Shown here piece by piece: positions 1-33,696 of a stretch of 33,696 nucleotides of DNA. How positions within the stretch are numbered: position 1 is the stretch's first letter; each line of letters begins with the position of its first letter. The notes beneath the pieces are model-generated. The model searched no databases. It had not been told where the DNA came from and saw nothing but the letters and a program-made list of their open reading frames with translations. This stretch comes from Nitrospira sp. (GTDB lineage Bacteria; Nitrospirota; Nitrospiria; Nitrospirales; Nitrospiraceae): NCBI GenBank assembly GCA_013696305.1, contig JACCYV010000262.1:1-33696 (forward strand), read 5' to 3'. The position numbers and the translations under genes are program-made.

Positions 1-42
1 TTGCGTCGAAATACCGGGGTCGAAGCGCAGGTACATATTTGA
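1..42 (+). CDS. rpsE: 30S ribosomal protein S5, C-terminal end (partial)
   Basis: Open frame from base 1 to TGA at 40-42 (LRRNTGVEAQVHI*), directly upstream of and overlapping L30; position in the spc operon implies rpsE. Confidence 0.7.
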   Translation: MRRNTGVEAQVHI

Positions 43-251
43 TGGCTACCGATAAGAAATCAACCACTTCTCAGCCTGCTCTCCGGATTACACTGAAGCG
101 GAGCCCGATTGGAACTCCGTACAAGCACAGATTGGTTCTCAGGGGGTTAGGTCTTCGAAAACTCAATGCCACCGTGTTACGACCCGCAAGCGATCAAGTC
201 AAGGGCATGATCGCAAAGGTGGGATATCTATTGGAAGTGAGTCCGCAATGA
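42..251 (+). CDS. rpmD: 50S ribosomal protein L30
   Basis: ORF with L30-like sequence (LRITLKRSPIGTPYKHRLVLRGLGLRKLNATV...); ATG at 42 (or TTG at 39). Confidence 0.93.
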   Translation: MATDKKSTTSQPALRITLKRSPIGTPYKHRLVLRGLGLRKLNATVLRPASDQVKGMIAKVGYLLEVSPQ

Positions 252-697
252 AGTTACATGATCTGGCTCCTTCTCGAGGGGCTAAACACAAGAGAAAGCG
301 AATCGGGCGTGGTCCTGGATCTGGTCACGGAAAAACCGCGACCAAGGGTCATAAGGGTCTCAAGGCTCGATCGGGCGGTGGAAAACGACCGGGCTTTGAA
401 GGCGGTCAGATGCCGCTGGTTCGAAGAGTCCCGAAGTATGGATTTGTGAACCAGTTTCGAACCGAGTACACCATCGTCAATTTGAAAAGCCTGGCTGGTC
501 TGGAGACGACAGAACCCATTACCCCCCAACTCTTGATGAACGAAGGCCTTGTACGACGAAAAGGACAGCTGATTAAGATCCTAGCCCAGGGCGAGGTTAC
601 GAAACCCCTTGTGGTGCAGGCTCATAAATTCAGCAAGTCGGCTGAGGCAAAGATTCAGGCAGCTGGGGGGAGGGCCGAGGTCATTCCCAGTGTTTGA
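248..697 (+). CDS. rplO: 50S ribosomal protein L15
   Basis: MKLHDLAPSRGAKHKRKRIGRGPGSGHGKTATKGHKG is typical of L15. Confidence 0.97.
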   Translation: MKLHDLAPSRGAKHKRKRIGRGPGSGHGKTATKGHKGLKARSGGGKRPGFEGGQMPLVRRVPKYGFVNQFRTEYTIVNLKSLAGLETTEPITPQLLMNEGLVRRKGQLIKILAQGEVTKPLVVQAHKFSKSAEAKIQAAGGRAEVIPSV

Positions 698-2003
698 GCG
701 CCTCCTGACCAGTTTTCAGAACATCTTCAAGATCCCGGAGTTGCGGACCCGCGTGTTGTTCACGTTGGGAATGCTCGTCGTTTACCGCGTCGGCGCACAC
801 ATTCCAACTCCCGGCATCAACGGAGAGGCTCTCTCCGAATTTCTCCAGAAGCAGGGCGGGGCGCTGCTTGGGTTTTTGGATATTTTTTCTGGAGGATCAC
901 TCTCACGGCTGACGATTTTTGCGCTCGGCATTATGCCTTATATCAGCGCATCAATCATTTTGCAGTTACTGACGGTCGTGATTCCGCATCTTTCAAAGCT
1001 GGCAAAAGAGGGGGAGCGCGGCCGAAAGAAGATTATACAATATACTCGATTCGGCACGATTGTCATCGCGTTGATTCAGGGATTCGGGATCGCGGTCGGT
1101 CTCGAACAAATGAATCAAGGCGCCTTTGTGCTCAGTCCCGGTTGGGGATTCCGGTTCATGACCGTCATTACGCTCTGTGCGGGCACCGGATTCCTGATGT
1201 GGTTGGGGGAACAAATTACGGAACGTGGAATCGGTAATGGAATTTCTCTGATTATTTTTGCCGGAATTGTCGCACGGCTACCCGCCGCCGTTGCCCAGAC
1301 GTTCGATCTATACAAGGTGGGACAACTCAGTTTTCCGTTGTTAGTCGTGCTCACCTTAGTCATGTTCGGCGTGGTGGCGGCCATAGTTTTTCTGGAGAGC
1401 GGTCGACGAAAAGTACCCGTTCAATATGCGAAGCGCGTGATCGGGCGCCGGGTATACGGCGGTCAGAGTACCCATATTCCACTTAAGATCAATACAGCCG
1501 GTGTAATTCCACCAATTTTTGCGTCCTCGATCATTGCCTTTCCGGCCACGATCGCTGGATTTTTTGAAACACCGTGGGTCAAGGAGATTGGCTCGCAACT
1601 GGCTCCCGGATCACTTCTCTATACCTTGATGTATGTGGGACTGATTGTGTTTTTCTGTTTCTTCTATACTGCGGTGGTCATGAACCCCGTTGATATGGCC
1701 GACAATCTTAAGAAATACGGCGGATTCGTTCCTGGTATACGTCCTGGGCAGCGCACCTCCGATTATATTTATTCAGTGCTCACAAAGATTACTTTTGCCG
1801 GAGCCATTTATCTAGCGATTGTATGTGTGATTCCTGAATTTCTCATCTATAAGCTCAATATGCCCTTTTACTTCGGCGGAACTTCACTTTTGATTGTTAT
1901 TGGCGTGGGTTTGGATACGGCGCAACAAATTGAGTCGCATTTGCTAAACCGCAATTATGACGGATTTCTGCAAAAAGGACGGCTTCGGGGTCGAACGACG
2001 TAA
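690..2003 (+). CDS. secY: Protein translocase subunit SecY
   Basis: Multi-spanning SecY sequence (RVGAHIPTPGI, FALGIMPYISASIILQLL, VPVQYAKR). GTG start at 690 overlaps the end of rplO by 8 nt; the listed ORF start at 609 lies inside rplO. Confidence 0.95.
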   Translation: MFERLLTSFQNIFKIPELRTRVLFTLGMLVVYRVGAHIPTPGINGEALSEFLQKQGGALLGFLDIFSGGSLSRLTIFALGIMPYISASIILQLLTVVIPHLSKLAKEGERGRKKIIQYTRFGTIVIALIQGFGIAVGLEQMNQGAFVLSPGWGFRFMTVITLCAGTGFLMWLGEQITERGIGNGISLIIFAGIVARLPAAVAQTFDLYKVGQLSFPLLVVLTLVMFGVVAAIVFLESGRRKVPVQYAKRVIGRRVYGGQSTHIPLKINTAGVIPPIFASSIIAFPATIAGFFETPWVKEIGSQLAPGSLLYTLMYVGLIVFFCFFYTAVVMNPVDMADNLKKYGGFVPGIRPGQRTSDYIYSVLTKITFAGAIYLAIVCVIPEFLIYKLNMPFYFGGTSLLIVIGVGLDTAQQIESHLLNRNYDGFLQKGRLRGRTT

Positions 2004-2012
2004 GGCGATTTG

Positions 2013-2669
2013 ATGAGGCTCGTGTTTCTTGGTGCTCCTGGGGTGGGAAAGGGTACTCAGGCTGATCGGGTAACCGCACAGTTTGGTCGGCCAAAAATTT
2101 CCACAGGTGACCTCTTGCGGGCGGCCGTGAGGAACCAGACTTCCTTAGGGCTCGAAGCCAAAAAACACATGGACGAGGGCGGGCTTGTACCGGACGCCGT
2201 GGTCATTAATATGGTGCGCGCGAAACTCGCTGAGCCCCTCTGCCGAAATGGATTTATCCTGGATGGATTTCCGAGAACTGTTCCGCAGGCAGAAGAATTG
2301 AGCGGCATTCTGAGCGTAAACGGACACGCGCTCGATCGAGTCATAAACTTTCGTGTGTCCAGGCAGGATATTGTCGCACGATTGAGTGGACGGCGCAGTT
2401 GTCAGAAATGCCAAAGTGTCTTTCACGTAAATTTCGCCCCTCCCAAGGTCAGTGAACAGTGTGATCGATGCGGGGGTGCGTTGGTCCAACGTAATGATGA
2501 TAAAACTGAGACCATTGAAGCGCGCTTGAAAGTCTACGATGAGCAAACGGCTCCGTTGATTGCCTATTACCAAGCGAAACAGATATTGAGTGATCTTGAT
2601 GGGTCTGGTGATGTGGGGCATGTTTACGATAGGTTAGTGACCGTGCTCCGTGGACTTGGGGCGCAATGA
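2013..2669 (+). CDS. adk: Adenylate kinase with four-Cys zinc-type LID
   Basis: GAPGVGKGTQ P-loop, DGFPRT motif, LID with CxxC...CxxC (CQKC/CDRC). Confidence 0.96.
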   Translation: MRLVFLGAPGVGKGTQADRVTAQFGRPKISTGDLLRAAVRNQTSLGLEAKKHMDEGGLVPDAVVINMVRAKLAEPLCRNGFILDGFPRTVPQAEELSGILSVNGHALDRVINFRVSRQDIVARLSGRRSCQKCQSVFHVNFAPPKVSEQCDRCGGALVQRNDDKTETIEARLKVYDEQTAPLIAYYQAKQILSDLDGSGDVGHVYDRLVTVLRGLGAQ

Positions 2670-3421
2670 TTGTGTTCAAAACGCTTGACGAAGTTGCCTT
2701 AATGGCGCAAGCGTCTCAGGTGGTAGCCGATGTGTTGGAGTTACTGAAGGAAAAAGTGGCACCTGGTATCACCACCGACGACTTGGATTGCATGGCCGAA
2801 GAGGCCATTCGTGGCCGGGGTGCCATCCCTGCATTCAAAGGATATCGCAACTATCCTAAAACACTCTGTGCCTCAGTGAACGAACAGGTGGTGCATGGAA
2901 TTCCATCGAAACGTCGTCTCAAAGAGGGCGATATCATTGGGCTCGATCTTGGGGCGATCGTATCTGGGTTCTACGGGGATTCTGCAGTGACTGTACCGGT
3001 CGGGGCTGCGAGCAGCCAGGTGCTGCGTTTGATACAAGTGACTGAGGAAGCGCTGCGCCATGGTATTGCTCAGGCGGTGGTGGGAAATCGATTGTCCGAT
3101 GTGTCTCATGCCGTGCAGGTTCACGTGGAACAAGCGGGGTTTTCCGTGGTCACTGAATTTGTCGGACATGGTATCGGACGACAACTCCATGAGGAACCTC
3201 AGGTTCCAAATTATGGACGGCCTGGACAGGGGCCACGGTTGCAGGTGGGGATGGTCTTGGCGATCGAACCCATGGTGAATATGGGGACCGGGGCTATTCG
3301 GATTTTGGAGGATCGCTGGACTGCCGTAACGCAGGATGGTCGCTGGTCAGCTCACTTTGAGCATACTATCGCCATTCAGCCGAATGGCCCGGCGAGGATC
3401 CTTTCACTGTCATCACATTAA
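2666..3421 (+). CDS. map: Methionine aminopeptidase type I
   Basis: GYRNYPKTLCASVNEQVVHGIP, GHGIGRQLHEEPQVPNYG, EPMVNMG motifs. Confidence 0.96.
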   Translation: MIVFKTLDEVALMAQASQVVADVLELLKEKVAPGITTDDLDCMAEEAIRGRGAIPAFKGYRNYPKTLCASVNEQVVHGIPSKRRLKEGDIIGLDLGAIVSGFYGDSAVTVPVGAASSQVLRLIQVTEEALRHGIAQAVVGNRLSDVSHAVQVHVEQAGFSVVTEFVGHGIGRQLHEEPQVPNYGRPGQGPRLQVGMVLAIEPMVNMGTGAIRILEDRWTAVTQDGRWSAHFEHTIAIQPNGPARILSLSSH

Positions 3422-3442
3422 GACGGGGAGGCATACCGATAC

Positions 3443-3661
3443 GTGCCAAAAGAAGATGTCATAGAAGTGACCGGCACGGTGGCTGAGACTCTCCCGAATG
3501 CTATGTTTCGCGTGGAACTAGAACACGGGCACAGGATTTTAGCGCACATCTCAGGGAAAATGCGGATGCACTTCATTCGTATCCTTCCCGGCGATAAGGT
3601 GACAGTTCAATTGTCGCCCTACGATCTGACAAGGGGCCGCATCACCTATCGTTTCAAGTAG
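3443..3661 (+). CDS. infA: Translation initiation factor IF-1
   Basis: GTG start; [65 protein letters not shown]. Confidence 0.97.
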
Positions 3662-3679
3662 TGGAGGAAGGGAATTGCT

Positions 3680-3793
3680 ATGAAGGTCAAGTCGTCAGTC
3701 AAGCCGATTTGTGCAAAATGCAAAGTAGTTCGAAGGCGAGGGGTCGTACGGGTGTTGTGTGCGAATCCGCGCCACAAACAGCGGCAGGGTTGA
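3680..3793 (+). CDS. rpmJ: 50S ribosomal protein L36 (37 aa, zinc-ligand form)
   Basis: Translated by hand: [37 protein letters not shown]. Below the ORF track cutoff; expected position between infA and rpsM. Confidence 0.95.
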
Positions 3794-3928
3794 CCGATAG
3801 GTGGACCGCCTTGGCAAGAAGTATGTCCCGGTGCACGCTTGTCTGTTCCGGGTGATATCGGATTACTGTCGCGGAGGCGCTCCAAGCCAGCCCACGATGC
3901 AATGAAGGGACCGAATTAGGGGGAAATT

Positions 3929-4318
3929 ATGGCACGTATCTCCGGTGTAGATTTGCCAAAAGACAAAAGGATTGATATCGGGCTGACCTATGTGTTTGGG
4001 ATCGGTCGTGCCGCGGCTCAGGCCATTCTTAAGAAGGCCGGGATTGATGGCTCCATTCGTGTGAAGGACGTGAGCGAGGACAAGATCGTCAAAATGCGCG
4101 AAGTCATCGAGCGTGACTATCGAGTGGAAGGCGATTTGCGAAAAGAAGTGTCGATGAACATCAAACGACTTGTGGACACCGGAACATTTCGTGGGCTCCG
4201 GCATCGCAAAGGTTTGCCTGTTCGCGGACAGCGGACAAAAACCAACGCGCGCACCCGCAAGGGAAGGCGCTCGGGGGTGGGAAGCAAACCGCAGAAGCCC
4301 GCTGGTTCAAGAGCATAA
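3929..4318 (+). CDS. rpsM: 30S ribosomal protein S13
   Basis: [27 protein letters not shown]...[25 protein letters not shown]. Confidence 0.97.
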
Positions 4319-4359
4319 GAGACTAGACCGAGCAGGCGCCATGCGCTGAGGGAGATTCT

Positions 4360-4743
4360 ATGAGTGTGAAGAAGGGCAAAAAGAAAGAACGCAAGATGGT
4401 CCAGAGTGGGGTGGCTCACGTTCAAGCGTCGTTCAATAATACGATCGTGACCATTACCGACATGAGCGGCAATACTGTCGTATGGGCCAGTTCCGGCAAT
4501 CAGGGATTTAAGGGATCACGGAAGAGCACTCCCTTCGCGGCACAGCGGGCTGGAGAGGCCGCTGCGAGGAAGGCGATGGAAAACGGCATGCGGCAGGTTG
4601 ATGTGTACGTCAACGGTCCAGGAGCCGGGCGCGAATCCGCCATCCGTTCGCTGCAAAGTGCTGGATTGCGCATCAATCTTATCCGTGACGTGACACCCAT
4701 CCCCCATAACGGCTGTCGCCCGCCGAAACGCAGACGGGTATAG
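4360..4743 (+). CDS. rpsK: 30S ribosomal protein S11
   Basis: [28 protein letters not shown]...[15 protein letters not shown]. Confidence 0.97.
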
Positions 4744-4821
4744 CATCCATCCGGACGTTGTCATAACAAGGTAAGCGCTGTCGAGTCGTTTGAGTCGTTG
4801 AGGTAGAGGAGGGGTAGGAGC

Positions 4822-5448
4822 GTGGCAAAATATAGTGGGCCGGTCTGTCGGTTATGTCGGAGAGAGGGCGAGAAGCTTTTCTTGAAAGGGTCTCGTTGCA
4901 TGACCGAGAAGTGCGCTATTGAGCGCCGGAGTTATCCCCCCGGACAGCACGGTCAGGCTCGTCAGCGGACATCGGATTACAGTCTGCAGTTACGTGAGAA
5001 GCAGAAACTGAAAAGAATTTACGGCTTGCAGGAATGTCAATTCCGCGGCATTTTTGAGCGGGCAGAACGTCAAACCGGAGTGACCGGCAATACGCTGCTA
5101 CGTTTATTGGAGTGCCGATTGGACAATGTCGTGTACCGGCTCGGCTTCGGCGCCTCACGCAAGGAGGCCAGACAGTTGGTCAATCATGGCCATATGATGA
5201 TCAATGGTCGCAAAGTCAAGGTGCCCGGCGCGCTTGTGAAGGCAGGCGATTCCGTGGAAGTGCGGCAGAAGAGCCGTGAGATGCTTCCCATCCAAGGCGC
5301 GCTCGCGGCAGTCGATGGGCGGGGGATTCCGGAGTGGCTTGAGTTGGACAAGGGGGCCTATAAAGGGACAATTCGGTCATTGCCGACAAAGGAGCATATC
5401 GTGCTGCCGGTGAATGAACAAATGGTTGTGGAATTGTACTCGCGCTAA
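4822..5448 (+). CDS. rpsD: 30S ribosomal protein S4 (Cys-containing N-terminus)
   Basis: MAKYSGPVCRLCRREGEKLFLKGSRCMTEKCAIERRSYPPGQHG; GTG start. Confidence 0.97.
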   Translation: MAKYSGPVCRLCRREGEKLFLKGSRCMTEKCAIERRSYPPGQHGQARQRTSDYSLQLREKQKLKRIYGLQECQFRGIFERAERQTGVTGNTLLRLLECRLDNVVYRLGFGASRKEARQLVNHGHMMINGRKVKVPGALVKAGDSVEVRQKSREMLPIQGALAAVDGRGIPEWLELDKGAYKGTIRSLPTKEHIVLPVNEQMVVELYSR

Positions 5449-5532
5449 GAGATCATGGTGAGGGGAGGCGTGCGGCTTGCCCCACCACGACTGAACGATA
5501 GATAGACTCACACGAGTTATGAAGGGGGAGTC

Positions 5533-6534
5533 ATGATTAAAGCGATGAAAGACTTTCAGATCCCCATGCGGGTGGAAGTCGACAAGGACACTCTTTCCCC
5601 GACATTCGGCAGATTTACGACAGAGGCATTCGAGCGAGGATTCGGCACGACAGTGGGGAACTCGCTGCGCCGCGTGTTGTTGTCTTCCTTGACGGGAGCT
5701 GCGGTCACGACCGTGAAGATCGAAGGAGTGTTACACGAATTTTCTACGATTCCCGGCGTGACAGAGGATGTGACATCCATCATTTTGAATGTGAAAAGCC
5801 TTCGATTGGCTTTACAAGGTGACAAACCAAAGACCATTCGGCTGAAGAAAAAAGGGCCGGGGGAAGCGAAGGGGACGGATATTACCCACGACGGCGATGT
5901 GACCATTCTGACTCCGGATTTGCATATTGCGACGCTGGATAAGGATGCCGCGCTGGATGTGGAAATGACCATCAAGCATGGCCGTGGTTTTGTTCCCGCC
6001 GAACGAAATAAGGAAGAGGGATTGCCCATCGGGGTCATTGCCGTGGACTCCATCTTTTCCCCGATCAAGCGGGTAAATTTTCATGTTGAGAATGCCCGTG
6101 TAGGACGTATGACCGACTATGACAAGCTGACGCTCGAAATTTGGACGGATGGAACGATTTCCCCGCGCGATGCATTGTCCAACGCCGCCGGCATTCTCCG
6201 CGAGCACCTGGATATCTTCATCAATCCTGAGGAGCGTTCCGATGCGAAACCGGCTGTCGGCAGCGAAGACCTCTCGGACGAGGTCAATAAGAACCTCTAT
6301 CGCAGCGTGAATGAGTTGGAACTGTCTGTTCGCGCGGCCAACTGTCTCAAAAATGCCAATATCAAGACGATTGCCGACTTGGTTCAAAAAACCGAAGCGG
6401 AGATGTTGAAGACCAAGAATTTCGGAAAAAAATCGCTGAACGAAATCAAGGAAATCCTGACCGAAATGGGACTGAGCCTTGGAATGAAGGTCGACGCCTT
6501 GCCGTCAGGCGACACGGGCGTGCGGTCAGAGTAA
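5533..6534 (+). CDS. rpoA: DNA-directed RNA polymerase subunit alpha
   Basis: [26 protein letters not shown]-terminal domain [23 protein letters not shown]. Confidence 0.97.
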
Positions 6535-6552
6535 GAAAGGAACAGGACTACT

Positions 6553-6999
6553 GTGCGCCACAAAAAGAAGGGTCGACAGCTCGGACGCCAAACAAAGCAT
6601 CGCTGGGCGCTGTTTCGAAGTCTTGTGACTTCGCTACTTGAGCATGAGCGGATTGAAACGACGGAAGCCAAGGCGAAAGAAATTCGCGGCTTCACGGATC
6701 GAATGATTACACTCGGGAAAGACGGGAGCCTGCCGGCGCGTCGTCGCGCTCTCAGTTTCTTGCGCAGCAAGGCCGTAGTTTCAAAACTTTTCAGCGATGT
6801 CGCTGCACGATTTCGTGATCGCCAGGGAGGGTACACGCGGATTATTAGAACCCGTCGTCGGGTTGGTGATGCCGCCGAGATGGTCGCGATGGAATTGGTC
6901 GCCCGACCGGCAATAGCTGCGACCTCGCCACCCGCGGGTGCTTCAGCCGTACAAGATAAAGATACTACGGCCTCACGCTCCACTCCTGGAGATGCCTAG
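6553..6999 (+). CDS. rplQ: 50S ribosomal protein L17 with Ala/Ser/Thr-rich C-terminal tail
   Basis: [48 protein letters not shown] start. Confidence 0.96.
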
Positions 7000-7004
7000 C
7001 AGAT

Positions 7005-7040
7005 GAATGCCACGACAGCTGCAGAGTTGTCGTGGCATTC
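7005..7040 (+). terminator. Strong hairpin at end of the ribosomal operon (candidate terminator without T-tract)
   Basis: Perfect 13-bp inverted repeat GAATGCCACGACA / TGTCGTGGCATTC with 10-nt loop, directly after rplQ. Confidence 0.6.
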
Positions 7041-7110
7041 GGGACACCTCCTCACCTCGCTCTCCGTCACACTTTTCGAACGATTTCGCTGGGCCATTGT
7101 TCGCCGTAGG

Positions 7111-7139
7111 TTTACTTGCCCCAGGTGGAATGCTACTAT
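7111..7139 (+). promoter_or_regulatory. Candidate sigma70-type promoter for lptC
   Basis: TTTACT (7111-7116), 17-nt spacer, TACTAT (7134-7139), about 50 bp upstream of the lptC start. Confidence 0.45.
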
Positions 7140-7190
7140 CATGCCACGGGCTGTGAACAGGGAAGCTCTGTAAAATTAGGAGCTTTTCGC

Positions 7191-7763
7191 ATGTGGGAAC
7201 GTTGGATCCGACGGGGCCTTCTAGCTCTTAGTGTGGTTCTTGCAGCGTTTCTAGGATATCTGCTCGTCACACGATCCAATCCAGGCTCTTCCTCACGATC
7301 GGTCGCCACCGTTGGTACCGAATCCGCCGACGCGCATATTCAGGATTTCATCTATACGCAGACCAAAGGCGATATTGTTCAATGGAAAGTCCAGGCGGAA
7401 CAGGCACGCCTGTTTGAGAAGGACAGCCGCGCGATTCTGAGCAACGTGCAAGTGACGCTCTATGGAACCCAAGGGCAGGAGCTGACGTTGTCGGGTGATG
7501 AGGGGACGCTTGACACGCAGACGAAAAATTTCCAGTTATCCAACAGGGCGACGCCCATTGTGGTGGAAACCCAAAGTGGGTATACGATTCAGACCAATCA
7601 CCTCATGTGGAGTGATATGCGGCATGAAATTCAAACAGCCGACCATGTCACGATCAACGGGCATGGGTTGCAAGTCACCGGCAGAGGGCTGCTTGGCAAA
7701 ATGGACATCGAAGAATTCCAGGTGTTGGACGATGTTCGTGTGGATGTGGCTCCTGCTTCTTAG
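7191..7763 (+). CDS. lptC: LPS export protein LptC-like
   Basis: N-terminal TM helix then a LptC/OstA-type beta domain; adjacent to lptA/lptB. Start chosen at MWERWIRRG. Confidence 0.8.
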   Translation: MWERWIRRGLLALSVVLAAFLGYLLVTRSNPGSSSRSVATVGTESADAHIQDFIYTQTKGDIVQWKVQAEQARLFEKDSRAILSNVQVTLYGTQGQELTLSGDEGTLDTQTKNFQLSNRATPIVVETQSGYTIQTNHLMWSDMRHEIQTADHVTINGHGLQVTGRGLLGKMDIEEFQVLDDVRVDVAPAS

Positions 7764-8343
7764 TGCCGGGGCGTGGCTGGTGGCTCCTGGCGCGCATGCG
7801 TCGGACACACGCTTGTCGAAGGAGCCTAGCGCCGATCATGTATTGACCACGATTACATCTCGAACCATGACCGTCAGCAATCAGGAGAATACAGCGATTT
7901 TTGACGGATCAGTGGTGTTAACCCGTGGTCCATTAGTGGTGCATTCGGACCATATGGTGGTATCGTTCAACCCCAGCCGCAACGGTGTCGAGAGTAAAAG
8001 TCCCGTAGTCGCGGCGAAATCTCACAATAGTCACGGTGCGGATAAGCAGGTTTCACAAGGCCGCGACGCGATGCCCACGGTCTCTGATCGCAGTATTCGC
8101 ATGCTCGAGGCTACCGGCCGGGTGAAGATCGAGAAGGACGATGGCCGTGCCACATGTCGTAAGGCCGTCTACTATGAAGGGGAGAAAAAAATTATCCTGA
8201 CAGGAGATCCCATTGCCTGGCAAAAAGGGACACGGGTATCCGGAAAGCGGATCATCATGTTTTTGGAGGAAGATCGGAGTGTGATAGAAGGCGACTCCCA
8301 GGTGATCATTGAAGGTGAAAGCGGAGGCGGAGGTAAGCCATGA
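7732..8343 (+). CDS. lptA: LPS export protein LptA-like (OstA/LptA domain)
   Basis: Signal peptide [24 protein letters not shown] followed by an OstA-like domain ([28 protein letters not shown]); overlaps lptC and precedes lptB. Confidence 0.8.
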
Positions 8344-9125
8344 TTAAGGGGCCCTCTCACGCTCAGGCGCGTCTTCTCCACAGTTCTACCACGTCGAATG
8401 AGACGGATCGACTGGCTGCTACTGATTTGGTGAAAAGCTTCCGGAGCCGCAAGGTGGTGAAAGGCGTCTCGCTTGACGTGCAGGCGGGCGAGGTGGTCGG
8501 ATTACTGGGGCCGAACGGAGCCGGAAAGACGACGATCTTCGACATGATGGTGGGACTCTGTCAGCCCGATGAGGGGCAGATTACTTTGAGCGGCGATGAC
8601 ATCACCGATCTGCCCATGTATAAGCGAGCTCGTCGCGGCATCGGCTACTTGCCGCAGGAATCGTCGGTGTTCCGTCGCCTGTCGGTGGAACACAATATCC
8701 TTGCGATTCTGGAGATGCTGGGCTATTCGAGAAGTGAACGGGTGGAGCGTGTGGAAACATTGTTGAAGGAACTCGATCTGGTGCATATTCGCAAAAGTAA
8801 GGCCTATGCCTTGTCGGGAGGGGAGCGTCGGCGTCTGGAGATCACCCGAGCGCTGGCAACCAGTCCTCTGTTTATGTTGCTCGATGAACCCTTCGCCGGT
8901 ATCGATCCCATTGCAGTGGCCGATATTCAGCAGATCATCATTCGTTTGAAGCAACGCGACATCGGAGTGTTGATCACCGACCACAATGTCCGGGAGACGC
9001 TTTCGATTACCGATCGTGCTTATATTATCAATGAAGGATCAATTCTGGAATCGGGTCCGCCAGGGGTGATCGAAAAAAGTGAAATGGCGAGAGCCGTCTA
9101 TCTCGGCGAAGGATTCCGCCTTTAG
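8340..9125 (+). CDS. lptB: LPS export ABC transporter ATP-binding protein LptB
   Basis: Walker [10 protein letters not shown], signature [15 protein letters not shown], Walker [15 protein letters not shown] (typical of LptB). Confidence 0.94.
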
Positions 9126-9140
9126 TAGAGCGAGTGTGCG

Positions 9141-10655
9141 ATGAAGCTACGGCTGGATCTCAGGCTCAGTCAAAAACTCATTATGACGCCGCAGTTGCAG
9201 CAGGCGATCAAACTGTTGCAGTTGTCCCGGCTAGAGCTTCAGCAGAGTCTGCAACAGCATCTCATGGAAAATCCGTTATTGGATGAATTGGTGACGGAAA
9301 CTGAAGAGAACGAAGAAGCGGCGACCACCGATCGTGAACAGTCGGAAACTCCGACCACCGCGTCCAGTGACACGCGGAGCGAAAGCGACGACAAGCCCGC
9401 TGAGAGCGGGGAAAATGCCGAAGAGTTCTCGGCGTCGAGCTGGGAAGACTATTTTGATACGGATCTGCGTCGCGGTGAGACGGAGCACAGCTCATCCAAG
9501 GAGGAGTTCCCGTCTTATGAACAAACCGTCGCAAAGTTCACCTCGTTGGAAGACCATCTAGTCTGGCAGCTGTCCTTATCGGGTCTCTCGGACCGGGAAA
9601 AGGCCATTGGGCGTCTCATCATCGGTAATCTGGATGACGACGGATATCTTCGGATGACCTTGGATGAGCTGGTGTCAGGAACGGTCTATACCGTGGCAGA
9701 GGCTGAGTCGGTCCTGAAGGACGTCCAAGGCTTCGATCCCAACGGAGTAGCCGCGAGAGATTTGCCCGAATGTCTTCTTCTTCAGCTCAAGTTTTTAGGG
9801 CGGAGTCAAATTGGTTCCTTGGGGTCTCGTCCCGGTGTGCTGAAGGGGTCGGTGTTAGAAGGCATCGTGCTGCACCATTTGAAGGATCTGGAAAAGAAGC
9901 AATACAGCCGAATAGCCAAGGCCTTAAATATTTCGATGGAGGATGTGTTTCAAGCAACCCGGATCATAGAGGGGTTGGAGCCGAAACCTGGACGTCCCTT
10001 CTCGAATACTCAGAATTATGCCATCGTGCCGGATGTATTCGTCGTCAAGACCGAAGGTGAGTGGGAAGTCTTGCTCAATGACGACGGCCTCCCTCGTATG
10101 CGCATCAGCCCCTATTACAAGCAAATGATGTCTTCTGGACAGTCGGGGACAGCGGAAACCAAGGCCTATTTGGATGACAAGCTGCGCGCGGCCCAATGGG
10201 TGATCCGGAGCATTGAACAGCGCAACAAGACGATCGTGAAAGTCGTGTCAAGCATCGTGAAGTTTCAAGAGGGATTTTTCGAACGCGGCATCCAATATTT
10301 GAAGCCGCTGGTACTCAAGCAAGTCGCTGAAGACATCGGCATGCATGAGTCCACCATCAGCCGAGTGACCGCCAACAAATACATGTATTGTCCGCAGGGG
10401 ATGTTGGAGTTGAAATTTTTCTTTAACGCAGGTCTCCAGCGAGTTGATCAACCGCTGGATATGCTGTCCTCTCTGACAGTGCGTGAAATGATTCGAAAGA
10501 TGGTGGCAGCGGAAGATGCACGCAAGCCACTGAAGGACGAGGAAATTGCCGCAAAGCTTCGTATCCAGCAAGTCTTGATTGCCCGCCGGACAGTGGCCAA
10601 ATATCGCGCGGAGGACAATATCCCCTCTGCGACTCAACGAAAGCGGTTCTTTTAG
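9141..10655 (+). CDS. rpoN: RNA polymerase sigma-54 factor
   Basis: N-terminal QKLIMTPQLQQAIKLLQLSRLELQQ; core-binding DDDGYL; RpoN box ARRTVAKYRAEDNIPSATQRKR. Confidence 0.97.
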   Translation: MKLRLDLRLSQKLIMTPQLQQAIKLLQLSRLELQQSLQQHLMENPLLDELVTETEENEEAATTDREQSETPTTASSDTRSESDDKPAESGENAEEFSASSWEDYFDTDLRRGETEHSSSKEEFPSYEQTVAKFTSLEDHLVWQLSLSGLSDREKAIGRLIIGNLDDDGYLRMTLDELVSGTVYTVAEAESVLKDVQGFDPNGVAARDLPECLLLQLKFLGRSQIGSLGSRPGVLKGSVLEGIVLHHLKDLEKKQYSRIAKALNISMEDVFQATRIIEGLEPKPGRPFSNTQNYAIVPDVFVVKTEGEWEVLLNDDGLPRMRISPYYKQMMSSGQSGTAETKAYLDDKLRAAQWVIRSIEQRNKTIVKVVSSIVKFQEGFFERGIQYLKPLVLKQVAEDIGMHESTISRVTANKYMYCPQGMLELKFFFNAGLQRVDQPLDMLSSLTVREMIRKMVAAEDARKPLKDEEIAAKLRIQQVLIARRTVAKYRAEDNIPSATQRKRFF

Positions 10656-10759
10656 GTGTCAAAGTCCGACACCATGGAGAAGGCTCTGTGTGCGAACAAC
10701 AATCGTCGCTACGGGCTCGAGCGCCTGGTGGTGCTGGCGGTCCGAGAAATGAGGATGGC

Positions 10760-11317
10760 ATGCGATTGATGATCACGGGACGGCATGTAGCGGTCACCTC
10801 TGCCTTGCGGGAGTATGTTGAAACACGTATGGAACGACTCGATCGCTACGGACTGAAGCTAGGAACGTTGCAAATTCTTCTCAGTTTGGAGAAGTTTCAC
10901 CATGTGGCCGAAGTCGTAGGAGTCGTGCAGGGGCGGCGTCTTCAAGCGAAAACGTCCACCGAAGAAATGTATGCCTCTATCGATGAGGTCGTGGATAAGC
11001 TCGGGGCGCAATTGCGAAAATTGAAAGAGCGGCGTGCGAATCACAAATTCGGCGATCAGCCACGCGTACGTGCGTTGGTGCGTAGGGTCCCGAGCCCGGA
11101 CGATGGCGAGGTGGAAGTCGTGCATCCCACACTGGAGACGATGAGTGTCGATGAGGCTATTGCCGCGCTTCATGCGAATCAGCTGGGTGTGCTCATGTTC
11201 ATGAATGCCGTCTCGGGGAATGTTCAGGTTCTCCAGCGGCTGCCCACTGGGAAAGTGTCTCTGATCGATCCCGCGCGTGACCGCGCCCGCGCCCGCGCAT
11301 CTCATGGCCGCGCTTAA
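10760..11317 (+). CDS. hpf: Ribosome hibernation promoting factor, long form
   Basis: MRLMITGRHVAVTSALREYVETRMERLDRYG; C-terminal dimerisation-type segment SVDEAIAALHANQLGVLMFMNAVSGNVQVLQR. Confidence 0.9.
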   Translation: MRLMITGRHVAVTSALREYVETRMERLDRYGLKLGTLQILLSLEKFHHVAEVVGVVQGRRLQAKTSTEEMYASIDEVVDKLGAQLRKLKERRANHKFGDQPRVRALVRRVPSPDDGEVEVVHPTLETMSVDEAIAALHANQLGVLMFMNAVSGNVQVLQRLPTGKVSLIDPARDRARARASHGRA

Positions 11318-12170
11318 TCTGGTCGTCATCAGCGGCCTTTCCGGATCCGGAAAGAGCCATGCCCTGAAGGCTTTCGAAGATGCGGGTTATTTCTGCGTCG
11401 ATAATCTCCCCCCGGCCCTCCTTCCCACCTTCGTCGAATTGTGCCATCAGCAAGGGGGCGAGATTAAGAATGTCGCCCTCGGAATCGATATTCGTGAACG
11501 GGTGTTCTTTGGAGACTTGGCGAAGGTCTTGGGTGAGTTGAAGTCGCAGGGACATGCCCTGCAACTCGTATTTCTGGAAGCGCATGAAGAAGTGCTGGTT
11601 CGCCGGTTTTCAGAAAGCCGTCGCCCGCACCCTCTGTTGCCCGACCTGCCGGTGGTGGAGGGGGTGCGGTTCGAGCGCGAGCGACTCAGTGAACTCCGGA
11701 AGCACGCCGATCAAGTGATCGATACGTCCAGTATTACTGTGCATGAGTTGCGTGATCTCCTGATCAGGCAATTTCGTCAAGATACGACCGCTCGCCGCAT
11801 GACCATTTCCCTGGTCACGTTCGGGTATAAATTCGGAGTGCCTTATGACATCGACCTTCTCTTCGATGTCCGTTTTATCCGAAACCCCTTCTTTGTGCCG
11901 GAACTGAAAGCGTTGACCGGAGAGGATGACCGGGTTCAGCAGTATGTGTTCGGGGATCCCACCGCCGGCCAATTTCTTGACCATTTGCAGGGATTGTTTG
12001 CCTTTCTAATTCCCTTGTTCGAGCGAGACCAGCGCAGTTACCTCAGCATCGGCCTCGGTTGTACCGGGGGACGTCATCGATCTGTGACGATGGCCTTACG
12101 CCTCCGGGAGCGCTTCGCCGCTCTCGGCTATGATGTCTCTGTCACCCACCGGGACCTGCAAAAATCCTAG
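11304..12170 (+). CDS. rapZ: RNase adapter / nucleotide-binding protein RapZ (YvcJ family)
   Basis: VVISGLSGSGKSHALKAFEDAGYFCVDNLPP; C-terminal SIGLGCTGGRHRSVTMALRL. Confidence 0.95.
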   Translation: MAALNLVVISGLSGSGKSHALKAFEDAGYFCVDNLPPALLPTFVELCHQQGGEIKNVALGIDIRERVFFGDLAKVLGELKSQGHALQLVFLEAHEEVLVRRFSESRRPHPLLPDLPVVEGVRFERERLSELRKHADQVIDTSSITVHELRDLLIRQFRQDTTARRMTISLVTFGYKFGVPYDIDLLFDVRFIRNPFFVPELKALTGEDDRVQQYVFGDPTAGQFLDHLQGLFAFLIPLFERDQRSYLSIGLGCTGGRHRSVTMALRLRERFAALGYDVSVTHRDLQKS

Positions 12171-12223
12171 CGTTCTCGCGTCTGTCGGATTCCCCCCACG
12201 TCCGCCTCGCATCGTCCGCTTTC

Positions 12224-12251
12224 TTGACAGGCGGACTATATCAACTATACT
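12224..12251 (+). promoter_or_regulatory. Near-consensus sigma70 promoter upstream of MerR-like gene and pil operon
   Basis: TTGACA (12224-12229), 16-nt spacer, TATACT (12246-12251). Confidence 0.65.
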
Positions 12252-12302
12252 TAATTCTGTGAGCGCGATTTATACGATCAATAGCGGCGTTGGAGGCGGT
12301 GC

Positions 12303-12515
12303 GTGAAGAAAGTCAACGATGTTTCCAGGAAGAAATTGTACAAGACCAACGAGGTCTGCGAGATGTTCGATATCTCGCGCGCCACATTATTTCGTTGGGA
12401 ACGGGAAGGGTTGATCCCGGGGCCACCGCGCGATTGGCGGAACTGGCGCCTGTATTCTGCGGAGAATGTCGAGCAAATCAGGCACGCAATGGACGGTCGA
12501 AAAGAGGTTGCGTAG
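12303..12515 (+). CDS. Small MerR-family-like HTH protein (DNA-binding domain only)
   Basis: 70 aa: LYKTNEVCEMFDISRATLFRWEREGLIPGPPRDWRNWRLYSAENVEQIR matches the MerR winged-HTH pattern; no effector domain. Confidence 0.8.
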   Translation: MKKVNDVSRKKLYKTNEVCEMFDISRATLFRWEREGLIPGPPRDWRNWRLYSAENVEQIRHAMDGRKEVA

Positions 12516-12522
12516 AGAGGGC

Positions 12523-13626
12523 ATGAGCATGCTGGCGTCACTCAAAAATCTGACCAATCTGGATTTCCTCTCCCTGTTTTCCCCTCAACGGCAATTGTTG
12601 GGCCTCGATATCGGCTCAAGCAGTATTAAGTTGGTTCAGATCAAGGAACATCGAGGTCGATATACCTTGCAAAAATTCGGTGTGAAGGAATTGGAACCGG
12701 AAGTGATCGTTGACGGCACCGTCATGGATGAAGGACGAGTCGTATCAAGCATTAAAGAGCTGCTGGCCGAACACAATGTCAAACTTAAGCAGGTCGCCAT
12801 TTCTATTTCCGGTCATGCGGTCATCGTCAAGAAGATCAGTCTCCCGCCTATGCCTGACGAAGAGCTCGACGGGCAGGTGAAACTCTCGGCAGAGCAGTAT
12901 ATCCCGTTCGACATCAACGAAGTGAATCTCGATTTTCACGTCTTGCCCCCGTCTGAGAACGCCGATCAACAGGACGAAATGTCCGTCATACTAGTCGCAG
13001 CGAAAAAGGACAAAGTCAACGAATTGACCGAGTTGGTGAAGGCCGCGGGATTGATTCCCATCGTGATGGATGTCGACGCCTTTGCGGTAGAAAATATGTA
13101 CGGCGTGACCTCTCCCACCTCGCAAGACGACACCACGACACTGGTGAACATCGGCGCCAGCGTCATGAACGTGAATATTGTACGCGGGGGTATGTCTCTC
13201 TTTACCCGCGATATCCCCTTGGGGGGAAATCGGTACTCCGAAGCTGTGCAGCGGGAGATCGGAGTGTCTTTCGAGGAAGCGGAACAATTGAAGAAAAGCG
13301 ACCGGGACGACGACCATACACTCGCCGCTGTGATGGAAAGCGTCAATGCGGAAGTGGCATCGGAGATTGCGCGCACGATCGATTATTTCAAGACGACATC
13401 TTCGGACAGCGAGATTACGCGTGTACTACTGTGCGGTGGGGGCGCCAAGGTCAGAGGTTTGGCCCAACAGCTTCGCGATCGAATGCATCTTGAGGTGGAC
13501 ATCGCGAATCCTTTCAATGAGATCGACACCTCGCTATGCGATGTTGATCCCGATGTTCTGGCAGAGATGGGGCCGCTCGCTGCCGTGGGGGTAGGCCTCG
13601 CACTTCGGACGGTGGGGGATCGATGA
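12523..13626 (+). CDS. pilM: Type IV pilus assembly protein PilM
   Basis: LLGLDIGSSSIKLVQIKEHRGRYTLQKFGVKEL; actin-like fold motifs; followed by pilNOPQ. Confidence 0.93.
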   Translation: MSMLASLKNLTNLDFLSLFSPQRQLLGLDIGSSSIKLVQIKEHRGRYTLQKFGVKELEPEVIVDGTVMDEGRVVSSIKELLAEHNVKLKQVAISISGHAVIVKKISLPPMPDEELDGQVKLSAEQYIPFDINEVNLDFHVLPPSENADQQDEMSVILVAAKKDKVNELTELVKAAGLIPIVMDVDAFAVENMYGVTSPTSQDDTTTLVNIGASVMNVNIVRGGMSLFTRDIPLGGNRYSEAVQREIGVSFEEAEQLKKSDRDDDHTLAAVMESVNAEVASEIARTIDYFKTTSSDSEITRVLLCGGGAKVRGLAQQLRDRMHLEVDIANPFNEIDTSLCDVDPDVLAEMGPLAAVGVGLALRTVGDR

Positions 13627-14177
13627 TTAGAATCAACTTACTTGCAACGGGACCCAAGGCCAGAAAAGTTAAACCGCAGTGGGATGTTCGCGCCGAGGCG
13701 TTGCTTGGTGTCGGCGTGCTCCTAATCACCCTCACGGGTTGCTGGTATTACGCGTCCTCCCTCGATGACGAGATCCAGGCTAAGCAGAATGAGAAACAGG
13801 GCAAGGACACACAGGTTGCCCGGCTGAAAGAGCAGGTGAAGGCGGTCCAAGACTTTGAAGAGAAGAAAAAACAGCTCGAGGCGAAGAATCGCATCATCGA
13901 CGAATTGGAAAAGAGCCGAACCGGTCCGGTGAAAGTGCTGGACCATGTCAGCCAAAGCCTCAATCCGCTCAAGGTCTGGCTCGTGCGAATGCACCTCAAG
14001 GGCAGCAACGTCGAACTCGAAGGACGGGCCATGACGAACGACGACGTGGTCGAGTTCGTGAACAACCTTCGGCGTACCGATCAGTTCGGAACCATCAAGC
14101 TGATGGAGAGCCGAGCCGGACAAGAAAACAAGATAAATACGTATCAATTCAAACTTGACCTGTCGATGAAAGGCTAA
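13623..14177 (+). CDS. pilN: Type IV pilus assembly protein PilN
   Basis: MIRINLLATGPKARK start typical of PilN; TM helix plus coiled coil; gene order. Confidence 0.9.
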   Translation: MIRINLLATGPKARKVKPQWDVRAEALLGVGVLLITLTGCWYYASSLDDEIQAKQNEKQGKDTQVARLKEQVKAVQDFEEKKKQLEAKNRIIDELEKSRTGPVKVLDHVSQSLNPLKVWLVRMHLKGSNVELEGRAMTNDDVVEFVNNLRRTDQFGTIKLMESRAGQENKINTYQFKLDLSMKG

Positions 14178-14178
14178 C

Positions 14179-14802
14179 ATGAGTCTGAATGCGATCGGTC
14201 TTGACAGCCTCCGCAGTATTCCGACGGGCCAAAAAGTTGCACTGCTTGGATTGCTCGTGGCGGCGATTCTGGTCGGGTTCTATTTTTATGTCGTCGATCC
14301 CAAGAGCGCTGAATTGGTGGTGGTCCAAGGGCAGGTGGCCCAGTTGGATACTGAGATTCAGAATCTGACGCTCAAGGTGAAACATCTGGACGAACTTATG
14401 GCGGCGAGCAAACAACTGGAGATCGAGCTGGCGGCGAAAAAAGAGCGTCTCCCGCCGGAAGAGGAAGCGGTGATGTTACTCAAGCAAGTGTCGGATCTGG
14501 GGCTCCGACTGGGGTTGGACGTTCGGCTCTGGAAGCCAGGGGCGCAGGCTGAGGACCCATCAAAATTATTTATCCGGATGCCGATCAATGTGGAGGTAGC
14601 CGGTGGATACCACACCGCGGCCATCTTTTTCGACCGGATCAGCAAATTATCCCGCATCGTCACGGTCCAGGACGTGCGAATCGGGGCGCCTCGTGTCGAT
14701 CAAGGTCGTGTGGTCACGCAAACGGTGTTCGATCTGGTGGCGTATGCCGCCCCGCAGGAAAAGAAATCCGTCATGCCGGCACCAGCGGCGAAGCCGAAGT
14801 GA
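14179..14802 (+). CDS. pilO: Type IV pilus assembly protein PilO
   Basis: Single TM, coiled coil and ferredoxin-like domain; gene order. Confidence 0.88.
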   Translation: MSLNAIGLDSLRSIPTGQKVALLGLLVAAILVGFYFYVVDPKSAELVVVQGQVAQLDTEIQNLTLKVKHLDELMAASKQLEIELAAKKERLPPEEEAVMLLKQVSDLGLRLGLDVRLWKPGAQAEDPSKLFIRMPINVEVAGGYHTAAIFFDRISKLSRIVTVQDVRIGAPRVDQGRVVTQTVFDLVAYAAPQEKKSVMPAPAAKPK

Positions 14803-15458
14803 GGAGTGGAGCCAGGCTCCTGTCCAACGCGAGGGGAAGCACCGTGAAGATACGAGTATGGCGAAGTGAGTGGATGAGATCGGTGGGCATCGGGGCGGTG
14901 GTGCTGGCGGTTGGAGGGACCGCCCTGCCCGTCGAGTCACGGCACTTCCCCCACCTGCGCCAAGTCGCCTCCATGCGTCCGGCAGACTCCCTCAAAGTGA
15001 TGCCCCTGCCTGATGCGAAAAGGTCAGTGCCGGCTGTCGAACCGCCGGCCTCCCCCGTTGACACTGGGATCTCACAGCCAGGGGATTCGTTGTCGCTTGA
15101 ATTTCCCGGAGCATCGTACGATCCATCCGGTCGTCGTGATCCCTTCTTGCCGATGTATCAGCCTGGCCAGCAGGTAGAGCCGGATTCCAGTCTTCCCCCT
15201 CTACAGCGTGTCGGCCTCACGGAGCTGAGTTTGATCGGTGTGCTCTGGGGAAATTACGGGTACACGGCCATGGTCCAAACGCCGGACGGCAAAGGGTACA
15301 GTATTCGCCGCGGAACCAGGATCGGGCCCAACAATGGTGTGGTCAGTTCAATCACCGAACGAGGCATCATCGTTCAAGAGCGGTTCACGGACGTGTACGG
15401 GAACAAACAGGAGCGGGAATATGTCAAGCTCTTGCACCCGAAAGAGGGCACAGAATGA
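14799..15458 (+). CDS. pilP: Type IV pilus assembly lipoprotein-like PilP
   Basis: YDPSGRRDPFLPM ... LTELSLIGVLWGNYGYTAMVQTPDGKGYSIRRGTRIGPNNGVVSSI is PilP-like; start codon uncertain (GTG 14799 or later). Confidence 0.88.
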   Translation: MRSGARLLSNARGSTVKIRVWRSEWMRSVGIGAVVLAVGGTALPVESRHFPHLRQVASMRPADSLKVMPLPDAKRSVPAVEPPASPVDTGISQPGDSLSLEFPGASYDPSGRRDPFLPMYQPGQQVEPDSSLPPLQRVGLTELSLIGVLWGNYGYTAMVQTPDGKGYSIRRGTRIGPNNGVVSSITERGIIVQERFTDVYGNKQEREYVKLLHPKEGTE

Positions 15459-17452
15459 AACAAACACTGGTTGGTGTTCATCCGCTGCTGAGTGTGACGG
15501 TGATTGCCGGGTTGTTAGGGTGGGCCGGGTATGGGCTGGCTGCCGCGCCAGCCGAGACAACCGGACTACCTGGGTTCACTCAGGCCGCCGATCAAGGCAC
15601 AGCAGTTCCGTTGGCAGCGCTAGCACTCGACACCGAGCCTGCCATGGTCGTTGGCCCCGTGGCAACTATGTTGAGGAAGGTTGAAGCCAAGCCTGACGGG
15701 AGTCGGATGGCGTTGGTCCTGACGGGCAACGGCGTGCTCTCCCATACGGTGAAGATGATAGGGGATCGTCGGATGGTCCTCGATATGCCGCATATTCAGT
15801 CGGATGCACACCAGTCGCATTTAATTGTCGGTCACCCCCTGCTGTCGCGAGTTCGGTTTGGGTACCATCCCGATAAAATTCGACTTGTGCTGGATTTGAC
15901 GCAGCCCATCGCCCACACCATCGATTCGTCCGACGGCTACCTGATTGTCACCCTGGCGCCAAAGTCGGTTGTCGCCCTGAATGAGCCGGCAGTTGCGGAC
16001 ATTGGTCTGACGCCGTGGTCCGAGTCAGAGGCAGAGCGCCGGGGGTCGTTCGAAGGACGACGGTCCGCGGCTCATCCGATGCTGGTCGCCCACAAGTCAC
16101 CGAAGGCCTTGTTGCATATTCAACCCATCCAACTCACGACTGAGTCGTTTCAGAAAGAAGAAAAGAAGTCAGACACCGGTAACGAAGTGGTGAACGGACC
16201 TTCACGGTTTGTCGGCCGGCGCATTTCGCTCGATTTCCAACAAGCCGATATCAGCAACGTGTTGCGATTGATCGCCGAGGTCAGCGGGTTCAACATCGTG
16301 GTCGGTGAGGGTGTCAAAAGCAAAGTCACCATGAAGCTGGCGAATGTGCCTTGGGATCAGGCGCTCGAGATGCTCCTGAAGATGAATGCGCTTGGTATGA
16401 TCCGGCAGGGAAATATCGTGTGGGTCGACACCCTGCAAAATATTTCTAAACAACAAGACGAAGAGGCGCACGCCAAGGACTCCAAGGCCAAGGCCGAGCC
16501 GATCGTCACGCGCGTATTTTACATCCGAAACCTCAATGCGATGGAAGTGCAAACATCGCTGCGGCAAAACTTGAGTCCGCGCGGGACGATGACCGTCAGC
16601 GCGGCGAGCAATGCCCTCATTATTAGCGATACGGAATCTAAGCTGGAAGTTCTGCGGCAATTGCTCGATGGCGTGGATCTTGAGGTGCCACAAGTGCAGA
16701 TCGAGGCACGCATCGTCCAGGCGGATACGACCTACACACGTTCGCTCGGTGTCCAGTGGGGCATCTCAAACGTCAATCAGTTGGGAGCCTCGAGTGGAAC
16801 GTCTGCATTCAGGACCGGGACGACGGGGGCATTCGGTGCCCAGGTCTCGGATTTTCTCATCAACTTGCCTGCAAACCCTGGATTGCCATCCGTGCCAGGA
16901 GCCGGATTTTCGATCGGGAAAACCGATGGTGCGCTGTTGGACTTGCGGCTATCGGCCGGTGAATTGCTGGGATTAACGAAGGTCATTGCGGCGCCTAAGA
17001 TCACTACGCTGGATAAACGAGATGCCAAGATTGCGCAAGGAGAGTCCATCCCGTTTCAGACCACCTCTTTACAGGGAACGCAGACCACGTTCGTGGATGC
17101 AAACCTGGAGCTGAACGTGACTCCTCAAATCACCTCGCGGGATCCGAAGGAGGTCGGCAAGCAAATTCTCATGAAAGTTCGAGCCACTAGAAATGCCGTC
17201 GGTGCGCGGAGTAACCCCGCCGGTCCAAGCATTGACCGTCGCGAGGCCACAACGCAGGTGTTAGTGCGCGATGGGGAGACGATGGTCATCGGCGGTGTCT
17301 TCGTCGATACCCAATCCAACAACGTGGCGGGTATCCCGTATCTGTCACGGATTCCGGTCTTAGGATGGTTGTTCAAGAGCAAGACCGAGAACGTCTCCAA
17401 ACAGGAGCTCTTGATCTTTCTGACGCCGACCATTGTCCGATCCACAACTTGA
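15455..17452 (+). CDS. pilQ: Type IV pilus secretin PilQ (AMIN + secretin domains)
   Basis: ISLDFQQADISNVLRLIAEVSGFNIVV; secretin core VPQVQIEARIVQ ... GIPYLSRIPVLGWLFKSKT ... ELLIFLTPTIV. Confidence 0.95.
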   Translation: MKQTLVGVHPLLSVTVIAGLLGWAGYGLAAAPAETTGLPGFTQAADQGTAVPLAALALDTEPAMVVGPVATMLRKVEAKPDGSRMALVLTGNGVLSHTVKMIGDRRMVLDMPHIQSDAHQSHLIVGHPLLSRVRFGYHPDKIRLVLDLTQPIAHTIDSSDGYLIVTLAPKSVVALNEPAVADIGLTPWSESEAERRGSFEGRRSAAHPMLVAHKSPKALLHIQPIQLTTESFQKEEKKSDTGNEVVNGPSRFVGRRISLDFQQADISNVLRLIAEVSGFNIVVGEGVKSKVTMKLANVPWDQALEMLLKMNALGMIRQGNIVWVDTLQNISKQQDEEAHAKDSKAKAEPIVTRVFYIRNLNAMEVQTSLRQNLSPRGTMTVSAASNALIISDTESKLEVLRQLLDGVDLEVPQVQIEARIVQADTTYTRSLGVQWGISNVNQLGASSGTSAFRTGTTGAFGAQVSDFLINLPANPGLPSVPGAGFSIGKTDGALLDLRLSAGELLGLTKVIAAPKITTLDKRDAKIAQGESIPFQTTSLQGTQTTFVDANLELNVTPQITSRDPKEVGKQILMKVRATRNAVGARSNPAGPSIDRREATTQVLVRDGETMVIGGVFVDTQSNNVAGIPYLSRIPVLGWLFKSKTENVSKQELLIFLTPTIVRSTT

Positions 17453-17478
17453 CAGGTCCTCACGCGACGAGCTAATAA

Positions 17479-17519
17479 TCGCCTCCATTGACGATGGCAC
17501 GCCATCTCAATGGAGGCGA
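17479..17519 (+). terminator. Strong hairpin downstream of pilQ (candidate terminator)
   Basis: TCGCCTCCATTGA / TCAATGGAGGCGA (13 bp) enclosing GATGG-CACG-CCATC, with one bulged C; no T-tract. Confidence 0.55.
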
Positions 17520-17732
17520 ATCCCGCGGAACGTGTCTCCTCGCTGTCTCAAGGCGCTCCTTCCGGGCTTTCCCTCACAGCCGACATAGAAAATCATGAGC
17601 GTGTCCCTCAGCCAAATTGGCTAGGCGTGCGGGCCTCAAAAACTGTGAGGTCTGGTACATGCGCACCGTGAACATTCTCTCCGCTTCCTCTGAGAGGATG
17701 AGGACCCACGCCGGCCCTCTGATTCGCTCCTT

Positions 17733-18878
17733 ATGACAGCTTCTCCTACCGACATATCCCAACAAACCATTCATGTAGAGCTTGGAACGCGGAGCTACGC
17801 CATCCTCATTCGGCGCAATTTATTGGAGGCCATTGGAGAAGAGCTGACGCGGCTTCGCTGTACCGGAAAAGTGGGGGTGGTCACCGATCGGAATCTGGCG
17901 GGATGCTATCTTAATCAGGTAAAGCGTGTATTGAAGGCAGCCGGCTATACGGTCATCCCGATCGTGCTTCCTCCTGGGGAACGGACGAAAACTCTTCGCT
18001 CCATTGCGATGGTCATGGATGCATTGGTGGAGGCAAGGTTTGAACGTACCTCGACGTTGCTGGCACTCGGGGGCGGTGTAATCGGCGATCTGACGGGATT
18101 CGCCGCAGCGATCTACCAACGCGGTATACCCTTCGTGCAGGTCCCGACCAGTTTAGTGGCTCAAGTCGATTCCAGTGTCGGCGGAAAGACGGGGGTGGAT
18201 CATCCGAAAGGAAAGAATCTGATCGGCGCGTTCAATCAGCCGCGCGTGGTCTTGATCGATCCCGCGACGTTGAGCACCTTGCCGCCGCGTGAATGGAAGG
18301 CGGGGCTGGCGGAAGTCATCAAATATGGGGTCATTGCAGACGAGGGGTTCTTTGAATATTTGGAGCAACACATCGAGCCGATCCTGAAACTGGACGATGC
18401 CTCTGTCGCACAGATCGTGAAACGATCGTGTGAAATTAAGGCGCTGATCGTATCAGAAGATGAACGTGAATCGGATCGGCGCCGAATTCTGAATTTCGGT
18501 CACACGATCGGCCACGCGCTGGAATCGCTGGGGGGGTACTGCGGATTGATTCACGGTGAGGCGGTGGCGATCGGGATGGTGCATGAAGCGGATTTGGCGA
18601 GGCACTTGGGATTGTGCGGCGAAGACGTGGTGACCCGCCTGCGTGCATTGGTCGAGGCCGTCGGCTTGCCGACCGGTTTCCCCCCCGTCGCGTTCAGCGT
18701 ACTCTGGCGGGCCATGCAGCAGGACAAAAAGGTGTCGGCCGGGACGGTGTATTGTGTGGTGCCTGAACGAATCGGGTCGGTACGCATCGTCCCTTTACAG
18801 AAAGACAAGACCCGCGCATGGTTCGATACGATTCGCTCTCGTGAGAGAGACCTCGCAACCAAGCGACGTGTCCGGTAG
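17733..18878 (+). CDS. aroB: 3-dehydroquinate synthase
   Basis: LALGGGVIGDLTGFAAAIYQRGIPFVQVPTSLVAQVDSSVGGKTGVDHPKGKNLIGAF; RRILNFGHTIGHALE. Confidence 0.96.
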   Translation: MTASPTDISQQTIHVELGTRSYAILIRRNLLEAIGEELTRLRCTGKVGVVTDRNLAGCYLNQVKRVLKAAGYTVIPIVLPPGERTKTLRSIAMVMDALVEARFERTSTLLALGGGVIGDLTGFAAAIYQRGIPFVQVPTSLVAQVDSSVGGKTGVDHPKGKNLIGAFNQPRVVLIDPATLSTLPPREWKAGLAEVIKYGVIADEGFFEYLEQHIEPILKLDDASVAQIVKRSCEIKALIVSEDERESDRRRILNFGHTIGHALESLGGYCGLIHGEAVAIGMVHEADLARHLGLCGEDVVTRLRALVEAVGLPTGFPPVAFSVLWRAMQQDKKVSAGTVYCVVPERIGSVRIVPLQKDKTRAWFDTIRSRERDLATKRRVR

Positions 18879-18884
18879 GAGAGT

Positions 18885-20144
18885 ATGGCAGCGAAGCGGA
18901 CAGTCACTCAGCTGGAACAGGCCTTGCGTGAAAAAACGCGTGAGGTCGACGTTCTGCATCGCATCAGCGAGTCGATCAGCAACACCCTCGACCTGGAGTC
19001 GGTTCTTCGGCATATCGTCGAGATGGTCGTGGAAGTGACCAAGGCCGATGCCTGTCTGCTGTACCTTATCTCCGACGGCCGGGACGAACTTATTTTGCGA
19101 GCCTCGAAAAACCCTCATCCCAAACTGATCGGTCGGATCACCATCGGATTGGGCGAAGGGATCACCGGCTGGGTGGCGAGGGAACGGACCCGTGTGGTGA
19201 TTCCGAATAGTGCGAGCGATGATTCGCGGTTCAAGTTTTTTCACAATCTCCCCGAAGATCGCTACCAGGCGTTTGTTTCAGTGCCTATTACGACCAAGCA
19301 GGAAGTCGTCGGAGTCATCAATGTGCAGCATAAGCGGGCGCGCCGGTATCGTCCTGACGAGCTGGCACTGCTCTCGACGATCGCCACACAGGTGGGAGGG
19401 GCTATCGAGAACGCCCGGCTGTACGATCAGATGACACGCAAGGCCTTGCAACTCGATACGCTGTCACAGGTGTCGGAAACCGTGTCGTCGAATCGATTGA
19501 TCGAGGATGTGTTGCAATTGATTGTGACGATGACGGCGCAAATGATGGGGTCGAAAATTTGTTCCATCATTTTGTTGGACCAGACGACGGGCGAACTGCG
19601 CATCGCAGCCACGCAAAGTTTGAGCGAACAGTACCGGCGCAAACCTCATGTGAAGATCGGCCAGAGCATCAGCGGGCGTGCCGTTCAGGATCGTCGGCCG
19701 ATCATCGTGCCGGACGTCACGACAGACAGTACCTATATGTATCCCGATATGGCGGCGAAGGAAGGGCTGTGTTCCCTTCTGTGTGTGCCGATGCTGGTGC
19801 GGGAGAAAGCCATTGGGGTCATCAACACCTACACTTCCCATTCGCATGTCTTTACGAACGAAGACGTGAAATTGATGCAGGCCATCGCCAATCAGGCTGC
19901 GATTTCAATCGAGCATACGACATTGCTGGAAAAGTCTTTTGAAATGCAGGAGGCGTTGCAAGTCCGCAAGCTTCTCGATCGGGCCAAAGGATACTTAATG
20001 CGATCGAAGCGGTTGTCGGAAGAGGAGGCCTTCAAGTTGATTCAGCGACAAAGCATGGATCTTCGCAAATCCATGCGAGAGATAGCTGAAGCTATTCTGC
20101 TGGCCGCTGAAATTGAAGATCGAGCCGACAAAAACAGAGGATAG
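18885..20144 (+). CDS. Tandem GAF-domain ANTAR transcription antitermination regulator
   Basis: Two GAF-like segments (about aa 25-165 and 180-335), then a C-terminal ANTAR domain: VRKLLDRAKGYLMRSKRLSEEEAFKLIQRQSMDLRKSMREIAEAILLAAE. Confidence 0.88.
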   Translation: MAAKRTVTQLEQALREKTREVDVLHRISESISNTLDLESVLRHIVEMVVEVTKADACLLYLISDGRDELILRASKNPHPKLIGRITIGLGEGITGWVARERTRVVIPNSASDDSRFKFFHNLPEDRYQAFVSVPITTKQEVVGVINVQHKRARRYRPDELALLSTIATQVGGAIENARLYDQMTRKALQLDTLSQVSETVSSNRLIEDVLQLIVTMTAQMMGSKICSIILLDQTTGELRIAATQSLSEQYRRKPHVKIGQSISGRAVQDRRPIIVPDVTTDSTYMYPDMAAKEGLCSLLCVPMLVREKAIGVINTYTSHSHVFTNEDVKLMQAIANQAAISIEHTTLLEKSFEMQEALQVRKLLDRAKGYLMRSKRLSEEEAFKLIQRQSMDLRKSMREIAEAILLAAEIEDRADKNRG

Positions 20145-20148
20145 CCTA

Positions 20149-21111
20149 TTACGGGGTGCGATCTGCAGGCCGCGCAGGCCGTGATTTTTTTGAGGGCGCC
20201 GCGTCACGTTTGGTCTGCTGCTCGCTCAGCTGCCGTTTGATCTCCTCGAGTTCCTTCCGCAATTCCTCGACTTCCGAATCTTTCTTTTTCAAGCTTTCTT
20301 TAATGGTTCGAAGATCGGTATCGGTCTCCGCAGGCCGATCCGGATGCAGGGTTGGAGACGACTGCGAACTCTCTAGTGAGAGCCCCGTAAGGGGCGCGGG
20401 GATCAACGAGGCGGGCAGTTTCGCGAGCGCGTCATAGTCGATCACAAGAACATTGGTTGAGTCATCGGCCAGGGCTGGTGTGAACTGATCAGAACGCAAC
20501 GCTTCCGCAGGCACAAACAAGACCTGCCGATTGAGAAGTCCCTTCGGCTGTGGGAGGCGGCGATTCGGCATGTTGATCGTGTCAGGTTCGTCCCGCCGCT
20601 GCCGGTACTCGGTCAGAGAGATATAGAGTGAACGGCCGTACGCGAACACATGGCCGGTGGTGGTTTCTTTGGCTGATAGCTGCAGTGGTGGTTCCGAGGA
20701 GCCGACTGCCGCGCCTGCCCGCTCCCGGTATCCCCCTTCACTTCCCCTTAGCAGCCGAAAACCCACCTGTTGATCCGCGGCCGCTTGCTTCAACCCTTCT
20801 GCAATGGCGGGAGCGAGAAAGGCGACTTCAGTTCCTGAAAAGACCGGCACGGTCGGCTTCTGATTCGCGGCCAAGGCCCGCAGGAGCCCGGTTTCTTCAC
20901 GGATCATTATGCCCTGTAAGCTGCGCGCGATCAGACCCTGGTCAAGTCGAATGGGATGGGTCGCCTGGAACTGGCGATCGGAAATGCGATCCAGATAGAC
21001 CGTGCCTTGTGCAGATTCGCGGACGATACTGTCGACTCGCGAACCGGTCGTGCAACCTACGGCCGGCAAAACCAAAACGAAAACAAGGGCGGCAGTCCGA
21101 CAGCCATGCAT
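20149..21111 (-). CDS. Lipoprotein with C-terminal coiled coil, unknown function
   Basis: Signal with lipobox (MHGCRTAALVFVLVLPAVGC); C-terminal heptad-like segment (TIKESLKKKDSEVEELRKELEEIKRQLSEQQ). An upstream start at 21147 is possible. Confidence 0.75.
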   Translation of the reverse strand: MHGCRTAALVFVLVLPAVGCTTGSRVDSIVRESAQGTVYLDRISDRQFQATHPIRLDQGLIARSLQGIMIREETGLLRALAANQKPTVPVFSGTEVAFLAPAIAEGLKQAAADQQVGFRLLRGSEGGYRERAGAAVGSSEPPLQLSAKETTTGHVFAYGRSLYISLTEYRQRRDEPDTINMPNRRLPQPKGLLNRQVLFVPAEALRSDQFTPALADDSTNVLVIDYDALAKLPASLIPAPLTGLSLESSQSSPTLHPDRPAETDTDLRTIKESLKKKDSEVEELRKELEEIKRQLSEQQTKRDAAPSKKSRPARPADRTP

Positions 21112-21205
21112 GCGAGGTGGTTCCTTCTTCGTAGGCTCAGCGCGCAACGAGGCAGTGTATCACAGAGAAAATCGTAAGAGGTGAGGAACTCATCGTGAAC
21201 CTTGC

Positions 21206-21235
21206 TTGACAGCAACGCTTTCGAAAGCGTATACA
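21206..21235 (+). promoter_or_regulatory. Predicted sigma70 promoter of porin/urt leader
   Basis: TTGACA (21206-21211), 18-nt spacer, TATACA (21230-21235). Spacer contains the perfect palindrome ACGCTTTCGAAAGCGT (21215-21230). Confidence 0.6.
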
Positions 21236-21255
21236 CCCCACCTGTGTGCGTCGCG

Positions 21256-21318
21256 GGTCAGGACAATGACGTCCTACCTTGTTGTCGACATCAATAATGC
21301 CGAGGACAATGACGTCCT
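21256..21318 (+). ncRNA. Candidate ANTAR-binding dual-hexaloop RNA leader
   Basis: AGGAC-AATGAC-GTCCT at 21260-21275 (extendable by GGT/ACC across one bulged C) and again at 21303-21318. Both are 6-nt loops with A1 and G4. Confidence 0.85.
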
Positions 21319-21355
21319 TTTGGTCCGATGGTTGGACCGGAAGGGCGTTTTTTTT
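21312..21355 (+). terminator. Intrinsic terminator overlapping second hexaloop hairpin (antitermination target)
   Basis: ACGTCCTTTTGGTCC (21312-21326) pairs with GGACCGGAAGGGCGT (21334-21348) over 15 bp with 3 G-U; 7-nt loop; T8 at 21348-21355. Confidence 0.88.
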
Positions 21356-21413
21356 CGTGATGGCTCTCCGGTCTATCTCATGCGAATCGTCTCTAACCGG
21401 GAGGGCTATCAGG

Positions 21414-22784
21414 ATGAATGCACGTATATCAGGAGCAATCGTACTGGGGGCGATCATCATGATGATCGCGGCCGTCGCGAGTTCGGTCTGGGCAGAGGAT
21501 CAGAGCGCCGGAGAGGCGGCGGGAGCCGGTCAACGACTTCGGGAAGTGGAGACCCCGCCCGCGGTGATTTGCGGCGGCTGTGTCAGTCCCACCTTCGCGG
21601 GCGAAGGCAAGGGTAGCATCGTCCCGTATGGTCGCATCGAACTGGATGCGATTTATAGCACCCGAAATACGAACCCGCTCGATCCCGGTCAGTTCAATGG
21701 CTATGCGACCGCCGCCGGCAAAAGCAGCAATGCGTCCTCAACCCTCAATCCTCGCTATAGTGTCTTCGGCCTGCGAGCCGACCGGACGGATGGGACACAC
21801 ACGCTCACGGGCGTCGTAGAAGCGGACTTCTACAGCCAGACCGACAATGCCGGAAACATCTCACCCCGCCTGAGATTGGCCAACGTCAAATATTCTCCGA
21901 ACAACAGCCGGACGACTATTACGGCAGGCATGGATTGGACGCCGATCATGTCGTCTCACCCGAACCTCGTCGATTTCTCCATCATGGGTTATAACGGGAA
22001 TTTGTGGCAACGCCTTCCGCAGATCACGGTGAAACATCAGTTTAACGACAATGTCAACGGCTTGTTAACGGTCATGCGATTCGAGCGCGGGCTGTCGGCC
22101 ATTCAGCCGCAGACGCAGCGGCGGACTTTTCAAGGGGCCGGTGCGGCGGCGGCGGTGCCGGGCAGTTGCGGAGGAAGCGGCTTCGCCTGTTCCGAAAACG
22201 CATTCAACGACCCGGTGCAAATGCCGTATGTCGGCACTCGGTTCGCGTACACGGGAACGGGTGATCAGGCGGGCTATATGGTGGCACTGAATGCCGCCTT
22301 TCGGCACTACCGATCCGCGCCTACCGCCGGGGGGATCCCCGCCGGCAATGACATTAACTCATACCTCGTAGGGGCGGAACTTGCGGTGCCCTTGACCAGC
22401 CGGTTGAAATTTACCGGCGAGGTTGCCTATGGGCAAGCGCTCGGGGTTGAATTCTTTCGCTATGGACAAGAGCGAAATCTTGGCACAGGAAAGGCGATCC
22501 GCACGGTGGTCGGTTGGGGAGAACTGGATTACGCCTATGATCGGCGGCTCACACTTATCGCCGGCTATGGATTCGACAATCCGCTGAATTCCGATTTGAA
22601 GGGAACCAGTGCCGGCCCCGACACCCAATATGTGCTCAATCATCGGACCTACTTGACGGCCGTTCGCCATATTTGGGGCGACTTGTACGCGTCGTTGGAG
22701 TGGAATCACCTTATGAGCGAATGGTCGACCGGTGAGCATTTTGCCGGGGATAATTTTATGCTCTCAACTTGGTACAACTTTTAG
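21414..22784 (+). CDS. Outer membrane beta-barrel porin, probably for urea/short-chain amides
   Basis: Signal peptide (MNARISGAIVLGAIIMMIAAVASSVWAED), repetitive amphipathic beta strands, C-terminal aromatic (WYNF); directly upstream of urtA. ORF track start (21279) lies inside the leader. Confidence 0.75.
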   Translation: MNARISGAIVLGAIIMMIAAVASSVWAEDQSAGEAAGAGQRLREVETPPAVICGGCVSPTFAGEGKGSIVPYGRIELDAIYSTRNTNPLDPGQFNGYATAAGKSSNASSTLNPRYSVFGLRADRTDGTHTLTGVVEADFYSQTDNAGNISPRLRLANVKYSPNNSRTTITAGMDWTPIMSSHPNLVDFSIMGYNGNLWQRLPQITVKHQFNDNVNGLLTVMRFERGLSAIQPQTQRRTFQGAGAAAAVPGSCGGSGFACSENAFNDPVQMPYVGTRFAYTGTGDQAGYMVALNAAFRHYRSAPTAGGIPAGNDINSYLVGAELAVPLTSRLKFTGEVAYGQALGVEFFRYGQERNLGTGKAIRTVVGWGELDYAYDRRLTLIAGYGFDNPLNSDLKGTSAGPDTQYVLNHRTYLTAVRHIWGDLYASLEWNHLMSEWSTGEHFAGDNFMLSTWYNF

Positions 22785-22812
22785 CCCGGAATGGCGTCGA
22801 AAGGAGTTCACG

Positions 22813-24177
22813 ATGATCTTTCAGAAACCACACGGTGCGGATGACTCGATACCTACCGCGACGAATGAGGCCCCGTCCTCGCGGCGCGATTTTTTGTGGC
22901 AGAGTTCACGAACCGCAGTCGGGATCGGAGTCGCGGCCTTGCTGGGAAACCTGGGCCGTTGGGCGCTGTCCTACGGAGCCGACAAGGAGCCGATCAAGAT
23001 CGGGGTGTTGCATTCGCTCAGCGGCACGATGGCGATCAGCGAAGTATCCTTGAAAGATGTCGTGTCGATGGCGGTCGAAGAAATCAACGCAAAGGGCGGC
23101 CTGTTGGGGCGTTCACTGAAGCTGGTGATCGTCGACCCGGCCTCGAACTGGGATCTGTTCGCAGAGAAAGCCAAACAATTGTTGGTGCAAGATAAGGTGG
23201 CAGTAGTCTTCGGCTGCTGGACGTCGGTCAGTCGGAAATCTGTGTTGCCGGTGTTTGAAAAGAACAACGGCTTGCTCTTCTACCCCGTGCAGTATGAAGG
23301 GGAGGAGTGCTCACGGAACGTGTTCTACACCGGCGCGGCGGTCAACCAGCAAGCCGTCCCGGCCGTGGAGTATCTGATGAGCAAGGAAGGGGGCGGGCAC
23401 AAAAAGTTCTACCTGCTCGGGACCGACTACGTCTACCCGCGGACGACGAATAAAATTCTTCGCGCCATGTTATTGGCCAAGAAGGTGCCCGCAGGCAACA
23501 TCATGGAGGAGTACACGCCGTTTCATCATCAGGACTATCAGACCATCGTAGGGAAAATTAAGAAATTTTCAGCCGGAGGAGGCGCCTGCGTCATCAGCAC
23601 CATCAACGGCGATAGCAATGTACCATTCTATAAAGAGTTTGCGAATCAGGGACTGCGCGCCGAAGATGCGCCGATCATGGCATTCAGCGTCGCGGAAGAC
23701 GAACTGCGCGGGATGGACAAGACGGCGCTGGTCGGCCATCTGGCGGCCTGGAATTATTACCAGAGCGTGGACACGCCGCAGAACAAGCAGTTTGTGGCCA
23801 ACTTCAAGGCCTATTGCAAAAAAAATAATCTGCCGGATGGCGACAAGCGTGTCACCGACGATCCGATCGAAGCCGCTTATTTTGGCGTGCATGTCTGGAA
23901 GCAGGCGGTGGAGAAGGCCGAGAGCACAGAGGTGGATGCGGTACGCAATGCCGTCTATGGACAGAAATTCCTTGCACCGGGCGGAGACATCATGATGGAT
24001 GATGTCAACCACCATACCCACAAGCCGGTGCTGATCGGCGAAATTCTCAAGGATGGGCAAATCAAGGTCGTCTGGAAGTCGAAGGGATTGGTCAAACCGG
24101 AACCGTGGAGCGAATACACGAACCCGGAAAAGGGGTGCGATTGGGTGAAACATCAAGGGACCTACAAGAAAGCCTAA
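22813..24177 (+). CDS. urtA: Urea ABC transporter substrate-binding protein
   Basis: Tat-like signal SSRRDFLWQSS; IKIGVLHSLSGTMAISEVSLKDVVSMAVEEINAKGGLLGR. Confidence 0.96.
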   Translation: MIFQKPHGADDSIPTATNEAPSSRRDFLWQSSRTAVGIGVAALLGNLGRWALSYGADKEPIKIGVLHSLSGTMAISEVSLKDVVSMAVEEINAKGGLLGRSLKLVIVDPASNWDLFAEKAKQLLVQDKVAVVFGCWTSVSRKSVLPVFEKNNGLLFYPVQYEGEECSRNVFYTGAAVNQQAVPAVEYLMSKEGGGHKKFYLLGTDYVYPRTTNKILRAMLLAKKVPAGNIMEEYTPFHHQDYQTIVGKIKKFSAGGGACVISTINGDSNVPFYKEFANQGLRAEDAPIMAFSVAEDELRGMDKTALVGHLAAWNYYQSVDTPQNKQFVANFKAYCKKNNLPDGDKRVTDDPIEAAYFGVHVWKQAVEKAESTEVDAVRNAVYGQKFLAPGGDIMMDDVNHHTHKPVLIGEILKDGQIKVVWKSKGLVKPEPWSEYTNPEKGCDWVKHQGTYKKA

Positions 24178-24217
24178 CGACGGGCCGGGTATCGGGTGCG
24201 GACGAGGGAAGCGGCGA

Positions 24218-25759
24218 ATGAGGCGCGTGGTCTGGATTGCGTTGGTCTGGTGGAGCGTGGCATGGGTCGTGACCGACGTGCCGGCGGCGGAGGCACTCAC
24301 GGGTGCCTCTCCGCCGTCTCCGCTTGAGCAAGCATTGCAGGCTCTGTACAGTGACGAGGAGGCGACGCGAGAGCAGGCGGTTCGTGTGCTGATCGAACAG
24401 GGCGATGCGACGCTCCTGCCACGCTTGGATGAGTTGCGGGCCCATGCGGATCGAAGCCTCCGCATGGCGATCAAGCCGGTGGCCGATGCGTGGCGACACC
24501 GCGACGACTTGGCCAGCCCGGATGCCGATATAAGGCGTTCGGCGGCAACCGACCTCGGGACGAGCGGTCGGGCGGTGGCGATTCCCTGGCTGGAGGCCGC
24601 GGCAGGCTTTGAATCACACCATTGGGTTCGTTATGCGATGGACGAGTCGGCACAGTTGCTGAAGCTCGCCTCCGACGATCCGGCCATCAAGGCCCAGGCC
24701 GCGACGAAACTGGGCGAACTGCGCAGCCAGAATGCAGTGCCGGCATTGAAAGCACTGGTGCAGGCGGCCGAGGAATCAGGTGGGACTGAGCAGCAGAAGC
24801 CCCTTGCGCGGGCCGCTACGGCCGCCATTGACCGGATCGAAACCTGGAACGTCTGGTCGACGGCGATCGAAACCGTGTTTCGCGGCATCAGCCTGAGTTC
24901 CATCCTCCTCATCATGTCCGTAGGGTTGGCGATCGTGTTCGGGTTGATGGGCGTCATCAATATGGCGCATGGCGAACTGATGATGATCGGAGCCTATGCC
25001 ACCTTTGTGATGCAGGAATGTTTTAAACTCTATGTTCCTTCAAGCTGGTTCGACTCCTATTACCTGGCGGCCCTCCCGGCCTCGTTTCTTGCCGCAGCAG
25101 TGTTCGGATTGATCCTGGAAGCGACGGTCATTCGCTTTCTCTACGGCCGTCCCCTCGAAACGATGCTGGCGACCTGGGGTGTCAGCCTGATTCTGATTCA
25201 GGCCGCCCGCATCTATTTCGGTGATTTGACGGCGGTCACCGCTCCGGCCTGGCTCAACGGCGGTGCGCAGGTCATGGTGGGAGTGTTCCTGCCCTTTAAT
25301 CGTCTGTTCATCATCGGCCTCTCCATTCTCTGTGTCATGGGGATTTACGCGTTGCTGTTCCGGTCGAGCCTCGGGTTACGAGTGCGGGCCGTCACGCAGA
25401 ATCGCAACATGAGCGCCTGTCTGGGAATTCCCACCAGAAAGGTGGACGCCTACACCTTCGCCTTCGGGTCCGGTTTGGCCGGGATTGCGGGGTGGGCTTT
25501 AACCCTGGTCGGGAATGTCGAGCCGGGACTCGGTCAAAACTACATCGTGGACTCATTCATGGTGGTCGTGACCGGTGGTGTCGGCAAACTCGCCGGAACG
25601 ATCATTGCCTCATTGGGCATCGGCGGGTTGAATAAATTGATGGAGCCGAGCCTGGGCGCAGTATATGGGAAGGTCTTGATCCTGGTGCTGGTGATTCTCT
25701 TCCTGCAGCGGCGACCCTCAGGGCTGTTTGCCGTCAAGGGGCGTCAGGCCGAGGGCTGA
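24218..25759 (+). CDS. urtB: Urea ABC transporter permease UrtB with N-terminal HEAT-like region
   Basis: N-terminal ~200 aa helical repeats, then LivH-type permease (VGLAIVFGLMGVINMAHGELMMIGAYATFV). Confidence 0.95.
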   Translation: MRRVVWIALVWWSVAWVVTDVPAAEALTGASPPSPLEQALQALYSDEEATREQAVRVLIEQGDATLLPRLDELRAHADRSLRMAIKPVADAWRHRDDLASPDADIRRSAATDLGTSGRAVAIPWLEAAAGFESHHWVRYAMDESAQLLKLASDDPAIKAQAATKLGELRSQNAVPALKALVQAAEESGGTEQQKPLARAATAAIDRIETWNVWSTAIETVFRGISLSSILLIMSVGLAIVFGLMGVINMAHGELMMIGAYATFVMQECFKLYVPSSWFDSYYLAALPASFLAAAVFGLILEATVIRFLYGRPLETMLATWGVSLILIQAARIYFGDLTAVTAPAWLNGGAQVMVGVFLPFNRLFIIGLSILCVMGIYALLFRSSLGLRVRAVTQNRNMSACLGIPTRKVDAYTFAFGSGLAGIAGWALTLVGNVEPGLGQNYIVDSFMVVVTGGVGKLAGTIIASLGIGGLNKLMEPSLGAVYGKVLILVLVILFLQRRPSGLFAVKGRQAEG

Positions 25760-25775
25760 GGATAGAGCAGGCAGA

Positions 25776-26924
25776 ATGGGAGAATCGCTGACACCATCAT
25801 CGAATGCGGAGCGAAACGAAGGCACCATCTTTTGGGTCGTCGGTTTCGTGCTGCTCTTTGTCCTTCCGGTCCTCAACGTGTTGCCGACGGAGAATTCCTG
25901 GCTGCATGTGTCCGATTTCGCGCTGAACCGATTCGGGAAGTTCCTGGCCTTTGCCATCCTCGCGCTCGGCCTCGATTTGATCTGGGGGTACGCCGGCATC
26001 CTCAGTCTGGGACAGGGAGTTTTCTTCGGGTTGGGCGCCTACTGCATGGGGATGCACCTCATGCTCACGATCGGAAACGAAAGTGTCTACGGCAGCGCCC
26101 TGCCGGACTTCATGGTGTGGAATCAAGTCACGGAACTGCCGTTTTTCTGGAAGCCCTTCTACAGCTTCTCTGCCGCTGTATTAGCCGGCCTGTTGGTTCC
26201 GGCATGCTTCGCGCTCGTCTTTGGATTTCTCGCCTTCCGTAGCCGGATCCGCGGCGTGTATTTTGCGATCATCACGCAGGCGCTGGCACTCATGGCGTGG
26301 CTGGTCTTCAATCGGAATGAAACGAATCTGGGGGGCACGAACGGCCTGACGGACTTCAAGACGATCTTGGGATTTCGTCTCTCCGATCCGGGGACGCAGC
26401 TCGCGCTCTACGTCGTCACGGTGCTGTGCCTGGGGGGCGCCTATCTGCTGTGCCGCTGGATCATCGGTTCGCGGGCCGGGCGGGTTCTGATCGCCATCCG
26501 CGACAGCGAGCAGCGCGTGTTGTTTTCCGGCTACTCGCCGGCCAATTACAAACTGTTCGTCTTCGTGGTGTCGGCCGCGCTGGCAGGCCTCGCGGGAATG
26601 CTCTATGTCCCGCAGGTCGGCATCATTACTCCCGCGCAGATGGGCGTCCTGCCGTCCCTCGAAACGGTGATCTGGGTAGCAGTGGGAGGCCGAGCCACCC
26701 TGGTCGGAGCCATCGTCGGAGCTGTGGGTGTGAACCTGGGACGCAGCATTCTCACGAACCACTTTCCAGAATTGTGGCCGTTCTTTTTGGGCGGGCTCTT
26801 TGTGGTCGTGGTCTTGCTGTTTCCCGACGGGGTGATGGGCATCACCAGGACGCTGAGCGAGAAGCTGACGATGTGGAGCGCCCGTCTTCGAAAGGCCCCC
26901 GCTGCGGAGGAGGAGCAGGCATGA
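25776..26924 (+). CDS. urtC: Urea ABC transporter permease UrtC
   Basis: LivM-type permease (LGLDLIWGYAGILSLGQGVFFGLGAYCMGMHL); order in urt operon. Confidence 0.95.
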   Translation: MGESLTPSSNAERNEGTIFWVVGFVLLFVLPVLNVLPTENSWLHVSDFALNRFGKFLAFAILALGLDLIWGYAGILSLGQGVFFGLGAYCMGMHLMLTIGNESVYGSALPDFMVWNQVTELPFFWKPFYSFSAAVLAGLLVPACFALVFGFLAFRSRIRGVYFAIITQALALMAWLVFNRNETNLGGTNGLTDFKTILGFRLSDPGTQLALYVVTVLCLGGAYLLCRWIIGSRAGRVLIAIRDSEQRVLFSGYSPANYKLFVFVVSAALAGLAGMLYVPQVGIITPAQMGVLPSLETVIWVAVGGRATLVGAIVGAVGVNLGRSILTNHFPELWPFFLGGLFVVVVLLFPDGVMGITRTLSEKLTMWSARLRKAPAAEEEQA

Positions 26925-27688
26925 CGGAACATGGCTCCATCATCTATCTGGAAGGCGTGACCGTCGATTATGACGGCTTCAAGGCGTTAAATAGTCTGAA
27001 CTTCATCGTCAATCATCGCGAGCTGCGGGTGGTGATCGGACCGAACGGAGCCGGTAAGACGACGCTCCTCGATGTGATCTCAGGCAAGACCAAACCGGCG
27101 GCCGGGCGCGTGATCTTCGGCAAAGACACGCATCTCATCGGCATGCGGGAGTATGAGATTACGCAACTCGGGATCGGAAGAAAGTTCCAGGCGCCGTCGA
27201 TCTATGGCAATCTGACCGTCTGGGAAAACCTCGATCTCTCGCTGAGCCGTCCCAGCAAGGGCGTGCTGTTTACGCTGAGAGGCCGTTCGACGACAGCGGA
27301 GAGAAACCAGATCGATGAGGCTCTGGAAACCATCGGATTAAAGAATCAGGCGCACCTCCGAGCTGGGTCGTTGTCTCATGGCCAGAAACAATGGCTCGAA
27401 ATCGGCATGGTCATTTTGCAGGATCCGGAATTGCTGCTGGTGGATGAACCGGTGGCCGGCATGACGGACGAAGAGACGGAACAAACCGGACGGTTGCTGC
27501 AGTCGCTGGCGGAGAAACATGCCATCGTCGTCATCGAGCACGATATGGAGTTCGTGCGGCAGATCGCGCGCATCGTCACCGTGTTGCACGAAGGAACCGT
27601 AATTTGCGAGGGGCCGGTAGAGAAGGTGCAGGCTGATCCGCGCGTCGTGGAGATTTATCTAGGCCGCCACAAGGTCACGCATGCCTAG
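26921..27688 (+). CDS. urtD: Urea ABC transporter ATP-binding protein UrtD
   Basis: [37 protein letters not shown]; start overlaps urtC stop. ORF track start (26426) is an artefactual extension. Confidence 0.95.
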   Translation: MTEHGSIIYLEGVTVDYDGFKALNSLNFIVNHRELRVVIGPNGAGKTTLLDVISGKTKPAAGRVIFGKDTHLIGMREYEITQLGIGRKFQAPSIYGNLTVWENLDLSLSRPSKGVLFTLRGRSTTAERNQIDEALETIGLKNQAHLRAGSLSHGQKQWLEIGMVILQDPELLLVDEPVAGMTDEETEQTGRLLQSLAEKHAIVVIEHDMEFVRQIARIVTVLHEGTVICEGPVEKVQADPRVVEIYLGRHKVTHA

Positions 27689-27779
27689 CAGGATGTTGAT
27701 CGCGCTTCCAGCGTCGTTCTCGGCCTGCTGCCTTGCCGGAGGCACTTTGAATATCCTAAGAGAGTAATGTAGCCATACT

Positions 27780-28490
27780 ATGTTGCGGCTTGAGAAGATT
27801 AACGTCTACTACGGCGAGAGCCATATCCTGCGAAACGTCTCCTTTCACATTGAGGCGGGCCAAGTGGCCTGCGTGATGGGACGTAACGGCGTCGGCAAGT
27901 CCACGACGCTCAAGGCCATTATGGGCCTATTGCCGGTGCGCAGCGGGCAAGTCCTTTTCGACGGAGCGGATCTCACGAAGGAGTCGACCGATCGGCGTGC
28001 CAAGCGCGGCCTCGCCTATGTGCCGCAGGGGCGGGAGATTATTCCGCACTTGACGGTGCGCGACAACCTCCAACTCGGTTATTGGGCGCGCGGGACTGCG
28101 GCGAATGGACCGTCCGAAAAGGCCGCCTTCGACGAGGTGTTTACCCTCTTCCCCAAGCTCACGCACATTTTGGAGCGGCCGGGCGGTGTCTTGAGCGGCG
28201 GTGAACAACAGCAGCTCGCGATCGGACGCGCGCTGCTGTCGAATCCAAAGGTGCTCTTATTGGATGAACCGACGGAAGGCATCCAGCCCTCGATCGTCGA
28301 TCAGATTGAAGACGTCATCATCGGGTTCAAGGCGGCCCGTCGGTTTGCAATCGTCCTGGTCGAGCAGGGTCAGCATTTTGCGGCACGATTGGCGGACAGT
28401 TATGTGGTGATGGCCAAAGGAGCGGTGATGGCAGCGGGGAAAAAGGATGAGCTCAGTGCCGAGATGGTGAAGCAGCATTTGACCGTGTAG
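27780..28490 (+). CDS. urtE: Urea ABC transporter ATP-binding protein UrtE
   Basis: GRNGVGKSTTLKAIMGLLP; LSGGEQQQLAIGRALLSNPKVLLLDEPTEGIQPSIV. Confidence 0.96.
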   Translation: MLRLEKINVYYGESHILRNVSFHIEAGQVACVMGRNGVGKSTTLKAIMGLLPVRSGQVLFDGADLTKESTDRRAKRGLAYVPQGREIIPHLTVRDNLQLGYWARGTAANGPSEKAAFDEVFTLFPKLTHILERPGGVLSGGEQQQLAIGRALLSNPKVLLLDEPTEGIQPSIVDQIEDVIIGFKAARRFAIVLVEQGQHFAARLADSYVVMAKGAVMAAGKKDELSAEMVKQHLTV

Positions 28491-28678
28491 ACCGGGGCCA
28501 GAGTGTCTTCCTGGTCGCGCAACGCACGCCCTCAGAAGGCCCTCGTTGGATACGCGCAGTCGAAGACATCCAGATACCGTTCCCGGACTTGTCCCACCCC
28601 AGAAAGAGCTGGGGACTTTGAAAATCATGGTGGCATGGCGTGAGTGGCTGGCAGATTCTTGCTTGCCCAGAGAAACCA

Positions 28679-28707
28679 TTGAACTCATCTGCTCTCCCCG
28701 CTAATAT
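28679..28707 (+). promoter_or_regulatory. Candidate sigma70 promoter for ureABC
   Basis: TTGAAC (28679-28684), 17-nt spacer, TAATAT (28702-28707), in the 470-bp urtE-ureA gap. Confidence 0.5.
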
Positions 28708-28960
28708 TCTCCCGCATCGCCATAGGCAACTGAGGTTGAGAGGTGAGAAGTGAAAGGGTGGGAGGGAAATGGTGCGACGTGCGAGAGATTTGGACCATCA
28801 GGAAAACAGGCGACGTGGGCGGTGTTTTTTCTGCTGAGTGTCCAATGCTCCTGCGCAACTGCCCAATACACTTCTCTCGCAGGTGCCGAGAAGGATCAGG
28901 TTGAATAGCTCAGGCGGTTTTGAAGAACGAGTAACGAATGTTGTGTGACGAGGGCCAACC

Positions 28961-29263
28961 ATGCATCTGACACCGCGTGAACAGGAAAAGCTGCTGATCT
29001 ATGTGGCGGCGAATCTGGCCAAGGATCGCAAGGGGCGTGGTCTGAAGCTCAACCATCCGGAAGCAGTCGCGTATATCACGGCCGAGATTCTGGAAGGGAT
29101 TCGTGACGGCAAGTCGGTATCGGAATTGATGAGCCATGGCGCCGCGCTGCTCACTCGCACAGATGTCATGTCCGGTGTACCGGAAATGATCCCGGAACTG
29201 CAGGTTGAAGGCACCTTTCCAGATGGCACGAAGCTGGTGACCGTGCATGAGCCAATCCGATAG
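28961..29263 (+). CDS. ureA: Urease subunit gamma
   Basis: [53 protein letters not shown]. Confidence 0.97.
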
Positions 29264-29291
29264 GTGACAGATAAAAAAGAAAGCAAAGGCT

Positions 29292-29735
29292 ATGGTGAAA
29301 AAATCTCGATCACAGGCGGCCCCCGCATCCAGTAAGCGCAATGTACTAAAGCCTATCCTCATCATTCCCGGCGAAGTCATCCTCGGTGAGGGCGACATCA
29401 TTGCCCTGCATGGCCGGCAGACCATTGAGCTAACCGTGTCCAACACCGGCGATCGGCCGATTCAGGTGGGGTCGCATTGTCATTTCTTAGAGGCCAATCG
29501 TGCGCTCAAGTTCGATCGTGAGAGCGCCTATGGATTTCGCTTACAAGTCCCGGCCGGGACTGCGGTGCGGTTCGAGCCTGGTGAAGCGAAGCGGGTCATG
29601 CTGGTGGCACTCGGGGGCAATCGTGTGGCCTATGGCATCAATGGTCTGGTGAACGGCAAACTGGATGATCCGGACGTGCGTGAGAAGGCGCTTGCGTCAG
29701 CTCGAGATCAGGGTTTCATCGGGAGGAATGGGTAG
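29292..29735 (+). CDS. ureB: Urease subunit beta
   Basis: [61 protein letters not shown]. Confidence 0.97.
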
Positions 29736-29764
29736 AGACCCGGCCCTTGTATGAGAAAGGAGAG

Positions 29765-29888
29765 CGGCTGCTCAAAACGGTCATCCAACGAGGCCGTAGG
29801 CAAAGCCAGAGTCGTAGTCGTACCCTTGGGGGTACGTTGAGGACTCTGACAAACCGAGAACGAAGTTGGGGCCCGTTTTCAACAACTG
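29765..29888. repeat. Foldback (MITE/REP-like) element copy 1 between ureB and ureC
   Basis: Imperfect ~120-bp palindrome around CGTACCC-TTGG-GGGTACG; similar to the reverse complement of 31624-31743. Confidence 0.7.
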
Positions 29889-29894
29889 ATTAAA

Positions 29895-31622
29895 ATGAAA
29901 ATTCCACGTCGACAATACGCCGATCTGTACGGCCCGACCGTTGGGGATCGTATCAGGCTGGCCGATACGGATCTGCTGGTCGAAATCACGCGCGATTTGA
30001 CCGTGCCTGGGGAAGAGGCCAAGTTCGGTGGCGGCAAAGTCATCCGCGACGGGATGGGACAGTCTCCGGCTGCCACTAGAGCCAAGGGTGCGCTGGATCT
30101 CGTCATCACGAATGCCATCATCATCGATTGGTGGGGCGTGGTGAAGGCCGATATCGGAATTCGCGACGGACGGATTGCCGGCATCGGCAAATCAGGGAAT
30201 CCCGATCTGATGGACGGTGTCACGAAAGGCATGGAGATCGGGCCTTGCACGGAGGTGTTGTCCGCCGAAGGAAAAATCATCACGGCCGGTGGGATTGATA
30301 CGCACATCCACTTCATCTGTCCGCAGATCATCACCGAGGCGTTGGCCAATGGACTGACGACGCTCATCGGGGGAGGCACAGGACCCGCGACTGGAACGAA
30401 CGCCACGACCTGCACGCCGGGGCCATGGAACATTCATCGCATGCTGGAGGCGGCGGACGGCTTTCCGATCAATTTGGGATTCCTGGGCAAAGGCAATTCG
30501 TCCCTGCCTGAAGGATTGAACGAGCAGGTCGAGGCAGGTGCCATTGGTTTGAAGCTGCATGAGGATTGGGGCACGACACCGGCCGCCATCGACACCTGTC
30601 TGAATGTGGCGGAACGTTACGATATTCAGGTGGCGATCCATACCGATACGATCAACGAGGCCGGGTTTGTCGAGGACACGATCAAGGCCTTCAAGGGCCG
30701 GACGATTCACTCGTTTCATACCGAAGGCGCAGGCGGTGGTCATGCTCCGGATATTATCAAGGTCTGCGGCGAGGCGAATGTCTTACCCTCCTCGACGAAT
30801 CCCACCATGCCCTTCACGATTAATACGATGGATGAACATCTCGACATGCTGATGGTGTGCCACCATCTCAATCCGCGTGTGCCTGAAGACATCGCCTTTG
30901 CCGAATCGCGTATCCGTCGTGAAACCATTGCCGCCGAGGACATTCTGCATGATCTTGGCGCGATCAGCATTATGTCGTCCGATTCACAGGCGATGGGGCG
31001 AGTCGGCGAGGTCATCATCCGCACCTGGCAGACGGCACACAAAATGAAAGTGCAGCGGGGGCATTTGTCGGAACGCGGCATCGACAAGCGTGATGGCCAA
31101 CATGACAATTGGCGCGCGCGACGGTACGTGGCGAAGTATACGATCAATCCCGCCATCGCGCATGGGGTGGCTCATGAGGTGGGATCTGTCGAAGTGGGCA
31201 AGCTGGCGGATCTTGTGTTGTGGAAACCAGCCTTCTTCGGGGTGAAGCCTGAAATAGTAATCAAGGGCGGCTTCCCCATGTCGGCGGCGATGGGCGATCC
31301 CAATGCTTCGATACCGACGCCCCAGCCCGTGCTGACGAGACCGATGTTTGGAAGTTTTGGCCGTGCGCCCTTCTCCACGAGCCTGACCTTTCTTTCTCAG
31401 AAAGCCTTGGAGCGAGAGGTGCCGAAACAGCTGGGATTGCAGAAACGCGTCACGGCGGTCAAGGGCTGTCGAACCATCGGCAAGCGCGATCTGAAATTGA
31501 ATGATGCGTTGCCGAGGATAGAGGTCGATTCCGAAACCTACGAAGTGCGCGCGGACGGAGAATTGCTCACATGCGAACCGGTGGAGGTTCTTCCCATGGC
31601 TCAACGCTACTTCTTGTTTTGA
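29895..31622 (+). CDS. ureC: Urease subunit alpha (catalytic)
   Basis: [22 protein letters not shown] (carbamylated Lys), [22 protein letters not shown]; active-site residues retained. Confidence 0.98.
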
Positions 31623-31623
31623 C

Positions 31624-31743
31624 GGCTGCTGAAAACGCCGTCCAGCGGCGTTCTCACCTTGAACGCATCTTCAACGTACCCCAAGGGTACGCCTCCGGTG
31701 CGTTCGTCGGCTGCGGCCTTGCTGGACAACGTTTTGATCAGCC
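31624..31743. repeat. Foldback (MITE/REP-like) element copy 2 between ureC and ureF
   Basis: Imperfect palindrome GGCTGCTGAAAACG...CAACGTTTTGATCAGCC around GTACCC-CAA-GGGTAC; inverted relative to copy 1. Confidence 0.7.
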
Positions 31744-31777
31744 TAGCGATCCTAACCTATCCGTATAGAGTAACAAC

Positions 31778-32464
31778 ATGAATACTATCTCTCTTCTGAC
31801 AGGCCTCCGGTTCATCGACAGCTTCTTCCCCTCCGGGGGATATGCCTACTCGTCGGGGTTGGAAGCGGCGGTGCAAGACGGCGCGGTGCGCACGGGCGAC
31901 GAACTCTCTCATTATGTGGAGGATATGTTTCGCCAGGGTGTGGCGCACCGCGAGGCGGTAGCAGTGGGAGTGGCCCATACGGCTCTTCTTCGTGATGACA
32001 TTCAGCCTGCGCTATCCGTCGATCATGAGCTGCATGCGATGAAGATCGGGTATGAATCGCGAGTGGCGAGTCAGCAGATGGGACGGCAGGTCGTGAAGAT
32101 CGCTATTGAACAGCCTGCCGCGCATGCCGTCCTGAAGGATTTTTTTGCGGCGATCGAGGCTGATCGCACGCCGGGTCATTTCCCCGTCGCCCTGGCGTTG
32201 ACGTTGGCTCATGCCGGCTGGGATAAAACCGAAACCATCGCCGCCTTCTGTTATCAGACGGCCATTGGGTTCGTGTCCGCTGCTGTAAAGCTCTTGCCGA
32301 TTGGCCAGCGGGAGGGGCAGCATCTGCTGGAGCGTTGGATGCCGTTGCTCGATGAATGTGCAAAAAGTGCGGCTGAGTCGAAGAGGATGACCGCTTGGTC
32401 GCCGATTCAGGATATTTATGCCATGCGACACAGCAGGCTGGAGTCGCGGCTGTTTCGATCCTAA
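31778..32464 (+). CDS. ureF: Urease accessory protein UreF
   Basis: LLTGLRFIDSFFPSGGYAYSSGLEAAVQDG. Confidence 0.95.
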   Translation: MNTISLLTGLRFIDSFFPSGGYAYSSGLEAAVQDGAVRTGDELSHYVEDMFRQGVAHREAVAVGVAHTALLRDDIQPALSVDHELHAMKIGYESRVASQQMGRQVVKIAIEQPAAHAVLKDFFAAIEADRTPGHFPVALALTLAHAGWDKTETIAAFCYQTAIGFVSAAVKLLPIGQREGQHLLERWMPLLDECAKSAAESKRMTAWSPIQDIYAMRHSRLESRLFRS

Positions 32465-32470
32465 ACGCCT

Positions 32471-33142
32471 ATGCATCGAGAAGATGAACACGTTTGTGGA
32501 AGCGGCCGCCCGACCGACGCGCGCGCCAAGGGCATACCGATCGTCGGGATCGGAGGGCCGGTCGGATCAGGCAAGACAGCGCTTGTCGAGGCGCTCTGTT
32601 TGAAATTGCGAAACCACTACAGCTTGGCGGTGGTGACCAACGACATTTTTACCAAAGAAGATGCGGAGTTTCTGACGAAACGCGGGGCTCTTCCACAGGA
32701 TCGCATTCTCGGGGTTGAAACCGGCGGCTGTCCCCACACCGCGATTCGCGAAGATGCCTCTCACAATCAGGCCGCGTTGGACGATTTACTTCGGCGACAT
32801 CCGGACGTGGAACTGATGTTCGTCGAAAGCGGCGGCGACAATCTGGCCGCCACCTTCAGCCCTGAACTGGTCGATCGCGTCATCTATGTGATCGATGTGG
32901 CTGCGGGAGACAAGATCCCTCGCAAGGGCGGGCCGGGGATCACACGCTCGGACCTCTTGGTGATCAATAAAATCGATCTGGCCCCGCATGTCGGGGCGGA
33001 TCTCGCGGTGATGGATCGAGACAGCCGGCGGATGCGCGGCGATCTGCCGTTTATCTTCACCAACCTCCATACGGGCGACGGCCTGGACCGGGTGATCGAA
33101 TGGATCGAACAGGCCCTCCCGTTGCCCGCGCATCATCACTAA
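32471..33142 (+). CDS. ureG: Urease accessory GTPase UreG
   Basis: [61 protein letters not shown]. Confidence 0.97.
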
Positions 33143-33156
33143 ATGCCCGGCCATCC

Positions 33157-33696
33157 GTGCCTACTCTGCTCTCTCACCGGTCTGCCCTGTCGGAAGTCGG
33201 GCGTGTAGGTCGGCTCGATCTGCACTACCAGCGGCAGGGCCGGCGGACCATCCTGGCCAAGTCACGCTGCTCCAGTCCCTGGCATCTGTTTCCTCCCATG
33301 TATTTGGATGCTACCGGTTGCGCGTTTAGCACCCTCGTCAATCCATCAGGCGGACTGGTGGCCGGCGATCATCTCGCTATTCATGCGTCGTTGGAATGTG
33401 ACGCCCATGTCGTGCTCTTCACTCCGTCGGCGAATCGGGTCTATCGCTCATTGGGTGAAGAGGCCAGGCAGACCGTGAATCTTTCCGTCGCTTCAGGAGC
33501 GGTACTCGAATGGTTCCCGGAGGTGACCATCCCGTTCGCCGGCTCGCGTTTTATTCAGACGATAGTCGTGACTCTCGCTAAAGGAGCGACGGCGCTCATC
33601 TGGGACAGTCTCGCCTCCGGCCGAATAGCACGGGGAGAACGTTGGGCCTTTGCGTCGCTGAAGAATGAAATTCTCATCACGACCGCGTCCGGAGAC
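33157..33696 (+). CDS. ureD: Urease accessory protein UreD/UreH (partial, runs off window)
   Basis: Translated by hand from GTG 33157: LDLHYQRQGRRTILAKSRCSSPWHLFPPMYLDATGCAFSTLVNPSGGLVAGDHLAIHASLECDAHVVLFTPSANRVYRS; no stop before the window end. Confidence 0.9.
   Translation, partial: MPTLLSHRSALSEVGRVGRLDLHYQRQGRRTILAKSRCSSPWHLFPPMYLDATGCAFSTLVNPSGGLVAGDHLAIHASLECDAHVVLFTPSANRVYRSLGEEARQTVNLSVASGAVLEWFPEVTIPFAGSRFIQTIVVTLAKGATALIWDSLASGRIARGERWAFASLKNEILITTASGD

Follow-up and report, generated by a model that had tools for sequence, protein, structure and literature searches.

A predicted tandem-GAF ANTAR antiterminator and its candidate leader RNAs in the nitrogen-assimilation operons of Nitrospira

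Results

The window—the whole stretch of DNA analysed here, 33,696 nt of contig JACCYV010000262.1 from Nitrospira sp. GCA_013696305.1—carries a regulatory gene, a predicted leader RNA, and a urea transport and urease cluster. The regulatory gene, a 419-aa ORF on the forward strand (18885..20144; ORF call, Pfam, and protein search), encodes a GAF-GAF-ANTAR protein that we predict to be an antiterminator. It begins 7 bp after a forward-strand ORF (17733..18878) that we take to be aroB. This ORF is the conserved upstream neighbor of the regulator by synteny, and the two are probably co-transcribed. On the reverse strand follows a lipoprotein-like gene (20149..21147), divergent from the leader and often found in the same place in syntenic loci, for which Pfam gave no family above the cut-off. 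Such genes are usually divergent from leader-bearing operons, even far from the regulator gene; at locus L059 the gene is duplicated, and at L121 a relative forms part of a unit that a leader heads.

All genes past the leader lie on the forward strand. The first (21414..22784, ATG at 21414) encodes an outer-membrane porin-like protein with a signal peptide recognizable by eye; it is conserved before urtA, and a slightly shortened version of the ORF had no Pfam match. Next come a periplasmic binding protein, urtA-like (22813..24177; Peripla_BP_5, 3e-161), and four ABC transporter genes: a permease with HEAT repeats, urtB-like (24218..25759; BPD_transp_2, 2.5e-40); a second permease, urtC-like (25728..26924; BPD_transp_2, 4.4e-40; start codon uncertain); and two ATPases, urtD-like (26891..27688, start approximate; ABC_tran, 1.1e-28, and BCA_ABC_TP_C, 5.7e-8) and urtE-like (27780..28490; ABC_tran, 7.1e-34). 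The urea assignment of the urtA-like protein is made because it is placed ahead of the ABC genes and the urease genes ureA, ureB, ureC, ureF, ureG, and ureD (28961..33696; Pfam), the last of which is cut by the contig end and resumes on a neighboring contig (G000:C45).

The first-pass annotation had read the regulator as a tandem-GAF ANTAR protein with GAF modules in place of a REC or NIT domain, and had named a profile search and a structure prediction as ways to check this; both bore the reading out. Pfam finds two GAF stretches (GAF_2, 1.2e-46, and GAF, 1e-43), the first at residues 36-175 (18990..19409, forward strand) and the second, placed also from the structure model, at about residues 206-345 (19500..19919, forward strand), with no match to REC or NIT anywhere in the protein. 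The ANTAR RNA-binding domain (PF03861; residues 354-405, 19944..20099, forward strand) matches with an E-value of 3.2e-19 and 68.9 bits against a curated cut-off of 27.3, and a genome-wide Pfam search found this to be the only ANTAR gene in the source genome. Some other genomes carry a shorter second ANTAR ORF of about 200-280 aa (G016:C287:4739-4897; families f12, f14, f15, and f18). The structure model has the order GAF, linking helix, GAF, long helix, ANTAR (pLDDT 80, pTM 0.47; domain arrangement uncertain), and the long helix (residues 325-375) continues into the ANTAR domain, so that a sensing module and a helix stand ahead of it. A Foldseek search with this model ranks tandem-GAF regulatory segments first. 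We aligned the ANTAR domain to EutV (6wsh), NasR (4akk), and Rv1626 (1s8n). The RNA contacts of EutV taken from its crystal structure (PMC8934654)—R142, K143, K149, E160, Y164, M172, and R175—correspond to R361, K362, K368, E379, F383, M391, and R394, and the contact set of EutV and NasR (R142/R340, K149/K347, Y164/W362, and M172), here R361, K368, F383, and M391, is conserved in the regulator orthologues.

What lies between the regulator and the urea genes? A dual-hexaloop leader had been placed there, about 1.1 kb from the gene end, and it proved to be real: the distance to the first hairpin is 1116 bp, and the leader folds with z = -4.8 against shuffles. On the forward strand, a sigma-70-like promoter read from the sequence (21206..21235; TTGACA at 21206-21211, an 18-nt spacer, and TATACA at 21230-21235) has a predicted +1 at about 21242; a stricter promoter scan of the leader reported no match, the -10 having no T at position 6. 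There follow the P1 hexaloop hairpin AGGAC-AATGAC-GTCCT (21260..21275; fold, pattern scan, and covariation in relatives), a 27-nt linker (21276..21302), the identical P2 hairpin AGGAC-AATGAC-GTCCT as putative antiterminator (21303..21318; fold and pattern scan), and an intrinsic terminator (21311..21355) made of an 18-pair stem (21311-21349) and a T-run of eight (U8, 21348-21355). Both AATGAC loops obey the hexaloop rule of A at position 1 and G at position 4. The terminator stem takes the 3' arm of P2; thus, P2 and the terminator are mutually exclusive. The pattern of dual hexaloop plus T-run occurs once in the window, and Rfam models matched nothing in 17000-30000 up to E = 1. A looser pattern that omits the T-run also matches a conserved 46-nt sequence, ACAACGAGGTCTAYGG...CACAACGTSGT, which we took as coding and set aside.

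The same anatomy recurs in relatives. Folding forms P1 in 63 of 66 leaders, and the terminator takes the P2 arm in 64 of them. That set had been picked with a stem filter, and the pairing test was redone on 72 leaders picked by loop and closing pairs only; the outer P1 pairs 3 to 7, disregarded in picking, lie far above shuffles and are made up of several kinds of base pair; P2 hardly varies. In the filtered alignment (A2), the P1 covariation score is 0.342 versus 0.149 for shuffled alignments, and the number of cells changed on both sides is 49 versus 9.5. Intrinsic terminators are common, and the hairpins might be nothing else—ordinary terminators or attenuators without an ANTAR role, their hexaloops coincidental—but this is scarcely credible given constant loops on varying, covarying P1 stems and the fixed order promoter-P1-P2-terminator, and the P1 covariation together with the near-absence of leaders from genomes without ANTAR (see below) largely refutes it already. 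Almost every one of the 66 leaders has a consensus-like promoter immediately before it, with a best score of 10.5 against 7.3 for shuffled sequence, and control can therefore rest at termination. The -10 elements of these promoters (TATAAG, TATACA, or TATAGA) depart from the usual sigma-70 consensus in lacking the T at position 6, which could be a Nitrospira-specific promoter feature.

The leaders vary in their linkers and in one loop position. The P1-P2 linker has a median length of 27 nt (range, 14-53 nt). In the Enterococcus faecalis eut leaders, by contrast, linkers measure 5-12 nt, and a linker of 14 nt was enough to cut induction drastically (PMC3369931). The 27 nt of the source leader thus fall outside a limit that belongs to eut and does not define the family; the covariance search of the same study allowed a variable linker. 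A structured linker that would shorten the distance between P1 and P2 was rejected, the linkers being unstructured on average (mean z of -0.15 over 63). The explanation is either a longer reach of the ANTAR dimer in Nitrospira or a less strict form of the handover model of PMC8934654. In a minority of lineages, one hexaloop starts with G instead of A (G1), frequently in the leader just after the regulator gene. That G4 is constant and A1 variable fits the crystal structure, which shows a contact to G4 but none to A1 (PMC8934654). A further element, with three hexaloops and a terminator, precedes a 189-aa ORF without a family (L147:787-809, reverse; L128:1574-1596, reverse; G032:C159:11123-11199). 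It occurs in distant genera, including the regulator-less genome G117, and is possibly mobile.

Which genes stand behind the leaders? The pairing of a leader with the urt-ure operon stood, but a single-operon scope did not, for the source genome has three leaders, two of them on the neighboring contig G000:C45, which continues the cluster. The first precedes porin-urtABCDE-ureABCFGD in the window; on the neighboring contig, the second precedes nadE-DUF6733-amt-glnB-glnD-glnA and the third nirC-cynS-nirA. Very probably these leader-headed operons form a nitrogen-assimilation regulon of the tandem-GAF ANTAR protein covering urea, ammonium, nitrite, and cyanate. Leaders in relatives also stand ahead of a BBP2 porin with amt, cyanase, and an NMT1-type ABC transporter. 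The leader-bearing cluster agrees with the syntenic nitrogen-assimilation region described in canonical Nitrospira (PMC6311188), for which the literature searched names no ANTAR regulator. The DUF6733 protein, located between nadE and amt in the source genome, lies beside nadE in the nitrogen operon elsewhere too (L102:10940-11941, reverse; L061:9209-10282, forward). Leaders also precede a hybrid sensor histidine kinase (G014, L110:8438, reverse) and a response-regulator gene (G013, L084:1546, reverse), which suggests lineage-specific signaling targets.

How closely do regulator and leader occur together? Among 175 Nitrospiraceae genomes, a protein search found the regulator in 105 and not in 70. 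The strict leader pattern occurs in 92 of the 105 regulator-positive and 9 of the 70 regulator-negative genomes, but requiring A1 in both loops undercounts leaders, because the G1 variant recovers most apparent exceptions. With it the leader is present in 99 of 105 regulator-positive genomes (99/6/9/61), a table for which Fisher p-values overstate the evidence, since the regulator-negative genomes are one clade and thus not independent. The G1-variant pattern was found in none of the leaderless regulator-negative genomes. The first-pass annotation had called the protein the likely cognate trans-factor of the leader and had named co-occurrence as a check; that orthologues do occur with hexaloop-terminator leaders, and that the two were lost jointly, supports it.

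The exceptions fall on both sides. All six regulator-positive genomes without a detectable leader (G133, G135, G137, G147, G148, and G150) carry ammonia monooxygenase (AMO); they are probably comammox clade B, and the regulator-leader circuit is perhaps decaying in them. Six of the nine regulator-negative genomes with a pattern match are assemblies of 72-89% completeness, and the others are G106, G117, and G070. The G106 match is spurious, having no terminator-like stem. The G117 match is a triple-hexaloop element, and its reading as a decayed leader was rejected, as the terminator stem still pairs by eye. G070 retains an ANTAR pseudogene fragment matching regulator residues 1-58; a separate contig of this genome bears the decayed relic of a leader, from which both the terminator and the -10 have disappeared.

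The regulator-negative side is informative about how the pair disappeared. Thirty regulator-negative genomes of one genus were tested, and 29 of them yielded nadE. Where the contig covers the junction, this gene follows aroB directly, and in those 29 genomes neither the regulator nor a dual-hexaloop leader upstream of nadE was found. AMO is present in 48 of 65 regulator-negative genomes of that genus. In the aroB tree, one branch, weakly supported (85/56), sets the regulator-negative genomes apart from the others, and the joint loss of regulator and leader looks like about one event. Isolate names (CG24E, for example) and the division into two clades known from the literature lead us to infer that the AMO-bearing groups are comammox clades A and B; the control system appears to have been lost as a set in the comammox clade A relatives. 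Comammox Nitrospira are described as being without nitrite assimilation and cyanate degradation, with few cyanase exceptions (PMC6311188 and PMC12342949).

A loss confined to a single clade, and the adjacency of the regulator and one leader in many genomes, would also be expected if the leaders were genuinely of ANTAR type but co-occurred with the regulator through shared ancestry of the gene cluster, another factor reading them. We consider this very unlikely: the source genome has no other ANTAR protein, leaders lie also on other contigs and in other operons, those unlinked to the regulator gene are missing too from the regulator-less clade, and in G070 it is an unlinked leader that decayed alongside the ANTAR pseudogene. 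Tandem-GAF ANTAR proteins are also present beyond Nitrospiraceae, but of about 49 ANTAR-bearing genomes there, just 2 showed the strict leader, and no leader was found within 1.5 kb of tandem-GAF ANTAR genes at 25 loci elsewhere in the phylum; two other Nitrospirales loci (L212 and L218) do carry one near such a gene. We thus limit our claim to Nitrospiraceae and a few relatives in the order.

What might the GAF domains sense? The closest profile relatives of GAF1 and GAF2 are the GAFs of PtsP (EI-Ntr) and NifA, both of which report carbon/nitrogen status. GAF1 matches the NCBIfam PtsP model (1.2e-38 over residues 24-182) and is close as a single domain to the PtsP GAF 3ci6 (Foldseek TM by target, 0.87), and GAF2 matches the nifA model (3.2e-28 over residues 188-402). 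Glutamine and 2-oxoglutarate are the reported signals of PtsP (PMC5024086), and binding of 2-oxoglutarate is reported for the NifA GAF (PMC2937029). Family likeness of a GAF is no proof of its ligand; even so, GAF similarity and regulon scope suggest nitrogen status, rather than urea itself, as the likeliest input. The moderate transcription of urea genes in N. moscoviensis without urea (PMC6606698) fits nitrogen-status control and not urea induction.

Two other inputs would work through the same antitermination machinery. The GAFs may dock the PII protein GlnB and read nitrogen status via PII uridylylation: glnB and glnD lie within the operon of the second leader, and an action of PII has been reported on NifA, whose model GAF2 matches, and probably extends to the AnfA GAF (PMC12093980). 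The likeness of GAF1 to PtsP, for which small-molecule sensing is reported, speaks against docking, which we regard as possible but somewhat doubtful. Less likely still is an inorganic substrate or a redox or gas signal—nitrite, nitrate, NO, or Cys/metal chemistry in GAF2. NasR does sense nitrate and nitrite (PMC7496416), and there are weak matches to NreA (profile) and to DevS GAFs, but the regulon serves assimilation and combines urea, ammonium, cyanate, and nitrite genes, and nitrite is an ever-present energy substrate of these cells. The Cys pair once singled out in GAF2 (GLCSLLCVPM) is present in the source protein but is not conserved as a pair: Cys296 is kept in 72 of 79 orthologues and lends the idea some weight, whereas Cys300 is kept in only 20 of 79, being otherwise Ser, which leaves a redox or metal site at the pair unsupported.

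Discussion

This computational analysis points to a regulator that is, in all likelihood, a one-component antiterminator for nitrogen assimilation with the leaders as its targets. Each target would be transcribed from a consensus sigma-70-type promoter lying shortly before P1. In the default state, the emerging leader RNA would fold into the terminator, swallowing the 3' arm of P2, and transcription would stop. Under nitrogen limitation, reported by the tandem GAF module—presumably through 2-oxoglutarate/glutamine or the state of PII—an ANTAR dimer would capture the P1 hexaloop and stabilize P2, the terminator would not form, and the operon would be read. The protein would bind the RNA directly, and it would activate rather than repress.

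How does this system compare with known ones? With EutV and the eut leaders of Enterococcus faecalis it shares an ANTAR domain with its RNA contacts, the dual hexaloop with A1 and G4, the overlap of P2 and terminator, and several leaders per genome. However, EutV is a two-component REC-ANTAR protein, whereas the Nitrospira protein has two GAF domains and no REC; the Nitrospira leaders also differ in their nitrogen-assimilation targets and, in some, in the G at loop position 1. NasR of Klebsiella oxytoca (NIT-ANTAR) and its nasF leader are likewise a one-component system for assimilatory nitrogen genes with a two-hairpin leader, and the aromatic at the position of NasR W362 is kept as F in the Nitrospira regulator. 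In place of NIT, however, the latter has GAF-GAF, and its regulon spans several operons, including urea, ammonium, glutamine synthetase, and PII genes. The outputs of the GAF relatives differ as well: PtsP acts by phosphotransfer and NifA by sigma-54 activation, neither by RNA binding. The main text of Ramesh et al. 2012 (PMC3369931) predicts that, in other bacteria, ANTAR leaders precede genes for ammonium and urea transporters, PII, nitrite reductase, and glutamine synthase; it does not mention Nitrospira and states that GAF-ANTAR proteins are uncharacterized. Compared with that main text, the present analysis ties together protein, leaders, and joint loss. To our knowledge, no target regulon had been predicted before for a GAF-ANTAR protein, although the supplement to that paper may list a Nitrospira leader.

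Nitrospira are globally important nitrite oxidizers and comammox organisms, and the literature searched names no regulator of their nitrogen assimilation genes. The chances seem to us about even that a tandem-GAF ANTAR protein sensing nitrogen status is the master regulator of nitrogen assimilation in nitrite-oxidizing Nitrospira, acting purely at the level of termination and with a relaxed RNA geometry of long linkers, and that the circuit was discarded in the comammox clade A lineage, whose energy metabolism supplies ammonium. If true, the system would offer a test of how far apart ANTAR hairpins may lie. How these organisms choose among urea, cyanate, nitrite, and ammonium becomes directly testable, now that a candidate regulator and its leaders can be compared with a clade that appears to have lost them naturally.

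Follow-up and report, generated by a model that had tools for sequence, protein, structure and literature searches.

A probable ANTAR dual-hairpin antitermination leader ahead of the porin-urt operon in Nitrospira, and related leaders before nitrogen-acquisition genes across the order

Introduction

Antitermination of nitrogen operons by ANTAR proteins has been described for NasR and nasF of Klebsiella oxytoca and for AmiR and amiE of Pseudomonas aeruginosa. NasR, a one-component protein, uses its NIT domain to sense nitrate, whereas AmiC is the protein that holds AmiR. In the EutV/EutW-eut system of Enterococcus faecalis, EutV carries a receiver domain, and the RNA target consists of two hairpins with 6-nt A-N-N-G-N-N loops, the second of which (P2) overlaps an intrinsic terminator (PMC3369931, PMC8934654). 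The main text of Ramesh et al. 2012 describes the mechanism and predicts leaders before genes for PII, for ammonium, urea and nitrate transporters and for glutamine synthetase, including a regulon in Desulfotomaculum acetoxidans with many leaders per genome and multiple attenuators per operon.

Nitrospira are major nitrite oxidisers, some of them complete nitrifiers. Searches of an open-access library yielded no report of ANTAR antitermination in Nitrospira, which does not prove that none exists, and no account of nitrogen-source switching by antitermination in these bacteria. Here we analyse a window of 33,696 nucleotides from Nitrospira sp. (GenBank assembly GCA_013696305.1, contig JACCYV010000262.1), in which the region upstream of a set of porin and urea transport genes is very probably an ANTAR dual-hairpin transcription-attenuation leader, relieved by a GAF-GAF-ANTAR protein and belonging to a nitrogen-supply regulon. 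ANTAR-type antitermination had been proposed in an earlier, sequence-only reading of this DNA, and is supported here by conserved hairpins and terminator, compensatory changes and a sole ANTAR gene nearby.

The leader and its alternative folds

A 16-nt sequence, AGGACAATGACGTCCT, occurs exactly twice on the forward strand, at 21260-21275 and 21303-21318, and was absent from 100 dinucleotide shuffles. Each copy folds into a 5-bp stem with the 6-nt loop AATGAC, which begins with A (A1) and has G as its fourth base (G4). The first hairpin, P1 (21256-21278, loop 21265-21270), is lengthened by GGT/ACC past the bulged C21259, and the second, P2 (21302-21319, loop 21308-21313, −6.9 kcal/mol), the presumed antiterminator, by a G21302-U21319 pair; the linker between them (21279-21301) measures 23-27 nt, depending on the number of stem pairs counted. 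The repeat coordinates, stems, loops and bulge agree in full with the sequence-only reading.

An intrinsic terminator (21311-21349, forward strand) shares bases with the 3' arm of P2. It has an 18-bp stem, a 3-nt loop at 21329-21331 and a predicted energy of −27.4 kcal/mol, closed by a run of eight T at 21348-21355; the 15-bp helix read earlier (21312-21326 with 21334-21348, three G-U pairs) is its core. Since bases 21314-21318 serve both the P2 3' arm and the terminator 5' arm, the two structures are mutually exclusive, as had been claimed. The fold of the whole leader is 5.4 standard deviations more stable than those of shuffled sequences. Forcing P1 and P2 in the complete leader gives −39.5 kcal/mol, compared with −48.8 kcal/mol for the free fold, and because of this cost of about 9 kcal/mol P2 needs help to win.

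Upstream of the leader, the promoter-like element TTGACA-18-TATACA, also reported earlier, can be read directly at 21206-21235 of the forward strand (TTGACA 21206-21211, TATACA 21230-21235), and of 69 related leaders 45 have an equivalent TTGAC-N15-19-TRT box upstream, whereas 0.9% of random positions do. A generic promoter scan of the leader region found none; it missed this element because its last-base rule demands T at position 6.

The operon downstream

The leader is followed on the forward strand by porin-urtABCDE, as the sequence-only reading had it. The first gene (21414-22784, ATG at 21414) encodes an outer-membrane porin-like protein that has no Pfam or NCBIfam match and co-occurs with urt in relatives. 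It is followed by urtA, for the binding protein of a urea ABC transporter (22816-24177; TIGR03407, E 4e-175, above cut-off), by the permease gene urtB (24218-25759; TIGR03409, E 7e-117), and by urtC, urtD and urtE (25773-28490), which carry Pfam permease and ABC ATPase domains and complete the order urtABCDE; urease genes lie further downstream. An Rfam match to 5_ureB_sRNA at 30050-30336 on the reverse strand, antisense to ureC, was set aside as most likely reflecting urease gene homology.

On the other side of the leader, the reverse strand carries a lipoprotein-like gene of no known family (20149-21147). Distant homologues of it (25-53% identity) adjoin leaders in several relatives (L275, L276, L277, L279, L281, L283 and L303), often on the opposite strand.

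The GAF-GAF-ANTAR protein

One kilobase upstream of the leader, a forward-strand gene (18885-20144) encodes a protein of 419 residues with two GAF domains and an ANTAR domain (Pfam E 3e-19; PF03861, 68.9 bits against a curated cut-off of 27.3), the presumed antiterminator. The ANTAR protein that the earlier reading had invoked is thus present, and its ANTAR domain is the only one in the genome. Identity is 92-96% throughout the genus; for other families within the same order it is 64-73%. An AF2 model (pLDDT 80.6, pTM 0.53) predicts two GAF folds, a long helix and a three-helix ANTAR end, with C-terminal helices at residues 325-375, 379-393 and 397-418.

The ANTAR domain is homologous to that of EutV, with some RNA-contacting residues kept and others changed. 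R142, K143, K149, E160, M172 and R175 of EutV are identical; Y164, the tyrosine that stacks on G4 of the loop, is matched by phenylalanine, and R168, N173 and R177 are replaced by Q, D and S.

Among named relatives, GAF1 is closest to the GAF domain of PtsP/EI-Ntr (NCBIfam E 1e-38; 3ci6 E 3e-22) and GAF2 resembles the N-terminal part of NifA (E 3e-28), with the PtsP and NifA matches falling below the family cut-offs since the GAF parts alone align. A response to 2-oxoglutarate has been attributed to the GAF domain of NifA. The GAF domain of EI-Ntr binds glutamine (PMC4848567). The likeness of the two domains, in sequence and in fold, to those of EI-Ntr/PtsP and NifA suggests sensing of glutamine and 2-oxoglutarate.

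Conservation of the leaders

A pattern of P2 plus terminator was found in 60 of 101 related genomes, with a single match in the reversed control, and the P1 motif lies upstream of 54 of the 64 distinct P2-terminator sites, compared with 1.9% expected by chance. Across 61 distinct P1 sequences the covariation score of P1 is 0.536, against 0.207 ± 0.019 for shuffled alignments and at most 0.21 when the pairing is slid; six of its eight pairs vary on both sides, and the outer pairs, which lie outside the motif, are 98, 93, 83 and 80% complementary. For the whole leader the score is 0.440 against 0.177, and the terminator helix covaries too. P2 is nearly invariant across leaders, which is imposed by the search pattern and by its double duty, and the A1 and G4 of the seed sets are likewise imposed in part by the search patterns.

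A covariance model built here from these leaders (R1) matches 92 of the 101 genomes, with one to eight sites each, and recovers leaders outside its seed, some of which have an altered P1 closing pair and keep A1 and G4. The linker between P1 and P2 has a median length of 25 nt (range 10-39, 69 leaders). Leaders before porin-urt in other members of the genus retain P1, P2 and the overlapping terminator, so that the check proposed with the earlier reading, conservation of loops and stems in orthologous leaders with compensatory changes, turned out in its favour. In the distant family f2, leaders lying directly 3' of the ANTAR gene (L284-L289) mostly have G at P2 loop position 1 and keep G4, possibly through co-evolution with the ANTAR protein.

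The regulon

Enough downstream sequence was available to assess 81 of 84 seed sites, and 69 of these 81 precede nitrogen-acquisition operons, many of the sites being orthologous and hence not independent. The 69 comprise 33 before porin(-urt), 20 before nadE(-amtB-PII-glnD), 13 before porin-amtB and three before a cyanate-type transporter with cynS. In the genome of the window, contig 45 carries a leader before nadE-DUF6733-amtB-PII-glnD-glnA and a tandem pair of leaders (4737-4931 of G000:C45, locus L275) before nirC-cynS-nirA, and N. defluvii has leaders before the same two gene sets, again with a tandem pair (L276, 12119-12319). In N. moscoviensis leaders precede nadE...glnA and amtB, and tandem leaders (L278, 5154-5342) precede a cyanate-type transporter and cynS; R1 gave no match in the interval from the ANTAR gene to urtA of this species, and leaders before urt are not universal. 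In family f2 the leader directly 3' of the ANTAR gene is followed by nadE-amtB, and one such leader stands ahead of nadE-glnA in a further family of the class. The sequence-only reading of a urea-uptake switch was too narrow, since urea uptake would be one arm of a wider regulon for acquiring nitrogen.

In four Nitrospira MAGs (L162, L164, L165 and L169) the leader 3' of the ANTAR gene lies ahead of paired genes for a histidine kinase and a response regulator, which a porin gene follows. Tandem leaders should terminate more tightly than one leader. A PF02461 search for AMO, with comammox in mind, gave no match, nor did it in control genomes, and absence is not proven.

Co-occurrence of leaders and regulator

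An ANTAR gene is present in 93 of the 101 relatives, 92 of which have exactly one copy. Leaders occur in 89 of the 93 genomes with an ANTAR gene and in three of the eight without (p 8e-5, phylogeny ignored), and all three of the latter are less than 90% complete.

Genus g14 was sampled by choosing genomes according to leader status, and under this choice a leader is found in five of five genomes with an ANTAR gene against one of 20 without (p 1e-4). Put the other way round, the 19 leaderless genomes all lack the ANTAR gene, which is present in five of the six with a leader; the exception, G219, has a single leader, whose terminator pairs poorly, and no ANTAR gene. The genes aroB and nadE, which in other genomes flank the ANTAR gene and a leader, are adjacent in G068, which has lost both. 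The joint absence across g14 could reflect one or a few loss events. In family f4, urtA is present in three of four genomes, and neither ANTAR genes nor leaders were found.

Most sampled g14 genomes (G068 and 18 others) have no ANTAR gene and no leader.

Alternative explanations

A terminator as strong as this one, favoured in free RNA at −27.4 kcal/mol, might act as a passive intrinsic terminator or attenuator, the hairpins being incidental and the protein uninvolved. Termination does not require P1, but P1 covaries while its A-N-N-G loop stays; the leaders vanish together with the ANTAR gene, and the sites precede functionally related operons, all of which makes a passive terminator very improbable. 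Much the same small probability attaches to a leader read by a metabolite-binding riboswitch or by another RNA-binding antiterminator, an idea that draws on the single physiological theme among the downstream genes. The Rfam search of the leader gave no match even at E 10, conservation falls on the positions that mark ANTAR targets, the linker and terminator loop vary freely around no conserved aptamer core, and the leaders co-occur with a single ANTAR gene. Inspection of the alignment by eye showed no conserved reading frame or aptamer core, and leader-peptide and riboswitch readings were rejected.

The ANTAR protein could also be involved with another polarity or output, being active under nitrogen excess or acting on translation or RNA stability; translational ANTAR-RNA systems are among those proposed (PMC3369931). 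In essentially every leader the terminator incorporates the P2 3' arm, which fits antitermination, and since about 60 nt separate the end of the T-run from the porin ATG, the ribosome site stays clear of P2. A different output is accordingly a slim prospect, if marginally less slim than the two readings above.

Proposed mechanism

Under ANTAR-dependent antitermination, transcription would start near 21242 and, when the regulator is inactive, the 18-bp terminator would form and the transcript would end near 21355, as its stability and the T-run suggest. An active GAF-GAF-ANTAR dimer would hold P1 and then P2, keeping the P2 3' arm from the terminator, and the polymerase would then read into porin-urtABCDE, a step predicted from homology to known ANTAR systems and from the bases that P2 and the terminator have in common. 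This regulator would also act on the leaders that precede nadE-amtB-PII-glnD-glnA and nirC-cynS-nirA, judging from their structure and gene order, and because such leaders exist, it appears to be a regulator of nitrogen supply and not one specific to urea. Its signal is probably cellular nitrogen status, perceived through the GAF domains, and the ligands may possibly be glutamine and 2-oxoglutarate, to which domain resemblance points faintly.

A wider proposal is put forward tentatively and with some doubt: that nitrogen assimilation in Nitrospirales (uptake of ammonium, urea, cyanate and nitrite, PII, glutamine synthetase and NAD synthetase) is placed under one orphan RNA-binding regulator, which would read glutamine and 2-oxoglutarate directly through EI-Ntr-like and NifA-like GAF domains and antiterminate on long-linker double hairpins with a contact geometry unlike that of EutV, some lineages having dropped regulator and leaders as a set.

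Comparison with known systems

The sequence-only reading was too generous in regarding the urea circuit as novel, as urea transporters are already among the ANTAR targets predicted in the main text of Ramesh et al. 2012. The D. acetoxidans regulon predicted there likewise has many leaders per genome and several attenuators per operon; Nitrospira is absent from that main text, which ties no single regulator to an order-wide regulon. From what can be read in the genomes, related switches appear to stand, throughout a whole order, ahead of genes for the uptake of urea, ammonium, cyanate and nitrite, and the features that would distinguish this system are its one orphan regulator, an order-wide regulon in nitrifiers, linkers of about 25 nt and PtsP/NifA-like GAF domains. 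With a single conserved regulator and a leader recognisable in sequence, the regulon can be read from any genome, and urea, cyanate and ammonium uptake become testable as one circuit.

Like NasR, the Nitrospira protein is a one-component regulator, but NasR senses nitrate through its NIT domain, and NasR and AmiR, in contrast to the Nitrospira protein, have been described with a single controlled locus each. PtsP/EI-Ntr and NifA share the GAF likeness, but their output is a phosphotransferase or a σ54 activator where here it is an ANTAR domain. EutV is built on a receiver domain and targets eut, whereas the Nitrospira protein is a one-component GAF-GAF sensor and the leaders precede several nitrogen operons. 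The leaders also differ in spacing, natural eut linkers being 5-12 nt long (PMC3369931, PMC8934654) and those of Nitrospira about 25 nt. In eut, a 14-nt linker drastically cuts induction and an additional 20 nt abolishes antitermination in vitro. The ANTAR domains may be arranged otherwise in the GAF-GAF dimer, or folding of the linker may shorten the distance. Because the general definition of ANTAR targets, as given in PMC3369931, allows a variable linker, its length sets the Nitrospira leaders apart from the eut subtype and not from the ANTAR family, and theirs would be an ANTAR system with a linker that violates the EutV-based spacing rule.
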